Notes under the pieces: model-generated | The model's database searches: none | The model's input: the letters and a program-made list of their open reading frames with translations, nothing else | What the model was told of the DNA's origin: nothing | Assembly: GCA_026418905.1 (NCBI GenBank) | Contig: JAOAAK010000022.1 | Span: forward strand, 1-64,000 | Length of the DNA: 64,000 nucleotides | Direction: 5' to 3' | DNA from: Bacteroidales bacterium | GTDB lineage: Bacteria; Bacteroidota; Bacteroidia; Bacteroidales; DTU049 | Part shown: piece by piece, positions 1 to 64,000 of the stretch | Numbering within the stretch: position 1 is the stretch's first letter | Layout: every line of letters starts with the position of its first letter | Program-made: the position numbers and the translations under genes

Positions 1-1086
1 TTAGAAGGGCTTCGCAAGTTGTCTTTCGAAAATTGGGATCTAATGGCCATCCCCTACCCAGCAATATATCCATCATTTCCTGGCACAACTTACACTGAAC
101 CTCTTTTTTTTGATGATTTTATTCTTTACTGTTCTGATTCATTTCAAGATTCTTCAAATTTGGAACAATTTGATTCAATTCGTAAAGCTTGTTGTATCCT
201 CCCCTATCAATGGGACAAATTTATCCTTCACTCTTTCTTTTCAGATATTTGTGTTTGTATAAAAAATGTTTCATGGAAAAAACTTCGAGAAAACTTTATC
301 TGTTCCGACACCCTTCGCCATTTACTTTTTTTGGGCCCACAAAAATGGATGTCTTTTCTCATTGGGTTTAAGAAAAAAAACGTCAAAAGCTACAAACAAA
401 TCCCATTTTGTTGGGTTGTACGAATCGATGCCGCTGCTTTCATTCATGAAATAAACTCATGGATCAAAAACCAAAAAAAAACTGGCGTTATTAATATTCT
501 TCTGACAAAATACTACAACTATGTTTTTCCATTGGCCAATCCACTTTCAAAATCGTTTCACTCATTCTATTCGTCTACTTTGTCAATATACGATGACATT
601 ATAAAAAAATACGCTGGCATGATCGGATTGGAATGGCTTCTTGCCGCCTCCTTAATTTATGAGGAAAGTAAATTTCAAACTAAGCTAACTTCCCGTTCAG
701 GGGCTTATGGAATTATGCAACTCATGCCCTTTATTATGGAACGATACGGTATCGATACTTCTAGTTCTGTTGATAAGCAGATATATGTTGGTTTTTTACT
801 GCTAAGCGAATTTAACAAAGTATTTGATAAATTTTCTCTCCCTCCCTCAGTACGCGACCGTGTGATTATTACAGCTTACAATATGGGATTCTTTCCACTT
901 AAAAAATGCATCGAACTAATTCAGAAAAAGCAAAGCTTGAAAGAAGTTACCTTTAAACAAATACTAGACTGTCTTGAAAATAATCAGGAAGGATTCCGAT
1001 TACCTCGACCAATGTTAAAGCAGGGAAAAGTTTTTGTCAGTAATATATTCGAACGTTATCAAATTTACCGCGAGCTCTACGACTAA
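1..1086 (+). CDS. MltF-like lytic transglycosylase, 5' end outside the window
   Basis: Murein-cleaving enzyme of the periplasm or outer membrane. The frame is open from base 1, so the true start lies to the left; the TTG at 19 is probably not a start. The last ~170 residues form an SLT (soluble lytic transglycosylase) domain: ASLIYEESKF carries the expected catalytic Glu, SGAYGIMQLMP is the GxxGxMQ-type motif, and ITAYNMGF is the AYN-type motif. The visible upstream half would correspond to the end of the solute-binding-like domain seen in MltF proteins, which is inferred from architecture only. The next gene starts 44 bases later behind its own promoter box. Alternative: another SLT-family transglycosylase with a different N-terminal domain. 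Confidence 0.8.
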   Translation, partial: LEGLRKLSFENWDLMAIPYPAIYPSFPGTTYTEPLFFDDFILYCSDSFQDSSNLEQFDSIRKACCILPYQWDKFILHSFFSDICVCIKNVSWKKLRENFICSDTLRHLLFLGPQKWMSFLIGFKKKNVKSYKQIPFCWVVRIDAAAFIHEINSWIKNQKKTGVINILLTKYYNYVFPLANPLSKSFHSFYSSTLSIYDDIIKKYAGMIGLEWLLAASLIYEESKFQTKLTSRSGAYGIMQLMPFIMERYGIDTSSSVDKQIYVGFLLLSEFNKVFDKFSLPPSVRDRVIITAYNMGFFPLKKCIELIQKKQSLKEVTFKQILDCLENNQEGFRLPRPMLKQGKVFVSNIFERYQIYRELYD

Positions 1087-1113
1087 GCTTATAAGATTAA
1101 ACAGAAAATGATT

Positions 1114-1121
1114 TACTTTTG
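1114..1121 (+). promoter_or_regulatory. Bacteroidetes -7 box (TACTTTTG) of the flippase gene
   Basis: TACTTTTG matches TAnnTTTG exactly and ends 9 bases before the ATG at 1131. The TTG at the end of the box is in frame with the gene and would be mistaken for its start. Confidence 0.6.
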
Positions 1122-1130
1122 TTCATCATT

Positions 1131-2585
1131 ATGAACGGAAAGTTCATTAAACACTCTTTCATCTACATGGTTGTTGGAGCTCTTCCTCTAGCAACTAGCA
1201 TACTATTATTACCTTTTTATGGCAATAAATATCTTCTTACGACTGAACAATTTGGCTTGTTGGCTATATACATTCTGCTTTCAGATTTTGCAAGATTAGC
1301 TTTTACATTTGCTCTCGAAAATTATGTCGGTGTAAATTTTATCCATGTAGTTCAAGATCCACAAAAACAAAAAATATTCATTGGAACTGTTTTTGGATTA
1401 ATGACACTGCTAGGAACATTTATGTTGGTTTTGTTCACCACAACAGGAAATTTGCTTTTTGGAACAATCTACCCTGGTGGAAAACTAATTTTTTTCCCAT
1501 ATGGTTTTCTCTCTCTTGCTACAGGCCTTTTCACAGCTATTTTTAAAGGTTATGGCAATCTGATGATTTATCAACAGAAACCCAAATCTTATTTTTGGGC
1601 TCATTTTATCCACTTTCTTTCGGTGGTTGGTATTTCCATTTCATGGCTCTATCTCCAGCCCTATTCTCTCGACGGTCCCATTTATGCAAGATGGATAGGT
1701 TCAATCATAACTCTTCTCTGGACATTTGCTTTCGTAGTTAAAAATGGCAAATTTTCTATGGACCTTCCTATCATTAAAGATGCCTTCAAATTTTCAATAC
1801 CTCTGTGGATCTTTTACATTCTTTACTGGGTAGTAGCTAACATCGATCGCTACATTATTTTAGGATTCCTTACTGCTAAGGAGGTTGCTATTTACGACGT
1901 AGCTATTAAAGTAACTTTATTGATTGAATTTCTTCAAAATGGTCTTTCTTCTGCTATTTTTCCTGAAGTTTTCAAAATTTGGAAAGCAAATCATAACGCA
2001 AAAACCTCTCATCAAGAGGTAAATAAATATTTTGATTTTTTCACGTTATTAACTTCTTGGTCGATCCCTCTTACCTTTCTGGCAACAATTCTATTCTTGC
2101 CACTTTTTGTCAACAACGAAGATTTATACCAGGCTTTTCGATATCTTCCTGTTTTGCTTGCAAGTATGATCATTCGTTCGTGGTTTTATTATGAATATGC
2201 CATTATTAATTATTTTAAAAAAACCCTCGTACTTGCTTGGTCTTTTGCTGTAGTTGCTGTTTTTCAGGTTATCTTGACTTACTGGGGAGTACGTCTTGCA
2301 TCTTTGGATGGAGCTATGATGGTTAATTTTTTAATCAAAATTTTACAGGTTGTTCTTCTTTATGTAGGTATTCGTTCCTGGTTTAATTTCGTTCCCTCCT
2401 GGAAAACTATGTTTTTCATGCCGTCGTTCTTTATTGTATTTTTGTTCATTGCTTATTTCTTCAATATTCCATTTTGGATAAATTTTTCTATTCAGGTGAT
2501 CATGTTGCTCGTTTTGATGTATGTTTTTTATCCACACCCCATTCGATATATTAAAAAATTTGTCCAAAATTTTCTTGTATTTTAG
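1131..2585 (+). CDS. Polysaccharide/lipid-linked oligosaccharide flippase (MOP superfamily, Wzx-like)
   Basis: Integral membrane protein of 484 residues with a dozen or more hydrophobic segments spread over the whole length. The overall pattern is that of polysaccharide biosynthesis proteins of the MATE/MOP flippase superfamily, which move undecaprenyl-linked glycans across the inner membrane. A conserved-looking stretch near the middle (FKFSIPLWIFYILYW, then ANIDRYIILGFL, then EVAIYDVAIKV) is typical of Wzx-like proteins. I chose the ATG at 1131 (MNGKFIKHSF) over a TTG 12 bases upstream, because that TTG belongs to the -7 promoter box. The gene sits with a YfhO-like protein and an SGNH/MBOAT pair, which supports a role in surface polymer export. 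Substrate unknown. Confidence 0.8.
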   Translation: MNGKFIKHSFIYMVVGALPLATSILLLPFYGNKYLLTTEQFGLLAIYILLSDFARLAFTFALENYVGVNFIHVVQDPQKQKIFIGTVFGLMTLLGTFMLVLFTTTGNLLFGTIYPGGKLIFFPYGFLSLATGLFTAIFKGYGNLMIYQQKPKSYFWAHFIHFLSVVGISISWLYLQPYSLDGPIYARWIGSIITLLWTFAFVVKNGKFSMDLPIIKDAFKFSIPLWIFYILYWVVANIDRYIILGFLTAKEVAIYDVAIKVTLLIEFLQNGLSSAIFPEVFKIWKANHNAKTSHQEVNKYFDFFTLLTSWSIPLTFLATILFLPLFVNNEDLYQAFRYLPVLLASMIIRSWFYYEYAIINYFKKTLVLAWSFAVVAVFQVILTYWGVRLASLDGAMMVNFLIKILQVVLLYVGIRSWFNFVPSWKTMFFMPSFFIVFLFIAYFFNIPFWINFSIQVIMLLVLMYVFYPHPIRYIKKFVQNFLVF

Positions 2586-2622
2586 CAACATCATTAGAGC
2601 ATATTAGAATCATTTTTTTTCT

Positions 2623-2630
2623 TAGGTTTG
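2623..2630 (+). promoter_or_regulatory. -7 box (TAGGTTTG) of the YfhO-like gene
   Basis: TAGGTTTG fits TAnnTTTG and lies 9 bases before the ATG at 2640, so the transcript would have almost no leader. Confidence 0.55.
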
Positions 2631-2639
2631 TCAAAAAAA

Positions 2640-5189
2640 ATGAGCACTTTTCGTGATAAGTATTTATCCTATGTTGTAGCGGGTATATTTATTCTCGTTT
2701 TATTATTGATCATGTTTTATCCAGCTCTGGAAGGAAAAACCATATTACAGGAAGACGTTATGAGCTGGAAAGCAAATTCAAAAGAAGCTTTTGATTACTA
2801 CCATAAAACTGGAAAACAAGCTTTTTGGGCGAACAACGTTTTCAGTGGTATGCCCACGTATCAGATTACCATCAAACATTGGGGAAATTTGTTCTTACAC
2901 GTAGACAAAGCACTTACATTATTTTTACCTTTCTTCATGGGAATTATCTTTTTGATATTCACCGGTTTTTATCTTTTTACGCGTTGGTTGAAGATGAATC
3001 ATTCTGCTGCATTATTAGGTGCATTGGCATTTACTCTTTCATCATATTTCTTCATCATTTTGGCTGTAGGTCATAATTCAAAAGCTCATGCTATTGCTTA
3101 TATGGTTCCATACTTGATTTCAGTGTTTTTCCTATACCGCGGAAAATATTTGCTAGGTACTTTATTGACAGCTGCTATTTTGGCTCTTGAGCTGAGTTGT
3201 AACCACGTTCAAGTAACATATTATCTAGCTTTCATGGTTCTTTTTCTAGTGATCAGCGAATTTATTCATGCCATCAAGGAAAAGGCTTTTAAACGTTTTT
3301 TTGTCGCAGCTGGTTTGCACCTAGCGAGTGTACTAATAGCTATTTTGGTGAATTTCTCAAACATCTATACTTCCTACCAATATGCCAAAGAAACCATTCG
3401 TGGCAAATCTGAACTGACTAGCAAAGAAAATGTTAAAGGACTGGACAAAAGTTATATCACCCAATGGAGTTATTCGCCAGGAGAAACTTGGACATTGATC
3501 ATACCTAACGCCAAAGGAGGGGCAAGCCAACCTATTAAAATAGACGGAAAACGTTTTCTTTCCAGCGTCGAGAATCCACAAGTCAGAGGCTTTTTAGGGG
3601 AATGGCACCAGTATTGGGGTGAACAACCTTTTACATCTGGGCCAGTCTATGCTGGTATTGTCATAAGTTTTCTTTTCCTACTTTCTCTCTTCCTATCGTC
3701 TCATCCCCTCAAATGGCCTCTTCTTGCTATCTCGTTGCTTGCTTTAGTTCTTTCTTGGGGTCACCACGCTTCTTGGCTTACCAACTTTTTTATCGACTAC
3801 ATTCCTCTGTACGATAAATTTCGAGCTCCCTCCATGTGGCTTATCGTACTTGAAATTACTATTCCTCTATTAGCTGTTTTCTTTATACATGATTTACTCA
3901 CTCGAAAAGAGGAACTACAGAAAAAAATTAAAGTTTTATATATTACTGGAGGTATTATGACTTTCATTTTATTGTTATTTTATCTCTCACCTTCTTCTTT
4001 CTTTTCATTCATCTCATCTAACGATACCAGCATGATCGAACAATATAAGAACTATTTTTCTCAGCAAAGTTCTGATCCAGCTCAAAATGCTCAAATCAAC
4101 GCATTTTTTGAAAATTTTGAACAAGAGCTTATTGGTTTACGGATCCAGATCTTTAAGCAAGATGTCTTACGTTCTCTCATATTTTTACTTCTTACTTTTA
4201 CCTTGCTTTGGGCATACTTCAAATGGAAATTTAAACCAATTGTTCTCGTATCTGGTCTAGCTTTATTCATTGCCGCCGACATGATACCTGTCAACAAACG
4301 ATATTTAAATAACAAAAATTTCGTATCCAAAGCTAAAGCAGAAAAGCCATTCACTGCATCCTTTGCTGACATGCATATCTTGCAGAATAATCCTGAAGGT
4401 CATCGAACCCTTAATCTCTCTGTCAATACATTTAACGATGCCACCACATCATACTTCCATCGTAGTATCGGCGGTTATCATGCTGCCAAACTTATGCGTT
4501 ATCAAGAACTTATTGAGAACCAGATATCTCCCCAGATTAAATTGCTTACATCCTATCTACAAAATAATATTACTCCTGAAAAACTAGATACTGTCTTAAG
4601 TAGAATGAACATACTTAATATGCTTAACACACGTTACATTATCGTCAATCCTAACGCTCAACCCATCATCAATCCTCATCATTGTGGTTTTGCATGGTTT
4701 GTCGATAGAGCAATTATTGTTGAAAACGCAGATGAAGAAATTCAACGTGTTGGAGAAATTGATCCGAAACGTGAAGTTACAGTAGATAAAAGATTTGCTC
4801 ATTTATTTAAATCGATTGATTTCACTCATCGCGACACTTCTGCAACCATCCAAAGAACAAACATCACCCCTAACGAAGTTAGTTTCACTGTCCAAACCAC
4901 TACGCCACAATTAGCCGTCATCAGTGAAATCTGGTACCCAGAATGGGAAGTTTATATCGATGGTAAAAAAGTCGATTTGCTAAGGGTAAATTACGTGTTG
5001 CGTGGAGTTGTCGTCCCTGCTGGAGCAAAGGAAATTACAATGAAAATTTATCCTCATGCTTTTATTATGAGTTCCTGGATAAGTCTTGCATCATCTATAA
5101 TTTTACTTGGAGCTATTTCAACAGCTTTATTTTTCTATTTCAGAAAGAATACATCCTTTAGAAAAAATGAAAATGAATCGCATTCCTAA
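2640..5189 (+). CDS. YfhO family multi-pass membrane protein
   Basis: Large membrane protein of 849 residues. The N-terminal two thirds contain about a dozen hydrophobic helices with soluble loops; the C-terminal part is a soluble domain ending in a last membrane helix (about residues 805-830) and a polar tail. The first periplasmic loop (KTILQEDVMSWKANSKEAFD) and the late WYPEWEVYIDGKKV segment are typical of Bacteroidetes YfhO-like proteins. In Firmicutes, YfhO proteins are GT-C-fold glycosyltransferases that modify cell-wall polymers; the role in Bacteroidetes is inferred only. Start: ATG 2640, not the TTG at 2628, which is part of the promoter box. It precedes the SGNH/MBOAT pair on the same strand. 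Confidence 0.8.
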   Translation: MSTFRDKYLSYVVAGIFILVLLLIMFYPALEGKTILQEDVMSWKANSKEAFDYYHKTGKQAFWANNVFSGMPTYQITIKHWGNLFLHVDKALTLFLPFFMGIIFLIFTGFYLFTRWLKMNHSAALLGALAFTLSSYFFIILAVGHNSKAHAIAYMVPYLISVFFLYRGKYLLGTLLTAAILALELSCNHVQVTYYLAFMVLFLVISEFIHAIKEKAFKRFFVAAGLHLASVLIAILVNFSNIYTSYQYAKETIRGKSELTSKENVKGLDKSYITQWSYSPGETWTLIIPNAKGGASQPIKIDGKRFLSSVENPQVRGFLGEWHQYWGEQPFTSGPVYAGIVISFLFLLSLFLSSHPLKWPLLAISLLALVLSWGHHASWLTNFFIDYIPLYDKFRAPSMWLIVLEITIPLLAVFFIHDLLTRKEELQKKIKVLYITGGIMTFILLLFYLSPSSFFSFISSNDTSMIEQYKNYFSQQSSDPAQNAQINAFFENFEQELIGLRIQIFKQDVLRSLIFLLLTFTLLWAYFKWKFKPIVLVSGLALFIAADMIPVNKRYLNNKNFVSKAKAEKPFTASFADMHILQNNPEGHRTLNLSVNTFNDATTSYFHRSIGGYHAAKLMRYQELIENQISPQIKLLTSYLQNNITPEKLDTVLSRMNILNMLNTRYIIVNPNAQPIINPHHCGFAWFVDRAIIVENADEEIQRVGEIDPKREVTVDKRFAHLFKSIDFTHRDTSATIQRTNITPNEVSFTVQTTTPQLAVISEIWYPEWEVYIDGKKVDLLRVNYVLRGVVVPAGAKEITMKIYPHAFIMSSWISLASSIILLGAISTALFFYFRKNTSFRKNENESHS

Positions 5190-5955
5190 GCCTTATTTTT
5201 ATTTTCTATTCACCATCACTTTTTCATTGCTGTTTTTTGTTTGTCTCTCCTTTATGAAAATATCTTTCTCCTTTGCTGGGATTGAATGGAAAGATAGCGG
5301 ACTAAGAGAATTTTTTCTTCGCGAAAAACCTACTGCTTTACTTGCTGATACTCTCGTACATAAGCCTGATGAAAAAGAAGATCATCGTGATAGTAGCGCA
5401 CAACGTTTTCTCCTCATTGGAGATTCTATGATTGAATTTTTTCGTCTACGCTTCAACGACTATTGTCGCCATAACGGCCATAAGATGTTTACTGTCATAT
5501 GGTTTAGTTCTCAAACTTATTGGTTCGGTACCACAGATACCCTCAAGTTTTTTATTGAAAAATACAAACCCACTTACGTATTGCTTAGCTTAGGAGCTAA
5601 CGAGCTTTTTGTTCCCAACATAAAAAGCAGGCAAAAATATATCGAACACATACTGAAACAAATCGGCAACATTCCTTTCGTTTGGATTGGCCCACCGAAC
5701 TGGAAGGAAGATACTGGCATTAATGATTTAATCGTAGAAAATGTAGGACCTCGCCGTTTTTTCCCTTCAAAAAACTTAACTTATACTCGTGCCAAAGATG
5801 GAGCTCATCCCGACAAGCCCTCTGCCTTCAAATGGGCTGATTCTGTTGCCTATTTTTTACACAACCACGCTCTTCATAAAGTACTCATGAATAAACCTGA
5901 TACTTTCCTTTACAAAAGCCCTCCTACTGAAATCTTGGCCCCTAAAAAAAATTAG
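5167..5955 (+). CDS. Membrane-anchored SGNH-hydrolase-like protein, probable O-acetylation partner
   Basis: 262 residues from the ATG chosen here. An N-terminal hydrophobic anchor (about residues 8-35) is followed by an SGNH/GDSL fold: block I RFLLIGDSMIEFF with the nucleophilic Ser, block III LSLGANEL, and block V KDGAHPD with the Asp-x-x-His pair. The longest frame begins at 5107 inside the YfhO-like gene. I prefer 5167 (MKMNRIPKPY), which still overlaps by 23 bases, or 5173, which removes a meaningless 20-residue extension. The gene ends 1 base before an MBOAT acyltransferase. In AlgI/AlgX- and DltB/DltD-type systems such a protein takes the acyl group from the MBOAT partner and attaches it to a polymer outside the membrane. 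The polymer here is unknown. Confidence 0.75.
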   Translation: MKMNRIPKPYFYFLFTITFSLLFFVCLSFMKISFSFAGIEWKDSGLREFFLREKPTALLADTLVHKPDEKEDHRDSSAQRFLLIGDSMIEFFRLRFNDYCRHNGHKMFTVIWFSSQTYWFGTTDTLKFFIEKYKPTYVLLSLGANELFVPNIKSRQKYIEHILKQIGNIPFVWIGPPNWKEDTGINDLIVENVGPRRFFPSKNLTYTRAKDGAHPDKPSAFKWADSVAYFLHNHALHKVLMNKPDTFLYKSPPTEILAPKKN

Positions 5956-5956
5956 T

Positions 5957-7423
5957 ATGCATTGGAATGAAATTCTATTGGACTTCTTCTCATATCATTT
6001 AGATAGGCCATTACTTTTCAACAGTGCTACATTTTGGTTTTGGTTAATTGTTGTTTTAAGTGTTTATGCCCTTATCTATCAACATAACCTTGCTCGAACT
6101 ATTTTCTTGCTAGCTTTTAGCCTATATTTTTATTACAAAAGCAGTGGCATTTTCGTGATTAACCTTCTTCTAACCATCATCTTTTCATATTTTCTTACCT
6201 TTCTGATGTATCAAACCAAAAATTTGCTTTTCAAAAAATTTCTACTTTTCATCACGGTTGCTTTTCCTTTGCTTGTATTGGGTTATTTCAAATACTACAA
6301 CTTCTTCCTAGATAACGTGGGGGCTTTAACAGGTCAGAATTTCGACAAAGCTGATATATTTCTTCCTATTGGTATTTCATTCTATACTTTTCAGATTTTA
6401 AGTTATGTGATCGACGTTTATCGTGGTCAACTTTCCCCTGAAAAAAACTTACTTGATTTCGCATTTTACATCACTTTTTTTCCCCAATTGGTTGCCGGAC
6501 CTATTGTTCGTGCAAGTTCTTTTCTTCCCCAGCTGAAAAAAAAGATCGTACTGGACAGTGTTGAAATCCAGAAAGGTTTTTTTCTGATATTACAAGGGCT
6601 TATCAAGAAAGCCATCATTGCCGACTACATTGCTCAGTACAATGATATAGTTTTCGCCAATCCATCTGGTTACAGTGGTTTCGAAAACCTTATGGCTCTA
6701 TATGGTTATGCTTTGCAAATTTATTGCGACTTTAGTGGTTACAGCGACATGGCCATTGGTATGGGCAAGATTATGGGGTTTGACCTTGGTATTAACTTCA
6801 ACAAACCTTACCAGGCACTTAATATTACTGATTTTTGGAGACGATGGCATATCAGTCTTTCAAGCTGGCTTCGAGACTATCTTTACATTCCCCTGGGTGG
6901 CAATCGAAAAGGAAAAATTCGCACTTATGTGAACTTATTCATTACTATGCTTCTAGGTGGACTCTGGCATGGAGCTTCATGGAGGTTCGTAATTTGGGGC
7001 GGCATGCATGGACTTGGACTTGCCATTCACAAAATTTGGCAAAAAATAGCTCCAACTAAACTGACAGAACATGTTCTTTGGAAAATTTTTTCTTGGTTAC
7101 TTACATTTCACTTTGTGGTTTTTCTATGGATTTTTTTCCGTGCTAGTACCATGCAAGAAGCTATGGCAATGTTCACACAGATATTTACAGCTATGGATAT
7201 GGCCTATGTTATTCCATTTTTCGAAGTAAGAAAATTATTTATTGTTCTTCTTCTCTTGGGTTTTGTTATTCATTTTATACCAACCCAGCTCTATCCCACG
7301 CTAGAAAATTGGTTTGTACGTGTACCTTGGCCTATCAAAGGATTGGTTTTCATCATCGTTGTCCAGCTCATCATCCAACTGAAAAGCGAGGGTGTTCAAC
7401 CCTTTATATATTTTCAGTTTTGA
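5957..7423 (+). CDS. MBOAT family O-acyltransferase (AlgI/DltB-like)
   Basis: Integral membrane O-acyltransferase of 488 residues. The family signature is clear: DFWRRWHISLSSWLRDYLYI followed by PLGGNRKG, and then LGGLWHGASWRFVIWG, which contains the conserved catalytic His of MBOAT proteins. Known members move acetyl or D-alanyl groups across the inner membrane to a periplasmic acceptor protein. The SGNH protein directly upstream (1-base gap) is the likely acceptor or transferase. The 3' end overlaps the convergent ettA gene by 10 bases (7414-7423), with no room for a separate terminator. Confidence 0.9.
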   Translation: MHWNEILLDFFSYHLDRPLLFNSATFWFWLIVVLSVYALIYQHNLARTIFLLAFSLYFYYKSSGIFVINLLLTIIFSYFLTFLMYQTKNLLFKKFLLFITVAFPLLVLGYFKYYNFFLDNVGALTGQNFDKADIFLPIGISFYTFQILSYVIDVYRGQLSPEKNLLDFAFYITFFPQLVAGPIVRASSFLPQLKKKIVLDSVEIQKGFFLILQGLIKKAIIADYIAQYNDIVFANPSGYSGFENLMALYGYALQIYCDFSGYSDMAIGMGKIMGFDLGINFNKPYQALNITDFWRRWHISLSSWLRDYLYIPLGGNRKGKIRTYVNLFITMLLGGLWHGASWRFVIWGGMHGLGLAIHKIWQKIAPTKLTEHVLWKIFSWLLTFHFVVFLWIFFRASTMQEAMAMFTQIFTAMDMAYVIPFFEVRKLFIVLLLLGFVIHFIPTQLYPTLENWFVRVPWPIKGLVFIIVVQLIIQLKSEGVQPFIYFQF

Positions 7424-9075
7424 TAAATTTTTCGGAAAGGAATTCTTTTTTTTCCTACGGTGGAAACATATTGGTTTTCGTATTCCTGGAGCGTTCCTTC
7501 AAAGAAACGAACATTCCCTTCAGGCTCAAAGATGATAAGATGCGTACATAGTTTTTGCAAAAACCAACGATCATGACTCACAATTAAAGTACAACCGGCA
7601 AAATGCTCTATAGCAAGCTCTAAGGCGCGTAAAGTATTAATGTCAATATCGTTGGTTGGTTCGTCCAAAAGCAATACGTTAGAAGGTTTTTTCAGAGCTA
7701 AAGCTAAATGCAGTCTGTTTCTTTCCCCCCCTGATAATAAACCACATTTCTTTTCCTGTACGGGACCAGTAAACTGAAAGCGAGCTAAATAAGCACGAAC
7801 AGGAATTTCATATTGATCTAAGTTTATAGTTTCTCGCCCATCACTTACCAATTCATAAACTGTTTTATCTGGATCGATAGGAGAATGCTGTTGATCAATA
7901 TAGGAAATCTGAACTGTGCTCCCTAAAACGACACGACCTTCGGTGGGTTGTTCATAACCTGCTATCAAACGAAGCAATGTAGTTTTTCCAGCTCCGTTGG
8001 GACCAATAATTCCGACAACAGCAGTAGGAGGAATCGTAAATGAAAGATCGTTGATTAACCACCTCTCACCTCGCTTTACTGAAACATGCTCAAACCTAAT
8101 CACATCATTACCCAAGCGTGGGCCTTTGGGGATGAAAATTTCGTAATTCTTTTCTTTCTTTGACGTTTCCTCTTCATACAGTCTCTCGTACGACTTAAGA
8201 CGAGATCTATTTCGTTCTATCTTTTGTTGAGCATTAAGTTGTGCCCATTCAAGTTCATATTGTAAAGTTTTGATTTTTCGCTCTTCTATTTTTTGGTCTG
8301 TTACATACATTTGTAATTTTTGTTGAAGCCATGAAGTGTAGTTACCTTTCCAAGGTACACCTTCACCACGATCTAACTCCAAAATCCATTCGGCAACATG
8401 GTCTAAAAAATATCGGTCATGTGTTACTGCAATGATGGTCCCTGGATAATCTCGTAAAAATTGTTCAAGCCAATAAACAGCATTGGCATCTAAATGATTA
8501 GTAGGCTCATCAAGCAGAAGAATATCAGGTTGTTGCAGTAGCAATCGTACAAGAGCTACCCTTCGTTTCTCTCCACCGCTTAAAGTGCCAATTAGTCTAT
8601 CTTGCGACGGACACATCAGTGCCTCCATGGCCATCTGTAAAGTTCGATCAAGTTCCCACCCCTGGTTTGTTTCAATAAAATTGGTCAACTCGCTTTGTCG
8701 GTCTATGAGCTTATTGAGTTCTTCGTCCGACATAGGTTCGGCAAAACGCATCGATATCTCTTCATATTCTTTTAATGCTTGGATAAGAGGAGCAACCCCC
8801 TCCTCTACTACTTCTCGAACTGTCTTGTTTGCATCCAATTCCGGTTCTTGTGGGAAATACCCAATGCTATACCCGGGCGAATATACTACTTTGCCTTCTG
8901 TGGGTTCCTCAAGTCCAGCAATGATTTTTAAAAGCGTCGATTTGCCAGCGCCATTTAAACCGATAACTCCAATTTTAGCCCCATAAAAAAAAGAAAGTGA
9001 AATATTTTTCAATACCCAACGGTTAGGAGGATATAGCTTCCCAACTCGAATCATAGAAAAAATAACTTTATCCAT
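7414..9075 (-). CDS. ettA: Energy-dependent translational throttle protein EttA (ABC-F ATPase)
   Basis: 553 residues, close to the ~555 usual for EttA. There are two ABC ATPase domains with no membrane part: Walker A GLNGAGKS (about residues 39-46) with signature LSGGEKRR and Walker B LLLDEPTNHLD, then Walker A GPNGAGKT with LSGGERNR and LLLDEPTNDID. The linker between them (about 245-310) is charged and helical, as expected for the tRNA-interaction motif of ABC-F proteins. EttA binds the ribosomal E site and gates the first elongation steps according to ATP/ADP. It follows a secreted-protein gene by 11 bases and may share its transcript. Other ABC-F paralogs (Uup, YheS) fit less well in length and first-domain sequence. 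Confidence 0.9.
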   Translation of the reverse strand: MDKVIFSMIRVGKLYPPNRWVLKNISLSFFYGAKIGVIGLNGAGKSTLLKIIAGLEEPTEGKVVYSPGYSIGYFPQEPELDANKTVREVVEEGVAPLIQALKEYEEISMRFAEPMSDEELNKLIDRQSELTNFIETNQGWELDRTLQMAMEALMCPSQDRLIGTLSGGEKRRVALVRLLLQQPDILLLDEPTNHLDANAVYWLEQFLRDYPGTIIAVTHDRYFLDHVAEWILELDRGEGVPWKGNYTSWLQQKLQMYVTDQKIEERKIKTLQYELEWAQLNAQQKIERNRSRLKSYERLYEEETSKKEKNYEIFIPKGPRLGNDVIRFEHVSVKRGERWLINDLSFTIPPTAVVGIIGPNGAGKTTLLRLIAGYEQPTEGRVVLGSTVQISYIDQQHSPIDPDKTVYELVSDGRETINLDQYEIPVRAYLARFQFTGPVQEKKCGLLSGGERNRLHLALALKKPSNVLLLDEPTNDIDINTLRALELAIEHFAGCTLIVSHDRWFLQKLCTHLIIFEPEGNVRFFEGTLQEYENQYVSTVGKKRIPFRKIYQN

Positions 9076-9086
9076 TCTAATTTTTT

Positions 9087-9944
9087 CTATTTAAACGATT
9101 TCAAGTCTGAAACATCAAATTTTCCATCTCGCATCGATGATGCTTTACCGAATTTATAATACAATATTTTACCATCTGATGCAGAAAAAATAAGTTTCAA
9201 ATAGTAAAGCCCAGTCTTATTTTTTGGATCTAAAGTATAACCTAATGCGATCCCTTTGGTTCCGTTCATGGCTGCTTCCAGCATTTGTTCTCGAGAGACC
9301 ATTTTAATTTTACCTGTGTACCATTTCTGAATGCGCTGAGGATCTTTCAAATCTTCCGTTACGTTCTCTTCAAGCAACCATAATTCCATCTGTGGAAGCG
9401 TGCCCTCATTGGCTTTACAAATATCGTCAAGTGTTACTTCTGGTTGAGTCTTGTTGTATTCAATAGCATAATGAAATACTTTTACATATCCTGGAACTTT
9501 ATATAAGTATTCATTTTCTTCATCCTCATCATCTGAGAAAAAATAATTAAGTGGTGCTAGAATAACATCCTGTAGTTTATCAATTTCACCACTTTTGCTC
9601 CCCATGCTGATGCAAAGAAGATTTAATTGCACTTGAGATTTCTCGTAGGGGATTGATCCTTCCGATAGATAGAGAAAGGATGCTTGAGTTTGATTCATTT
9701 TTTTTTCAAATTCTTCTGAACTAATTACTTTCCAGGACGTAACCTTCCATGTTTTTTCAACACTTTGAACTAGTATATCATTAAACTGACCGAAAGGGTC
9801 ATCAGTTTTAACTACATGCATCGTAGAAGAAAGAAATGCTTGTAAACGACTTTTCTTGATGGGAGGTATTTCCTGAGAAAAAAATTCAATCATATAAAAA
9901 ACGAAAACACACAGTGTCATAAATTTTACCGTAAAACCTTTCAT
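9087..9944 (-). CDS. Secreted protein of unknown function
   Basis: 285 residues beginning with a hydrophobic signal-like segment (MTLCVFVFYMIEFF, ending near FSQ). The rest is soluble and mixed in composition, with an acidic run (DDEDEENEY) in the middle and a C-terminal segment GLYYLKLIFSASDGKILYYK that could be a beta-rich fold. I do not recognise the family; the general style is that of periplasmic or surface proteins of Bacteroidetes. It has its own -7 box 26 bases upstream and is followed at 11 bases by ettA. No lipobox was seen. Confidence 0.6.
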   Translation of the reverse strand: MKGFTVKFMTLCVFVFYMIEFFSQEIPPIKKSRLQAFLSSTMHVVKTDDPFGQFNDILVQSVEKTWKVTSWKVISSEEFEKKMNQTQASFLYLSEGSIPYEKSQVQLNLLCISMGSKSGEIDKLQDVILAPLNYFFSDDEDEENEYLYKVPGYVKVFHYAIEYNKTQPEVTLDDICKANEGTLPQMELWLLEENVTEDLKDPQRIQKWYTGKIKMVSREQMLEAAMNGTKGIALGYTLDPKNKTGLYYLKLIFSASDGKILYYKFGKASSMRDGKFDVSDLKSFK

Positions 9945-9969
9945 ATGAAATTTATTTTAAATCTTAAAT

Positions 9970-9977
9970 CAAAAATA
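9970..9977 (-). promoter_or_regulatory. -7 box (TATTTTTG on the minus strand)
   Basis: CAAAAATA on the plus strand reads TATTTTTG on the minus strand, 25 bases before the ATG at 9944. No good -33 TTG at 19 bases. Confidence 0.45.
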
Positions 9978-10014
9978 CATGAATTTTTGAATCTCTCTTG
10001 ATAGAGGATAAACC

Positions 10015-11634
10015 CTAGAACATCAAGCTCACTCCTGTGTGAATTTTTCCAGATGAAAGTATGAAAGAACCCGGATTGGTTTTTCCTAAAGCATAATAAA
10101 TACGAAAAATTCCCCCTCTCACTGAAAAAGTAAGCCCCCCTCCTACGGAAACATAATTCTTCTCGTACCATGTTTTCTGATGCCATTGTTGACCATTACA
10201 ATAATCTGAAAACAAAACCACATAAGCATACTTCTCAAAAAATAGTCGCATTTCTATAGTAAGAAGTATGTATTCTTTCATGGTGATGCTATTTTCATCA
10301 AATCCACGTAGAGTCGAAAATCCCCCTAAAAACATAGCTTCATTGGGGGTGAGTTCAGGATAAAATATATTTGCATAATGTGAAGAAAAATGTACTCCTA
10401 GGAAAGACGTAAGAGGAACATAAGTTTTAAAGATAGACTTTACATCAAAAAGATAATTTTGAGTTGGAAGCGTTGTGCTATCATTTGCAGCCGGTATGGT
10501 GAGACGTGTTCCATGAGCTAAATCTAAAACAAATTCCCATCCACGCCTAGGAAGAATCCAGTCATCTGTATTTTTAAGTTCCACTTTAATTCCACCGAGA
10601 TGATGACGAGTATGTAAAAAATTCCCGCCTTGAGATACTTCATTGTCAATGAGTGGCACGTTTTGTCGAAACTGATAATATGCACTTATCTGATGAGGGA
10701 AAAAAGAGTACATCAAACCGTAAGTTTGGTGAGCCTGTAAGAAAAACGTATCAACTTTATGAAGATCAAAAGTAAAACTTCCACCAAGATTTGTACCAGC
10801 CAAATATGGAATTTTGGCCTTTAGGTTAAACAACTGAGACTGACTATATCCTGTCCATTGCAAACTAAGTTCTTCTCCAAGATTAAACAAATTACATACG
10901 TATAGATTTCCTTGCCCTGTGAATTGAAGCTTATGCTGAGCTGTTCTACCAAAACCTATTAAGCCTTGAAAAGTATTGCTCTTTTTACGTCTTAGAGAAA
11001 GATGCAACGATACAGTTTCACTTTTAAATTTAAGTTCAGGTGGTGACGTAGCTTGTATCCAAGGATTGTTGTTCAGTTTTTGATTGAGTTTACGTATTTT
11101 TTTTTCTTGGTATAAATCGCCGGGTTTTATTTGTAACCATGTTTGTAGAAAAGAACGAGACAAAATTGGCAAGGGTTTTTGCACAATGCTGTCGATCGAT
11201 AGTTGATTACCTGGACTCACGTAGAAGCGAACAAATGCATGATTTCTGCGAAAAGAATCTACAGTTACTTTGATGAATATAAAAGGATAACCCGCATTTT
11301 CGTATGTAGACAAAATCTTGTTAATCAAACGATGATATTTTTTCATTTTTCTAAAAACAAACTTCTTGTTCAAAAGTGACTTTATTTCCTTAACGGTATC
11401 CCCATCAATAAAAATTGAATAAAGATGGATTTTGAGTTTAGGACTATCAGAGGTAAAGGCCATCCATTTGGTGGTGTCATCTAAAGTAGGTACTTCGAAA
11501 TTCTTTTCTGAATGTAATCGAATTGGTAATCCTTGATAATAAATGCCTACAAAAGAGGAATCTTTCAAATGATCGGGCGTTACCTGAGCAAAAGCAAAGC
11601 ATGAAAAACACAATAAAAAAATTATAGTTGCCAT
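10015..11634 (-). CDS. Omp85/BamA-TamA family outer-membrane protein
   Basis: 539 residues: signal peptide (IIFLLCFSCFAFAQ), then about 180 residues resembling one or two POTRA domains (for example YENAGYPFIFIKVTVDSF), then a C-terminal beta-barrel region with alternating aromatic strands. The barrel contains FLGGFSTLRGFDE, equivalent to the conserved (V/I)RG(F/Y) loop motif of Omp85 proteins. Members insert or translocate proteins or lipids at the outer membrane. It is shorter than BamA (usually five POTRA domains), so it is probably an accessory TamA-like or unknown Omp85 protein. Its start overlaps the end of ung by 13 bases, so the two are probably co-transcribed. Confidence 0.8.
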   Translation of the reverse strand: MATIIFLLCFSCFAFAQVTPDHLKDSSFVGIYYQGLPIRLHSEKNFEVPTLDDTTKWMAFTSDSPKLKIHLYSIFIDGDTVKEIKSLLNKKFVFRKMKKYHRLINKILSTYENAGYPFIFIKVTVDSFRRNHAFVRFYVSPGNQLSIDSIVQKPLPILSRSFLQTWLQIKPGDLYQEKKIRKLNQKLNNNPWIQATSPPELKFKSETVSLHLSLRRKKSNTFQGLIGFGRTAQHKLQFTGQGNLYVCNLFNLGEELSLQWTGYSQSQLFNLKAKIPYLAGTNLGGSFTFDLHKVDTFFLQAHQTYGLMYSFFPHQISAYYQFRQNVPLIDNEVSQGGNFLHTRHHLGGIKVELKNTDDWILPRRGWEFVLDLAHGTRLTIPAANDSTTLPTQNYLFDVKSIFKTYVPLTSFLGVHFSSHYANIFYPELTPNEAMFLGGFSTLRGFDENSITMKEYILLTIEMRLFFEKYAYVVLFSDYCNGQQWHQKTWYEKNYVSVGGGLTFSVRGGIFRIYYALGKTNPGSFILSSGKIHTGVSLMF

Positions 11635-12308
11635 TCAATTGGGGTCAAATGGTGAGAGATAAGATAAGCATTTGCTTTGGAGAAATGACGACAACCAAAA
11701 AATCCATTATGAGCAGAAAAAGGAGAAGGGTGTGCGGCCGTCAGTATGAGATGCTTTGAAGCATCAATAAGGGGGATTTTAGATTTAGCATTGCTTCCCC
11801 AAAGCATAAAAACTACATGCTCTTTTTTATCAGAAATAGTTCGAATTACAACGTCAGTAAAAATCTCCCATCCTTTGTTTCGGTGCGACAAAGGATTGTT
11901 TTCTCGAACTGTGAGGATAGTATTAAGAAGAAAGACTCCCTGTAATGCCCATTTGGTTAGGTTCCCAAACCTGGGTGGAACAAAACCTACATCGTCTTGT
12001 AGTTCTTTAAATATATTAACAAGTGAAGGGGGCAAAGGAACCCCTTCTTTGACAGAAAAACACAATCCATGAGCTTCACCATAACCATGGTAAGGATCCT
12101 GACCTAAAATAACCACTTTAACCTTTTCGAATGGAGTCAAGTTAAAAGCATTAAAAATTTCATGACCAGGTGGAAAAATTCGATATTTCTTTTTTTCTTC
12201 AATCAAAAAATTCTTCAATTCAGCAAAATACGGTTTCTGGAATTCATCCCATAAAAGTTCTTTCCAACATGGCACAATTTTTGGGTCAATCACTTTTGAT
12301 TTTTTCAC
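11622..12308 (-). CDS. ung: Uracil-DNA glycosylase, family 1
   Basis: Removes uracil from DNA as the first step of base excision repair. Motifs: VVILGQDPYHG with the catalytic Asp, FLLNTILTVR, and LTAAHPSPFSAHNGFFG with the catalytic His. The longest frame runs to 12434 but has no Met between its first codon and the core, and its first ~40 residues lie opposite a real plus-strand lipoprotein gene. I place the start at the GTG at 12308 (reading M-KKSKVIDPKIVP), giving 228 residues. That is the usual length, and the sequence begins just before the WKELLWDEFQKPYF segment where family members begin. The exact start is inferred. Confidence 0.9.
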   Translation of the reverse strand: MKKSKVIDPKIVPCWKELLWDEFQKPYFAELKNFLIEEKKKYRIFPPGHEIFNAFNLTPFEKVKVVILGQDPYHGYGEAHGLCFSVKEGVPLPPSLVNIFKELQDDVGFVPPRFGNLTKWALQGVFLLNTILTVRENNPLSHRNKGWEIFTDVVIRTISDKKEHVVFMLWGSNAKSKIPLIDASKHLILTAAHPSPFSAHNGFFGCRHFSKANAYLISHHLTPIEWQL

Positions 12309-12326
12309 AAATTTCAAAAAAAATGT

Positions 12327-12334
12327 TATCTTTG
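12327..12334 (+). promoter_or_regulatory. -7 box (TATCTTTG) of the small lipoprotein gene
   Basis: TATCTTTG is a perfect TAnnTTTG box 15 bases before the ATG at 12350. Its presence here argues that transcription of the plus strand starts inside what the longest ung frame would claim as coding. Confidence 0.6.
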
Positions 12335-12349
12335 TAAAAAATTGGTGGT

Positions 12350-12484
12350 ATGAAAAAAGTGGCCTTTTTGTTTTTAATATTCGTAGGAATTCTAATATTT
12401 TCCTCTTGTAGAACACATAAGACTTGTCCTGCATATAAGAACGGTAGTGCTCAGGTTGTGAAAATAGAAAAGAAAAACGTTTAA
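12350..12484 (+). CDS. Very small lipoprotein (44 residues)
   Basis: Translation gives 44 residues: a lysine start (MKKVAFLFLIF), a hydrophobic stretch, a lipobox IFSSC at about residues 16-20, then RTHKTCPAYKNGS and a charged end. The Cys-Pro-Ala-Tyr after the lipobox is a pattern I associate with tiny Bacteroidetes lipoproteins. It has a perfect promoter box upstream and ends 13 bases before the next gene, with which it probably forms an operon. Function unknown; no domain can fit in ~24 mature residues. It is too short for usual length cut-offs and overlaps the over-long ung frame, so it is easily missed. Confidence 0.65.
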   Translation: MKKVAFLFLIFVGILIFSSCRTHKTCPAYKNGSAQVVKIEKKNV

Positions 12485-12497
12485 ATTTTTTTTACAT

Positions 12498-13271
12498 TTG
12501 ATAAGAACCTTACTGCTAATTATATTTCTTATTTGTTATTTTCTTGTATCCTCTCAGGAAAAAGGTATTACAGGGGATGAAATTGGTTATGTATATCGTG
12601 ATGAATGGGATGCAGGTGTTTTCATTCATTCCAATGGTTTTGGTGCATCTTTTTATTTAGCGAGATGGACTTCTTATCGAACACGAAATTCTTTTGAACT
12701 TCAATATACCCATTTCAAACACCCCGAGGAAACGAAACGAAAAAACATTTATCAAACTGATAATGCTAAGTCTTTTATTTATGGAAAGTTATTTTATGTT
12801 AATTCTTTACAGATAGGAATAGATCGATGTATAACTTTCAACGAAAAGCCTTACTGGGGTGGAATTGATGTTCGATGGTTTTGGAGTGGAGGTGGGCAAA
12901 TCTTCTGGCTTGTCCCTGTCTATGTAGAGATACTCCATAAAAGCACAACCAGTTCATTTTCATATATCACCGTCGAACGCTACGATCCTGAAAAGCATAC
13001 TTTAGAAGATATTTACAGCCGAGATAGTTTCTGGACTGGTTTTAGTAAAAGCAAAATTTATCCGGGTGCATATGTCAAAATGGGCTTAAGTTTCGATTTC
13101 AGTCATACGACCAACAGGGCTCGCCTTTTAGAAACTGGAATGATGTTAAATTTTTCTCCAATACCTATAAAAATTATGGCTCACTCCCCTTCACAAAATA
13201 TTTTTCTCAACGCATATTTAAAACTATTGATGGGTAAGAAATATCTTTTTCAACGATACGTAAATCAATAG
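12498..13271 (+). CDS. Probable outer-membrane beta-barrel protein, conserved in Bacteroidetes, function unknown
   Basis: 257 residues with a signal peptide (LLLIIFLICYFLVSSQ). The mature part is rich in alternating aromatic/polar strands (GVFIHSNGFGASFYLARW, SFIYGKLFYVNSLQIGI, GIDVRWFWSGGGQIFWLV), as expected of a small outer-membrane barrel. The start appears to be TTG at 12498, since no ATG is in frame before the signal peptide. The same TTG ends a TACATTTG sequence that fits the -7 consensus, so the start call is uncertain. It lies 13 bases after the small lipoprotein and 2 bases from the convergent PrsW-like gene. No function can be named. Confidence 0.65.
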   Translation: MIRTLLLIIFLICYFLVSSQEKGITGDEIGYVYRDEWDAGVFIHSNGFGASFYLARWTSYRTRNSFELQYTHFKHPEETKRKNIYQTDNAKSFIYGKLFYVNSLQIGIDRCITFNEKPYWGGIDVRWFWSGGGQIFWLVPVYVEILHKSTTSSFSYITVERYDPEKHTLEDIYSRDSFWTGFSKSKIYPGAYVKMGLSFDFSHTTNRARLLETGMMLNFSPIPIKIMAHSPSQNIFLNAYLKLLMGKKYLFQRYVNQ

Positions 13272-13273
13272 CG

Positions 13274-13951
13274 CTAATTTTTAAAAGGTGAATCTAAAAT
13301 AGCCTTTCTAATCAACCTCATCGATACTATTAAAAGAAAAGTTAAATAAAAAGGAAAAAAAATAAGCAATGATTCTTCTCCAAAAGAAGCAAAAAGAATA
13401 AAATCATATATACCGTGAGCTATAAAAGGCAATAAAAGAGCTGGAAATAATGACTTTTGGTAAAATTTTTTCTTTGCCAAATAAAATCCCATAATGATTG
13501 CAAAAAAAGCATGGGCTGGAACAGTTGTAAATGCTCTTACCACTCCTGTGGTGAGATATTCATTTACATCCTGAAACACATAAAATACATTTTCAACTAG
13601 TGCAAACCCTAATGAGACAAAAACAGCATACACAATCCCATCCATGGGTTCGTTAAAATGCTTTGATTGAAATGCAAACAAAATTAAAACTAGAAACTTA
13701 AAAAGTTCCTCTGTAAAACCAGCCACTACAAAAGCTTCCCAAAATGAAGATAGGATTGGATCACGTATTGAATTATTTATCAGCATTAAATTAAATTCAA
13801 CAATAATAACAGGTATAACAGAAAGCATACCCATGCTGGTCAAGAACAAGCAAAATCGCAATGGTTCTTTTTCGTATTTATCACGTAAGTAGATATACAG
13901 AAGAATCAAAACGATGGGTGCAAGACTTAAAATTAATGCATTGATAAACAT
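13274..13951 (-). CDS. PrsW-family intramembrane metalloprotease
   Basis: 225 residues, about seven membrane helices. It has the family motifs: GFTEELFKF (the EExxK-type motif, about residues 78-86), FALVENVFYV (the E-N pair), PAHAFFAIIMGFY and FIAHGIYDF with the conserved His residues that would bind zinc. PrsW of Bacillus starts the cleavage of an anti-sigma factor; the substrate here is unknown and no anti-sigma gene is adjacent. It lies 43 bases downstream of pabB and may be read through from that operon. The 3' end is 2 bases from the convergent gene's stop. Confidence 0.85.
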   Translation of the reverse strand: MFINALILSLAPIVLILLYIYLRDKYEKEPLRFCLFLTSMGMLSVIPVIIVEFNLMLINNSIRDPILSSFWEAFVVAGFTEELFKFLVLILFAFQSKHFNEPMDGIVYAVFVSLGFALVENVFYVFQDVNEYLTTGVVRAFTTVPAHAFFAIIMGFYLAKKKFYQKSLFPALLLPFIAHGIYDFILFASFGEESLLIFFPFYLTFLLIVSMRLIRKAILDSPFKN

Positions 13952-13994
13952 GATATTTCTTCTAAATTAGTTAATTTTTTGAATTTTATCTTCG

Positions 13995-14945
13995 TCATAC
14001 TTTCAATGGTAAATAAATTTTCTTTTTATATTCTTCGTATTCTTCTTCTGCTACACTAAGGCTGGAAATCCCTCCTCCACTATAGTAAAAATAATTTCCA
14101 TCCACAAATCCAATGTAACGAATCATGACAGTGGAAATCAGTTCTTTACCATCAAAAAACCCTGCTATACCCGTATAAAACTCTCGATCATATTCCTCAA
14201 CTTCTTGTATGATCTCTAGGGTTTTTTTCTTTGGAGCTCCAGAAATACTGCCCCCTGGTAATAATGTATATAAAATTTCACCCGCTTTAAATTTCCAATC
14301 CGGAGGGAGTTTACCTTTTATATGAGAACTCATCTGCCATAAAAAATTTCCATCAGAAAGATGAATCTTTTCTAAGTATTTATATTTTTCCACGGTAATA
14401 TCCCCTGAAACCATAGCTAGATCGTTTCTTAATAAATCCACTACAGTAGCATGCTCTCGACTTTCCTTTTCCTTAGTCAATAAAAGATTTCCATCTACAT
14501 CAATTTTGCTGTGAGAAGTTCCTTTCATGGGAAAAGTATGAATAAAATTATCCCTATCAATGATCACAAAAGGCTCGGGGCTAAAAAAAAGAAACTTATG
14601 AGGCCAAAAACCCACAAATTTTCCCGTCACCTTCTCCGATAATTCATCGAGCGAATACGGAAGAGTAATTTTCGTCCTCAGAGTTAAATTAAGCAAATAA
14701 GTATCCCCCCTCCTAATGTGAAACATAACTTGCTCAAACTTTCTCTTATATAAATCAAAACAAATAAACTCAGGTTTTAAATCATAAAAGCGATGGGAAA
14801 CTCTTTGATCATGAGAATGAATGAAAAAAATTCCTTTGCGCTTTGCATCATTGGGAGAAAATACGTGAATTCTTTTCTTATCAAAGGAAATGAAAAAAAT
14901 GCAAGGTTCACTACGAGCTGTAAAAAAAGTCAGCTCTTCAAACAT
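13995..14945 (-). CDS. pabB: Aminodeoxychorismate synthase component I (chorismate-binding domain)
   Basis: 316 residues covering only the chorismate-utilising catalytic domain. Motifs: FPMKGTSHS, SREHATVVDLLRNDLAMV, LLPGGSISGAPKKKTLEII and EFYTGIAGFFDG followed by a GGG segment. The enzyme aminates chorismate in p-aminobenzoate (folate) synthesis with an amidotransferase partner (PabA) that is not in this window. The length is typical of short Bacteroidetes PabB rather than TrpE or full-length PabB, which carry an extra N-terminal region. It starts 1 base after the stop of nnr. A TrpE-like or isochorismate synthase role is less likely given the KGT and SGAPKKKT motifs. Confidence 0.85.
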   Translation of the reverse strand: MFEELTFFTARSEPCIFFISFDKKRIHVFSPNDAKRKGIFFIHSHDQRVSHRFYDLKPEFICFDLYKRKFEQVMFHIRRGDTYLLNLTLRTKITLPYSLDELSEKVTGKFVGFWPHKFLFFSPEPFVIIDRDNFIHTFPMKGTSHSKIDVDGNLLLTKEKESREHATVVDLLRNDLAMVSGDITVEKYKYLEKIHLSDGNFLWQMSSHIKGKLPPDWKFKAGEILYTLLPGGSISGAPKKKTLEIIQEVEEYDREFYTGIAGFFDGKELISTVMIRYIGFVDGNYFYYSGGGISSLSVAEEEYEEYKKKIYLPLKV

Positions 14946-14946
14946 A

Positions 14947-16488
14947 TTATTCTTCTAACATTTCTTTCCATGCATCAGCGAGGTGATAAATAAGATCTGT
15001 AGCGGTCATGGCTTCAACTGTCTTTTGCTTGGATGCCAAATCCCCTGCTAAACCATGAAGAAATGCTGCTGCCATGGAAGCATCTTTGCTATTCTTCAAT
15101 CGAGCTAAAAGGCCTGCCATAAGACCCGTAAGGACATCACCGCTCCCTCCTTTAGCCATGCCAGGATTACCCGTTGGATTAAAATAAGTTTCTCCTTCAG
15201 GAGTATGTATGGAAGTATATGCTCCTTTTAAGACAATCAGTATCTTTCTTTCTTGGGCAATCTGCCTGGCAGCTTCAATCCGTTCAAGATGATTAAGGAA
15301 ATGACCAAATAATCTTTCAAATTCGCCAATGTGAGGAGTGAGTATAGAATTTTCTGGCAGGAGATCGAGCCACTCTTTATGATTTGCCAAAATATTTAAT
15401 CCATCAGCATCTATCACTAAGGGCAATTTAGTTTTTGTTAGCAAGTCGTATAGTGCATTGGCAGTTATTTCATTATTTCCAACGCCAGGCCCAAATGCAA
15501 CTGCTGTTGCTTTTGAAGGTATTTGAATTGAACTGATAAAAGAAGAATGATCGTCAAGCGATAAAAGAGCATCAGGTACATGAATTTGTATGGGTAAAAC
15601 ACATGATTGAGGTACGTGAGCTGTAACAAGTCCAACGCCTGATCGGGTTGCTGCCATTACAGATAAAGCAGCTGCTCCAGGCATTTGCTTTGATCCACTA
15701 CAAATCAATACATGACCGTAACATCCTTTATGAGAATGAATAGGGCGAGGTGGAAATATTTGCTGAATATCCTGAAAGTCAATTAAAAAATATCTTGTCT
15801 GTGCTTGTGAAAGATATCCTGGATGTAGTTGTATATCAAGAAACTCCCATTCACCTACATATGGCTCATTTTCTGGAAGGAAAAGAGCTAGTTTGGGAGC
15901 CCCCAAAGTAAGGGTATAAGTTGCTTTTACAATTGGCGATGAGTAGGGGGTGTAACCATCACCGAAAAGCCCACTGGGAATATCGATGGCAATTTTGTCG
16001 GCATCCAACATATTGATAAATTCAATGGTCTCAGCAGCTATTCCTTCAGGTTGCCTGTTGAGACCCGAACCGAAAATGGCATCTATAACAACATCTTCAG
16101 GTAAAATCCTACCCATCAATTGCTGAATATCAGCTGACTTCTCGAGAAATTGAATTTCTACAATAGGATTATCCTCAGATAAATAATAAAGTTTTTCAAG
16201 ATTAAGATTAAAATCGGGTGATGTTTGCTGGGAATATTTTACAACATATATTTTAACGTGATAGCCACTTTCAGCAATCATACGTGCAATAGCCAGCCCA
16301 TCTCCACCATTATTTCCTATCCCAGCAAAAACATGAAAAAGAGTATCCTCGTCAAAATATTCATACTGTATCCATTGATAACAAGCTCTGGCAGCACGTT
16401 CCATCAAATCGTAAGATGATATTGGTTCGTTCTGAATAGTATACTGATCAGCTTCTCGGATTTGGCTGGTTGATAATACTTTTATCAT
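14947..16488 (-). CDS. nnr: Bifunctional NAD(P)HX epimerase / ADP-dependent NAD(P)HX dehydratase
   Basis: 513 residues, two fused domains. The N-terminal YjeF_N epimerase domain has IGNNGGDGLAIARMI and VIDAIFGSGL. The C-terminal ribokinase-like dehydratase domain has VAFGPGVGNN, LPLVIDADGLNIL and GMAKGGSGDVLTGLMAGL. Together they repair hydrated NADH and NADPH. The size matches bacterial fusion proteins. It is the first gene of a short operon with pabB. A -7 box stands 20 bases upstream. Confidence 0.95.
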   Translation of the reverse strand: MIKVLSTSQIREADQYTIQNEPISSYDLMERAARACYQWIQYEYFDEDTLFHVFAGIGNNGGDGLAIARMIAESGYHVKIYVVKYSQQTSPDFNLNLEKLYYLSEDNPIVEIQFLEKSADIQQLMGRILPEDVVIDAIFGSGLNRQPEGIAAETIEFINMLDADKIAIDIPSGLFGDGYTPYSSPIVKATYTLTLGAPKLALFLPENEPYVGEWEFLDIQLHPGYLSQAQTRYFLIDFQDIQQIFPPRPIHSHKGCYGHVLICSGSKQMPGAAALSVMAATRSGVGLVTAHVPQSCVLPIQIHVPDALLSLDDHSSFISSIQIPSKATAVAFGPGVGNNEITANALYDLLTKTKLPLVIDADGLNILANHKEWLDLLPENSILTPHIGEFERLFGHFLNHLERIEAARQIAQERKILIVLKGAYTSIHTPEGETYFNPTGNPGMAKGGSGDVLTGLMAGLLARLKNSKDASMAAAFLHGLAGDLASKQKTVEAMTATDLIYHLADAWKEMLEE

Positions 16489-16508
16489 TCATCTTATATT
16501 TTAGACTA

Positions 16509-16516
16509 CAAAGGTA
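16509..16516 (-). promoter_or_regulatory. -7 box (TACCTTTG on the minus strand) for nnr-pabB
   Basis: Plus-strand CAAAGGTA reads TACCTTTG on the minus strand, 20 bases before the nnr ATG at 16488. No TTG at the ideal -33 distance. Confidence 0.5.
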
Positions 16517-16547
16517 TGAAAGGACAGTGGAATATAAAATTTTTTAA

Positions 16548-17126
16548 TCAAATAATACCAGAAAATCCCATAAAAGCAAGAGCAAGTATGCCGGCCACAA
16601 TCAATGCAATAGGCACACCTTGCATGTATTTTGGAACATCTACCAATTCAAGTCTTTCACGAATTCCAGCCATGATGATAAGAGCAAGGCCAAAGCCCAC
16701 AGCACTCGCTACAGCAAATACTAGTGATTCAGCCAGATCATACCCACGTGAAGGCTGAATTGCTATTAATGTAACACCCAACACAGCACAATTTGTTGTA
16801 ATGAGTGGTAAAAATATTCCCAGCGCATCGTATAAAGGTTTGGATAGTTTTTTTAACATGATTTCAACCATTTGCACCAAACTAGCTATCACTAAAATAA
16901 AAGCAATGGTTCTCATATACTCAAGCTGAAGCGGAGCAAGCACGTAAAAGTACAGGAGGTACGTAACAAGAGTTGCCAAAGTCATCACAAAAATGACTGC
17001 TCCCGTCATTCCAATAGCTGTACTGACACTTTTACTGACCCCAAGAAATGGGCAAATTCCTAAAAACTGGGTCAAAACAATATTGGTAACAAGAATAGCT
17101 GAAACAATAATAATGATATATTCCAT
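16548..17126 (-). CDS. rnfA: Ion-translocating electron transport complex subunit RnfA
   Basis: 192 residues, six hydrophobic helices. Typical segments are [32 protein letters not shown] and [19 protein letters not shown]; the TTNCAVLG Cys is the kind of residue that holds the membrane iron-sulfur centre shared with RnfE. RnfA is the last gene of the rnfBCDGEA operon, 2 bases after rnfE. The complex couples ferredoxin oxidation and NAD reduction to Na+ or H+ movement. Confidence 0.95.
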
Positions 17127-17128
17127 AA

Positions 17129-17722
17129 CTATTTTGATTTAGATTTAATAATTTGAGTTAAAGCTATTAAGAAGCCAAGACCAAAAAAGGCACCAGGAGC
17201 AAGCACAAAAACCAATATACCATCAGCGTTTGGATTGATGAATTTATATCCGAATGCTGAACCTGCACCAAGAACCTCTCGGATAAGTCCAAGTATTACC
17301 AAGGCCATAGTAAAACCCAGACCCATTCCAAGGCCATCAATAGCCGCACTCAAAACATTGTTTTTAGACGCAAAAGCTTCTGCACGCCCTAGTATTATAC
17401 AATTTACTACAATGAGTGGAATAAAAATTCCAAGGGCATTGTATAAATCCGGAGTATATGCTTTCATGATAAGATCAGTAATAGTCACAAAAGTAGCTAT
17501 AACAACAATAAAGGAGGGTATACGTACAGAATTTGGAATAAAAGATTTAATCAATGAAATAATGATATTTGACATCAGCAACACAAAAGTTGTTGCCAAA
17601 CCCATCCCAAGACCGTTAATTCCAGAGGAAGTTACAGCTAAGGTTGGACAAGCTCCCAAAACTAAAACTAATATTGGATTTTCTTTGATAAACCCTTTTA
17701 AAAAATTTTGCCACTGGTTCAT
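17129..17722 (-). CDS. rnfE: Rnf complex subunit RnfE
   Basis: 197 residues, multi-pass membrane protein homologous to Rnf[21 protein letters not shown] near the N-terminus and [21 protein letters not shown] in the middle give the two conserved Cys-containing motifs. It is spaced 6 bases after rnfG and 2 bases before rnfA. The C-terminal end ([11 protein letters not shown]) is a basic tail. Confidence 0.95.
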
Positions 17723-17728
17723 AAAATT

Positions 17729-18280
17729 TTATTTTTTAAGTGTTTTAAGGAGATTCTCATATGCACGAAGGATGGCATCACAATATGCACGAGATGTAAT
17801 CGTACTTGCAGTAATGGCGTCGACATCTCCACCATCTTTCTTGACAGAAAATTTGAAATTATCAGGATTTTTACCAATAAATTGATTTTTAAAAGCTGGC
17901 AAAATCATCTTATCACCCAAACCTGGTGTTTCATTGTGAAATAAAACTTTAGTATTAACAATATTCATGTTTTTATCTATTCCAATCATGAGTTCGATAA
18001 GCCCGGAAAAACCTTGTTCTGTGAAAGTTTTCAATGCAAATCCAACCGTGTCATTTCCCTTTTTCAAATAATAGCCCTGCAATTCACCAAATTTCGCTGG
18101 TAATGCTTGATCAAAATCAGGTGATACTTCTTTGAGTGCCATTTCTTCCTTTTGTTTCTGAGCTTTTTCAATAGGTTCTTTGGTAAATGCATTTACCTCA
18201 GCCAACAAAAAAGCAGCTACAGAGGTAATAATAAACAAGGTTAAAATCATATTAACGAGAGTATTGGGAACTTTTTTCAT
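17729..18280 (-). CDS. rnfG: Rnf complex FMN-binding subunit RnfG
   Basis: 183 residues: one N-terminal membrane helix (TLVNMILTLFIITSVAAF), then a periplasmic FMN-binding domain. The flavinylation motif is DAITASTITS near residue 160, where the Thr in AST would carry covalent FMN; the usual consensus is D-x-(x)-S/T-G-A/S-T. Here Ala replaces the usual Gly before the Ser-Thr pair. Covalent flavin attachment would need an ApbE enzyme, which is not in this window. It overlaps the end of rnfD by 4 bases, indicating translational coupling. Confidence 0.95.
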   Translation of the reverse strand: MKKVPNTLVNMILTLFIITSVAAFLLAEVNAFTKEPIEKAQKQKEEMALKEVSPDFDQALPAKFGELQGYYLKKGNDTVGFALKTFTEQGFSGLIELMIGIDKNMNIVNTKVLFHNETPGLGDKMILPAFKNQFIGKNPDNFKFSVKKDGGDVDAITASTITSRAYCDAILRAYENLLKTLKK

Positions 18281-19275
18281 GATTTCACCTCCTTTCCAAA
18301 TCTTCTTGGCCTGATTTTATCCAGGTATGGAACAAATGCATTCATGATCAAAATGGCAAATGAAACCCCTTCAGGATACGCACCAAACACGCGAATAAGA
18401 ATGGTCAGAAACCCACATCCTATACCAAAAATGATTTTTCCCCAATTACTCATGGGAGAAGTAACCATATCCGTAGCCATAAACCAAGCACCCAGCATAA
18501 GCCCTCCTGTCACCATATGAAAAAATGGATCTACATAATGTTGAGGATCTATCAAATATAAAACACCAGCAAACACAAAAGAAGTCAGAATGTAAGCCAC
18601 GGGAATATGCCAAGTAATAATTTTCTTAAAAAGAAGTATTAATCCCCCGATTATGATCATCAAAGCTGAAATTTCACCAACAGACCCACCCATGTTACCC
18701 CACAACATTGACACGTAATCAGGTACTTGACCAGAAGCCATGATCTGGTCTATTGTCATTCCTTTCTTTAATTCCTCTTTCACTATTCCAAGCGGAGTAG
18801 GACCAGTTACTACATCAGTTAACATAGAAGCAGATTCAATTGGCTTAGGCCACGAAGTCATAGCTACGGGAAATGAAATGAGCATGAAAACTCGACCCAC
18901 CAATGCGGGATTAAAGGGGTTCTTACCCAAGCCACCGAAACTCATCTTTCCAATACCTATGGCAACCAGGCTACCAACCAGCAACATCCAAATGGGTATG
19001 TTGCTAGGTACGTTCATTGCTAGCAAAACTCCTGTTACCACAGCAGACCAATCATACAACGTATTTGGTCCTTTGATCAAAAACTTCTGGATTAAGTACT
19101 CAAAAAGCATGGCAGACAAGACAGCAACTAAATAGACTATCAGAGCATTCCATCCAAACATGTAGAGAGAAATAGCTATTGACGGAAGCAAAGCAATCAC
19201 TACCCATCGCATGATGCGAGGTGTATCTTCATTGGCATGAATATGAGGTGAGCCACTTACAACAAGTTTATCCAT
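18277..19275 (-). CDS. rnfD: Rnf complex subunit RnfD
   Basis: 332 residues, about ten hydrophobic helices. It starts with DKLVVSGSPHIHANEDTPRIM, a typical RnfD/NqrB-like N-terminus. The loop DVVTGPTPLGIVKEE holds the Thr expected to carry FMN; most RnfD proteins have S/T-G-A-T at this place, so Pro replaces the usual Ala. GMSFGGLGKNPFNPALVGR-type residues are also seen (KMSFGGLGKNPFNPALVGR). It lies 7 bases after rnfC. Confidence 0.95.
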   Translation of the reverse strand: MDKLVVSGSPHIHANEDTPRIMRWVVIALLPSIAISLYMFGWNALIVYLVAVLSAMLFEYLIQKFLIKGPNTLYDWSAVVTGVLLAMNVPSNIPIWMLLVGSLVAIGIGKMSFGGLGKNPFNPALVGRVFMLISFPVAMTSWPKPIESASMLTDVVTGPTPLGIVKEELKKGMTIDQIMASGQVPDYVSMLWGNMGGSVGEISALMIIIGGLILLFKKIITWHIPVAYILTSFVFAGVLYLIDPQHYVDPFFHMVTGGLMLGAWFMATDMVTSPMSNWGKIIFGIGCGFLTILIRVFGAYPEGVSFAILIMNAFVPYLDKIRPRRFGKEVKS

Positions 19276-19282
19276 AATATCT

Positions 19283-20623
19283 TTATTTTGATTGAGATGC
19301 AGTTTTTAACATCATGGCAACTTTATTTTTTCCAAGCCTAACACCATCGAGTAAGGGCAGATAAGATGGACAGGTATACTGACAAGAGCCACATTCGATG
19401 CAGTCCATCACCGAACGAATTTTCATTGTTTCCCATCGTTCTTTTCGAGAAAGGTTGTATAAGAAATAAGGTTCAAGACCCATAGGACATACATCTACGC
19501 AACGAGCACAACGAATGCAAACATAGGGTTCTTTTCGCTTAGAATCAGTTTCGTTTAACACTAGAATTCCACTTGTGCCTTTAGTTACCGTAGTTTCAAG
19601 TGAATACAAAGCCTTACCCATCATAGGTCCACCATTGACAACTTTGTAAGTATCCTCTGGAAGGCCTCCAGCATGTTTGATAAGAAGATCTATCGAAGTC
19701 CCAATACGCACAAGAAAATTGCCAGAATTGACTAATGATTTTCCAGTTATCGTAACTACTCTCTCTATCAAGGGTTTATTTTTCTGAACTGCTTCATACA
19801 CAGCCAATGCTGTACCAACATTTTGAACCACACAACCAACATCAATAGGCAACTTACCACTGGGAACCTCCCTATTTACAAGAGCTTTGATTAGTTGCTT
19901 TTCTGCTCCTTGAGGATACTTAACTTTTAATGGATGAATACTAATTCCGGAATAAGAAGTGGCTATTTCACTCATTCTAGCAATAGCATCGGGTTTGTTG
20001 TTTTCAATACCTACAAGAGCTTTATCTACTTGCAAGGCTTTCATCAGTATGGTAATACCTACCATAATTTCTTCCGTTCGCTCAAGCATAAGACGGTGAT
20101 CAGCAGTTAAATAGGGCTCACATTCAACTCCATTGATAATCAAAAATTCTGCTTTTTTTCCGGATGGGACACTGAGCTTCACATGAGTAGGAAAAGTTGC
20201 TCCCCCCAAGCCCACAATCCCCATTTCCTTTATTTTTTCAATGATTTCGGAAGATGAAAGACGAATCTCCCGTTTTAACTCAGGAGATAGATCAATTCCA
20301 TCTATCCATTCATCAACTTCCCGTGTAATAAAAATAGCAGGTTTTCTGTACCCACTAGAATCAGGGAAAGTATCGACTTTTTCAACAACTCCTGATACTG
20401 GAGAATGAACATTAGCAGAAATAAAGCCTTCTGCTCGGCCAATGAGCTGACCTGTCTTGACAACATCACCTTTTTTGACTACAGGTACGGCAGGAATACC
20501 CATGTGCTGGGTCAGAAGAACTATTACTTTGTCAGGTAAAGGAAAAATTTCAATTTCTTTTTTCTCCGTCAATTTATTTTCTTCTGGGTGAACGCCTCCC
20601 AAAACAAAAGTTTTTAGTTTCAT
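19283..20623 (-). CDS. rnfC: Rnf complex NADH-binding subunit RnfC
   Basis: 446 residues from the start chosen here. An N-terminal biotinyl-lipoyl-like segment (NVHSPVSGVVEKV) is followed by the NADH/FMN domain (GIVGLGGATFPTHVKL, LIINGVECEPYLTADHRLM), a SLBB-type region, and two 4Fe-4S motifs, CIRCARCVDVCP and CIECGSCQYTCP. The longest frame starts at 20650, overlapping rnfB by 17 bases. The ATG at 20623 (MKLKTFVLGGVHPEEN) matches the usual start of the family and leaves a 10-base gap after rnfB, so I prefer it. Confidence 0.95.
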   Translation of the reverse strand: MKLKTFVLGGVHPEENKLTEKKEIEIFPLPDKVIVLLTQHMGIPAVPVVKKGDVVKTGQLIGRAEGFISANVHSPVSGVVEKVDTFPDSSGYRKPAIFITREVDEWIDGIDLSPELKREIRLSSSEIIEKIKEMGIVGLGGATFPTHVKLSVPSGKKAEFLIINGVECEPYLTADHRLMLERTEEIMVGITILMKALQVDKALVGIENNKPDAIARMSEIATSYSGISIHPLKVKYPQGAEKQLIKALVNREVPSGKLPIDVGCVVQNVGTALAVYEAVQKNKPLIERVVTITGKSLVNSGNFLVRIGTSIDLLIKHAGGLPEDTYKVVNGGPMMGKALYSLETTVTKGTSGILVLNETDSKRKEPYVCIRCARCVDVCPMGLEPYFLYNLSRKERWETMKIRSVMDCIECGSCQYTCPSYLPLLDGVRLGKNKVAMMLKTASQSK

Positions 20624-20633
20624 ATCATGAAAA

Positions 20634-21494
20634 TTATGCGATTGCTTCACTGCTGTCGGTTTCTGCTTTCACCTTTCTAGGAGGAAAATTAATTTCCACA
20701 ATGGCGTCGGTAGGACACGCTTCTACACACTTGCGACATAATTTGCATTTATTAAAATCAATATAAGCAAGATTCTCTGCAAGGATTATGGCGTCATAAG
20801 GACAAGCTTTAACACAAGCTCCACAGCCAATACAAGCCGTAGAACAATTCTTTCTGGCTATGGCACCTTTTTCTTTATTTACACAAGCGACATAAATGCG
20901 CTTTCCTTTTGGACCAAAATTGCGAAGCTCAATGATTTCACGAGGACAAGCTTTAACACAAGCTCCGCAAGCAGTACATTTGTCTTCGATGACTACTGGC
21001 AGACCACTTTGAGGATCGATAAAAATGGCATCGAACTTACAACTTCTCACACAGTCGCCTAATCCAAAGCAACCATGGGGACATCCACCTTCACCAGGAT
21101 AAAGCAAATGAGCAAATGCACAAGTGGTTATGCCTTCATACTTTACTTTGGCTGGTGAATGATTGTAACTCCCTTGACAACGAATAACAGCTACTTTTTT
21201 CACCTGTTCCTGAGCAGTCAAACCTAAAGTATCTGCAATGTTTTTGCTGAGTTCATTCCCACCTACAGGGCAAAACAACCCATCAAGGCTCTGTGCTTTA
21301 ACAATAGCCTCTGCAAAATTCTTACATCCAGCAAAGCCACAACCACCACAATTAGCCCCCGGTAATATTTCAGCAACCTGCTCAATTCGAGGATCTTCTT
21401 CTACCTTAAATTTTTTTTCTACAAAAAAAATGACCGCTCCAAAAAACAAACCCAATAATGCCAAAACAACAACAGCAATTAAAATTACATTCAC
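20634..21494 (-). CDS. rnfB: Rnf complex iron-sulfur subunit RnfB
   Basis: 286 residues starting with GTG. One N-terminal membrane helix (VILIAVVVLALLGLFFGAVI) is followed by the cluster-binding motif ANCGGCGFAGCKNFAEA and several ferredoxin-type motifs: CTACGACVKACP, CIGCGACVKACP and CKLCRKCVEACP, plus a Cys-rich CPHGCFGLGDCVRSC. It accepts electrons from ferredoxin and feeds the membrane complex. It is the first gene of the operon, with a well-formed promoter directly upstream. Confidence 0.95.
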   Translation of the reverse strand: MNVILIAVVVLALLGLFFGAVIFFVEKKFKVEEDPRIEQVAEILPGANCGGCGFAGCKNFAEAIVKAQSLDGLFCPVGGNELSKNIADTLGLTAQEQVKKVAVIRCQGSYNHSPAKVKYEGITTCAFAHLLYPGEGGCPHGCFGLGDCVRSCKFDAIFIDPQSGLPVVIEDKCTACGACVKACPREIIELRNFGPKGKRIYVACVNKEKGAIARKNCSTACIGCGACVKACPYDAIILAENLAYIDFNKCKLCRKCVEACPTDAIVEINFPPRKVKAETDSSEAIA

Positions 21495-21513
21495 GTCAGT
21501 GTGTTTTTCGATG

Positions 21514-21543
21514 CAAATGTAAAAATGTTTTTAAGATTCGCAA
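21514..21543 (-). promoter_or_regulatory. Promoter of the rnf operon: -33 TTG, 19-base spacer, -7 TACATTTG
   Basis: On the minus strand, TTG (21543-21541) is followed by exactly 19 bases and TACATTTG (21521-21514). This is one of the two best matches in the window to the Bacteroidetes consensus TTTG-N19-TAnnTTTG. The start codon is 20 bases downstream. Confidence 0.7.
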
Positions 21544-21569
21544 AAACTGATTACCATCATATTTTTACT

Positions 21570-22529
21570 TTAATCTTCAGTAAGACCTGCCCCATGTTTA
21601 CGGATTCTTCCTTCTTTTTTCCATTTCCTATGGATTTGATCAAGGATTCCATTGATAAAAACCTTGCTCTTATCTGATCCAAAGGTTTCACCTATCTCTA
21701 TATATTCATCAATAGTCACTTTAGGTGGTATGGTAGGAATAAATAGAAATTCCGTCATCGCCATCTCGAGCAGCAATCTGTCGACAATCAACATACGCTC
21801 CAAATCCCAATTTTTCAAAATACTTTGTAATTCAACTTCAAATTCTCTTCTATGCAATATAGTTTTTTCGAATAGAATTTCTACAAATTCCAGGTCAGAT
21901 ATTTCGCCCAAGTCCTGAGCCGGTTTCAAAGCAGGAGGAACTTTAGTGGTTTCAATGTCTAATGGATTATAATCACACATCCATCCATACACAACTAGAC
22001 CAGTATAATTTAAATCAAAACCCCATTCCACGTAAAAACTTTCTAAAAAATCTTTTATGAGTCCAGCATAAGCAATTTTTTTCTTAAAAAGCCGGGCTGC
22101 AAATTTTCGATGATAATCAAAAGAATCTTCCGACGAATTCATATATGCTTGATAAGCTTTCCAAGATAAGACATCGAAAAAGATTCTTCTGAAAATTTCA
22201 TAATCCCAAGTAAGAGAAAATTTTTGTATTTCTTTCTGTACGAATGCATTATTTTGTAAATGAACTATTAATGGATTGTGCAAAAATTTTAAGTTTGGAT
22301 TTAGATCTTCTGGAGTGGGCAGTAGTTTTTTCTTATTCTCTTCTAACATAAAAGCATAAAAATCTATAAACTTAAGATAAGAATCAATCTGATGCACAAT
22401 AAGCTGATAGATTCTCTCAAAACTCTTATGTAACCATTTCTTTCCTTTCTCAAGATCCGCTATTTCCTGCATCACGAAAGCATACAGCACTTGAAAAGTT
22501 TTGATTCGATGAAGCCGTCGACTAAGCAT
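21570..22529 (-). CDS. nusB: Transcription antitermination factor NusB
   Basis: 319 residues. It begins LSRRLHRIKTFQVLYAFVMQE, the NusB N-terminal signature, and ends with the C-terminal signature VTIDEYIEIGETFGSDKSK then FINGILDQI. NusB with NusE binds boxA RNA and prevents premature termination in rRNA operons. Enterobacterial NusB is ~140 residues; the long insert between the two conserved ends is normal for Bacteroidetes. It lies 75 bases upstream of rnfB with its own -7 box, so it is probably expressed separately. Confidence 0.9.
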   Translation of the reverse strand: MLSRRLHRIKTFQVLYAFVMQEIADLEKGKKWLHKSFERIYQLIVHQIDSYLKFIDFYAFMLEENKKKLLPTPEDLNPNLKFLHNPLIVHLQNNAFVQKEIQKFSLTWDYEIFRRIFFDVLSWKAYQAYMNSSEDSFDYHRKFAARLFKKKIAYAGLIKDFLESFYVEWGFDLNYTGLVVYGWMCDYNPLDIETTKVPPALKPAQDLGEISDLEFVEILFEKTILHRREFEVELQSILKNWDLERMLIVDRLLLEMAMTEFLFIPTIPPKVTIDEYIEIGETFGSDKSKVFINGILDQIHRKWKKEGRIRKHGAGLTED

Positions 22530-22543
22530 AGCAAGTATTTTTA

Positions 22544-22551
22544 CAAAATTA
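22544..22551 (-). promoter_or_regulatory. -7 box (TAATTTTG on the minus strand) of nusB
   Basis: Plus-strand CAAAATTA reads TAATTTTG on the minus strand, 14 bases before the nusB ATG. Confidence 0.5.
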
Positions 22552-22565
22552 GATGAATTTGAATC

Positions 22566-23588
22566 TCAGCGATAATAATTTTTTACAAAACCTTGTGCTT
22601 CTTTTTTTCCAGTCAATATCTGAAAAAATCCGGTCAAAGTTCCCAATCCATATGCTGAGATTTGAATGAAAATTGCCAAGACTGACATGATTGAAATTTT
22701 GACGCTATGGTATCGGAAAAAAGATTCAATCATGGCTACGCTCAAAATAAAAAGTATTAAAAGCAACAAAAAATATAAAAAGAATTTACCCCACCAGAAA
22801 AAAATAGATACAATAGCCGTTACAAAAACCAATAAAACAAACGATGCAGGTATGAGATGAATCCATTTTAACATGGATTTGTGCCTTTTCCAAAGATTAA
22901 TGCGAGCAACACCCCAGTTAAAAATTTGTTTGAAAAATTTTTTCCATGAGGTACGTCGCTTGTGATACACATAGGCATCTGCTATTAACCCTACTCGAAA
23001 GCCATGTTCATAAATACGGGCAGAATAATCCATATCTTGCCCATGCCTCAGTGATGACATGCCCCCTATGCTTTTCCATACTTTTCGTGAAATCCCCATG
23101 TTGAAGCTACGAGGATAAAATTTCTTCTGCAGCGATCGCCTCGATCCTCTTGTGCCAGCTGTACCAATAAAAGAGGTCATAGCATAATTAATTGCTTTTA
23201 GAAGGGGGGGGAAAGATGGATGGTCCGTATCTGGCCCACCAAAAGCATCTACAGGATTAATTTGAAGGTATTCATCGATTTTTTTTAGCCATTGTGATGG
23301 CAAAATAACGTCAGAATCAACAAACAAAAAGTACTCTCCTTGAGCTTCCTGCATCCCACGGTTCCGTGCTGAACCAGGTCCTTCATGATTTTGTACTATA
23401 TATTTCAAGGAGAAAGGTACTTTATCTTGATATTCTTGCACAATTTCGAACGTATTATCCGTAGAACCATCATCAACAATAATCAACTCAAATTTCGTAG
23501 GATCAAATTCAAGCTGCAAAGCTGAATCGAGTAGCTCTCGTATTTCATCTGCTCTGTTATACGTAGCCACAATGATGGAATATTTCAT
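22566..23588 (-). CDS. Family 2 glycosyltransferase with C-terminal membrane helices
   Basis: 340 residues. The GT-A fold is clear: YSIIVATYNRADEIRELLDS, FELIIVDDGSTDNT with the nucleotide-binding Asp residues, and EYFLFVDSDVILP with the metal-binding DxD. Acceptor-side residues include GGPDTDHPSF and GMSSLRHGQDMDYSARI. After residue ~255 two to three membrane helices follow, as in glycosyltransferases that act on lipid-linked or surface glycans. It overlaps asnB by 4 bases (ATGA), so the two are translated together. Donor and acceptor are unknown. Confidence 0.85.
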   Translation of the reverse strand: MKYSIIVATYNRADEIRELLDSALQLEFDPTKFELIIVDDGSTDNTFEIVQEYQDKVPFSLKYIVQNHEGPGSARNRGMQEAQGEYFLFVDSDVILPSQWLKKIDEYLQINPVDAFGGPDTDHPSFPPLLKAINYAMTSFIGTAGTRGSRRSLQKKFYPRSFNMGISRKVWKSIGGMSSLRHGQDMDYSARIYEHGFRVGLIADAYVYHKRRTSWKKFFKQIFNWGVARINLWKRHKSMLKWIHLIPASFVLLVFVTAIVSIFFWWGKFFLYFLLLLILFILSVAMIESFFRYHSVKISIMSVLAIFIQISAYGLGTLTGFFQILTGKKEAQGFVKNYYR

Positions 23589-25528
23589 AGATGAAAATAA
23601 GTTTCAAGATTAAACTCTTTTTCTTTAAAACGATCAGTACGTATGAACATCTCCTGCCATATTGCTATGCCCACAAGAATCCACAAGAAATTGTAATGCC
23701 ATCTTAGCCGAGGAGATGGTCTTGCATGTAATATTTTTTGAATGAAAGCATAATTAAAAATGCCTTGTTGGTCGACAAAAGATGGAGTTAAAATTTTTTC
23801 TGCTACATTTTTGAGGTCTTTCTGAAACTGCAAATATGGATTGACAGTAAATCCCCATTTCTTCTTTCGTAAGATCGGTTCCGGGAGGTGTCCTTCCATT
23901 GCTTTCCGGAAAAGATATTTCGTCTGGTTTCCTTTCATTTTCAAGTGAACAGGTATCGAAAAAGCAAAATTAACTAAATCTATGTCAAGAAAAGGAACTC
24001 TTTCTTCCACCCCGTGAGCCATGGACATTCGATCTTCGGTAAGCAAATAGTCGTTGACCATTTTCGAATGAAATTCAACAAAAAAAACTTGATCAAGAGG
24101 ATCAAAATTCTCAGCGAGGTTGAACAAAGGTGCAAATTCCTCCCGTATCCGTTTGATTTCTGATTTAAGTCGAAAAGACACCGATGGATGATAGATCGTA
24201 TCGAAATATGCTTCATCGTAATCCCATGCATTACGTAAAATCAAATAAGTCCGTTCGATTTGGCCAGTTGCGAGCAACATTTGAATTCCTCTTCTGTATT
24301 CATCCAGTTTGATCCAACCTGGATATTGCTGAAGTTTAAAGAGAAAATCCGACTTCCAACGACCAAGGCGTTGCATCCATTTAGGTATGGTCTTATGAAG
24401 TTTGCGCAATGGATATATATAACGGTGAATGTCGTACCCCCCAAATAACTCGTCCCCTCCAAGCCCTCCAAGAGCCACTGTAATGTATTGACGAACAAAT
24501 TCGGATAAATGATAACCTTGTAATAAGTTAATCTTCGGTTCCTCGGCATGCCAAATCACCGCAGGAAATTTTGTCAAAGGTTCTAGTTCTAAAGTAAGAG
24601 TATGGTGTTGAGTCTGAAAATGTCGTGCTACTATTTCGGCATCGGTAAATTCATCGGTTGGTTCATTGAATCCCAGCGTAAATGTGTGAATATCACTCAC
24701 ACCGAGCTCGTACATCTTTTGCACGATGGTCGATGAGTCCATTCCTCCAGACAAATATACTCCTAAAGGCACATCCGAAATTAATTGCCTACTTACAGCT
24801 TGTCGTATATAAAAATGAATACCATCTACGGCTTCTTCTTCCAATAGATGGATGTTAATATGAGGGGACAAGCACCAATATTTTTTCAATTCAATGTCAG
24901 AACCATTGAAAACAAGGTAATGTGCAGGGGGAAGCCTATAAATTCCCTCGAACAATGTTTCATTCGACTGATGATACCTGAGATTTATCTGCTGATGAAG
25001 GGCACAAAAATTAATTTTTCGTGGTACAGCTGGATGAAGCAATATGGCTTTTTGTTCGCTAGCAAAAATAAAACGTTTTCCATCAAAATAATAATGCAAA
25101 GGTTTTACACCAAAATGATCTCTTGCCAATATAAGCTTATTTTCTTTTAAGTCAAGAAGGGCAAAAGCAAAAATTCCATTAAGCCGTGATAAAAAAGAAA
25201 TTCCTTCATCTTCATAAAGATGAACGAGTATTTCTGTATCTGTTTTTGTATAAAACACGTGGTTTTTTCGAATAAGCTCCTTACGTAAATCAGCAAAATT
25301 GTATATTTCTCCATTAAATATCACTGCAATAGAACGGGTTTCATTAAAAATAGGCTGACTTCCAGTATTGAGGTCTATAATGGAGAGACGTCTGTGCCCA
25401 AGATAAAAATTCCCATGACGGAACCGCCTAGCTTCATCCGGTCCACGGTGTGCAAGTAGGTCCAACATAGACGATAAGAGCGAATCCCCATCATCGATTG
25501 AATCGTAAAAACCACAAATACCGCACAT
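23585..25528 (-). CDS. asnB: Glutamine-hydrolysing asparagine synthase (AsnB-type amidotransferase)
   Basis: 647 residues from MCGICGFYDS, where Cys2 is the glutaminase nucleophile; the longer frame start 18 bases upstream would bury that Cys and is rejected. N-terminal glutaminase: AHRGPDEAR and VIFNGEIYNFADLR. C-terminal synthase: GVYLSGGMDSSTIVQKM (PPi loop) and LGGLGGDELFGGYDIHRY. It makes asparagine from aspartate. Because it is coupled to a glycosyltransferase, it could also be one of the amidotransferase relatives that amidate cell-surface sugars; the sequence cannot separate these two. Confidence 0.85.
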   Translation of the reverse strand: MCGICGFYDSIDDGDSLLSSMLDLLAHRGPDEARRFRHGNFYLGHRRLSIIDLNTGSQPIFNETRSIAVIFNGEIYNFADLRKELIRKNHVFYTKTDTEILVHLYEDEGISFLSRLNGIFAFALLDLKENKLILARDHFGVKPLHYYFDGKRFIFASEQKAILLHPAVPRKINFCALHQQINLRYHQSNETLFEGIYRLPPAHYLVFNGSDIELKKYWCLSPHINIHLLEEEAVDGIHFYIRQAVSRQLISDVPLGVYLSGGMDSSTIVQKMYELGVSDIHTFTLGFNEPTDEFTDAEIVARHFQTQHHTLTLELEPLTKFPAVIWHAEEPKINLLQGYHLSEFVRQYITVALGGLGGDELFGGYDIHRYIYPLRKLHKTIPKWMQRLGRWKSDFLFKLQQYPGWIKLDEYRRGIQMLLATGQIERTYLILRNAWDYDEAYFDTIYHPSVSFRLKSEIKRIREEFAPLFNLAENFDPLDQVFFVEFHSKMVNDYLLTEDRMSMAHGVEERVPFLDIDLVNFAFSIPVHLKMKGNQTKYLFRKAMEGHLPEPILRKKKWGFTVNPYLQFQKDLKNVAEKILTPSFVDQQGIFNYAFIQKILHARPSPRLRWHYNFLWILVGIAIWQEMFIRTDRFKEKEFNLETYFHL

Positions 25529-25534
25529 GGTATG

Positions 25535-25542
25535 CAAAATTA
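25535..25542 (-). promoter_or_regulatory. -7 box (TAATTTTG on the minus strand) of asnB
   Basis: Plus-strand CAAAATTA, 7 bases before the asnB ATG. The upstream DNA where the -33 box should lie is occupied by the terminator hairpin of the preceding gene. Confidence 0.5.
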
Positions 25543-25547
25543 GCAAT

Positions 25548-25574
25548 AAATAAAAAACCGCCCCGAAGGGCGGT
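25548..25574 (-). terminator. Intrinsic terminator after the T9SS cargo gene
   Basis: A 7-bp perfect stem (ACCGCCC / GGGCGGT) with the four-base loop UUCG on the minus strand, followed by a T-rich run TTTTTTATTTATT. It stands 19 bases after the stop of the 25593-30362 gene. This is the clearest terminator of the window. Confidence 0.85.
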
Positions 25575-25592
25575 TGTAAAAGGTCCTACTTC

Positions 25593-28500
25593 TTATCTTA
25601 TAATAATCAAAGGAATCTTAGCTTCGATTTGATTGCTACAGAGATGAATAAAGTACTGACCTGCAGGATATGAACCAACATTCAAACGAATGGGTGTTCC
25701 ATCCAAAGCAACAATAGCAGAATACATAACATCACCTCTGAGAGAAACCACCGTGAGATTATAATCTCCTACTTCAATCTTATCAAATTGCAGATAAATG
25801 TTATCTGAAGCAGGATTAGGATAAATCCTGATAGTGGGCATTTCATCAGTTAAACCAACTGGAACTACGTAGAAAATAACAACGGTGGAATCAGTAGTTG
25901 AACATAAACCTTCATTTGTGACAATGACTTTCACATGCAATGTATCGGGAACTGATGAAACTAAATTTATGGTCTGAGTAGTATCTGTTAAAGAATTATT
26001 CACAAACCATTGATAACTAGCACCAGGATTCCCAGCATCTAAATTCACAGTATCATTCACTTCTGATGTAACAGTATTAGGCAAATTAACCACAGGATAT
26101 GGAATAACCATTACGGTCGCATTCTTTGAATCTTCGCAATAGAAAGCATTTCTCACATGGAAAGTAAAGGTTGTTGTAGTATTCAATAGAACATTGGTAA
26201 TTATATTACTATCTGGCAAAGTCATAGGCGGATTGCTCGTCCAATAGACTGTTGCAGGAAGAGTATCAGAAAATTGACCATATAAGTTAATGTAATCTAC
26301 ATGACAATCATTGCCATAAGATGAGACAAAAAGAAATCCTAGATAGAAATTGGTATTTTGCAAAACTGAAGGCAACGATAAATCTACGTTAATCCACTGA
26401 TCGGAAGTACCGTATCTAGTGACAGAGTCAATATTAAACCATGAATTTTTATCAAAAGAATATTGTATAATCATTCTATCGGGATCATTTGGATATCCAT
26501 CATCGTTGGTCCAGTAAAAACTGAGATGTAAATTAGAAAAGTTGAACGTATTAATCACAGGAGTAATTAAACGTGCCATATTACCATCACTTATAGAATA
26601 GGAATTAAATCTTAAAAAGCGATTTCCATGTTGAGGTGTAAAACCTGTTGGATAAGAACTACTTGTTACGTAATAAAAAGTAGCATTTACTCCGTTTCCA
26701 TCAACATCGGTCTGAGCTACCCACCCTGTTGGTAACGCTCCAGATTCAAAACTTTCAGACAATAAAGTATCAACATACGAATATGAAGTATTATAATAAC
26801 CATGCAAATCGATAAGCGTACCCTCACAAACTTTCAAAGCTGAAGCTACAACAGAATCTATAACAGGAAAAACATTACCCACCGTAATTAACTTATCAGT
26901 GTGTGTTTTGCAACCATTATGAGGTCCTCCAGACAAATCTTCAGCAATTAATGTATAAATGGTATTCACAGTCGGAGCAAAAGTTGCAATGTTTCCAGTT
27001 ACATTGCCGGGCAACCATGTATATGAATAACCAGCATTAGGGCTTGAAGCTTGTAATAGCACGTTTTGCCCAGTACAAATCGTGTCAACGCTAATTATAG
27101 AAACTGGTGGTGCTGAAACATAGGTAACAGGTACCTTAACACGGAAACTATAGCAAAAACTTTGTACATTAAATCCAAATTTCGGCCTCCGGCTTAAAGT
27201 TGATGTGGCTGTTGTAACTGCACACAGAGTCGATGCTGGTTGGTTATCTGCCCTATAATAAGCTTCGGCTACGTAAGGTGTATTATCATATTTAACATGG
27301 GAAGAAGTACCACCAGTATTATTATTGCTCCAACAAAATTCAATTACTAAATTGGATGTCCCATCCCAATAAAAGGGATTTGTGAAAGTAATAGTATTAA
27401 CTCCTACTACTGGGGTAAACGATGAGACAGCATAAACCTGTTGTAAACCAGAAACAAAGGTTGTCGTCATTGCATTTTGAGATGTAGTTCCCATGCTTAA
27501 AGTAAAATTTTGATAAGGTACCCCAACAGAGGTAACTTCAAAAGAAATAGAATTAATGTTACCACCAGTGAATCCAACTGACTGCAACTCGGATGCCAGG
27601 ATCAAGTACTGAGTTTTAAGACCACCATAAAGATGATAAAATGGACTTTCATAACTTGTACTGGTTAAGGAACCCGCACCTATTGCAATATTAGAGCTAG
27701 TCATCGTCCATGCTGATGCGTAAAAAGCTGTATCAGAAGAGATAGTGGGGACTTGAAAAACATTTCCTGAATTCAAAAAAGTACCTCCCACTGGGGCGCT
27801 GAACCACGAAATTCCTGTTCCAGGATTGCCTGTTGCGGTTATGCTAATGACTTGCTCTCCACAAACAGAACCAGAGGTATAGGATAATACTTTGTTCTTA
27901 AAGTCTATCAGAACAGGAATAGAAGCTACCGTATCAGGGCCAGCTTTACATATAGTGACACAACGATAGAAAGTGGGTTCACCAGGAGTAACCACTACAT
28001 TCGGACTATTTCCAGGTATATTTATAAAATTAACACCATCAATTGATTTTTGCCACTGATAAACAACACCTGTGCCCGAAGTGGGAGCAATACTGAGAGT
28101 CACAGAGTTTCCTAAACAAATGCTATCTTGGCTGGCTAACGTATTACCTTGCACAGGTGCAGTGCACGTATAAATGGGTATACCAGTAAATTCATCTGCT
28201 CCTATATCTGGTGATTGTGGGTGACGAGGCTGACCATCTATATCTGTTACAACCGACGTCAAAGGAATTCCTCCCTCATCAGCAAAAGTGGGAACATTGG
28301 TCTTGACATGTAAATCATAAGGTGAAACAGCTACATTAATAAAAGGAGTAAGTTCAGTTTGACTCATACTTTCACGCGGAGATACAAAAAGCTTAAAATT
28401 ATTAAAATTATTAAAATTATTGGTTCCATCAGAGTAATAGAAGCAATTTGCAGCAAATGCATTAACATAAAATATATTGTAATTAGAAGAAGTAGCATAA

Positions 28501-30362
28501 GTACTAATAGTGGTTCCGCTTCGTCGGTATGCAACTGTTAAACCTGTACCCATGGGAGTAGAATTATTAATTATGATATTGTTAATTATTTCAACAGATG
28601 GGCCAACATCAGCAAAAATTGCAGATGTCCCAAAATTGGTTGCCGAAGGAGCAGTTGCATCAAGATAAATGCTATTGTTATATAGTTTTACACTTGTTGC
28701 AGAAGAAGTAATCTGAACGCCACGAACAGCATTGGTATTATTAGCCACATTCGGACTGTAAAGTTCAGTGATTATGTTATTCTGAATCACAGAATTTCCA
28801 CCATTAACATAAATGCCCACCACCGTAGGAGAAGTATTAGTCGAGCGTAAATTTTGAATTGTATTTCTATTTACAAATAAATTTGTACCGGAGATCGATA
28901 ATCCATAAAGAATAGAACCAGAGGTCTGCAAGTTAGAAATCTGATTTTTTTCAATAGTAGCATTGGCTAAGTTCGATACGAAAATTCCATATAAATTTCC
29001 TCCTGCCGTAATGTTAGTATTTCCAATAACATTGGAGTCAATGATAGCTGTTTGGCCACTTTGAACATTGACCAGGTATGAAGTACCTGTACCAACTGTA
29101 ATGTTATTAAATTGATTAAGACGTACAAGATGATTATGACCAGAAGCAGTATAAGTATATATGCCATAAAAAGATGAACTACCAGCAATTGTTATATTAT
29201 TGAATGCATTATTCACAATATTTTCCCAACCAGAACCAGGACTACCAAGGTTATAGTAGCCATATGTAGTTCCAGAAGTTGCTGTTCGATTAAATAAAGT
29301 CACCTGATTTCCAGAGATAGTTTTATTAAGCGTTCCATTGCTAGAGTATATGAAATAAACAGATCCAGTTGACGAGAAATTATTACCTTGAAAAATGTTA
29401 CTTAAGTAAGTTTCATTATTTACCGTATTACCATTGTAAATATAGTAAGTCACGCTATTGACTGATGTGTTACCTAATAAGATAAAATTATTGTTAACAG
29501 TTAAATTACCTAATACACCGGAAGAAAAGAAAATACCGTATAATGTAGATGTGTGGTTATTGCTTACAATGTTGTTGTTGGTAACAGCAAGATCGCGAGC
29601 ATAAATGTAATAAATTCCATAGGTTGCTGAAGCATTTCCACCTCCATAGTTCCATACAGCACACCGATCTATGGAAATTGCAGAATCACATAAATTGGCG
29701 CTGTTGAATCCTCTCACGTATATTCCTGCATGGGTTTGGACTATAGTGTCTCGACTCAAAAATATGTTTTTATTTTTTCCAGACGGAACCGATACGGTTA
29801 CACCTGTTGCAGAAGATGGACTTGTTGTTCCGTTGCCTATGTAAATTCCCATTACATACCCACTAGATCCACTTGTCATTTGAATTTTTGAGCCTTCTAT
29901 CAAAATATTCTGACATCCATTGGTTCCATCAGGTTTGTGAGTCAGTATTCCATATTCAATTCCCTGATTTAATGATGCAATATCAATTCCCCTCCATGTT
30001 AAATAATCAGTCCCACTAAACTGAATTACAGCGTCTCCATATCCTCCTAAAATAGATGTGCTAACACTACCCCCATCCGTTCGCTGAATTTTTGGCTTAG
30101 GTCCAATTCCATCCCAAGTAAATTCAATTGGTTTAGCTGCAGTACCTGTAGCAGTAAGGAGCAACACATTTGTTATAGACTCTACATAGCCACCTTGAAC
30201 AATAAATGTAACGCCCCCTTGTCCGACACCGTAGGTGTTCAAACTATCAAAGGCGGAAGCTATGGTGGGGTAATTGGCACTAGGAATGTTTCGCACCCCT
30301 GCAATTTGCGCTTGCATAACCACAACAATCACCGCCCCTAATAAAAAACTCCATTTTTTCAT
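25593..30362 (-). CDS. Giant secreted protein: parallel beta-helix, Ig-like/PKD-like domains, T9SS type A sorting domain
   Basis: 1589 residues from MKKWSFLLGAVIVVVMQAQ, a good signal peptide (a second ATG 6 bases upstream is possible). Residues ~25-700 show the Asn/Ile-rich, repeated turns of a right-handed parallel beta-helix (NNNI, NNFI, NNII pieces) closing with PQSPDIGADEFTG. Then come Ig-like domains (SICLGNSVTLSIAP, VCGEQVISITATG), a jelly-roll-like region ESFESGALPTGWVAQTD, further PKD-like strands, and the C-terminal sorting domain beginning TIRIYPNPASDNIYLQFD. The protein should cross the outer membrane through T9SS and be attached or released at the surface. Ligand or enzymatic activity is not evident. 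It is transcribed alone. Confidence 0.85.
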   Translation of the reverse strand: MKKWSFLLGAVIVVVMQAQIAGVRNIPSANYPTIASAFDSLNTYGVGQGGVTFIVQGGYVESITNVLLLTATGTAAKPIEFTWDGIGPKPKIQRTDGGSVSTSILGGYGDAVIQFSGTDYLTWRGIDIASLNQGIEYGILTHKPDGTNGCQNILIEGSKIQMTSGSSGYVMGIYIGNGTTSPSSATGVTVSVPSGKNKNIFLSRDTIVQTHAGIYVRGFNSANLCDSAISIDRCAVWNYGGGNASATYGIYYIYARDLAVTNNNIVSNNHTSTLYGIFFSSGVLGNLTVNNNFILLGNTSVNSVTYYIYNGNTVNNETYLSNIFQGNNFSSTGSVYFIYSSNGTLNKTISGNQVTLFNRTATSGTTYGYYNLGSPGSGWENIVNNAFNNITIAGSSSFYGIYTYTASGHNHLVRLNQFNNITVGTGTSYLVNVQSGQTAIIDSNVIGNTNITAGGNLYGIFVSNLANATIEKNQISNLQTSGSILYGLSISGTNLFVNRNTIQNLRSTNTSPTVVGIYVNGGNSVIQNNIITELYSPNVANNTNAVRGVQITSSATSVKLYNNSIYLDATAPSATNFGTSAIFADVGPSVEIINNIIINNSTPMGTGLTVAYRRSGTTISTYATSSNYNIFYVNAFAANCFYYSDGTNNFNNFNNFKLFVSPRESMSQTELTPFINVAVSPYDLHVKTNVPTFADEGGIPLTSVVTDIDGQPRHPQSPDIGADEFTGIPIYTCTAPVQGNTLASQDSICLGNSVTLSIAPTSGTGVVYQWQKSIDGVNFINIPGNSPNVVVTPGEPTFYRCVTICKAGPDTVASIPVLIDFKNKVLSYTSGSVCGEQVISITATGNPGTGISWFSAPVGGTFLNSGNVFQVPTISSDTAFYASAWTMTSSNIAIGAGSLTSTSYESPFYHLYGGLKTQYLILASELQSVGFTGGNINSISFEVTSVGVPYQNFTLSMGTTSQNAMTTTFVSGLQQVYAVSSFTPVVGVNTITFTNPFYWDGTSNLVIEFCWSNNNTGGTSSHVKYDNTPYVAEAYYRADNQPASTLCAVTTATSTLSRRPKFGFNVQSFCYSFRVKVPVTYVSAPPVSIISVDTICTGQNVLLQASSPNAGYSYTWLPGNVTGNIATFAPTVNTIYTLIAEDLSGGPHNGCKTHTDKLITVGNVFPVIDSVVASALKVCEGTLIDLHGYYNTSYSYVDTLLSESFESGALPTGWVAQTDVDGNGVNATFYYVTSSSYPTGFTPQHGNRFLRFNSYSISDGNMARLITPVINTFNFSNLHLSFYWTNDDGYPNDPDRMIIQYSFDKNSWFNIDSVTRYGTSDQWINVDLSLPSVLQNTNFYLGFLFVSSYGNDCHVDYINLYGQFSDTLPATVYWTSNPPMTLPDSNIITNVLLNTTTTFTFHVRNAFYCEDSKNATVMVIPYPVVNLPNTVTSEVNDTVNLDAGNPGASYQWFVNNSLTDTTQTINLVSSVPDTLHVKVIVTNEGLCSTTDSTVVIFYVVPVGLTDEMPTIRIYPNPASDNIYLQFDKIEVGDYNLTVVSLRGDVMYSAIVALDGTPIRLNVGSYPAGQYFIHLCSNQIEAKIPLIIIR
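28395..28421. repeat. Three perfect 9-base tandem repeats inside the T9SS cargo gene
   Basis: The unit AAAATTATT occurs three times in a row and codes for Asn-Asn-Phe on the minus strand, within the beta-helix part. The unit is a multiple of three, so copy change would keep the frame. Confidence 0.85.
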
Positions 30363-30385
30363 AAACATTTGTTTTAATGTTGAAG

Positions 30386-30415
30386 CAAATTTATGATAAA
30401 TTATTAAATTGTCAA
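30386..30415 (-). promoter_or_regulatory. Promoter of the T9SS cargo gene: TTG, 19 bases, TAAATTTG
   Basis: On the minus strand, TTG (30415-30413) is followed by 19 bases and TAAATTTG (30393-30386), a full match in spacing to the Bacteroidetes consensus. The start codon is 24 bases downstream. Confidence 0.7.
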
Positions 30416-30503
30416 TTAAAAAATCTATCCAACAACAGATTTATATCCACACTTGAATCAAGTGACAAACAACATACTCCCTACTATGTGCCTTGAAAAA
30501 TGC

Positions 30504-30540
30504 TACTAATTTTACCATGAATCATGGAAAATTATTAGTA
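30504..30540. other. Imperfect hairpin in the divergent intergenic region
   Basis: TACTAA / TTAGTA, TTTT / AAAA and CCATG / CATGG pair around the loop AAT, giving about 15 base pairs with small bulges. It sits between the two divergent promoters (30386-30415 and 30623-30630). No T-run follows, so it does not look like a terminator. Could be an operator, but nothing proves it. Confidence 0.4.
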
Positions 30541-30622
30541 AACAATTACAGCACCATGGAAATGAAAATGGTTTTTATCTATTTCTTTAGTTTATTCTTT
30601 TACTGATTGTAAAAACTTCATG

Positions 30623-30630
30623 TATATTTG
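30623..30630 (+). promoter_or_regulatory. -7 box (TATATTTG) of the gene at 30636
   Basis: TATATTTG ends 5 bases before the ATG at 30636, so the transcript would begin at or next to the start codon. Confidence 0.55.
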
Positions 30631-30635
30631 CTCTG

Positions 30636-31646
30636 ATGAAGAGAAAAGTAATTTTTTTGTTCACATTCCTCCTTTCGTTCCTATTGACGAAACCACAAAA
30701 TAAAAAAGAGACTCAACCTATATACCTTGACTCTATGAAAATCTGTATGAATATTATGTTCAATGCCCATTTCGACATGGAACGCCTTAAAGCACATGAA
30801 CAATTCAGACGTTACTTTTTGCAAAATATTCGACGAGATGATGTTTTCAACATCAATTTTGATTCATTGCCAATTATTACATGGGTTTCACCCTCGGATG
30901 AACAATTTCGAATTTTCACCTATGCCTTCCCTCTTGAAGATAATGCTCGGTACGAAATATATGGTTACATGGTCATTCGAGGTAAACCTAACAAAGTCGT
31001 TGAACTAAAAAACATCAAACTTTCACCTTCTGAAAATCCAGAAAAAACCATATTAAAAAATGGTAATTGGTACCCTGCCGTATATTACCAGCTTGTCGAA
31101 GAAAAATATAAGGGCGAAAAATATTTTTTGCTCATAGGATGGAACGGAGAAAACCCATTCTATCGTGAGAAAATTATTGAAACACTTGGGTTTGATTTTC
31201 ACGGAATGCCCGTTTTTGGTAAAAATTATTTTAAAGGTAAAGGATATGGCCAAAAAAAGCGGATTATTCTCAGGTATAGCCCTGAAGCACTAGTGATTGC
31301 TCGATATCAATCGATCACTTATCGCTTAATTACTACCACACGAAAAGAAAAAAAACAAAAAAAAGATAAAAAGAACAAAAACGATTTTCAAGCCCAAAAG
31401 GGTTGGACAAAAAAAACTACAATTAAAGAAATTAATGAAAATCTTGTGGTATTTGATAATCTGGCACCAATTGCTAAGGATTTTGAAGGAATGTTCTCAT
31501 TTTATTTCCCTCGCGACGATATGATGAATGGCCTTCGTTTCAAAAAAGGCAAATGGGAACATGTACCACTTACTAACATAGTAGTTGAAAGAAACACCCG
31601 AAAAGTTGAACATGGCATTACACCTCCTGACTGGAAGAAGTATTAG
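30636..31646 (+). CDS. Secreted protein of unknown function
   Basis: 336 residues with a signal peptide (KVIFLFTFLLSFLLTKPQN). The mature part has a region around residues 145-190 (YYQLVEEKYKGEKYFLLIGW followed by NGENPFYREKIIETL) that I recognise as a recurrent pattern in uncharacterised Bacteroidetes proteins, and a very Lys-rich stretch (KEKKQKKDKKNKND) near residue 238. The C-terminal half includes FPRDDMMNGLRFKKGKWEHV. No catalytic motif or lipobox is evident, so I name no function. It converges with lon, 32 bases apart. Confidence 0.65.
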   Translation: MKRKVIFLFTFLLSFLLTKPQNKKETQPIYLDSMKICMNIMFNAHFDMERLKAHEQFRRYFLQNIRRDDVFNINFDSLPIITWVSPSDEQFRIFTYAFPLEDNARYEIYGYMVIRGKPNKVVELKNIKLSPSENPEKTILKNGNWYPAVYYQLVEEKYKGEKYFLLIGWNGENPFYREKIIETLGFDFHGMPVFGKNYFKGKGYGQKKRIILRYSPEALVIARYQSITYRLITTTRKEKKQKKDKKNKNDFQAQKGWTKKTTIKEINENLVVFDNLAPIAKDFEGMFSFYFPRDDMMNGLRFKKGKWEHVPLTNIVVERNTRKVEHGITPPDWKKY

Positions 31647-31678
31647 CTTTTTAAGCAAATCTTTGCAATTTTCATGAA

Positions 31679-34105
31679 TTATTTTTTTACCAAGACATGC
31701 GGCAAAACTTCGTACATTTCATCAACATAATGAAAGATTAGCCCTTCAAGATAGTGTTTTTCAATCTCTTCGACGTTGGCCCTGTTTTCACTAGAAAGAA
31801 TAATATGCTTGATACCAGCACGTTTGGCAGCAAGAATCTTTTCTTTAATCCCTCCAACTGGTAAGACCTTACCACGTAATGTGATTTCACCTGTCATAGC
31901 AACATCCGTACGAACAGGAATGTTTTTAAAAAGACTAACCAATGACGTAAAAATAGTTATACCAGCCGAGGGACCATCTTTAGGCGTAGCCCCTTCTGGA
32001 ATATGTACATGCACATTATATTTTTCAAAATCATCTTCACTGATACCAAGTTCTGCTGCGTTGGCTTTGATGTATTCATAAGCCAAGGTTACTGATTCTT
32101 TCATCACATCACCAAGATTACCAGTCATGGTGATGTTGCCCTTACCTTTACTGAGAGAAGATTCAATAAAAAGAATTTCGCCTCCATAAATAGTCCATGC
32201 CAATCCAGTTGCGAGCCCCACCATAGGTTTTTTAAGTGCTTTCTCCTTCTGGAAAATGGGGATACCTAAGAAAACTGGTATGTCTTTAACCTTAATTGTT
32301 CCCATCTTTTCACCTTGCACATAACGCGCTGCATAACCTCGAATAATCTTAGCAATATTTCTTTCAAGCATTCTTACACCTGATTCTCGTGTATAGTCGC
32401 AAATGATTCTCGATATGACGGTTGGAGTAAATTTTAACCCACTGTTTTCCATGCCGTTTTCAATTAGTTGTTTGGGAACAAGGTGTCTCATAGCAATCTG
32501 AACTTTTTCTTCCTGAGTATAACCACTAAGTTCTATGATTTCCATACGATCCCGCAAAGCAGGATGAATTGTTGTCAAAGTATTGGCGGTTGCAAGAAAA
32601 AAAACTTTTGAAAGGTCATACTCAATTTCCAGGTAATTATCATAAAAATTGGTATTCTGTTCAGGATCAAGAATTTCAAGAAGAGCTGCTTGAGGATCAC
32701 CTTGCACGTTCATGCCTGCCACTTTGTCAATCTCATCTAGCACGAACAACGGATTGGAAGATTTGGCTTTACGTATGCCTTGTATGATTCGGCCAGGCAT
32801 AGCACCAATGTACGTTTTTCGATGACCCCTAAGCTCAGCTTCATCCCGTAAACCTCCCAATGACATTCTTACATATTTTCTTCCCAAGGCTCGAGCAATG
32901 GATTTGCCCAATGATGTTTTACCTACTCCAGGAGGTCCTACTAAACATAAAATAGGAGATTTAAGTTCCTTTTTGAGTTTCAAGACAGCCAAAAATTCAA
33001 TAATACGTTCTTTAACTTTTTCCAAGCCAAAATGATCCTCATCCAAAATTTTTCTTGCATGAATTATGTCGAAATTGTCTTCAGTATACTCGTTCCAAGG
33101 CAAATCAACTAGAAAATCTAGATAGTTTAGCTGGATGCTGAATTCAGCTGCCATAGGATTCATCCTGCGAAGTTTTGCCAATTCTTTTTCAAAAGCTTCC
33201 TTAACTCGATCGTCCCATTTTTTCTGGGCAGCCTTTTTCTCAATTTCCTGTATTTCTTGTTCATGGGGAGCACCACCTAGTTCTTCCTGAATAGCTTTTA
33301 GTTGCACATTTAAAAAATAGTCTCTTTGCTGTTTATCGATGTCACTTTTAACTTTTTCATGAATTTTTTCTTTGATCAGAATAAATTGATAATCTTTTTC
33401 AAGGTATTTAAGTATTTCAGTAGCAAGAGCTTCATAATCATCAATTTCTAGCAATTTTTGCTTCTCTACATGTGAAATCTTTAAGTTGGAAGCAATCACA
33501 TTCAATAAAAAAACCGGATTATCAATTTTTTGTATTGAAGTATAAACGGATTGATCGCGTCCTTCGGGATCATGCTGTGCAATGTTTTGAATCGTTTCTT
33601 TAATGCTAGTTATGAGAATTTGAAAGTTAATATCATCAAGAATTTTATAATTAATTTCTCTATCCAAAGTTTCGATACGAGCCTTGTAAAAAGGTTCTTC
33701 TTGAACAACGGAAAGAATGCGGAATCGGTTTTTTCCTTGTACAATAGCAGTAACGGTATTGTCAGGCATTTTGAGGATCTTGAGCACATCTGCCAAAGTG
33801 CCAACTGAAAAAATGTCAGAAGGAGTAGGATTATCTATGTTAGCATCTACTTGCGCTACAATCCCAATAATGGTTTTAGTTTGCTCAACAGTTCGAATGA
33901 GTTCAAGCGATTTACGTCTGCCAATCGTAATGGGCATAATAATGCCAGGGAAAAGTACAGTATTACGTAGGATCATAATGGGCACTTCGTCATCCACTGA
34001 TTCTTCCAATAAATTCAAATTCTCTTGAGTAGTGGTCAAAGAAATGAAATCTTCATTCACAGGATCATGAGTCTGTAAATCAAATAAATCGAAATCTTTC
34101 TTCAT
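31679..34105 (-). CDS. lon: ATP-dependent protease Lon
   Basis: 808 residues from the ATG at 34105 ([14 protein letters not shown]); the longer frame uses a TTG at 34138 and is not preferred. The N-terminal LON substrate domain ([20 protein letters not shown]) is followed by the coiled middle region, an AAA+ domain with Walker [14 protein letters not shown] and Walker [10 protein letters not shown], and the protease domain with the catalytic Ser in [12 protein letters not shown] and the Lys in [14 protein letters not shown]. It degrades misfolded and regulatory proteins in the cytoplasm. It is the last gene of a likely rpmE2 - GlmU-family - lon transcript (48-base gap). Confidence 0.97.
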
Positions 34106-34153
34106 AGAACAGTACTTAAACTTGCTTTTTACTTTCAATTAAAATGCCAGAAA

Positions 34154-35368
34154 CTATTTTCTCTCGTTTCTCTCTAGATCGAAAATATGAGTTAGCACTT
34201 TTTTTTCCGTTTCAGAAAGACTAAGACCTCGCCGTTCTTTCATACGTTCTATACTAAGAAAGGCTTTCTCCAACTGATACACAATATATTTACCCGGCTC
34301 ACCCCAAGTAAAAGAAGGAATAAAATTTTTATGAAATCCACTTCCATATAAATTGCAACTCACACCAATGACAGTTCCTGTGTTAAACATCGTATTGATA
34401 GAACATTTGGTATGATCTCCCATGATAAGTCCGCAAAATTGTAAACCGGTTCGTATAAAAGATTTTTCAACATAACTCCATAGTTTTACTTCGTCGTACG
34501 TATTTTTTAGATTGCTATTATTGCTATCTGCCCCAATATTACACCATTCACCAATCACAGCATTACCAATAAAACCATCGTGTGCTTTGTTGGAAAATCC
34601 CAAAAATACACTATTATTTACTTCTCCACCAACTTTGCAATATGGGCCAAGTGAGGTTGGACCGTAAATTTTTGCTCCCATTTTAAGAACTCCATGCTCG
34701 CCCAAAGCAAAAGGTCCACGAATGGAGCAATTTTCCATAACTTCAGCATCTTTACCAATATAAATCGGTCCCGTTGAAGCATTTAAAATGGAAAACTCTA
34801 CCCGTGCTCCCTCTTCTATAAAAATGTTTTTCTCATTCAAACTTTTATTTCCTGCTGAAAGATGAGCAGATGTCCTGCCACGAGTTATTAGATTAAAATC
34901 AAAACGAATCCCAACATCAGCTTTCGAAAAAATATCCCAAGAATAATTAATTTTATCAGCCCGTGTAATATTTTTTTTTGAAAATTTTGGTATAAACGGT
35001 TGAGGGTCAAAATAATCATTAAAATTTAAATTTATTTTTCCTAGTTCTTGGACAAAGGCAATCAAGTTTTGATTTTCATCTAAAAGCACATCATCGTGCC
35101 CAAGTTGTACGATTTTTTCTGCCAGTTGAATATCAGGAAGGTAAGACCCGTTCACTAAAATACAATCGCCATGCTCCATGGAAATTGGATATAACTCTCG
35201 CAAATATATAGGCGATAAAACCTCAATAGTAATATTGGGCAAAATTTTACACCAACGTTCATAAATAGTTAATATACCCACACGCAAAAAACTGACGGGT
35301 CTTGTAAATGTTAGAGGTAAAAGGTGTAACCTTTCTTTTCCGTCAAATAAAACAATTCTAGTTTGCAA
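34154..35368 (-). CDS. GlmU-family putative sugar nucleotidyltransferase with left-handed beta-helix
   Basis: 404 residues. The N-terminal half looks like a degenerate nucleotidyltransferase fold (RIVLFDGKERLHLLPLTFTR then PVSFLRVGILTIYERW); the C-terminal half has hexapeptide-repeat character (GPIYIGKDAEVMENCSIRGP, LKMGAKIYGPTSLGPYCKVG, GNAVIGEWCNIGADSNNSNL). This architecture is the 'GlmU family protein' found widely in Bacteroidetes, distinct from true GlmU because the canonical N-terminal GxGTRM loop is missing. The actual substrate is not established from sequence. It lies 17 bases after rpmE2. Confidence 0.75.
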   Translation of the reverse strand: MQTRIVLFDGKERLHLLPLTFTRPVSFLRVGILTIYERWCKILPNITIEVLSPIYLRELYPISMEHGDCILVNGSYLPDIQLAEKIVQLGHDDVLLDENQNLIAFVQELGKINLNFNDYFDPQPFIPKFSKKNITRADKINYSWDIFSKADVGIRFDFNLITRGRTSAHLSAGNKSLNEKNIFIEEGARVEFSILNASTGPIYIGKDAEVMENCSIRGPFALGEHGVLKMGAKIYGPTSLGPYCKVGGEVNNSVFLGFSNKAHDGFIGNAVIGEWCNIGADSNNSNLKNTYDEVKLWSYVEKSFIRTGLQFCGLIMGDHTKCSINTMFNTGTVIGVSCNLYGSGFHKNFIPSFTWGEPGKYIVYQLEKAFLSIERMKERRGLSLSETEKKVLTHIFDLERNERK

Positions 35369-35385
35369 GGATGGGTCAATTTTTC

Positions 35386-35658
35386 TTATTCTTCGTCGAA
35401 TTGACTTTTATAATGCTTTTTGTACTTACTCATAAATTTATCCACACGGCCAGTAGTATCAACCAATTTCATCTTACCTGTAAAAAAGGGATGAGACGTG
35501 TTTGATATTTCTAGTTTAACAAGGGGATACTCTTTCCCATCCTCCCATACAATGGTTTCTTTGGTTTGTGCCGTGGAACGAGTAAGAAACGCGTAATTGT
35601 TTGATACATCCTTAAAAACTACTAGTCGATAATTTTCTGGATGAATTCCTTTTTTCAT
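35386..35658 (-). CDS. rpmE2: 50S ribosomal protein L31 type B
   Basis: 90 residues from [17 protein letters not shown], the standard start of type B L31; the longer frame reaching 35814 crosses the promoter region and rpmH and is rejected. KTSHPFF-type motif: [12 protein letters not shown], then [14 protein letters not shown]. The zinc-binding Cys residues of type A L31 are absent, as expected for type B. It has its own -7 box 24 bases upstream and is divergent from rpmH. Confidence 0.95.
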
Positions 35659-35682
35659 ACGATGATCTCCATTTTGAGTTTG

Positions 35683-35690
35683 CAAAGTTA
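35683..35690 (-). promoter_or_regulatory. -7 box (TAACTTTG on the minus strand) of rpmE2
   Basis: Plus-strand CAAAGTTA, 24 bases before the rpmE2 ATG at 35658. Confidence 0.6.
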
Positions 35691-35723
35691 ATACTTTTTT
35701 GTTTTGTAAATAAAAATTTTTCA

Positions 35724-35731
35724 TACCTTTG
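35724..35731 (+). promoter_or_regulatory. -7 box (TACCTTTG) of rpmH
   Basis: A perfect TAnnTTTG box 24 bases before the rpmH ATG. It is back to back with the rpmE2 box, 33 bases apart, so the two ribosomal protein promoters share the DNA between them. Confidence 0.6.
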
Positions 35732-35755
35732 CAAAGCTGAAAACTTACTTGCTTT

Positions 35756-35914
35756 ATGAAAAGAACGTACCAACCTTCAGTTAGAAAAAGAAGAAACAAG
35801 CACGGTTTCCGCAAAAGAATGTCGACCCTCGATGGTAGAAAAATCCTTGCTAGAAGGCGTGCAAAAGGCAGGAAAAAACTAACCGTATCGGACGAGAAAA
35901 TTCGTAAATATTAA
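35756..35914 (+). CDS. rpmH: 50S ribosomal protein L34
   Basis: Translation of 35756-35914 gives 52 residues: it begins [18 protein letters not shown] and continues [20 protein letters not shown], the near-invariant L34 sequence, with a slightly extended C-terminus ([13 protein letters not shown]). Too short for usual length cut-offs but certain. The protein contacts 23S rRNA. In most bacteria rpmH is followed by rnpA; here the next gene is trmB, 56 bases downstream, and no rnpA is present. Confidence 0.98.
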
Positions 35915-35970
35915 AAGCTGTATCATATCACCATCTTCTACTATCTAGCAGTGATGAAGCTCTATTAAAG

Positions 35971-36657
35971 ATGGGCAAAAAGAAGTTGCAGCGTTTTGCC
36001 GAAAATAAGACATTTTCTCACGTATTTGAGTGTAGCTATGACAAACTGGTACCTCATGGTTTTCCTTTAAAAGGATTCTGGCAGAAAAATTTTTTCAACA
36101 ACAACAATCCCATCATTTTAGAATTAGGATGTGGTAAAGCAGAATATACCTTGAGTTTAGCTCAGATTTTCCCTAAATTCAACTACATTGGCGTCGATCA
36201 AAAGGGAGCTCGATTGTGGAAAGGTGCTAAATATGTGCAAGAAAAAGGTCTCACAAATGTGGCTTTTATTCGATCCCAAATTGGCTTGTTACCCTACTGG
36301 TTTGATCATAACGAAGTGGAAGAAATGTGGATAACTTTCCCAGATCCACAGCCTGGCGGTAGAAAAAACAAGAGGCTGACATCTTACCGATACCTCCAGT
36401 TTTATCGTCAATTTCTCAAAGATCATGGAAAAATTCACGTAAAAACTGATAATGAAGAAGTTTTTTATGATTTGACTCATCTTTGCCAACAAAGTAACTT
36501 TCCTATTTTATTCCAAAGTGATGATATTGACAAACTTCCACACAATTTTCTCTTGCACGATATTCAAACTTATTATGAAAAGATGTGGCGACAACAAGGG
36601 AAAAAAATTAAGTATATTTGCTTTGCCCTACCTCATCAAGATGAAGGCTGGGAGTAA
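35971..36657 (+). CDS. trmB: tRNA (guanine-N7-)-methyltransferase
   Basis: 228 residues. SAM-binding motif ILELGCGKAEYTLSLA near residue 50, VGVDQKG-like YIGVDQKGARLW, and the family motif EEMWITFPDPQPGGRKNKRL, followed by IHVKTDNEEVFY. It makes m7G46 in tRNA. The PDPQPGGRKNKRL variant (instead of PDPWPKKRHHKRR) is common in Bacteroidetes. Its last 17 bases overlap the start of the MGMT-like gene. Confidence 0.95.
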   Translation: MGKKKLQRFAENKTFSHVFECSYDKLVPHGFPLKGFWQKNFFNNNNPIILELGCGKAEYTLSLAQIFPKFNYIGVDQKGARLWKGAKYVQEKGLTNVAFIRSQIGLLPYWFDHNEVEEMWITFPDPQPGGRKNKRLTSYRYLQFYRQFLKDHGKIHVKTDNEEVFYDLTHLCQQSNFPILFQSDDIDKLPHNFLLHDIQTYYEKMWRQQGKKIKYICFALPHQDEGWE

Positions 36658-36988
36658 AAAAGATTTTTTCGAACTCGTATGGGAAGTGGTGAAAAAAATA
36701 CCACAGGGGAGAGTCACTACCTATGGAGCCATCGCACGATATCTTGGCTCTGGTCTATCGGCTCGAGTAGTAGGATATGCTTTAAATGCTTCCAAGCGTT
36801 CGAAGGACTTTATTCCTGCCCATCGTGTCGTGAACCGCAATGGCGTTTTGACAGGTAAGCACCATTTTGGTAGCCAATATGCTATGGAAACACTTCTCCG
36901 TATGGAAGGTATTGAAGTAGAAAACGACCAAATAGTACGTTTCAAGGAACTTTTATGGGATCCCCTTGAAGAATTAAAAAATGAGTAA
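36641..36988 (+). CDS. MGMT-family DNA-binding protein lacking the alkyl-acceptor cysteine
   Basis: 115 residues from ATG 36641 (MKAGSKKDFFELVWEVV); the frame upstream of this lies inside trmB. It has the winged-helix domain of O6-alkylguanine-DNA alkyltransferases: GRVTTYGAIARYLG, ARVVGYALNAS, and FIPAHRVVNRNG, where the active-site motif PCHRV is PAHRV with Ala60 in place of Cys. Such alkyltransferase-like (ATL) proteins bind O6-alkylguanine without repairing it and are thought to recruit nucleotide excision repair. Wedged between trmB and nadD with overlaps on both sides (17 and 8 bases). Confidence 0.85.
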   Translation: MKAGSKKDFFELVWEVVKKIPQGRVTTYGAIARYLGSGLSARVVGYALNASKRSKDFIPAHRVVNRNGVLTGKHHFGSQYAMETLLRMEGIEVENDQIVRFKELLWDPLEELKNE

Positions 36989-37559
36989 TAATATCGTTCT
37001 TTTTTTTGGTAGTTTTAATCCACCTCATGTCGGACATTTTGTTTTAGCTAATTATGTTTTAAACCTTCCTTATGTCAATGAGGTTTGGTTTGTAGTATCA
37101 CCTCAAAATCCTTTAAAAAACTCATCCAGTCTAGCACCCGCTCGTACCCGTCTCGAAATGGTTAGAAGGGCCATCGGTAATTTTCCATATTTCAAACCTT
37201 GTGATATTGAGTTTTATTTACCCCCTCCCCACTATACTATTCATACGCTTATTAAATTAGAAGAAAAATACTCAGATAAAACTTTTTACTTGCTTATGGG
37301 TTCAGACAACCTCCAAACTTTTCATAAATGGAAATCCTATCAGACCATTCTAGATTATTATCATATTCTTGTTTATCCACGAAAAGGTTTTGAAAACAAC
37401 CCTTACCCATCTCAAAAAAACATCATAATTTTAGATGGACCCCTTTTGGAATTAAGTAGTAGTTACGTTCGTGAACTTATCAGCCAGAAGAAAAATTTTC
37501 GTTTTATGGTCCCTGAGCCAGTTTATCAAATGATTGTGAAAGAAAACTTGTATTTTTAA
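36981..37559 (+). CDS. nadD: Nicotinate-nucleotide adenylyltransferase
   Basis: 192 residues. The HxGH motif is FFGSFNPPHVGHFVLANY, the (S/T)xxxR-type motif is ELSSSYVRELI, and LLMGSDNLQTFHKW matches the family's GxDN motif. It makes NaAD from nicotinate mononucleotide and ATP in NAD synthesis. It overlaps the upstream gene by 8 bases, so trmB, the MGMT-like gene and nadD are likely one transcript. Confidence 0.95.
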   Translation: MSNNIVLFFGSFNPPHVGHFVLANYVLNLPYVNEVWFVVSPQNPLKNSSSLAPARTRLEMVRRAIGNFPYFKPCDIEFYLPPPHYTIHTLIKLEEKYSDKTFYLLMGSDNLQTFHKWKSYQTILDYYHILVYPRKGFENNPYPSQKNIIILDGPLLELSSSYVRELISQKKNFRFMVPEPVYQMIVKENLYF

Positions 37560-37566
37560 AAAAAAC

Positions 37567-37574
37567 TATCTTTG
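37567..37574 (+). promoter_or_regulatory. -7 box (TATCTTTG) of the gene at 37596
   Basis: TATCTTTG lies 21 bases before the ATG at 37596. A TTG at 37548-37550 is 16 bases upstream, shorter than the ideal 19. Confidence 0.55.
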
Positions 37575-37595
37575 TGGTAACAAAAAATAATTTTT

Positions 37596-38084
37596 ATGAA
37601 AAAAACATTTTTGTTATTGGTAAGTATTTTGATTTTGGGTCATTTGTCATTAAAATCCCAAAATTCTCTGGTTGAGTATAATAATGAGGTGATTTATTAT
37701 TATACTTTGCTAGATAATAATATTAGTCTTCTTTATACAAAAATTTTCGATGAAAAGGTAACTGTAGATGATTTGAAAAAGCAATACAATTTTTGTAAAA
37801 AAATTGTAAAATACAGTGGTTCGACTGTCAATAACCTGAAATCTATTCCACAAGATAAATACTTTCTGTCATCAGTTAAACAATTTTATAACATTGTAAA
37901 TTCAACTCTTGAAAATGAATTCAAAAAAATCATAGAATACTACGACCAGCCATGGCAAGATCATTTTAGCGAGAAAATTACTAACTTAGCAGAAACGGCT
38001 GCTCAAAAGATCATTGAAGGAGAAAACAAAGTAATTCAATCCCAACAAAAATTTGCTAATGATAATGACATGAAGCTTGAATGA
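37596..38084 (+). CDS. Small secreted helical protein of unknown function
   Basis: 162 residues with a signal peptide (FLLLVSILILGHLSLKSQ). The mature part is mainly amphipathic helix with many Lys, Asn and Gln (VEYNNEVIYYYTLLDNNI, DDLKKQYNFCKKIVKYSG). It faintly resembles the LIC11966-type surface proteins found in Bacteroidetes, a similarity I cannot confirm. Own promoter; the tRNA gene follows 66 bases downstream. Confidence 0.6.
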   Translation: MKKTFLLLVSILILGHLSLKSQNSLVEYNNEVIYYYTLLDNNISLLYTKIFDEKVTVDDLKKQYNFCKKIVKYSGSTVNNLKSIPQDKYFLSSVKQFYNIVNSTLENEFKKIIEYYDQPWQDHFSEKITNLAETAAQKIIEGENKVIQSQQKFANDNDMKLE

Positions 38085-38131
38085 GAAAATACATAAAAAA
38101 ATAAAGTTTTTATCTTTTTAAAAAAAGTTAA

Positions 38132-38139
38132 TATTTTTG
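38132..38139 (+). promoter_or_regulatory. -7 box (TATTTTTG) of the tRNA gene
   Basis: TATTTTTG ends 11 bases before the first base of the mature tRNA, fitting a start 4-5 bases upstream of it. Confidence 0.55.
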
Positions 38140-38150
38140 CAAAGCTTATA

Positions 38151-38224
38151 GGGCCCATAGCTCAGTTGGTTAGAGCAACTGACTCATAATCAGTAGGTCC
38201 CAGGTTCAAGTCCTGGTGGGCCCA
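38151..38224 (+). tRNA. tRNA with anticodon CAU (Ile2 with lysidine, or elongator Met)
   Basis: The cloverleaf folds by hand: acceptor GGGCCCA / TGGGCCC, D arm GCTC...GAGC, anticodon stem ACTGA / TCAGT with loop CTCATAA (anticodon CAT), variable AGGTC, T arm CCAGG-TTCAAGT-CCTGG, discriminator A. CCA is not encoded. The acceptor starts with a full G1-C72 pair, so it is not an initiator tRNA. The anticodon stem and the TTCAAGT loop resemble tRNA-Ile2 as much as elongator tRNA-Met, and identity cannot be fixed from the anticodon alone. Confidence 0.95.
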
Positions 38225-38230
38225 CTTGTC

Positions 38231-40441
38231 TTATAAAGAACTCATTCTTCGTACGGAAATCATGCCTTCAATTTTCGAAAGTTCATCAATGAGTTGTTGC
38301 AGATGTTTGGTATCGTGTACGTAAAGTGAGATTATACCTGAAAATTTTCCTTCCGTAGCTTCGATATTAAGAGCACGAATATTTAAGTTGTTTTCTTCTG
38401 AAATGATCCTACTAATATCTCTTAAAATACCTATCCGATCGATACCTTCTACTGCAATGAATGTCTTGAATTCAATGCTATTACTTTTTTGCCATTTAAC
38501 CTTTTTGATTCTGTCTCCAAATTGCGACGAAAATTTCAAAGCTTGTGGACAATTTGACCTGTGTATTTCCAGTTTATTTTGGGCTGTTACGCATCCAACT
38601 ATAGGATCACCTGGAATGGGGTGACAACACGGAGAAATGACATAAGATATTTCCGCTGTTGTATCTAGATCGATAGTTTCGTCTTTTTTTTGTTTGGAAG
38701 CAGAAGTACGTTTAAGAAAAGGCATTCGAATATATTTAAGCCACTTATTTCTGCCATATGCTGAAGCAAACCCCCTGAGAGTTTTTGAATCTATTTTTCC
38801 ATTAAATGTATCCAAATAAACTTTCTGATAATCATTTTCGTATCCAAGATAACGAGACAACTTCAGGAGTTGCCCTTCGTTAAAAGGGAGGCCTATCTCT
38901 GCAAAAATTTTTTCAAGTTTCGCTTTCCCCTGTTCCATTTGAGCTCTTTTGACATCTTTAAGATATTGCTTAATAAGAGATCGAGCTTTTGGCGTAACTA
39001 CCCATAAAAGCCATTCTTCGCGAGGATGTTGATTGTCGCTGGTCAAAATTTCGACCTGATCACCGTTTTTCAATTGAAAATTGAGTGGCACCAAATGATG
39101 ATTCACCTTTGCACCAATGCATCGATGACCAACATCAGTATGAATAGCATATGCAAAATCAATAACAGTTGAACCTTTGGGCAATGTTTTCAGTTCACCT
39201 TTGGGTGTAAAAACATAAATCTCCTCCGAGGCAAGAGTAATCTGAAATTCATCCAAAAAATCCAGTGCATTAGATTCAGGTTTTTTAAGCAATTCATTGA
39301 TTTTAACCAACCAATGGTCGAGAGAATTTTCATCATTTTGGTTTTCTTTATACTTCCAATGCGCTGCATATCCACGCTCAGCAACTTCATTCATCCGTGT
39401 TGATCGTATTTGGACTTCCACCCATTTACCTGTATGACTCATGACGGTTATATGTAAAGCTTCGTAGCCATTAGGTTTGGGTACAGAAATCCAATCTCTT
39501 AGCCGTTCTGGGTTGGGTGTGTAAATTTTAGTTACCACAGAATATGCCAGCCAGCAAGCAGCCACTTCATCTGCTGGAGGAGCATTAATAATGATACGAA
39601 TAGCAAATATGTCATACACTTCTTCGAATGGAACACCCTTCTTATTCATTTTGTTCCATATAGAAGCAATGCTTTTAGTTCGACCATAAATTTCAAACGG
39701 ATAAGGAAGAGTTTGCTTTAATTTTTCTTCAATGGGTTTAATAAAATCACGTATAAATTGACTTCGAGCTTCTTCCGTTTCCTGGAGTTTCTTTCCGATG
39801 GATTGATATACTTCAGGATCTGTATACTTTAACACCAAATCTTCAAGCTCTGATTTTATGTTGTAAAGGCCAAGTCTATGAGCCAACGGAGCATAAATGT
39901 TAGAAGTTTCTCCACAAATTTTAATTTGTTTCTCTAAAGGCATAGCATCTAATGTCCTCATATTATGCAATCGATCTGCAAGTTTTATCAAAACAACTCG
40001 TATGTCTTCTGAAAGTGTTAGGAGAATTTTTTTATAAGTTTCTATCTGTTGAGTTGTAGAAAGTTCCTGATGATCTACGAGTGAAGCAATTTTGGTCAAA
40101 CCTTCCACGATAATAGCTACCTTCTTGCCAAAAATCGATTCTATTTCTTCGATAGTTCGATCAGTATCTTCCACCACATCATGTAAAAGTGCACTTATGA
40201 TGGAAGTAGTTCCTAGTCCTATTTCTTTAGCAACGATAATAGCTACTTCTAAAGGATGAAAAATAAAAGGTTCACCTGTTCTCCTTCTCATTCCTTTGTG
40301 GGCTTCAGCTGCAAAATCCAGTGCATAACGAATTTTTTTTCTATCCTTTGCATCCATCAAATGTTTAGCTGCACGAAGTAGTTCTCGATACTTAGCTTGA
40401 AATAATCTTAATTCTATCTCATTCAGCCCGTACATTCCCAT
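38231..40441 (-). CDS. RelA/SpoT family (p)ppGpp synthetase/hydrolase
   Basis: 736 residues. The hydrolase HD domain appears intact: RRTGEPFIFHPLEVA, SALLHDVVEDTDRT (HD pair about residues 87-88) and DRLHNMRTLDAM. The synthetase domain has GRTKSIASIWNKM, PKPNGYEALHITV and WVEVQIRSTRMNEVAERGYA. Then come the TGS domain (YVFTPKGELKTLPKGSTVID), a helical linker, a conserved Cys region (SPCCHPIPGDPIVG) and a C-terminal ACT domain. Thus probably a bifunctional Rel enzyme of the stringent response. It has a -7 box 27 bases upstream. Its stop is 7 bases from the end of the convergent tRNA. Confidence 0.95.
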   Translation of the reverse strand: MGMYGLNEIELRLFQAKYRELLRAAKHLMDAKDRKKIRYALDFAAEAHKGMRRRTGEPFIFHPLEVAIIVAKEIGLGTTSIISALLHDVVEDTDRTIEEIESIFGKKVAIIVEGLTKIASLVDHQELSTTQQIETYKKILLTLSEDIRVVLIKLADRLHNMRTLDAMPLEKQIKICGETSNIYAPLAHRLGLYNIKSELEDLVLKYTDPEVYQSIGKKLQETEEARSQFIRDFIKPIEEKLKQTLPYPFEIYGRTKSIASIWNKMNKKGVPFEEVYDIFAIRIIINAPPADEVAACWLAYSVVTKIYTPNPERLRDWISVPKPNGYEALHITVMSHTGKWVEVQIRSTRMNEVAERGYAAHWKYKENQNDENSLDHWLVKINELLKKPESNALDFLDEFQITLASEEIYVFTPKGELKTLPKGSTVIDFAYAIHTDVGHRCIGAKVNHHLVPLNFQLKNGDQVEILTSDNQHPREEWLLWVVTPKARSLIKQYLKDVKRAQMEQGKAKLEKIFAEIGLPFNEGQLLKLSRYLGYENDYQKVYLDTFNGKIDSKTLRGFASAYGRNKWLKYIRMPFLKRTSASKQKKDETIDLDTTAEISYVISPCCHPIPGDPIVGCVTAQNKLEIHRSNCPQALKFSSQFGDRIKKVKWQKSNSIEFKTFIAVEGIDRIGILRDISRIISEENNLNIRALNIEATEGKFSGIISLYVHDTKHLQQLIDELSKIEGMISVRRMSSL

Positions 40442-40467
40442 ATTATCTTTAATCTGCAGATTTATAA

Positions 40468-40475
40468 CAAAATTA
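40468..40475 (-). promoter_or_regulatory. -7 box (TAATTTTG on the minus strand) of the rel gene
   Basis: Plus-strand CAAAATTA, 27 bases before the ATG at 40441. The box overlaps the first copy of a tandem 10-base repeat. Confidence 0.5.
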
Positions 40476-40490
40476 GGAATAATTAGGAAT
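40471..40490. repeat. Tandem 10-base repeat at the rel promoter
   Basis: AATTAGGAAT occurs twice in direct succession; the first copy shares five bases with the -7 box of the rel gene and the second fills part of the spacer. Confidence 0.8.
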
Positions 40491-40521
40491 TTTGAATTTA
40501 TTGCTATTTCCTATCTTTTCT

Positions 40522-40529
40522 TATCTTTG
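40522..40529 (+). promoter_or_regulatory. -7 box (TATCTTTG) of tpiA
   Basis: TATCTTTG ends 8 bases before the ATG at 40538; a TTG at 40501-40503 stands 18 bases upstream. It is divergent from the rel promoter, about 50 bases away. Confidence 0.6.
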
Positions 40530-40537
40530 CAAAAAAC

Positions 40538-41293
40538 ATGAGGAAGAAAATTGCTGCAGCTAACTGGAAAATGAACCAGGATAAGTCTTCAGTTAAATCG
40601 TTTTTTTCTTTTTTTGAAAACTACACATTTAATCAACAAATAGAACTTATCATTTTTCCACCTTTTCTATATATGCCACTTGCCCATGAGTTAAACAAAA
40701 ACAACTTGTTTAAGTTGGGTGCTCAGAATGTTCACTATGAAGAAAAAGGTGCATATACTGGTGAAATTGCTTTATACATGCTCAAGGAATTTGACGTCCA
40801 ATTTGTTTTGATTGGACATTCAGAACGAAGAAAATATTTTCTTGAAACCAGCGAAATACTAGTTAAAAAGCTTAAGCATGTCCTAAAATATGATCTTACC
40901 CCTGTATTTTGTTGTGGTGAAGAACTTACACATCGTTATCAGAATAGGCATATGGACATTGTTTACGGACAACTCATGCAAACTATTTTTCAATTTTCTG
41001 CCGAAGAAATTAAAAAAATGATCATTGCTTACGAGCCTGTCTGGGCTATTGGAACTGGGGTAAACGCCACACCTGAACAAGCCCAAGAAATGCACCATTT
41101 TATTCGTCAATCCATCAACGAGCACTTTAATTCTAACATTGCTGACGACATCCCCATTTTGTATGGTGGCAGCATTACTGCTGAAAACGCTCATGAGATT
41201 TTTTCTATGCCCGATGTAGACGGCGGGCTTATAGGTGGTGCTTCGCTAAAACCTGATTCATACGAAGCCATTGTCAAAGCGTTAAATCCATAA
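40538..41293 (+). CDS. tpiA: Triose-phosphate isomerase
   Basis: 251 residues. Motifs: AAANWKMNQ (substrate Asn and Lys), VLIGHSERRKYF with the electrophilic His, IIAYEPVWAIGTGV with the catalytic Glu, then the flexible loop and YGGSITAENA and GGLIGGASL for phosphate binding. It interconverts DHAP and glyceraldehyde 3-phosphate in glycolysis. Its stop codon shares a base with the prmA start, so both are one transcript. Confidence 0.98.
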   Translation: MRKKIAAANWKMNQDKSSVKSFFSFFENYTFNQQIELIIFPPFLYMPLAHELNKNNLFKLGAQNVHYEEKGAYTGEIALYMLKEFDVQFVLIGHSERRKYFLETSEILVKKLKHVLKYDLTPVFCCGEELTHRYQNRHMDIVYGQLMQTIFQFSAEEIKKMIIAYEPVWAIGTGVNATPEQAQEMHHFIRQSINEHFNSNIADDIPILYGGSITAENAHEIFSMPDVDGGLIGGASLKPDSYEAIVKALNP

Positions 41294-42117
41294 TGTTACA
41301 TATTCAGTTTTCACTTGATCGACATTCAGACGAAGAAACTATTGTAACGTTGTTGTATTTTGTAGGATTTGAAGGATTTTATACAGAAAATAACATTATG
41401 CATGCCTTTATAGAAGAGCGTTTTTTCAATCAAACTCAACTGGAAAAAATTCTTCATGAAGCTGGTATTTTTTCTCCTTATGTCATTGAGAAAGTTCCTG
41501 ATCAAAACTGGAATTTTTTATGGGAATCATCATACGACCCTGTCCTCATCCAAGATAAAATTTATGTGAGAGCTCCATTTCATTCTCCTAGACCCGATAT
41601 ACCCTACGAAATTGTCATTATGCCTAAAATGAGTTTCGGTACCGCCCATCATTCTACTACATATGGCATGTTGGAAATGATGTTAAATTTAGATTTATTC
41701 GATAAAACAATTCTAGATGTGGGAACGGGTACAGGAATTTTGTCCATTTTCGCATTTCTTAAAAAAGCTAAAGAAATATGGGCCTGTGACATTGATGATT
41801 GGTCAATCGCCAATGCAAAAGAGAATTTTGAGTTAAACCATTGTTCCCATATCAATCTCATAAAAGGAACCATTCAATTGATATCTGAAAAAACTTTCGA
41901 CACTATTTTAGCTAACATTAATAAAAACGTATTGCTTGAAGAAATTCAGCTTTATGTTAAAAATCTTAATCACGGTGGTACTCTCCTTCTGAGTGGCTTT
42001 CTCGTAGATGATTTAGTTGAAATTGACTCCAAATGTTCTAGTTATGGAATGGAATTGGTACAATTTTTAAATAAAAATGAATGGATTATTGCCCGATTTG
42101 ATAAAGAAAAGCTATGA
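41293..42117 (+). CDS. prmA: Ribosomal protein L11 methyltransferase
   Basis: 274 residues. An N-terminal substrate-recognition domain is followed by the SAM-binding domain with MPKMSFGTAHHSTTYGMLEM, the glycine motif ILDVGTGTGILSIFA, IWACDIDDWSI and DTILANINKNVLLE (NPPF-like position). The order tpiA-prmA is common in Bacteroidetes. It overlaps the next gene by 4 bases (ATGA). Confidence 0.93.
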   Translation: MLHIQFSLDRHSDEETIVTLLYFVGFEGFYTENNIMHAFIEERFFNQTQLEKILHEAGIFSPYVIEKVPDQNWNFLWESSYDPVLIQDKIYVRAPFHSPRPDIPYEIVIMPKMSFGTAHHSTTYGMLEMMLNLDLFDKTILDVGTGTGILSIFAFLKKAKEIWACDIDDWSIANAKENFELNHCSHINLIKGTIQLISEKTFDTILANINKNVLLEEIQLYVKNLNHGGTLLLSGFLVDDLVEIDSKCSSYGMELVQFLNKNEWIIARFDKEKL

Positions 42118-45100
42118 AAAAATTTTTTATTATATTTTTATCTGTACCCTTGTTCTCATGGTGCCAGATTAAACTTTTTTCCGACAATCCATCTTCTTTT
42201 ATTCAGGAACTTACAGGAATGTACAACGAAATTGAGCAAAAGGACATCAAAAAGGAAGGTTTACTTTTTGTTCAGAACGAGATCACACCATGGTGGAATG
42301 GGCAAATTACGGATCAAAATAAAAAACAAATTATCCAAACATGTAACAACATCCTCAAACGAAAACTCAAGCTTCAGCCCCATGTAGAAACTTACCTCAA
42401 AACACTCATCGACATGACCAAAGTCGGTAAACTTACTTCAGCATTTACTTCATGGAATCAATCTGTTGAAAAACTTTTATCAAAAGGTAGTGGCAACGCA
42501 CTTCTTAAATTTTTTAATACCACCGATTCTCTTTTTTTGGGGAATGTTCTGTATGTCTCTAATTCTACAAAATGGGTCGCCAGTCATAATCAATATGATT
42601 TCATTTTTGAGGAAGAACCTGTTGTTGTTTTTAATCGCGTTAATATCACTTGTTATGCTTATGGTGATAGCAGTGTTATTTACGAAACATCAGGTAGGTA
42701 CTACCCCTTGCAAAACATGTGGTATGGCAAAGGAGGTAAAGTTTTTTGGACCAGAGCCGGTTTGAATCCAAATTCAGTATATGCACAACTTAACAACTAT
42801 AAAATCGAACTTAAAGGAAGAGATTTTACAGCAGATTCTGTAACTTTCTACAACAAACAAATTTTTGGAGAAACTCCCTTGTTCGGAATTCTAAATGATA
42901 AACTCATGCCTCCGAAAAAACCTGAAGATGCTAGATATCCCGTTTTCAAATCTTATGGGACAAGATTTCAGTTAAAAGATATTTATAAAAATATAGACTA
43001 CGAAGGAAGCTTCACTCAACGAGGTGCTTCTATTCTTGGAACAGGAAACGAAACCGAACCCGCCATTTTATCCCTGAAAAAAGATGGAAAAGTTTTTATG
43101 AAAATTTATACACAAAGTGTATCGTTGGAGAAGGAAAGCTTTACTACGGATGATGCTTCCATAAATATATATTTTGAAGGGGACAGCATTTATCACAACT
43201 TTGTCTCTGTTTCTTACATACAAAATAGAATCATCAAAGATCCTAATACAGGTGCATCAAAACAAATAGAAGTCAACGAAGTTTCAATCATACCGCATAA
43301 AATTGAGGGTCTTGGTAGTGCACCATTCATAGATACTTACCATAAATTAGAAATCTATGCCGAAGAACTTAGATGGCAGAAGGGCGAACCTAAATTGGAT
43401 TTTACCACTATCAAGGGCCCTGCTTCAAGTGGTTTTGCTCGGTTCGAATCTTTCAACTACTTTTCTGTTGACCGTTATGAAAGGTTAAGAGGTATAGATG
43501 AAATACCACCTATTCAAACCCTAAAAAATTACGCCCAGTCGATCGGAAGCCGATACTTTCATATCAGAGACTATGCAAAATACCGAAAAACTCAAATAGA
43601 ACAGATTCAAGCTCAAATGATTCAACTCGCTTATAAAAATTTCATAGATTACAATCCACGCACTGGCTATATTTTTGTTCACGATAAAGTTTACGATTAT
43701 GTAGCTTGTCGAGCTGGCAAACAAGATTACGACGTGATTATTTTTAATTCAGAAATATCTGCAGAAGCCAATGCCAGCTTAAGTCTGATCAATTACGACT
43801 TAAAAATAAGAGGTGTAAGCCGTGTGTTTTTAAGTGATTCTCAAAACGTAGTGATTTATCCTACAGACCAAGAAATTATCGTGAAAAAAAACAGAGATTT
43901 TCTTTTTTCGGGACGTGTCCATGCAGGTTTATTTGATTACTATGGTAAAAACTTTAGTTTTAGTTATGAAAAATTTAAATTGGATTTACCTGTCATAGAT
44001 TCCATGACATTTAAAGTAAGAAGCAGAAAACCAAATGAATACGGAGAATACCCCCTTGTTCGGGTTAAAAGTGTTGTTGAAAATCTTTCTGGAGATTTGC
44101 TCATCGATCATCCAAACAATAAAAGTGGCTTAAAACAATTTTCAGAATACCCTATTTTTAATTCTAAAAAATATTCTTATGTCTACTACGACATCAATTC
44201 AAAATATCCTGGAAAATATCCTCGAGACCAGTTTTTTTATAGAATAGATCCATTTACCATCGATAGTCTCGATAATTTTTCTACCGACGGTTTGCAATTT
44301 ACTGGGTATTTACAATCTGCTGGGATATTTCCTGATATCGTTCAACCTTTAAAGGTGATGCCCGATTATTCATTGGGTTTCACATACCAAACCCCATCGA
44401 AAGGATTGGCAACGTATGGAGGAAAAGGTTCATTTGAAGGGATAATTAATTTATCCAACCAAGGACTTCGTGGTGAGGGTACCTTAACTTATTTATCCTC
44501 GACGAGCAAAGGAAATGATTTTCTCTTTTTCCCTGATTTCATGACTGCTACAGTTAAAGATTTTTATGTTCAAGCTCAGAAAAGTCCTGTATCGATTCCT
44601 CCAGTTGAAGCTCATGACGTAAAGGAAATTTGGTACCCTCAAAAAAATGAACTGACCGTTTCGACACAAAATATACCTGCTAAACTTTACAAGGAAGAAA
44701 CCAATCTTACTGGAGAATTAACTCTAACCCCATCCGGATTGTCTGGCAAAGGTAAAATGGAATTCAAAAATGCTATTATTATTTCTCGACATTTCAAATA
44801 CAAGGAAAGAACTTTTGATACTGACACATGCGACTTTTTTCTTAAAACAATTGACTATAACGAGTTGGCTTTCGAAACAAAAAATTACAAAGGACATGTT
44901 GATTTCGACGAAAGAAAAGGTGGATTTATTTCCAACGGTGGAGTTTCCTTAGTTCGCTTTCCTGTTAATGAATACATCTGTTATATGGACCGTTTTGATT
45001 GGTATATGGACAAGGATGAGATTGATATGCAAAGCATTGATAAGCAAATCCCAACATATGAGAACCTATCAGTCCGTGAACTAGCTGACATTGATTTAAG

Positions 45101-46661
45101 TGGTTCAGAATTTATCTCCGTACACCCAGCTCAAGATTCTTTACGTTTTAGATCATCCCGCGCTAAGTATAGTTTAAAAGAAAAAATCATATATGCTTAC
45201 GACGTTAAATACATCAAAGTAGCCGATGCTACAATCTTCCCAGGTGATGGCAATGTCACCGTACTTAGAAAAGCAGAAATGCTTCCATTGGAAAATGCGC
45301 AAATTCTAGCTAACAATACAACCAAATACCACTTGATAAAAAATGCACGCGTCAATATTTACGGAAGAAAAAGTTACAAAGCTAATGGTTATTACGATTA
45401 CGTAGATGAGATCGAAAACCTTCAAAAAATATTTCTTGATAGCATTACAGTAGATGCAACTTTACAAACAGTTGGCCATGGTTATATTAAAGATTCCTTA
45501 CAATTCACACTCAGCCCATATTTTGATTTTTATGGCGATGTTTTTCTTAAAGCAAATGAAGAATTCCTTACTTTCTCTGGTGGAGTTCGAATACATCACC
45601 AGTGTGATACATTACCCCGTCAATGGCTTAAATTTACTGCTTCAATTAATCCTATGGAAATTTTTATTCCAGTAAGTGAAAATCCTGTTAATACTGCAGG
45701 AAAGCGTATTTATGCAGGTCTTTATTTTAATTCCTCTGATACTATTGGTGTTTATCCTGCTTTTCTTAGTTATAAGCGTGTCGGGGGAGATGCCGAAGTT
45801 GCTTCATCGAGTGGTTTTCTTACTTTCGATCATCAAAGCAACGAATATCGTATTGCATCTAGAGAAAAACTAGAACAACCCATTCTGCCTGGAAATTGGA
45901 TGAGTCTCTCCATTTATAAATGTGAAACCAGAAACGAAGGTAAACTCACCATCGGCAATAACCTTGGAAGAGTAAAAATGAATAATTACGGGCGAATAGA
46001 CCACTCTATGAAAGATACCACTACTATAATTTACACAGTTAGTGAACTTAATTTTCATTTTAACACTGAATGTATCAAGCGAATGACTGATCTTATTAAA
46101 AATAAAACAGATCTTGAATCCTTCAACGTAAGATCTGAACTGTTTACGAAATACCTTGGATTGCTTTTTCCGCCTGAAGAAAGCCAAAAGATTGAATCAG
46201 AGTACATGCTTTACGGTTACCTAAAAAAATTTCCTTCCAATCTCGAAAAAACTATTACCTTTACTGACTTAACATTTCGATACAACAAAAAAACAAAAAG
46301 TTACGTGTCAACAGGTAAATTAGGAATTGGATGGATTGGAAGCGAACAAATTTATAAATACGTTGATGGCATTATAGAACTAACTCAACGTCGAGGTGGG
46401 GACCGCCTAACCATTTATTTAGCTGTTGGGAGTGACTGGTTCTTTTTTGATTACGCCAATAACTCTATGCTTGCATTATCCTCGATTAAAGAATGGAATG
46501 ACCTCATCATTAACACAAAACCTGAACAACGCGAACTCAAATCGAGAGATAATGAACCTGCATATAACTATTATATTGCCCCAATTTCTCGTAAAAATCG
46601 TTTCCTAAAAAAGCATATGGAAGGTGAAGAATTAAAAGAAGAAGGTTCAGGAGAAGAATAA
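42114..46661 (+). CDS. Giant secreted protein of unknown function (1515 residues)
   Basis: Starts with a signal peptide (MKKFFIIFLSVPLFSWCQI). The first ~120 residues are helical; the rest is a long series of beta-strand-rich segments (for example TCYAYGDSSVIYETSGRYY, GSFTQRGASILGTGNETEP, GKGSFEGIINLSNQGLRGEG, ARVNIYGRKSYKANGYYD). The alternation of short charged/hydrophobic strands and turns resembles stacked beta-taco (OstA/LptA-like) or similar periplasmic repeats, which is inference only. There is no T9SS sorting domain and no clear C-terminal barrel; the last ~20 residues are acidic. It is translationally coupled to prmA. I do not recognise a named family. Confidence 0.75.
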   Translation: MKKFFIIFLSVPLFSWCQIKLFSDNPSSFIQELTGMYNEIEQKDIKKEGLLFVQNEITPWWNGQITDQNKKQIIQTCNNILKRKLKLQPHVETYLKTLIDMTKVGKLTSAFTSWNQSVEKLLSKGSGNALLKFFNTTDSLFLGNVLYVSNSTKWVASHNQYDFIFEEEPVVVFNRVNITCYAYGDSSVIYETSGRYYPLQNMWYGKGGKVFWTRAGLNPNSVYAQLNNYKIELKGRDFTADSVTFYNKQIFGETPLFGILNDKLMPPKKPEDARYPVFKSYGTRFQLKDIYKNIDYEGSFTQRGASILGTGNETEPAILSLKKDGKVFMKIYTQSVSLEKESFTTDDASINIYFEGDSIYHNFVSVSYIQNRIIKDPNTGASKQIEVNEVSIIPHKIEGLGSAPFIDTYHKLEIYAEELRWQKGEPKLDFTTIKGPASSGFARFESFNYFSVDRYERLRGIDEIPPIQTLKNYAQSIGSRYFHIRDYAKYRKTQIEQIQAQMIQLAYKNFIDYNPRTGYIFVHDKVYDYVACRAGKQDYDVIIFNSEISAEANASLSLINYDLKIRGVSRVFLSDSQNVVIYPTDQEIIVKKNRDFLFSGRVHAGLFDYYGKNFSFSYEKFKLDLPVIDSMTFKVRSRKPNEYGEYPLVRVKSVVENLSGDLLIDHPNNKSGLKQFSEYPIFNSKKYSYVYYDINSKYPGKYPRDQFFYRIDPFTIDSLDNFSTDGLQFTGYLQSAGIFPDIVQPLKVMPDYSLGFTYQTPSKGLATYGGKGSFEGIINLSNQGLRGEGTLTYLSSTSKGNDFLFFPDFMTATVKDFYVQAQKSPVSIPPVEAHDVKEIWYPQKNELTVSTQNIPAKLYKEETNLTGELTLTPSGLSGKGKMEFKNAIIISRHFKYKERTFDTDTCDFFLKTIDYNELAFETKNYKGHVDFDERKGGFISNGGVSLVRFPVNEYICYMDRFDWYMDKDEIDMQSIDKQIPTYENLSVRELADIDLSGSEFISVHPAQDSLRFRSSRAKYSLKEKIIYAYDVKYIKVADATIFPGDGNVTVLRKAEMLPLENAQILANNTTKYHLIKNARVNIYGRKSYKANGYYDYVDEIENLQKIFLDSITVDATLQTVGHGYIKDSLQFTLSPYFDFYGDVFLKANEEFLTFSGGVRIHHQCDTLPRQWLKFTASINPMEIFIPVSENPVNTAGKRIYAGLYFNSSDTIGVYPAFLSYKRVGGDAEVASSSGFLTFDHQSNEYRIASREKLEQPILPGNWMSLSIYKCETRNEGKLTIGNNLGRVKMNNYGRIDHSMKDTTTIIYTVSELNFHFNTECIKRMTDLIKNKTDLESFNVRSELFTKYLGLLFPPEESQKIESEYMLYGYLKKFPSNLEKTITFTDLTFRYNKKTKSYVSTGKLGIGWIGSEQIYKYVDGIIELTQRRGGDRLTIYLAVGSDWFFFDYANNSMLALSSIKEWNDLIINTKPEQRELKSRDNEPAYNYYIAPISRKNRFLKKHMEGEELKEEGSGEE

Positions 46662-46686
46662 TGCATTTATCAAAACACATAATTTT

Positions 46687-47193
46687 ATGAAAATTGAAAA
46701 AAACACAGTCGTAACATTGAAGTATCGCCTCACTGAGAACGATAAAGCTGGTTCTTTGATTGAGGAAGTTACCGAACAAGATCCTTTTATATTTCTGTTT
46801 GGACAAGGTCAATTACTACCCAAATTTGAAGAAAATCTGAAAGGTCTGGAAATAGGTCACACCTTTTCATTTACTCTGACCCCAGAGGAAGCTTACGGTG
46901 AATACCTTGAAGAAAATATTGTTGATATACCTATCCAGATTTTCATGAAAAATGGAAAAATTGACAAGGACATCCTGTTTGAAGGTAATGTGGTTCCCCT
47001 TCAGGATCAGCAAGGTAACGTTTTTGAAGGCGTCATACTTGATATCGGTCTGGAAAATGTCCGTATGGATTTCAACCATCCGTTGGCAGGTAAAAGTCTT
47101 CATTTTGAAGGCGAAATTCTAGGAATACGAGAAGCAACAGCTGAAGAGATAGCTCATGGTCATGCACACACACCAGGTGGTCGTCACGCATAA
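46687..47193 (+). CDS. slyD: FKBP-type peptidyl-prolyl isomerase, SlyD-like
   Basis: 168 residues. An FKBP domain split by the insert-in-flap domain, as in SlyD: VVTLKYRLTENDKAGSLIEE, PFIFLFGQGQLLPKFEENLKGL and TLTPEEAYGEYLEENI before the insert (about residues 70-125), then MDFNHPLAGKSLHFEGEI after it. The C-terminal tail is short with a few His (HGHAHTPGGRHA), much less metal-binding than in E. coli SlyD. It folds proteins and isomerises prolyl bonds in the cytoplasm. Its 3' end overlaps the convergent methyltransferase gene by 10 bases. Confidence 0.92.
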   Translation: MKIEKNTVVTLKYRLTENDKAGSLIEEVTEQDPFIFLFGQGQLLPKFEENLKGLEIGHTFSFTLTPEEAYGEYLEENIVDIPIQIFMKNGKIDKDILFEGNVVPLQDQQGNVFEGVILDIGLENVRMDFNHPLAGKSLHFEGEILGIREATAEEIAHGHAHTPGGRHA

Positions 47194-47888
47194 CTAAAAA
47201 GAAATACAACTCTTTTTTTGTTGATCGATGGAAGAGAGGTGTTTTTCCATTCGATAACCTGTCGGGTTCGCGAAAAAGTATTTGCTGTTCCTGCTTCAAC
47301 AGTAATTGATATATAAATCTCGTCGGGAAGCCAGGTAAGCAAATTCTGAAACAATTGTTGATTACGATATGGTGCTTCGATAAAAATATGTGTGTATTTT
47401 TTTATATCTTTATGATGAACAAGCGATTGAATTAATTTTTTCAATTTTATGCGATCAATAGGTGGATAGCCGTGAAACATAAATTTTTGCCCATTTAATC
47501 CCGACGCACAAAGAGCAGCTATGATGGAAGACTCATGAACCAAAGGTATCACATGATATTCATACCGATGAGCAAGCATAACCAAGTCTTTACCAGGATC
47601 TGCCACAGCAGGAACACCTACATCAGACATCATCCCTATATTGACTTTACTCTCAAGCCATTTCTGAAAAACAAGCTTGTTTTCAACAGCATTGACATTA
47701 TGTTCATTATAAACTAGAATTTCATAATCTTCCATTTTAAAATGACCTACTACATTCAGAAGAAAGTTTCTTAATCCTTTTTCACTTTCACAAACAAAGC
47801 ATTTTACGTCCTTTAGAAAAGAAGGATAATTTTGTACACTAACCTCCCCAATATGCCTAGGAATCAGATACAAAGCTGGAAATGACAC
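47184..47888 (-). CDS. SAM-dependent methyltransferase of the tetrapyrrole-methylase fold (RsmI relative)
   Basis: 234 residues. It carries the GMMSDVGVPAVADPGKDLV segment of the RsmI/tetrapyrrole methylase fold (the usual form is S-DAG-P-I-S-DPG), and HESSIIAALCASGLNGQKFMFHGYPP. The N-terminus (YLIPRHIGE) differs from the YLVATPIGN of true RsmI, so this is the second, shorter subfamily common in Bacteroidetes; target unknown, possibly rRNA. Separated from the phosphatase gene by 8 bases, same strand. Confidence 0.8.
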   Translation of the reverse strand: MSFPALYLIPRHIGEVSVQNYPSFLKDVKCFVCESEKGLRNFLLNVVGHFKMEDYEILVYNEHNVNAVENKLVFQKWLESKVNIGMMSDVGVPAVADPGKDLVMLAHRYEYHVIPLVHESSIIAALCASGLNGQKFMFHGYPPIDRIKLKKLIQSLVHHKDIKKYTHIFIEAPYRNQQLFQNLLTWLPDEIYISITVEAGTANTFSRTRQVIEWKNTSLPSINKKRVVFLFSYA

Positions 47889-47896
47889 TTTTAATA

Positions 47897-48358
47897 CTAA
47901 TTTTCAAATAATTCCAAGATCTTATCAGTTGCTTTATCCAAAGCTTCGAAAGTTTTTTCAAAGTCGTCACCTGTGCCATAGTAAGGATCAGGAATCGCCA
48001 AATTTTTACCAGGATATACTAGATTCATGATATAATCAACTTTATTCTTTTGTTCATCATTTTTTGCCCTGCTTATGACATCATGATAATTCTGAGCATC
48101 CATGACAAAAATTTTATCAAATTTTTCAAAATCTTCAGGATGAAAAAGTCTTGCAACATGGTCGGTAATGTCATAACCATGCTTTTTCATGATTTCAATA
48201 GCTCTAGCATCAGCAGGATCTCCAATATGATAGGGTTCAAAACCACACGAATCCACCTCTGAATCAAATTTTCCAATTCTCTTCAATTTATCCCTTAACA
48301 AACCTTTTGCCATTGGAGAACGGCAGATGTTCCCATAACAAACCATTAGGTACTTCAT
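47897..48358 (-). CDS. Low-molecular-weight protein-tyrosine phosphatase
   Basis: 153 residues. The active-site loop C-x5-R is MVCYGNICRSPMAKGLL near the N-terminus and the general acid Asp is in LAIPDPYYGTGDDF. Length is that of the family. Members dephosphorylate proteins such as tyrosine kinases of polysaccharide export or arginine phosphates; the substrate here is unknown. It has a -7 box 9 bases upstream and a methyltransferase gene directly after it. Confidence 0.93.
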   Translation of the reverse strand: MKYLMVCYGNICRSPMAKGLLRDKLKRIGKFDSEVDSCGFEPYHIGDPADARAIEIMKKHGYDITDHVARLFHPEDFEKFDKIFVMDAQNYHDVISRAKNDEQKNKVDYIMNLVYPGKNLAIPDPYYGTGDDFEKTFEALDKATDKILELFEN

Positions 48359-48366
48359 GTTTTTTA

Positions 48367-48374
48367 CAAAGTTA
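48367..48374 (-). promoter_or_regulatory. -7 box (TAACTTTG on the minus strand) of the phosphatase gene
   Basis: Plus-strand CAAAGTTA, 8 bases before the phosphatase ATG. Confidence 0.55.
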
Positions 48375-48410
48375 GCAATTAAAAACTTTACGTATTATTA
48401 TTTTTTTCTG

Positions 48411-48443
48411 GACTATTTTTAAATCTTTTGTTAAAAATAAGTC
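48411..48443. other. AT-rich imperfect hairpin between the SSB-like and phosphatase genes
   Basis: GACTATTTTTAA and TTAAAAATAAGTC pair with one bulged base around an 8-9 base loop. It lies ~100 bases beyond the stop of the SSB-like gene (minus strand) and before the phosphatase promoter. It could be a weak terminator; low GC makes chance pairing possible. The rest of 48375-48546 shows nothing else. Confidence 0.35.
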
Positions 48444-48546
48444 TAGCAAATCCATAATAAATACTTTTTTTTACAACCATTTTACTTGATGCATTCATCT
48501 AAAAATAATTTTTACTTTGAATGTTTCTTTCAGGATAACTTTCTTC

Positions 48547-48870
48547 CTAAATAATTTGCGTGACAATTAATGTTTTTCGACAGACATAGTTACAATTAAA
48601 TTTTATTTTGACATACGAAAGTATTCCTTTCATGTTTACGAGCATGCCTTTTTTATATTTTTTTCGCAAAAGTTCAGCCATGGCATTCCATGCCATGATG
48701 GAATATACTTCTCCGAATACGATCTTTTTATCTAACACGTCATCGATCTTTTTACCGACAAAAGATGAAATCGTCTCGCCACTAGCTAATCTCGTGCTGA
48801 CAATAGGTGTCAAAATTTCTAACGAGATTTTGACTTCTTTTTCATTATTCATAAAAACATTGTTTTTCAT
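48547..48870 (-). CDS. Divergent single-stranded DNA-binding protein-like (OB-fold) protein
   Basis: 107 residues from ATG 48870 (MKNNVFMNNEKEVKI); upstream Mets lie within or above the promoter box. The pattern follows SSB: TRLASGETISSF (residues 26-37) corresponds to the beta-strand with a small-polar-Gly turn, FGEVYSIMAWNAMAELLRKK (52-71) to the EW-H-VVAWGKLAEI motif, and YKKGMLVNMKGILSYVKI (72-89) to the KKG-x-V-x-VEG-L stretch, ending TLIVTQII. The usual GRL-x-DPE motif and the EWH Trp are lost, and there is no acidic SSB C-tail. So it may bind nucleic acid weakly or have another role. The similarity is my reading, not a search result. Confidence 0.6.
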   Translation of the reverse strand: MKNNVFMNNEKEVKISLEILTPIVSTRLASGETISSFVGKKIDDVLDKKIVFGEVYSIMAWNAMAELLRKKYKKGMLVNMKGILSYVKIKFNCNYVCRKTLIVTQII

Positions 48871-48881
48871 AGTTTTTTTAG

Positions 48882-48889
48882 CAAACATA
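48882..48889 (-). promoter_or_regulatory. -7 box (TATGTTTG on the minus strand) of the SSB-like gene
   Basis: Plus-strand CAAACATA, 11 bases before the ATG at 48870; a TTG (48912-48910) lies 20 bases upstream, nearly the ideal 19. Confidence 0.6.
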
Positions 48890-48991
48890 AAATTATACAC
48901 TGGCCAAACCAAGATATAATCAATTATACGCGAAAAAAAACGTTTACAATCGATTATAAACTCTTATAATACTGATAAACAATAAGCTTTA

Positions 48992-49612
48992 TTATTTCCT
49001 TCCAAAATCAGCTGGTATTTCACCCCATTTTTTTGTATTCCATTTCAATAAATTTAACTGACCCTGGTGATTATTTAACCAATTAAGAGCTTTTTCTATC
49101 AAACAAAATATTTGTTCGGTTTCCCTGTTTTTTTGTAAAGTAGTTTTTACTTCTTTGTTCAGAACCCATTTAATAGCAATATTAGAATCTGAATATACAG
49201 GAAGGGACAAACGTTTTTTTTCCATCCACGCAAAGGCATGAACTATAGCTAAAAATTCTCCAATGGAATTAGTAGCCAAAGGAAATGGACCACGATGAAA
49301 AATGATTTTTCCGCTATCTGTCATCACTCCCCGATATTCCATAGATCCCGGATTGCCTGAACACGCTGCATCTACACATATGCTGGGGATGATTGGACCT
49401 GAATCTTCGTGCTCTCCAACATTCGCTTTTTTATTTTTATAATTTTCATAACCCAATTCAAAAGCTCTCGAGGCTTCTTCAAAAGAATCAAATCCCTTGT
49501 AGAAAGCACCGGAAAAGGATAATACTTGTTCTCGAGCTTCATCCCATGTACGGTAAATACCGGGCTTTTTACCTACCCATACAACATAGTATTTATGTTT
49601 TTGCTTCGACAT
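48992..49612 (-). CDS. Ribonuclease H with N-terminal viroplasmin (RNase H1 hybrid-binding) domain
   Basis: 206 residues from ATG 49612 (MSKQKHKYYVVW). The viroplasmin/HBD domain is HKYYVVWVGKKPGIYRTWDE followed by GFDSFEEASRAFELG. The RNase H domain has the acidic catalytic residues in order: CVDAACSGNPG (Asp), NSIGEFLAIVHA (Glu), VYSDSNIAIKWVL (Asp) and EIPADFGRK (Asp). It cleaves RNA in RNA-DNA hybrids. The start overlaps the end of coaE by 20 bases. RNase HI of E. coli lacks the first domain; this form is typical of Bacteroidetes and some Firmicutes. Confidence 0.9.
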   Translation of the reverse strand: MSKQKHKYYVVWVGKKPGIYRTWDEAREQVLSFSGAFYKGFDSFEEASRAFELGYENYKNKKANVGEHEDSGPIIPSICVDAACSGNPGSMEYRGVMTDSGKIIFHRGPFPLATNSIGEFLAIVHAFAWMEKKRLSLPVYSDSNIAIKWVLNKEVKTTLQKNRETEQIFCLIEKALNWLNNHQGQLNLLKWNTKKWGEIPADFGRK

Positions 49613-50189
49613 ATATTTGCGCAAGGTATAATTGAACAAATTTTTCAAATTGCTTCAAAACAGAGTGCCTATGATCGTTTTTAAGAACAAAAACTTTAGA
49701 ACTAAATCTATCTTTTTGCAATTTGTTTCTCATTAAAAAATCTTTCTTAGTCATGAGAGGATTTCGATCTTTTACTCTTTCCCACCTAATTTTCAGTGGA
49801 GCTTTTACGAGTATTATTTGATCGCATATAATGTCCAATTCAATTTCGAATAACATTGCCGCATCGAGCACGATAAGACCCTTATCAATTTCTCCAATTA
49901 AATGAATTATCCTTTCTTTTAAAACAGGATATAAAACATGATTAATAGCTTCATATACTACTTTAGATGTAAAATACTTAGCTGCAATCGTCTGAAAGTT
50001 GATTCCTCCATTACCCGATAAAATTGGCTGTTGTAAAATGCTTTCAATTTTTTCTCTGATATCATTCCGATAATATAAGCTTTTGGCTTCTTTGTCTACA
50101 TCTATGATATGAGCATCGAGTAGCCTAAATAAACTAGCTACCAAAGATTTACCAGCTCCGATTTTTCCAGTAATTCCTATGACTCTCAT
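49593..50189 (-). CDS. coaE: Dephospho-CoA kinase
   Basis: 198 residues, P-loop kinase: MRVIGITGKIGAGKSLVASL, DVDKEAKSLY (substrate-binding Asp), GLIVLDAAMLFEI and QIILVKAPLKIRWERVKDRN in the CoaE order. Last step of CoA synthesis. It overlaps the YbbR-like gene by 4 bases and RNase H by 20. Confidence 0.93.
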   Translation of the reverse strand: MRVIGITGKIGAGKSLVASLFRLLDAHIIDVDKEAKSLYYRNDIREKIESILQQPILSGNGGINFQTIAAKYFTSKVVYEAINHVLYPVLKERIIHLIGEIDKGLIVLDAAMLFEIELDIICDQIILVKAPLKIRWERVKDRNPLMTKKDFLMRNKLQKDRFSSKVFVLKNDHRHSVLKQFEKFVQLYLAQIYVEAKT

Positions 50190-51061
50190 TTCAACTCTAT
50201 CTGTGCTGGATTAAAAACAACCTCTTTGAACAAAGATGGATTATTTAATCCAAACAATGCATGTCGATTATCGCTAATGTTAACAACAACTTTTATGCTA
50301 TCCAACAAATAATAAGGAGGTGCATAACCCTCTATCTGAACTGTACCCTCATATGTTTTTTGCTCATACTCAAAACGATAAAGTCTCTCTATTGAGAAAT
50401 ACCTATACATACAAAAAGGAAAGGTTGCAAGGACATAAGATTGATTGGATTTAACATATCTTACGCCATACAAAAGCGGTAATGTGATACGTTTGACAGT
50501 ACTTTGACAACTTAGCTCATTCGAAAAATCTATTCTCAGCCATATAGAATCTAAGTGCTCTACTATTGAAGGTTTTCCTTCAACATAAATATAAGCAGGT
50601 TCAATTGCAGGTTGACCGCAAAGGAAACATCCTTTAACCTGATGATACACGACTGGAAGAATTAGTCGTATTTTTTTTCGTAGATAAAACGTGTCTCGAA
50701 GTGTTATGGTAGAATTAGATGTTAATGAAAATCCCTTTCCGAAAAGGGAATCTATTTTCTTTTGAAGCAATGTAGAATTAATCTTTACGAATAAAAGGTC
50801 CTGTTGTTTTTGCCAGGCCATCCCATCACCTTTAATATGTATATACAACGTATCGCTAAATAACATTCGCAACCATTCATAACCCTTAGCTGTAAAATCC
50901 AGTTGGACAATCGTATCTTTGAAAAAGCGTATTTCTTCGTTATCGAAATTAACTTTCAAATACACTGGTACAGAAAAAACATATATACCTAATATCTTAT
51001 TAGCAGCCCACCACGTGATTGAAAAAAATAAAGCAATTAAGTAAAGTTTAAATACTTTCAC
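50186..51061 (-). CDS. YbbR-like (CdaR-type) membrane-anchored protein
   Basis: 291 residues: one N-terminal membrane helix (LYLIALFFSITWWAAN), then an extracytoplasmic region of weak YbbR-like repeats (EIRFFKDTIVQLDFTAKGYE, AYIYVEGKPSIVEHLDSIWL). In Bacteroidetes a YbbR-like protein is usually found between yajC and coaE, which is the main support here. In Firmicutes CdaR regulates the cyclic-di-AMP synthase CdaA; there is no cdaA in this window. Overlaps both neighbours by 4 bases. Confidence 0.7.
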   Translation of the reverse strand: MKVFKLYLIALFFSITWWAANKILGIYVFSVPVYLKVNFDNEEIRFFKDTIVQLDFTAKGYEWLRMLFSDTLYIHIKGDGMAWQKQQDLLFVKINSTLLQKKIDSLFGKGFSLTSNSTITLRDTFYLRKKIRLILPVVYHQVKGCFLCGQPAIEPAYIYVEGKPSIVEHLDSIWLRIDFSNELSCQSTVKRITLPLLYGVRYVKSNQSYVLATFPFCMYRYFSIERLYRFEYEQKTYEGTVQIEGYAPPYYLLDSIKVVVNISDNRHALFGLNNPSLFKEVVFNPAQIELK

Positions 51062-51393
51062 TGATTCAGTGAATGTTCTGTCCCTTTTTCCTGAAATTCA
51101 GATGCTATGGCATTCTTTTCAACTCGCAGGCGTGAACCTTCTGATTCTATAATAACGATGTTGTCTTTTACCTCGATGATTTTACCATGAATGCCACCGA
51201 TAGTAATGATTTTATCGCCTTTTTTAAGATTCTGCCGGAACTTCATCAATTCTCTGTTTCTTTTTGCCTGCGGTCGAATAAAAAAGAGCCAAAAAACAAC
51301 AATAATCAACAATAGCATGATCAGGGTTGTCCAAGCGCTTCCCTGTTGCCCCTGTTGCTGACCTGCCACCAAAAAAATACTAAATAAACTCAT
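51058..51393 (-). CDS. yajC: Preprotein translocase subunit YajC
   Basis: 111 residues: one membrane helix (LIMLLLIIVVFWLFFIRPQ) near residue 30, ending with the characteristic FFIRPQAKRNRELMKF, then a basic cytoplasmic region LKKGDKIITIGGIHGKIIEV. It associates with SecDF. It overlaps the YbbR-like gene by 4 bases and is 11 bases after the DUF1573 gene. Confidence 0.95.
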   Translation of the reverse strand: MSLFSIFLVAGQQQGQQGSAWTTLIMLLLIIVVFWLFFIRPQAKRNRELMKFRQNLKKGDKIITIGGIHGKIIEVKDNIVIIESEGSRLRVEKNAIASEFQEKGTEHSLNQ

Positions 51394-51404
51394 ATGTGTA
51401 GGTA

Positions 51405-51848
51405 TTAAGGTTTAATCACATTAGACTTTATGGTAAGAACCACTTCACTTGGTTCACAATTGGTCGATAAGGTCACTGTTTTGTAATTTTTCCCAACCCT
51501 TCCTTCACTGTTGAAAGTGACTTTGATATAAGAAGATTCACCAGGTTTAATAGGATTACGTGGATAATCAGAAACAGTACACCCACATGATGCTCTTTGA
51601 CCACTAATAATTAAGTCGGCATTGCCCGTATTTGTAAATTTAAAATTATATTCGACAATTTCACCTTCCATAATATCACCAAAATCATGTTCTGTTTTTT
51701 CAAAAGAAATAATAGGTTTCTTATCCGAATTGTTTTCAGCAGAAGCGGTATTATTCACGACATTAGAAGGAAGCTGTTGATTTCCTTTTTGCTTGCATCC
51801 TAGAACCCCAAAAAACAAAAACCCTATGAATAAATAGTAGCGTACCAT
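51405..51848 (-). CDS. DUF1573 lipoprotein
   Basis: 147 residues from ATG 51848 (MVRYYLFIGF); the frame start 12 bases further up is the TTG of the promoter box. A lipobox FGVLGC places the lipid-bearing Cys at about residue 18. The domain is an Ig-like DUF1573: FEKTEHDFGDIMEGEIVEYN, FKFTNTGNADLIISGQRASC and GCTVSDYPRNPIKPGESSYI. Function unknown; in Bacteroidetes DUF1573 proteins are abundant at the cell surface. First gene of the DUF1573-yajC-YbbR-coaE-RNase H group. Confidence 0.9.
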   Translation of the reverse strand: MVRYYLFIGFLFFGVLGCKQKGNQQLPSNVVNNTASAENNSDKKPIISFEKTEHDFGDIMEGEIVEYNFKFTNTGNADLIISGQRASCGCTVSDYPRNPIKPGESSYIKVTFNSEGRVGKNYKTVTLSTNCEPSEVVLTIKSNVIKP

Positions 51849-51857
51849 ATTTTTTTG

Positions 51858-51865
51858 CAAAAATA
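51858..51865 (-). promoter_or_regulatory. -7 box (TATTTTTG on the minus strand) of the DUF1573-yajC-coaE group
   Basis: Plus-strand CAAAAATA, 9 bases before the ATG at 51848. Confidence 0.6.
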
Positions 51866-51872
51866 CATCCTT

Positions 51873-52583
51873 TTAAATTAATCTTTTGATGACTTTCAGA
51901 CGATGCGTATATATTTTTCTTTCAGAATGAAATATCCCTTCTTGATCCCAAAAATCTACTCTAACTTGACCAGATGCATGAATTATCTGATTAGACGAAA
52001 TTATAATTCCTACGTGCACAATCCGATGTTCATGGTCCTCAAAAAAAGCTAAATCTCCTGGACATGCTTCTTGTGGAAAAAAGACTACCTCGCCATGCTG
52101 AGCTTGTTGCCATGCATCACGAGGCAACCAGTAACCTATAAAACTGAAAACTAACTGAACCAAACCTGAGCAATCCACACCGAAAATATTCTTTCCACCC
52201 CATCTGTAAGGTGCATACATGAAGCGAGAAGCAATGTCGGCTACATTTTTCAAAATTGATGGTTCTATACATTCACCATTTTCAATTTCGGAAAGATGTA
52301 CGATAGATCCTAATAGTATTGTTTGCTTCGACAATTTTCTATTCACCGTTCCAGTTAAGGACCAGAGAATTCCTTTTTTTTCATTGACTTTTTCTTCCTC
52401 ATACGAAGTTTTAGCAGAAATCCACCCTTCGTATGGATAGTCAACTGTTTGAATTCGTAGCCAATCGTTTTCTAATTCAACAATCCTGAAGCGATAACCA
52501 TATAAAAGTTCATCAATTTGCTCAGAACGATGGGAAGGTTCTTTTCTAACGGGAACAATGCTTTCGAGAATTCTGTATATCAT
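51873..52583 (-). CDS. NlpC/P60 family cysteine peptidase with N-terminal SH3-like domain
   Basis: 236 residues from ATG 52583 (MIYRILESIVPVRKEP), chosen because it gives a classic 4-base ATGA overlap with the upstream WbqC gene. The first ~60 residues are an SH3-like domain (PVRKEPSHRSEQIDELLYGY). The catalytic domain has YRWGGKNIFGVDCSGLVQLV (nucleophile Cys138), HRIVHVGIII (His190) and IIHASG with a third polar residue. Such enzymes cut gamma-D-glutamyl-diamino acid bonds in peptidoglycan. No signal peptide or lipobox is seen at the chosen start, so a cytoplasmic recycling role is possible. Confidence 0.88.
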   Translation of the reverse strand: MIYRILESIVPVRKEPSHRSEQIDELLYGYRFRIVELENDWLRIQTVDYPYEGWISAKTSYEEEKVNEKKGILWSLTGTVNRKLSKQTILLGSIVHLSEIENGECIEPSILKNVADIASRFMYAPYRWGGKNIFGVDCSGLVQLVFSFIGYWLPRDAWQQAQHGEVVFFPQEACPGDLAFFEDHEHRIVHVGIIISSNQIIHASGQVRVDFWDQEGIFHSERKIYTHRLKVIKRLI

Positions 52584-53200
52584 AATAAACAACGCGTTTC
52601 CAAACCTAAACAAAAAATGGTATCAAGAACACTCAAGCCATCTATAAAACCAAATTTTTCATAAAATGGCTGGTAATATGGCTTCTTCATACCCTTAAGT
52701 TGATGCTTCTTAAAAGCAGGCCTTAAATCATTATCATTTTTTTCATTTATAGGAATAAATTCATCAGCAAACTGAATTTTTGGATGCAAACCAAGCCACT
52801 TAAAAATGAGCTGATTGAACTCATAGTTAAATTCCCATAAAAAATTTTTTTTATTCTCAAAACAATGCCTTATTTCATCCCACACAAAAAGAAAAAAAGG
52901 TGCTTTTCCGTAGGCGGTCTGCATGGATCTTAAATGTTGTTGTACCCATGATTTACTATAATCTACCCGAATGGATATGGTTTTAGTATGATGACCATTA
53001 GGCTTAATGACCGGTATAACTAACCGTTGAATTCCATTGGGAGAAAGAATGTAATATCTGTTACGTAACGACTGTTTGACATAGGTCTCATTTAAATCAT
53101 AAACTATCGTATCAACTTGTTTGATAAGATGATAATAATAAAGAGGGGGTGCAACGAAAGTAGGAAGTATCAAACAATTATTGAAAGATCCCATATACAT
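52580..53200 (-). CDS. WbqC-like family protein
   Basis: 206 residues (or 204 from a second ATG at 53194). Start pattern NCLILPTFVAPPLYYYHLIK, then VIPVIKPNGHHTKTISIRVD and YGKAPFFLFVWDEI, all as in WbqC family proteins, which are thought to act in O-antigen or amino-sugar pathways, though the reaction is not well defined. It overlaps the small membrane protein gene by 23 bases and the NlpC/P60 gene by 4. This grouping suggests envelope work. Confidence 0.8.
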   Translation of the reverse strand: MYMGSFNNCLILPTFVAPPLYYYHLIKQVDTIVYDLNETYVKQSLRNRYYILSPNGIQRLVIPVIKPNGHHTKTISIRVDYSKSWVQQHLRSMQTAYGKAPFFLFVWDEIRHCFENKKNFLWEFNYEFNQLIFKWLGLHPKIQFADEFIPINEKNDNDLRPAFKKHQLKGMKKPYYQPFYEKFGFIDGLSVLDTIFCLGLETRCLL

Positions 53201-53504
53201 ATAGGCTACATAAGAAAAGGAAAAAGCTTATACGAACTCCCTTGATAATGTAATAAAGGAAAGGATATTTTTCCACAAATTGATATACCTGATAGTCTAA
53301 CCACATCACCAAAAAACCAGCAAAAAACAATAAAATTAAAAGTTCAACAGAAAAAGGAGGTTCGGATTTGAGCTGCAAAATGAGTAATGACAAAAAAGCA
53401 AAAGGAATGACGGGAATTCGCTTATTGAATAAGCCAACAACAGAAAAAAGTAAAAAAATAAGACCAACAAGAACCCACAACCATTCGATGCTTTCAACTT
53501 CCAT
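53178..53504 (-). CDS. Small membrane protein of unknown function
   Basis: 108 residues from ATG 53504 (MEVESIEWLWVLVG). The longer frame starts inside its own promoter box (53513-53520) and is rejected. Three to four hydrophobic helices are seen: WLWVLVGLIFLLFSVVGLF, IPFAFLSLLILQL, LLILLFFAGFLVMWL and FFLFLCSLYVYGIF. No known motif. First gene of a WbqC - NlpC/P60 operon. Function unknown. Confidence 0.65.
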   Translation of the reverse strand: MEVESIEWLWVLVGLIFLLFSVVGLFNKRIPVIPFAFLSLLILQLKSEPPFSVELLILLFFAGFLVMWLDYQVYQFVEKYPFLYYIIKGVRISFFLFLCSLYVYGIFQ

Positions 53505-53512
53505 TTTTTTTT

Positions 53513-53520
53513 CAAACATA
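53513..53520 (-). promoter_or_regulatory. -7 box (TATGTTTG on the minus strand) of the small membrane protein operon
   Basis: Plus-strand CAAACATA lies 8 bases before the ATG at 53504, and immediately after the terminator of groES. Confidence 0.55.
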
Positions 53521-53527
53521 CGAATTT

Positions 53528-53557
53528 TAAAAAAATAAAGCCATCTTACGATGGCTT
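53528..53557 (-). terminator. Intrinsic terminator after groES
   Basis: On the minus strand, AAGCCATC GTAA GATGGCTT forms an 8-bp stem with a four-base loop (53557-53538), followed by TATTTTTTT. It stands 22 bases after the groES stop. Confidence 0.85.
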
Positions 53558-53579
53558 AAAAGAAAGAAAGGGTAAAAAT

Positions 53580-53864
53580 TTAGATGGCTTCTGTTTCCAC
53601 TACCTTTGCCAGAATATCAGCATATGGAATAAGCAAGTATTTTTTTCCTTCAAATTCAATCTCTGTTCCACTGTATTTCTTAAAAACCACCGTATCACCT
53701 ACACTAATCTCAAGATTGTCGATGTTACTAATAGCTACCACCTTAGCCATTATAGGCTTTTCTTTTGCAGTATCAGGAATAATGATACCACCGCTTGTCT
53801 TTTCTTCTTTTCTATCACTTAAATCCAGCAAAACATTCTGATTAATTGGCTGTAATTCTCTCAT
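53580..53864 (-). CDS. groES: Co-chaperonin GroES, not linked to groEL
   Basis: 94 residues. The Cpn10 fold is clear: ELQPINQNVLLDLSDRKEEK, the mobile loop KTSGGIIIPDTAKEKP that contacts GroEL, VGDTVVFKKYSGTEIEFEGK and YLLIPYADILAKV. It caps the chaperonin cage. The usual groEL partner is absent: a terminator follows at 53528-53557, and upstream lies a thioredoxin-glutaredoxin gene 12 bases away. The N-terminal and C-terminal sequence differ from the typical groESL-linked Bacteroidetes form, so this is possibly a second GroES. Confidence 0.92.
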   Translation of the reverse strand: MRELQPINQNVLLDLSDRKEEKTSGGIIIPDTAKEKPIMAKVVAISNIDNLEISVGDTVVFKKYSGTEIEFEGKKYLLIPYADILAKVVETEAI

Positions 53865-53876
53865 GGCTATATATTT

Positions 53877-54458
53877 TTAAAGGTTCAACAATTGATCTAT
53901 TCTTTTTTGATCGAATCCAATTACCCATTCACCGTCAATTTCAGTCTGAGGTACTCCTTGCTGACCTGTTCTTTTTACAAGCTCCTCTGCAGCTCGTGGA
54001 TCAGCAGCAATGTTTATTTCTGTATACCGAACACCTTTTTTGTTCAAATATGACTTTAACCGATTACACCATGAACAAGATGGAGTAGTATAAATCGTAA
54101 CACGCTTCTGAGGCTTTTCTTCAATATCATCAGGCTTAGGCTGAAATACGCTACCTTCAATAATATTTTTGAAAAATTCAACCCCATGACATCCTTTGAA
54201 CATGTTCATCATCTGACTTCCTTTAAAATGAAGAAGAACAGGAACTGTTTGAATCTGGTAGTAAGAATGAATATCACGAGTATTATTCACGTCGATGAAA
54301 TAAAATTCTTTGTCTTGGTACTCTTTAATTGCTAGCTGATAATGTTCAAAAGCACAGTCACTTACTTCCGAACCTTTTTTTATCATCAAAACATAAGTCA
54401 CCTGATTAGTTTTTAAGATCTCTTGTAATTCTTGCATTGAATTAATTTCCTTCATCAT
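53877..54458 (-). CDS. Thioredoxin-like / glutaredoxin fusion protein
   Basis: 193 residues from ATG 54458 (MMKEINSMQELQEIL); the longest frame extends through the promoter and is not used. Residues 1-105 are thioredoxin-like: strand TYVLMIKKGSEVSDCAFEHY with one Cys only (Cys35) where CxxC should be, and the cis-Pro segment IQTVPVLLHFKG. Residues 118-193 are glutaredoxin-like: VTIYTTPSCSWCNRLKSYL (CxxC at 128/131) and GVPQTEIDGEWVIGFD. So the second domain is likely redox-active while the first has lost the canonical pair. It is followed by groES after 12 bases. Confidence 0.8.
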   Translation of the reverse strand: MMKEINSMQELQEILKTNQVTYVLMIKKGSEVSDCAFEHYQLAIKEYQDKEFYFIDVNNTRDIHSYYQIQTVPVLLHFKGSQMMNMFKGCHGVEFFKNIIEGSVFQPKPDDIEEKPQKRVTIYTTPSCSWCNRLKSYLNKKGVRYTEINIAADPRAAEELVKRTGQQGVPQTEIDGEWVIGFDQKRIDQLLNL

Positions 54459-54479
54459 AAAGTTTTTACTTTTTTTTTT

Positions 54480-54487
54480 CAAAATTA
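54480..54487 (-). promoter_or_regulatory. -7 box (TAATTTTG on the minus strand) of the Trx-Grx/groES group
   Basis: Plus-strand CAAAATTA lies 21 bases before the ATG at 54458. Confidence 0.5.
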
Positions 54488-54621
54488 TGCCAAACCGTAA
54501 CAAAACACACAACCAATTAATTATCAAATGATCACATTGTTTAAAATTCATTTTAGTTTGTCACAACTGGCAAAAATGTTGAAAAAATGTCATGCATGTA
54601 CCATAAGAATTGGACTTTTAA

Positions 54622-54629
54622 TATCTTTG
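54622..54629 (+). promoter_or_regulatory. -7 box (TATCTTTG) of the small gene before mutL
   Basis: TATCTTTG ends 7 bases before the ATG at 54637. No TTG at the ideal -33 position. Confidence 0.6.
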
Positions 54630-54636
54630 TAAAAAA

Positions 54637-54876
54637 ATGAGATATCGTTTTATTTATATACCCAAGCCTCGTAAGTACGCTTATTCACCTCGATTTTACA
54701 AACCTGAAGAAGATGAAAATAAATCGAAACACACTTTATCGCCCAATCCTCATTCACCCATTCGTAAAGGAATGTTCACTTCAAATTTTGAAAGAAAACA
54801 TAAGAAAAATAATTTGAATTTTCTTTGGCTCATTATCATTACTTTGCTTTTACTTTACCTTATATTTTTAACTTGA
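54637..54876 (+). CDS. Small tail-anchored-type membrane protein upstream of mutL
   Basis: 79 residues. A basic, Tyr/Pro-rich N-terminus (RYRFIYIPKPRKYAYSPRFY), a charged middle and one C-terminal membrane helix (FLWLIIITLLLLYLIFL) make it a predicted single-pass protein with its bulk in the cytoplasm. A small protein with a similar Lys/Pro/Tyr-rich start is often found next to mutL in Bacteroidetes, which supports it as a real gene. It ends 1 base before mutL. Function unknown. Confidence 0.7.
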   Translation: MRYRFIYIPKPRKYAYSPRFYKPEEDENKSKHTLSPNPHSPIRKGMFTSNFERKHKKNNLNFLWLIIITLLLLYLIFLT

Positions 54877-54877
54877 A

Positions 54878-56662
54878 ATGGAAAACAGAATTAGACTTTT
54901 AAGTCCAGATCTTGCTTCCCAAATTGCAGCAGGAGAAGTAATTCAGCGTCCAGCTTCAGTGGTGAAGGAACTCATTGAAAATGCACTCGATGCACAAGCT
55001 TCAAACATTTTCATCAACGTAGAAGAAGCAGGCAAGAAGGCCATACTGGTAGATGACGATGGTATCGGCATGAATCCAGTTGATGCCGTCCTTGCCTTCG
55101 AAAAACATGCAACTTCAAAAATTAGTAACGTGCATGATTTGTTCAACATAGTCACATATGGTTTTCGCGGTGAAGCTTTACCTTCCATTGCATCAATATC
55201 TCGTGTCGAACTTAAAACACGAGATGAATTCAACGAAATAGGCACTTACCTCTATCTTGAAGCTAATAAAATCATTGAACAAAAACCTTATCCGAGAGAC
55301 AGGGGAACAACCATACTCGTAAAAGATCTTTTCTACAATATTCCTGCTCGTAAAAAATTCCTCAAATCTGATCACCTCGAACTTATGCATATTTATGAAG
55401 AAATTTACAGAGCTGCTTTGTCCAATCTTAACGTACAATTTAATTTTCACGTGAACGAAAAACCTGTCCTTAACTTGCCTCCACAGCAACTTATCCATCG
55501 GATTCTTGCTATATTCGGGAAATCATACCAAAACAAACTTATTTATTTCGAAGAATATACCGACGACGTATCTTTCTACGGATATGTGCTCAAACCTGAG
55601 TTTTGCAAAAAAACACGAGGAGAACAATATTTGTTCGTCAATCATCGTTTTTTTCGTTCACCCCTTCTCCATAGAGCAATAAAAAAAGCCTATGAAACAC
55701 TTATTCCCATTGATGTAGTTCCTGGTTATATAATATTTTTTAACATACACCCTTCTTTTATTGATGTTAACATCCATCCTACAAAGACAGAAGTTAAATT
55801 CACTCACGAACAGGTCATTGCCTCATTCTTAACAAGCGCCATAAAAAAAGCCATCAGTTCTAGTCATCTTATCCCTTCAATGGACTTTGATATAGATCGA
55901 TCCATACAATTTCCTGTTTTCAACGAAAAATCATCTTCCTCAACTCAAAATTATTCTCTACCTACCAATGACGACATAAAAACTTACAACGTCCACTCAA
56001 GGTTGGCAGATTATTATTTTACAACACCAGCAGAGGAACGAAAAGATTCTGATCTTTTTTCTAATTCTGATCAAATTTCTACTTTATTTGAACAATCTTT
56101 TGCTCAGTATAAGAAAAAATACATCATCACTAGCATCAAAGCAGGTCTTATGATCATTCACCAACATCGAGCTCACGTTCGCATCCTCTACGAACAATTT
56201 CTCAAATCATCTGCAGCAGCATCATCTGCACATGCTCAACCTCTGCTTTTCCCTATTACGCTTGAGGTTACACCCCAAAATCAATGGTTGATAAGAGAAA
56301 TGCAGAGCGAACTTCGTCGGCTAGGATTCGAAATCCAAGAAAATGATAATATTTTTTCAATTCACGCCGTCCCATCCTATCTAAATTACCCTGACTTGCA
56401 ATTACCCATTATCATCGACGAGCTTTTGGCATCCTTTCAAGAAATTGGAAAAGCCGAAATCAACAGAAACATACCTTTTCTCCTTGCTAAAAACATTGCT
56501 ATCAAAGAAGGAAAAATTCTTACTAACGAAGAAATGGAGACTCTTATTCACCAGCTTTTTCTCACGTCTGAACCACAAATTACTCCCGATGGAAAAACAA
56601 TATATGTAATACTTCCCGAATCATATATCGAAGAGCTTTTTAAATCATCTCATAATCTTTAA
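54878..56662 (+). CDS. mutL: DNA mismatch repair protein MutL
   Basis: 594 residues. The GHKL ATPase part is intact: IAAGEVIQRPASVVKELIEN, VDDDGIGMNP, TYGFRGEALPSIAS and DLFYNIPARKKFLKS. The C-terminal dimerisation domain lacks the usual endonuclease signature DQHA-x2-E-x4-E; the equivalent stretch is HQHRAHVRILYE (residues 428-439), with His for Asp, Arg for Ala and Val for the first Glu. CPHGRP is also not seen near the C-terminus, where SEPQITPDGKT stands. It connects MutS to downstream repair factors. First long gene in a plus-strand cluster. Confidence 0.95.
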   Translation: MENRIRLLSPDLASQIAAGEVIQRPASVVKELIENALDAQASNIFINVEEAGKKAILVDDDGIGMNPVDAVLAFEKHATSKISNVHDLFNIVTYGFRGEALPSIASISRVELKTRDEFNEIGTYLYLEANKIIEQKPYPRDRGTTILVKDLFYNIPARKKFLKSDHLELMHIYEEIYRAALSNLNVQFNFHVNEKPVLNLPPQQLIHRILAIFGKSYQNKLIYFEEYTDDVSFYGYVLKPEFCKKTRGEQYLFVNHRFFRSPLLHRAIKKAYETLIPIDVVPGYIIFFNIHPSFIDVNIHPTKTEVKFTHEQVIASFLTSAIKKAISSSHLIPSMDFDIDRSIQFPVFNEKSSSSTQNYSLPTNDDIKTYNVHSRLADYYFTTPAEERKDSDLFSNSDQISTLFEQSFAQYKKKYIITSIKAGLMIIHQHRAHVRILYEQFLKSSAAASSAHAQPLLFPITLEVTPQNQWLIREMQSELRRLGFEIQENDNIFSIHAVPSYLNYPDLQLPIIIDELLASFQEIGKAEINRNIPFLLAKNIAIKEGKILTNEEMETLIHQLFLTSEPQITPDGKTIYVILPESYIEELFKSSHNL

Positions 56663-56723
56663 CAGGAGACAATCCTCGAAACATTTAGAAAAAATGTTTT
56701 ACTTTGCAGATAACTAAATTTAC

Positions 56724-57533
56724 ATGACTCCATATCAACGAGGTTCTTCTTTTGCAACACCAGTCGTATTAAATCTTCTGATTTTCAACTTTTTATTTTT
56801 TATGTCCACCATTATTGCCCAACAAAGAGGGATCGACTTTTTTTCCTTGTTCGGGCTTCCTTGGATCAAGAGTGAAAACTTCCGCTTGTGGCAGATGGTG
56901 ACCTACATGTTTATGCATGCCAATTGGTTACATATTTTCTTCAACATGTTTGCTTTATGGATGTTTGGCAACATGTTAGAAATGGTCATGGGTTCAAAAC
57001 GATTTATCACTTATTATTTCATCACAGGGATTGGAGCAGCACTAGTTCAATGGTTTATTCATTACCTGAGATACCATGGTTTAGACAATGCGATCGATGC
57101 CTACATACAAAATCCAGACCCTGATGTATTCCTGTATATCGCAAATAAATACTTTGGTCGTATTGCTAATCCGCAATATATCAATGAAATGTATACCCAA
57201 TTGAAACTCTTTTCTCACGAAGAGATTCTTGTTAATCAATCCATTGAAGTTTTACAACAACTAAGAAATGGCTTGTATGATATTCCTATGGTAGGAGCAT
57301 CAGGTGCTGTTTTTGGTATTTTGTTGGCTTATGGAATGATTTTTCCCAACGATTATGTGTACGTGTATTTTTTCATCCCGATGAAGGCAAAATATTTTGT
57401 CATATTATTTGGTGTACTTGAATTTTTCTTGGGTATTTCCAACAGAGGGGGTGACAATGTAGCTCACTTTGCTCATTTAGGGGGAATGTTGTTTGGATTG
57501 ATTTTACTCTTAATCTGGAAAAAAAGAAGATAA
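56724..57533 (+). CDS. Rhomboid family intramembrane serine protease
   Basis: 269 residues, six to seven membrane helices. The catalytic dyad is in VGASGAVFGILLAYG (Ser of GxSG) and NVAHFAHLGGMLFG (His); the N-terminal half has WQMVTYMFMHANWLHIFFNM with the conserved oxyanion His/Asn. An insert of about 60 residues (about 120-180) between the third and fourth helices is a soluble loop, also seen in other Bacteroidetes rhomboids. Substrate unknown. Upstream DNA (56700-56706, TACTTTG) is one base short of a -7 consensus. Confidence 0.9.
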   Translation: MTPYQRGSSFATPVVLNLLIFNFLFFMSTIIAQQRGIDFFSLFGLPWIKSENFRLWQMVTYMFMHANWLHIFFNMFALWMFGNMLEMVMGSKRFITYYFITGIGAALVQWFIHYLRYHGLDNAIDAYIQNPDPDVFLYIANKYFGRIANPQYINEMYTQLKLFSHEEILVNQSIEVLQQLRNGLYDIPMVGASGAVFGILLAYGMIFPNDYVYVYFFIPMKAKYFVILFGVLEFFLGISNRGGDNVAHFAHLGGMLFGLILLLIWKKRR

Positions 57534-57540
57534 AATTTTC

Positions 57541-57548
57541 TAAATTTG
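57541..57548 (+). promoter_or_regulatory. -7 box (TAAATTTG) of the M23 peptidase-xseAB group
   Basis: TAAATTTG ends 4 bases before the ATG at 57553, so the transcript would begin at or near the start codon. Confidence 0.5.
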
Positions 57549-57552
57549 CAAC

Positions 57553-58530
57553 ATGTGGAAAAGGAAACCGCGGTTTTACGTTGACCCACTTACCCTTACT
57601 ATTAAAGAAGTAGAAAAAAAAACATCGAAACTTATTCGGCGACTCTTCACCCACATTTTTGCAGCAATGATTATAGGAGTTGCCTGGGCGTCTCTTTTTC
57701 TCAAATTTTTTTCATCTCCTCATGAAAAGAAACTACAACGAGAGATCCTCTCAGCTCAAACAGAAATTTCATCTCTCCAAATCGAACTTGAAAAACTTTT
57801 AGCCAAATACAACGAACTTAAAAATAAAGACAACCAGGTGTATCGTTCCATTTTTTCGCTTCCTATGCTTGATGAAAAAATTCCTCGCGCAGGTATAGGT
57901 GGTGCTGACTTGGCTTCATTCAATAAAACCAATGATCCCATCATCGAGCGATTGCTAAATACAGTGGTTCAACTTGAAATAAGTAGCAATATCCAGGAAC
58001 AAAGTCTTAAAGAGCTATTATTATTAGCTAGAAACAAAGAAAAAATGCTTAAAGCTATCCCTAGTATCATGCCAGTAGACAAAAATAAAGTTAGAATTTC
58101 TTCTGGTTTTGGATGGCGTATTAACCCATTTACTCGGAGTGGTGCTCAATTTCATCCAGGCATCGATTTTGCTGGACCCGTAGGGATTCCTATTTATGCA
58201 ACAGGAGATGGGGTAGTCATTGATCCTTTTAAAACAAGTTCCATGCATGGCTATGGACTCGTAGTTGTCATTGATCACGGTTTTGGTTTCAAAACTCTCT
58301 ATGCTCACTTGTCTAAAATTTTAGTCAAACCTGGCGATAGCGTCAAACGTGGTCAGATCATTGGTTTGCTTGGCAATTCAGGACCAAGTACCGGCCCACA
58401 TCTTCATTACGAAGTTATTCGTAACAACGAAAAAGTCAATCCTATTAACTACATATTCGAAGGACTATCTGAAGAAGAATACAAGCAAATCCTAAAAGAA
58501 GCTGAAGAAGGACATCAAATCCTCTCCTGA
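57553..58530 (+). CDS. M23 family metallopeptidase (membrane-anchored, coiled-coil)
   Basis: 325 residues. Cytoplasmic N-terminus with a membrane helix (about residues 35-56, IFAAMIIGVAWASLFLKFF), a long coiled-coil (EKKLQREILSAQTEISSLQI then ELEKLLAKYNEL), and a C-terminal LytM/M23 domain. Zinc motif HPGIDFAGPVG (HxxxD), second motif LYAHLSK, third motif GPHLHYEVI (HxH). All zinc ligands are present, so it is likely active rather than an EnvC-type activator. It should cut peptidoglycan cross-links. Its stop overlaps the xseA start by 1 base. Confidence 0.92.
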   Translation: MWKRKPRFYVDPLTLTIKEVEKKTSKLIRRLFTHIFAAMIIGVAWASLFLKFFSSPHEKKLQREILSAQTEISSLQIELEKLLAKYNELKNKDNQVYRSIFSLPMLDEKIPRAGIGGADLASFNKTNDPIIERLLNTVVQLEISSNIQEQSLKELLLLARNKEKMLKAIPSIMPVDKNKVRISSGFGWRINPFTRSGAQFHPGIDFAGPVGIPIYATGDGVVIDPFKTSSMHGYGLVVVIDHGFGFKTLYAHLSKILVKPGDSVKRGQIIGLLGNSGPSTGPHLHYEVIRNNEKVNPINYIFEGLSEEEYKQILKEAEEGHQILS

Positions 58531-59918
58531 TGTATCCCACTCCTTCCTCTTCCATATCTCTCAAACAACTTCTCGGTATTGTCAAAAAAGCCATTCATGA
58601 TTCGTTTGACTTTGATATATGGGTTCGTGCTGAAATCGTTAAATTAAATTACTATCCCTCTTCCGGTCATGCCTACCCTGAACTAGCAGAAAAAGAAGAT
58701 GAGAAAATTATTGCTCGAGCCAATGCTGTTATTTGGAAAGACGATTTTCTAAAAATTCAAACTAGATTTAGACAAGTTACAGGTGAAAATATTAAAGATG
58801 GAATTCAAATTCTCTTTCTGTGTCAGTTACGATTTCATGAATATTATGGGCTACAGCTTCAAATCATTGATATTGACCCAACTTTTACCCTTGGCCAGCA
58901 GGCTCTACAAAAATTACAAACCATCGAACGACTAAAAAAAGAAAATCTTTTTGACTTGAATAAGCAAATTCCCCTTCCCTTACTTCCTCAAAGATTTGCT
59001 ATCATAAGCATATCAACCAGTCGTGGTTTTAATGACTTTATGACCATCTTACAAAGCCAGGGATCACAATATCGATGGTCCTATAAGCTTTTCCCAGCTA
59101 TTCTTGAAGGTAAAAATGCAGTTCAATCAATTACTCGCAGATTACGCGAAATAGCTAATCAGAAAGATTTTTTTGATCTCATTCTCATTATTCGTGGAGG
59201 AGGTGATGAAACCGGGCTAGATTGTTATGATCACTATGAGCTTGCACGTTCGATTGCCATATCCCCTTTGCCTGTTATCACAGGAATTGGCCACTCGACT
59301 AATGAAACCATAGCAGAAATGGTAGCTGCTATCAATAAAATCACACCAACAGACGTTGCCTATTTTATCCTTAACATTTTCCGCAACCAAGAACTCCTTC
59401 TTCATGGATCAAAAGAAAAACTATTTTCACTTTCACTTTTTCAGTTGGGTGAAGCATTCAATAAAATCGAACAAATAAGACAATCAATAGCAACGCGAAC
59501 AAACCAATTTCTCTACTTGTCTGTTCAGAGATTTCATCAAATTAAATGGCACTTGATCAATAAAAATGTTCAAGTTATATTTCAGCTTAAACACAAACAT
59601 CGATCAATAAAGGAAAAAATTTTTAGCTTTTTTTGGACTGAAATCATGCATCAGAATCAATCTTTAAAACATACAAAGCAAAAAATTTTTCTTCTTGGTA
59701 ACCATCAACTTAAAAATTTAAAGACTCAATGCGAGAATCTAAAAAACATCATTCATCTACTCAACCCTGCTATTATTCTCAGTCGCGGTTATTGCATTAC
59801 TAGAATTCACCAAAAAGTTGTACGCTCAGTGAATGAAGTCAAGAAAAACAACGAAATTGAAACAATTCTCATGGACGGTCACATCATCTCCATCATAAAA
59901 AATATCAGCCATGAATGA
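58530..59918 (+). CDS. xseA: Exodeoxyribonuclease VII large subunit
   Basis: 462 residues: an N-terminal OB-fold (LKQLLGIVKKAIHDSFDFDI then IWVRAEIVKLNYY), a catalytic domain with FAIISISTSRGFNDFMTIL, LILIIRGGGDETGLDCYDHY and PVITGIGHSTNETIAEMVAA, then a long coiled-coil. It degrades single-stranded DNA with the small subunit. The 3' end overlaps xseB by 8 bases. Confidence 0.95.
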   Translation: MYPTPSSSISLKQLLGIVKKAIHDSFDFDIWVRAEIVKLNYYPSSGHAYPELAEKEDEKIIARANAVIWKDDFLKIQTRFRQVTGENIKDGIQILFLCQLRFHEYYGLQLQIIDIDPTFTLGQQALQKLQTIERLKKENLFDLNKQIPLPLLPQRFAIISISTSRGFNDFMTILQSQGSQYRWSYKLFPAILEGKNAVQSITRRLREIANQKDFFDLILIIRGGGDETGLDCYDHYELARSIAISPLPVITGIGHSTNETIAEMVAAINKITPTDVAYFILNIFRNQELLLHGSKEKLFSLSLFQLGEAFNKIEQIRQSIATRTNQFLYLSVQRFHQIKWHLINKNVQVIFQLKHKHRSIKEKIFSFFWTEIMHQNQSLKHTKQKIFLLGNHQLKNLKTQCENLKNIIHLLNPAIILSRGYCITRIHQKVVRSVNEVKKNNEIETILMDGHIISIIKNISHE

Positions 59919-60120
59919 GGAGTTAACTTATGCACAAGCAATCGAAGAATTGCAGCAAATTGTTCAAATTATGGAACAATCATCCATCGATCCAGATCGA
60001 CTTCTCGAACTGGTTAAAAGAGCCACTTATTTACTCGATTTTTGCGAAAAAAAATTGCTTAACGTTGAAAATGAAATTAATCAAACACTCAAATATCCAA
60101 ACACTTCTGAAAACACCTAA
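59911..60120 (+). CDS. xseB: Exodeoxyribonuclease VII small subunit
   Basis: 69 residues. The helical hairpin signature is YAQAIEELQQIVQIMEQSSI then DPDRLLELVKRATYLLDFCE, matching XseB (LE-IV--LE-GELSLEE-L----G--L---C---L). Together with xseA it forms exonuclease VII. Overlap with xseA indicates coupled translation. Confidence 0.93.
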   Translation: MNEELTYAQAIEELQQIVQIMEQSSIDPDRLLELVKRATYLLDFCEKKLLNVENEINQTLKYPNTSENT

Positions 60121-60129
60121 AATAGGTAT

Positions 60130-60149
60130 ATAAAGTGTTTACACTTATT
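60130..60149. terminator. Weak, possibly bidirectional terminator between xseB and ackA
   Basis: AAGTG / CACTT pairs around TTTA in a TA-rich surround between two convergent genes, with T/A-rich runs on both sides. The stem is only 5 bp, so this is a tentative call. Confidence 0.35.
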
Positions 60150-61358
60150 TTATTTCTTGCTTATGATTCTGTAAGTGTCTCGAGCAATGACAAGCTCTTC
60201 ATTTGTACAAGCAATAACAACTTTCACTGGAGAATCAGGTAAAGAAATGATCTCATCTTTACCTTTCAAGTAACAATTCTTATCTAGATCTATCTTGATG
60301 CCAAGATACTCCATATTAGCACAAACATGTTGCCTTGTTTCATAGTCGTTTTCACCAATTCCTCCAGTAAAAACAAGCAAATCAAGACCATTCATTGCTG
60401 CTACATAAGCTCCGATATATTTCTTTATGCGATATGCAAACACTTCAAGTGCTAATTGAGCACGTTGATTTCCATCATGGGCTGCACGCTCAATATCTCT
60501 CATGTCGTTAGAGATTCCAGAAAGGCCAAGCATTCCACTTTTTTTGTTGATCAAATCGTTAGCTGCTCTCGTGTCTAATTTTTCTTTATCCATGATAGAA
60601 AGAAGTGCACCAAGATCTAGGTCGCCGGTCCGTGTCCCCATCACGAGACCCTCGACCGGTGTAAATCCCATACTTGTATCGACCGATTTACCACGATCGA
60701 TGGCTGTGATAGAACTACCATTTCCAAGGTGACAAGTAATTATTTTCAACTCTTCCCAATTGCGACCTATTAAAGAAGCAGCTTTCTGAGCTACGTATTT
60801 ATGACTTGTTCCATGAAAACCATAGCGACGTATTTTGTACTTTTCGTAATATTCATACGGTAAAGCATAAAAATACGCCCGTGGTGGTAAGGTGTGATGA
60901 AAAGACGTGTCAAACACTGCTACCTGAGGAATACCGGGAAGCAAATTTTCCATCGCAAGAATTCCTCTCAAGTTAGCAGGATTGTGAAGAGGTGCTAACT
61001 CAATGAGATCCTCAATTTTCTTTTTTACTTCGGGCGTTATTAAGGCACTGTCAGGAAAGTATTCACCACCGTGAGCTACCCTGTGGCCAGCAGCTGTAAT
61101 TTCTTCGACTTGCTTCAAAACCCCCTTTTGCTCATCTATCAACCAGTTGATAATCCACTGAATTCCTTCAGTATGGGATGGAACAGGACGAGTTTCACTA
61201 TATTCTTCGTTGCGCACTACTACCTTATGAGTCAAAACACTATCCTTGCACCCAATACGCTCCAAAAGTCCCTTTACAAGTAAAGATTCTCCTTCTTTAA
61301 AATCAAACAACTGGTATTTAATAGACGAACTTCCACAATTGAGTGTTAATATTTTCAT
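60150..61358 (-). CDS. ackA: Acetate kinase
   Basis: 402 residues. Motifs: MKILTLNCGSSSIKYQLFDF, the conserved VAHGGEYF, FDTSFHHTLPPRAYFYALPY, YGFHGTSHKYVAQ, HLGNGSSITAI, and GMGTRTGDLDLGAL-like VMGTRTGDLDLGALLSIM. It makes ATP from acetyl phosphate during fermentation. The partner phosphotransacetylase is not in the window. Own -7 box 13 bases upstream. Confidence 0.98.
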   Translation of the reverse strand: MKILTLNCGSSSIKYQLFDFKEGESLLVKGLLERIGCKDSVLTHKVVVRNEEYSETRPVPSHTEGIQWIINWLIDEQKGVLKQVEEITAAGHRVAHGGEYFPDSALITPEVKKKIEDLIELAPLHNPANLRGILAMENLLPGIPQVAVFDTSFHHTLPPRAYFYALPYEYYEKYKIRRYGFHGTSHKYVAQKAASLIGRNWEELKIITCHLGNGSSITAIDRGKSVDTSMGFTPVEGLVMGTRTGDLDLGALLSIMDKEKLDTRAANDLINKKSGMLGLSGISNDMRDIERAAHDGNQRAQLALEVFAYRIKKYIGAYVAAMNGLDLLVFTGGIGENDYETRQHVCANMEYLGIKIDLDKNCYLKGKDEIISLPDSPVKVVIACTNEELVIARDTYRIISKK

Positions 61359-61371
61359 AGTTTACTTTTTG

Positions 61372-61379
61372 CAAAAATA
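61372..61379 (-). promoter_or_regulatory. -7 box (TATTTTTG on the minus strand) of ackA
   Basis: Plus-strand CAAAAATA, 13 bases before the ackA ATG at 61358. Confidence 0.55.
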
Positions 61380-61408
61380 TGATTTAAAAATTTTCAGAAA
61401 AAAATAAA

Positions 61409-62587
61409 TTACGATGAATTTTGAACTAATATATCTTTTTTCGATTTTAATATTGAAAGCAATAAAATTCCAACAACAGCAGAAATAAGCGATCCTGTAA
61501 TTACAGCTAATTTTGCCATGCTCATTTTCATAGAATCGTCGAATGCAAGATATGAAATAAAAATAGACATGGTAAAACCAATACCTCCCAGAAAGCTTAT
61601 TCCTAACAAGGCATGCCAAGAAACATCCTCGGGTTTACGTGCCAATTTTAATTTAACTCCAAGCCAACTCATATACATAATGCCAAGGGGCTTGCCCACC
61701 AACAAACCCAAAATTATTCCCATCACAAGAAATATATCAAAATCATTCAAAATAAAAATATTTAGAGAAATGGCCGTATTTGAAATTGCAAATAAAGGAA
61801 GAATTACGTATGCTACAGGAGCATGCAATATTTGTTGCATTAAATAAGATGGAGACGTTTCATCATTTCGGCTATATGGAATAGCAAAGGCTAAAAGAAT
61901 TCCAGCAAGAGTAGCATGCACACCCGATTCATGCATAAAATACCAGCCTATTATTCCTCCAATCAGGTAAGGAATTAAATTCTTAATACGAAAAACTTGG
62001 AAAAGAAACAAAAGCGCAAAAATTCCCAAGGATATGAGTAAATTGGTCAGTACAATATCGTTGCTATAAATGAAGGCAATCAAAAGAATAGCTCCCAAAT
62101 CATCTATTATAGCGAAAGAAGTTAAAAAAACCTTTAAACTAACGGGAATCCGTTTTCCAAAAAGTGATAAGATACCTAATGAAAAAGCTACATCAGTAGC
62201 CATAGGAATGCCAAAACCATTGATAGCATCAGTACCAGAGTTAAAAGTCATATAAATAACAGCTGGCATAAACATACCACCCAAAGCTGCAAACATGGGA
62301 AGCATAGCATTTTTCAGATCTGAAAGTTCTCCCTTGTAAATTTCTCGTTCTACTTCTAATCCTATGAGTAAGAAAAAAAAAGCCATGAATCCATCATTTA
62401 TCCAGTGACGAATGGATTCTCCAGCAATCTTAGTTTCCCATATGTTCAACCATGTATGACCAACTCCAGAATTAGCAATAAAAAGCGAAACGACGGTACT
62501 AAAAATAAGAATAAAACCTCCCCTACTTTCGGTTTTGAAAAAATAATCAAAAAGAGGCAAGTGTCGTACTAAAAAAATTTTTTTCAT
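61409..62587 (-). CDS. nhaA: Na+/H+ antiporter NhaA
   Basis: 392 residues from ATG 62587 (MKKIFLVRHLPLFDYFFKTE); the longest frame adds 42 residues without membrane character and is rejected. About eleven helices. TSFAIIDDLGAILLIAFIYS carries the paired Asp residues that bind Na+ or H+, GIPMATDVAFSLGILSLFG and GGIGFTMSIFISYLAF are other family signatures. It exchanges Na+ for H+ and fits a Rnf complex that may pump Na+. A 12-base palindrome lies 34 bases upstream of the start. Confidence 0.95.
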   Translation of the reverse strand: MKKIFLVRHLPLFDYFFKTESRGGFILIFSTVVSLFIANSGVGHTWLNIWETKIAGESIRHWINDGFMAFFFLLIGLEVEREIYKGELSDLKNAMLPMFAALGGMFMPAVIYMTFNSGTDAINGFGIPMATDVAFSLGILSLFGKRIPVSLKVFLTSFAIIDDLGAILLIAFIYSNDIVLTNLLISLGIFALLFLFQVFRIKNLIPYLIGGIIGWYFMHESGVHATLAGILLAFAIPYSRNDETSPSYLMQQILHAPVAYVILPLFAISNTAISLNIFILNDFDIFLVMGIILGLLVGKPLGIMYMSWLGVKLKLARKPEDVSWHALLGISFLGGIGFTMSIFISYLAFDDSMKMSMAKLAVITGSLISAVVGILLLSILKSKKDILVQNSS

Positions 62588-62620
62588 TTTACCCAAAAAT
62601 TTACAACCGATTCGATGTTG

Positions 62621-62632
62621 ACGTATATACGT
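62621..62632. other. 12-base perfect palindrome upstream of nhaA
   Basis: ACGTATATACGT is its own reverse complement and lies 33 bases upstream of the nhaA start codon. It could be an operator; no regulator gene is next to it. Confidence 0.45.
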
Positions 62633-62774
62633 AAAAAAGTTCTTATCAATTAAATCGGTTTTGTATGAACTTGTTTCAACATCTGAAATTTCGCACCTGC
62701 TAAAGAACAACAAGAGGAAACAAAGCTATAACAAAAAAACATCTTTAGTGAATGTACCTAGCTAATCATAAAAA

Positions 62775-63194
62775 TTATTCTTCTACGAGTAAAATTTCAT
62801 AAGATAGTTCCATGGCTTTTTTATATACAGCTGAAACACCACAATACTTTTCCTGGGAAAGTTCGATCACTTTTTTTATTTGCTCATAAGGTAGGTTTTT
62901 TCCTTTAATTTTATAGATGAGATGCATTCTAGTAAAATGTTTGGGATGTTCCTCAGTTAACTCAGTATCAACCTGGATCTCAAGTCCGCTAAAGTCAATT
63001 CGCATTTTTCGTAGAAGAGAAACAACATCCATTCCAGTGCACCCAATAAGTGAGGCCACCATAAGCTCTTTTGGACGAGGTCCTCTGTTGTTGCCACCAA
63101 ATTCAGGAGCTGCATCCATCACGACATGGTGACCGTCCAAAACAACATCGAAAGACATTCCTTCAATCCATTGACCTGTAAAACTCCGTTTCAT
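62775..63194 (-). CDS. OsmC family protein (peroxiredoxin-like)
   Basis: 139 residues. The two conserved Cys are in ASLIGCTGMDVVSLL and QEKYCGVSAVYK, as in OsmC/Ohr. The start KRSFTGQWIEGMSFDVVLDG and GNNRGPRPKELMVASL fit OsmC-type rather than Ohr-type proteins. Members reduce organic hydroperoxides; some have other unclear roles. Own -7 box 8 bases upstream. Confidence 0.9.
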   Translation of the reverse strand: MKRSFTGQWIEGMSFDVVLDGHHVVMDAAPEFGGNNRGPRPKELMVASLIGCTGMDVVSLLRKMRIDFSGLEIQVDTELTEEHPKHFTRMHLIYKIKGKNLPYEQIKKVIELSQEKYCGVSAVYKKAMELSYEILLVEE

Positions 63195-63202
63195 TTTTTT
63201 TG

Positions 63203-63210
63203 CAAAGTTA
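63203..63210 (-). promoter_or_regulatory. -7 box (TAACTTTG on the minus strand) of the OsmC-like gene
   Basis: Plus-strand CAAAGTTA, 8 bases before the ATG at 63194. Confidence 0.55.
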
Positions 63211-63246
63211 GGTATTAATACAATCCTGAGTCTATGATTTTGATCA

Positions 63247-64000
63247 TCAAAAGTATTGGCTCATTTTTGTCCTGCACATAGCCAAATTGGTCAGCAATCT
63301 AACGATGTTTTCATATTCACTCAAATTGTTGAAAAACAATAAATTGGTCCGTGAACTAGCATTCTTCTTTTTAACTCTATCCAATTGCTTTCGTTTAACT
63401 TCTTCTAAAATTCTGCTTATTTCCGTAAGCTTGTAAGAAAAATTATCTGACAATTCATTAGAAAAGGAACTACTTAAAAACTTCTCAAATAAACTAAACA
63501 ATTCGTCGAATTTTGAAATGATAAGATTAATATCTTCAATCTGAGCACGAGAAAAATTCTTATGATGGTTATCAAAGTGTTTATAAAGAGCATTTAAGAT
63601 AAAACCAAGTGATACAGTAATTTCCCTTTGTATTGTGGCTACATTGAGAAAAACCTCTTCTTGCTCTATTTGAGGATTTTCTGAGATATGGAGGTTTACA
63701 GCATTTATGAAAAGCTCACTTCTTTTATCTAAAACTTTAAATTTTTTTCTAGCTTGTTTGAAGGATTTCATTTTTTCTGTTACAATACCCGAGCGGATGT
63801 CATGGAATATTTCCTTCATTGAATCAACGAGGGAAAACATATGACCTCGCAAAAGTTGAACAAATTCAACAGTGTTGGCATTTCGAGATCTTTTAATTAA
63901 TTCTTTGTCATTTTCTTTTTTCTCAGAAATTTCTTTGTAGATAAATTTGGTTCGGATTAATACAAAACCCACCAAAAAAAGCATGGCAAGCATACCTATC
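63247..64000 (-). CDS. C-terminal part of a probable inorganic phosphate transporter with PhoU-like domain, cut by the right edge
   Basis: 251 visible residues; the frame continues open past the window end, and the apparent Met at 63993 is probably internal (preceded by Ile-Gly). A last membrane helix (MLAMLFLVGFVLIR) is followed by a long helical cytoplasmic domain: VQLLRGHMFSLVDSMKEIFH, HFDNHHKNFSRAQIEDINLI and VKRKQLDRVKKKNASSRTNL. This resembles the PhoU-like tail of Bacteroidetes PiT-type or Na/Pi-type phosphate transporters. Which of the two types cannot be told without the N-terminal part. Confidence 0.55.
   Translation of the reverse strand, partial: IGMLAMLFLVGFVLIRTKFIYKEISEKKENDKELIKRSRNANTVEFVQLLRGHMFSLVDSMKEIFHDIRSGIVTEKMKSFKQARKKFKVLDKRSELFINAVNLHISENPQIEQEEVFLNVATIQREITVSLGFILNALYKHFDNHHKNFSRAQIEDINLIISKFDELFSLFEKFLSSSFSNELSDNFSYKLTEISRILEEVKRKQLDRVKKKNASSRTNLLFFNNLSEYENIVRLLTNLAMCRTKMSQYF

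Follow-up and report, generated by a model that had tools for sequence, protein, structure and literature searches.

Reading frame and export signal

The stretch of DNA analysed here, referred to as the window, is 64,000 nt long and contains a large open reading frame, termed BIG, that follows tpiA and prmA on the forward strand. The genes and the domains predicted within BIG are as follows.

40538..41293, + strand: tpiA, triosephosphate isomerase (Pfam PF00121, E 2.7e-87), a conserved neighbour
41293..42117, + strand: prmA, ribosomal protein L11 methyltransferase (Pfam PF06325, E 2.1e-42), overlapping BIG
42114..46661, + strand: BIG, putative giant secreted beta-taco-like protein of 1515 aa (reading frame and homologues)
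42114..42167, + strand: BIG signal peptide, residues 1–18 (by eye, from the conserved AQ/SQ/GQ end in homologues)
42189..42542, + strand: helical N-terminal domain, residues ~26–143 (model, pLDDT mostly 75–87)
42570..42977, + strand: beta segment like LptC (3my2), residues ~153–288 (VIA Z 10.6, 118 aligned, 3.2 Å)
43467..43715, + strand: winged-helix-like insert, residues ~452–534 (model and MarR-type Foldseek rows)
43740..46052, + strand: main beta region with internal repeats, residues ~543–1313 (models and self profile comparison)
44670..45290, + strand: best-matched beta-taco segment, residues ~853–1059 (VIA, E. coli LptD N-domain)
46065..46628, + strand: C-terminal alpha/beta domain, residues ~1318–1505 (model 600–1515)
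46687..47193, + strand: FKBP-type prolyl isomerase, 25 bases downstream of BIG

The BIG frame opens with an ATG and has no internal stops, and its antisense reading is stop-rich. By sequence comparison a chance open reading frame is excluded, as full-length homologues with 26–60 % identity are present in scores of genomes. The frame shares the four bases ATGA (42114–42117) with the end of prmA. In nearly all homologues a hydrophobic N-terminal stretch ends in A/S/G-Q and, judged by eye, resembles a cleavable signal peptide. Cys17 of BIG lies in the context F-S-W-C, which is not a lipobox, and the cysteine is not conserved among homologues. The signal peptide, the lack of a lipobox and the four-base overlap with prmA, all proposed in the initial annotation, are thus borne out.

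Sequence family and distribution

No family in Pfam or NCBIfam matched BIG at E values up to 10. PHROGs likewise gave no match with a cutoff of E 1, and searches of the PDB by sequence gave no credible match; the sole PDB profile rows were antibody chains (E 0.2–1), which were judged to be chance. Credible Pfam matches were likewise absent from all 12 BIG members searched (0/12) and from two more of 1499 and 1788 aa; the sole Pfam row across the 12 was GCM in one member (E 0.21), also judged to be chance. As no Pfam or NCBIfam family appears at E up to 10, BIG carries no T9SS C-terminal sorting-domain model. Both the missing family assignment and the missing T9SS domain had been anticipated from the sequence, and they hold within the databases named. 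Judging by the entries listed, no openly available journal article describing BIG was found.

Copies of BIG that are 26–42 % identical were found in 11 of 56 pattern stretches of labelled genome contigs, the labels being Bacteroidales, Bacteroidetes/Bacteroidota, Saprospiraceae or uncultured bacterium. Among relatives of the source genome BIG occurs in 30/40 with that genome counted (23/31 good genomes), and among genomes sampled from its own order in 104/149, or ~70 % (91/131 good ones). In a sample of 296 genomes from the phylum there are 11 with BIG, all in the same class as the source, which is represented there by at least 73 genomes. Outside the order, BIG occurs in scattered genomes of the class, with none elsewhere in the phylum sample. 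Full-length copies are mostly about 1480–1860 aa. By these counts of homologues BIG is a large, widespread and unnamed sequence family. It is missing from whole families, and is thus not essential in general.

Genomic context

Gene neighbourhoods were compared at 38 loci of sampled genomes and 11 labelled-contig loci, two sets in which some genomes may occur twice; G020 and G028, whose BIG matches are fragmentary, were left out. The order tpiA-prmA-BIG recurs across loci, and prmA lies directly upstream of BIG on the same strand in 23/38 sampled-genome loci (besides which two others, G017 and G084, end too near BIG to show an upstream gene) and 7/11 labelled loci. In one sampled genome (G033) and three labelled loci (L007, L008 and L012) tpiA precedes BIG without prmA, and in L007 and L008 the overlap of tpiA and BIG is again four bases. 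Neither gene precedes BIG in L002, in five genomes of genus g4 and in seven others. At the g4 loci L018, L019, L020 and L026 a frame of ~206–208 aa takes the place of tpiA-prmA; the L018 copy of this frame has no Pfam match. The linkage to prmA suggested initially is thus conserved but not universal.

PrmA is a cytoplasmic methyltransferase. The coupling of prmA to BIG was considered as a clue to function and rejected, since tpiA adjoins BIG without prmA in several loci, the g4 loci have neither gene, and PrmA is itself cytoplasmic. We take the linkage as inherited gene order together with translational coupling.

On the downstream side, plsY follows BIG within 250 bases and on the same strand at 6/38 and 3/11 loci (9/49: G016, G023, G024, G031, G111, G205, L004, L005 and L010), its identity resting on PF02660 in L004. 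PlsY, a glycerol-3-phosphate acyltransferase, is an enzyme of phospholipid synthesis. The FKBP gene follows BIG in the source genome and five close relatives only. Among the minority of neighbouring genes that could be named, no lpt gene was recognized beside BIG.

Two loci differ in other respects. In L012 (5610–10101) BIG is split after tpiA into two overlapping frames of 141 and 1357 aa, through a frameshift, an assembly error or a true split. In L094 (G012; 1581–7512) BIG is preceded by genes resembling the yajC and coaE frames of the window, in which both are encoded on the opposite strand, 3–5 kb downstream of BIG; this vicinity is a second recurring neighbourhood of BIG.

Predicted structure

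Two AlphaFold2 models, each built with 12 sequences, cover residues 19–1000 (mean pLDDT 74.7, pTM 0.49) and 600–1515 (mean pLDDT 64.3, pTM 0.48). The middle of the protein, residues ~600–860, is the least certain part of the models: in model 600–1515 nearly all of residues 600–856 have pLDDT below 50, and in model 19–1000 residues 600–790 are mostly at 50–89 and ~800–860 at 38–63. With models this middling, and the low values at 600–856 in one of them, the continuity of the putative groove is tentative.

After the helical N-terminal domain, beta structure begins at ~145. It is interrupted by the insert at ~452–534, about 80 residues modelled as helical with a two-stranded wing in the order helix-helix-helix-wing. 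Foldseek searches with model 19–1000 returned winged helices of MarR/SarA type with probability 0.95–0.99 over 85–95 columns; from the order of helices and strands, we infer that these rows cover the insert. No column between S446 and D538 is invariant in the 12-row BIG alignment, and the insert is thus more variable than the beta scaffold. The C-terminal domain (~1318–1505) is modelled with helices and long strands. By the models roughly 1,000–1,100 residues of BIG are beta-rich. The more than 1300 beta-rich residues estimated initially are therefore reduced to a beta-rich body of that size, flanked by a helical N-terminus and a mixed C-terminus and carrying the winged insert. The ~86 strands of the beta region are apolar on one face and polar on the other (z 5.7), a property that is not discriminating.

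Compared with the PDB in Foldseek, model 600–1515 matched LptD with E 2.9e-5, and LptA and LptC rows had probability near 1 and TM of about 0.5–0.77 by target length. In VIA the same model gave the E. coli LptD N-domain at Z 14.3 (163 aligned, 3.4 Å, protein residues 853–1059), LptC at Z 12.1 and LptA 2r1a at Z 11.3 (120 aligned, 2.9 Å), with non-Lpt chains reaching Z 8.8 at most. Model 19–1000 matched LptC twice, at residues 862–975 (Z 11.0) and 153–288 (Z 10.6), followed by LptD chains at Z 6.5–9.5 and other proteins at no more than 5.6; its Foldseek whole-chain rows were weak and mixed with propeller proteins. LptA/LptH also stand among the best VIA matches, alongside the LptD N-domain and LptC. 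TamB/AsmA chains are absent among the VIA matches listed for both models, which is no sign that the fold differs. A beta-taco fold of the BIG body like that of LptA, LptC and the LptD N-domain is thus supported by the models, and the stacked beta structure of LptA/OstA type foreseen in the initial annotation gains support at the level of predicted fold.

Internal repeats and profile comparisons

Profiles of 49 BIG sequences were compared by hhalign (HMM-HMM) with 26 OstA, 29 LptD and 29 TamB C-terminal parts, all from Bacteroidota. BIG scored 0.3 % against OstA (reversed control 0.2 %), 0.5 % against LptD (reversed 0.2 %) and 0.2 % against the TamB C-terminal profile (reversed 0.4 %). OstA and LptD are known kin, and as a positive control they matched one another at 63.7 % (E 6.7e-5). 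Kinship of BIG with OstA, LptD and TamB was rejected on this basis, its 0.1–0.5 % being equal to the reversed-profile controls; the profile comparison proposed initially against OstA/LptA and TamB thus yielded no relationship. A confident match to a characterized family had been named there as an argument against the original reading. Such a match was found for the fold only, whereas the profile tests do not assign BIG to the OstA, LptD or TamB families.

Within BIG, residues 848–1458 pair with 757–1327 (73 %, E 3e-5) and residues 330–629 with 797–1112 (24 %), compared with 1.3 % for BIG against its own reverse. In the latter match ~546–604 (GVSRVFLSDSQNVVIYP) pairs with ~1002–1078 (VKYIKVADATIFPGDGNV). 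From these repeats the body of BIG probably grew by internal duplication. Together with the lack of profile kinship, they make the likeness between BIG and the Lpt proteins one of fold.

Lipid-transport genes in BIG-bearing genomes

The source genome has its own OstA (L070, 504 aa), recognized by PF13100 and PF03968, a separate LptD (C47), an LptC frame of 196 aa, two LptF/G genes and a TamB frame of 1477 aa. Because all of these are present, BIG is an extra component. Neither this complete, separate Lpt set nor the winged-helix insert had been foreseen in the initial annotation. Among the 31 good genomes of the first sample, those lacking BIG included, OstA is present in 31 and LptD in 30.

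In that sample two TamB genes occur in 7/8 good genomes without BIG versus 1/23 with it (p 2e-5, uncorrected for phylogeny). Counts of genomes with at least two TamB matches, some of which are two stretches of one gene, are 30/45 without BIG versus 34/104 with BIG in the 149 genomes of the order (p 1.5e-4), and 49/60 versus 5/10 in the class outside the order (p 0.04), again uncorrected for phylogeny. In family f38, from the phylum sample, the BIG-bearing genomes G088, G185 and G225 have one TamB match each and the genomes without BIG (G115, G150, G233 and G312) two or more, BIG and a second TamB match being mutually exclusive in these seven. The contrast fails in f39 and f40, where four BIG-bearing genomes carry 2–4 TamB matches. 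A second TamB is thus commoner where BIG is absent, clearly so in the first sample and less so in the larger ones, a weak hint from gene content that it may replace BIG. According to PMC12045153, TamB2-TamL2 occurs in 20/30 Bacteroidota species and is dispensable in F. johnsoniae.

Discussion

By sequence BIG constitutes a new family; the fold predicted for it is of a known kind, while its build is unusual. The reading preferred here, which we hold with about even confidence, is that BIG serves as an additional periplasmic lipid conduit, its beta-taco groove holding acyl chains, most likely those of glycerolipids, alongside the Lpt chain and TamB. BIG would be exported to the periplasm via its signal peptide, the apolar interior of the beta-taco would accommodate lipid tails along its length, and the protein would either bridge the inner and outer membranes for lipid or chaperone lipid between them. 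As no membrane segment is evident beyond the signal peptide, docking on membrane partners might proceed via the helical N-terminal domain, the inserted winged helix and the C-terminal domain. The winged helix is presumably a protein-contact rather than a DNA-binding module, since BIG is exported. In beta-taco geometry each rung has two strands and rises 4.8 Å; ~86 strands would therefore give a body near 200 Å, which could cross the periplasm if it forms a single continuous stack. We infer the continuity of the groove, lipid binding, bridging and the cargo from the findings above. The cargo is most likely glycerolipid, in a role like that of TamB/AsmA, and less likely LPS, given that BIG is not needed to complete the Lpt chain. 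Two weak hints, the neighbouring plsY and the trend in TamB counts, point the same way.

The closest solved folds are those of the LPS pathway, and BIG could instead assist in bridging the LPS of these bacteria, either as an additional LptA-like link or by regulating the Lpt chain. LptA is soluble and without a membrane anchor, and BIG, exported and apparently soluble, would resemble it in this respect. We consider this unlikely, as OstA and LptD are present in nearly all good genomes even where BIG is missing, and no lpt gene was recognized among the minority of its neighbours that could be named. Alternatively, BIG may have a non-lipid role in scaffolding or chaperoning proteins of the outer membrane or cell surface, in which the beta-taco would supply rigidity and proteins would dock on the winged helix and the end domains. 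Such a role would fit the several non-beta domains and the adjoining FKBP gene; according to PMC12045153, TamL depletion in F. johnsoniae shifts the outer-membrane proteome more than the lipids. However, the FKBP neighbour is limited to the source genome and its five close relatives, and BIG has no T9SS family domain, so that we regard a scaffold with similar scepticism. A superficial fold match, in which a long beta solenoid or meander of unrelated function was drawn into a beta-taco by prediction, would fit the absence of profile kinship, the pTM below 0.5 and the alignment of 12 rows only. It is nonetheless quite improbable, given that Lpt chains top both VIA rankings at Z 10–14 and other proteins stay below 9.

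LptA/OstA (PF13100, PF03968) and the LptD N-domain share with BIG export and the beta-taco fold predicted for it. The 12 BIG members do not match these Pfam models, whereas the OstA of the source genome matches both; BIG is also three times longer than OstA, has added helical, winged-helix and C-terminal domains, and stands in another gene context. Relative to LptD (PF19838), BIG has a predicted beta-taco of the N-terminal type without a Pfam match, and its C-terminal part is modelled as an alpha/beta domain, not as the C-terminal beta-barrel. The periplasmic domain of LptC superposes on two separate BIG segments (Z 10.6–12, on the models), but no transmembrane anchor is seen in BIG. TamB/AsmA-like proteins (PF04357) are of similar length (TamB 1477 aa) and BIG, like them, presumably has a long beta groove; it lacks a PF04357 match and any profile kinship to the C-terminal part of TamB. 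TamB is anchored in the inner membrane (PMC12045153), whereas BIG appears soluble, with no membrane anchor seen. The ~80-residue insert shares its order of helices and wing with MarR/SarA winged helices, the copy in BIG lying in an exported protein.

In our reading of the field, the route by which non-LPS lipids reach the outer membrane of Bacteroidota is an open question. The profile libraries used in this analysis can miss a long beta-groove protein, and BIG, found in ~70 % of the sampled genomes of its order, as long as TamB, predicted to form a beta-taco and without a family name, would be a concrete new candidate conduit. More tentatively, and with considerable doubt, BIG may add to the Lpt chain and AsmA/TamB a third class of periplasmic lipid bridge: a soluble, anchor-less and internally duplicated beta-taco of ~1,500 residues, docking by a winged helix, that would supply the outer membrane with glycerolipids, or with lipids specific to Bacteroidota, in most of the order and would elsewhere be partly replaced by a second TamB.
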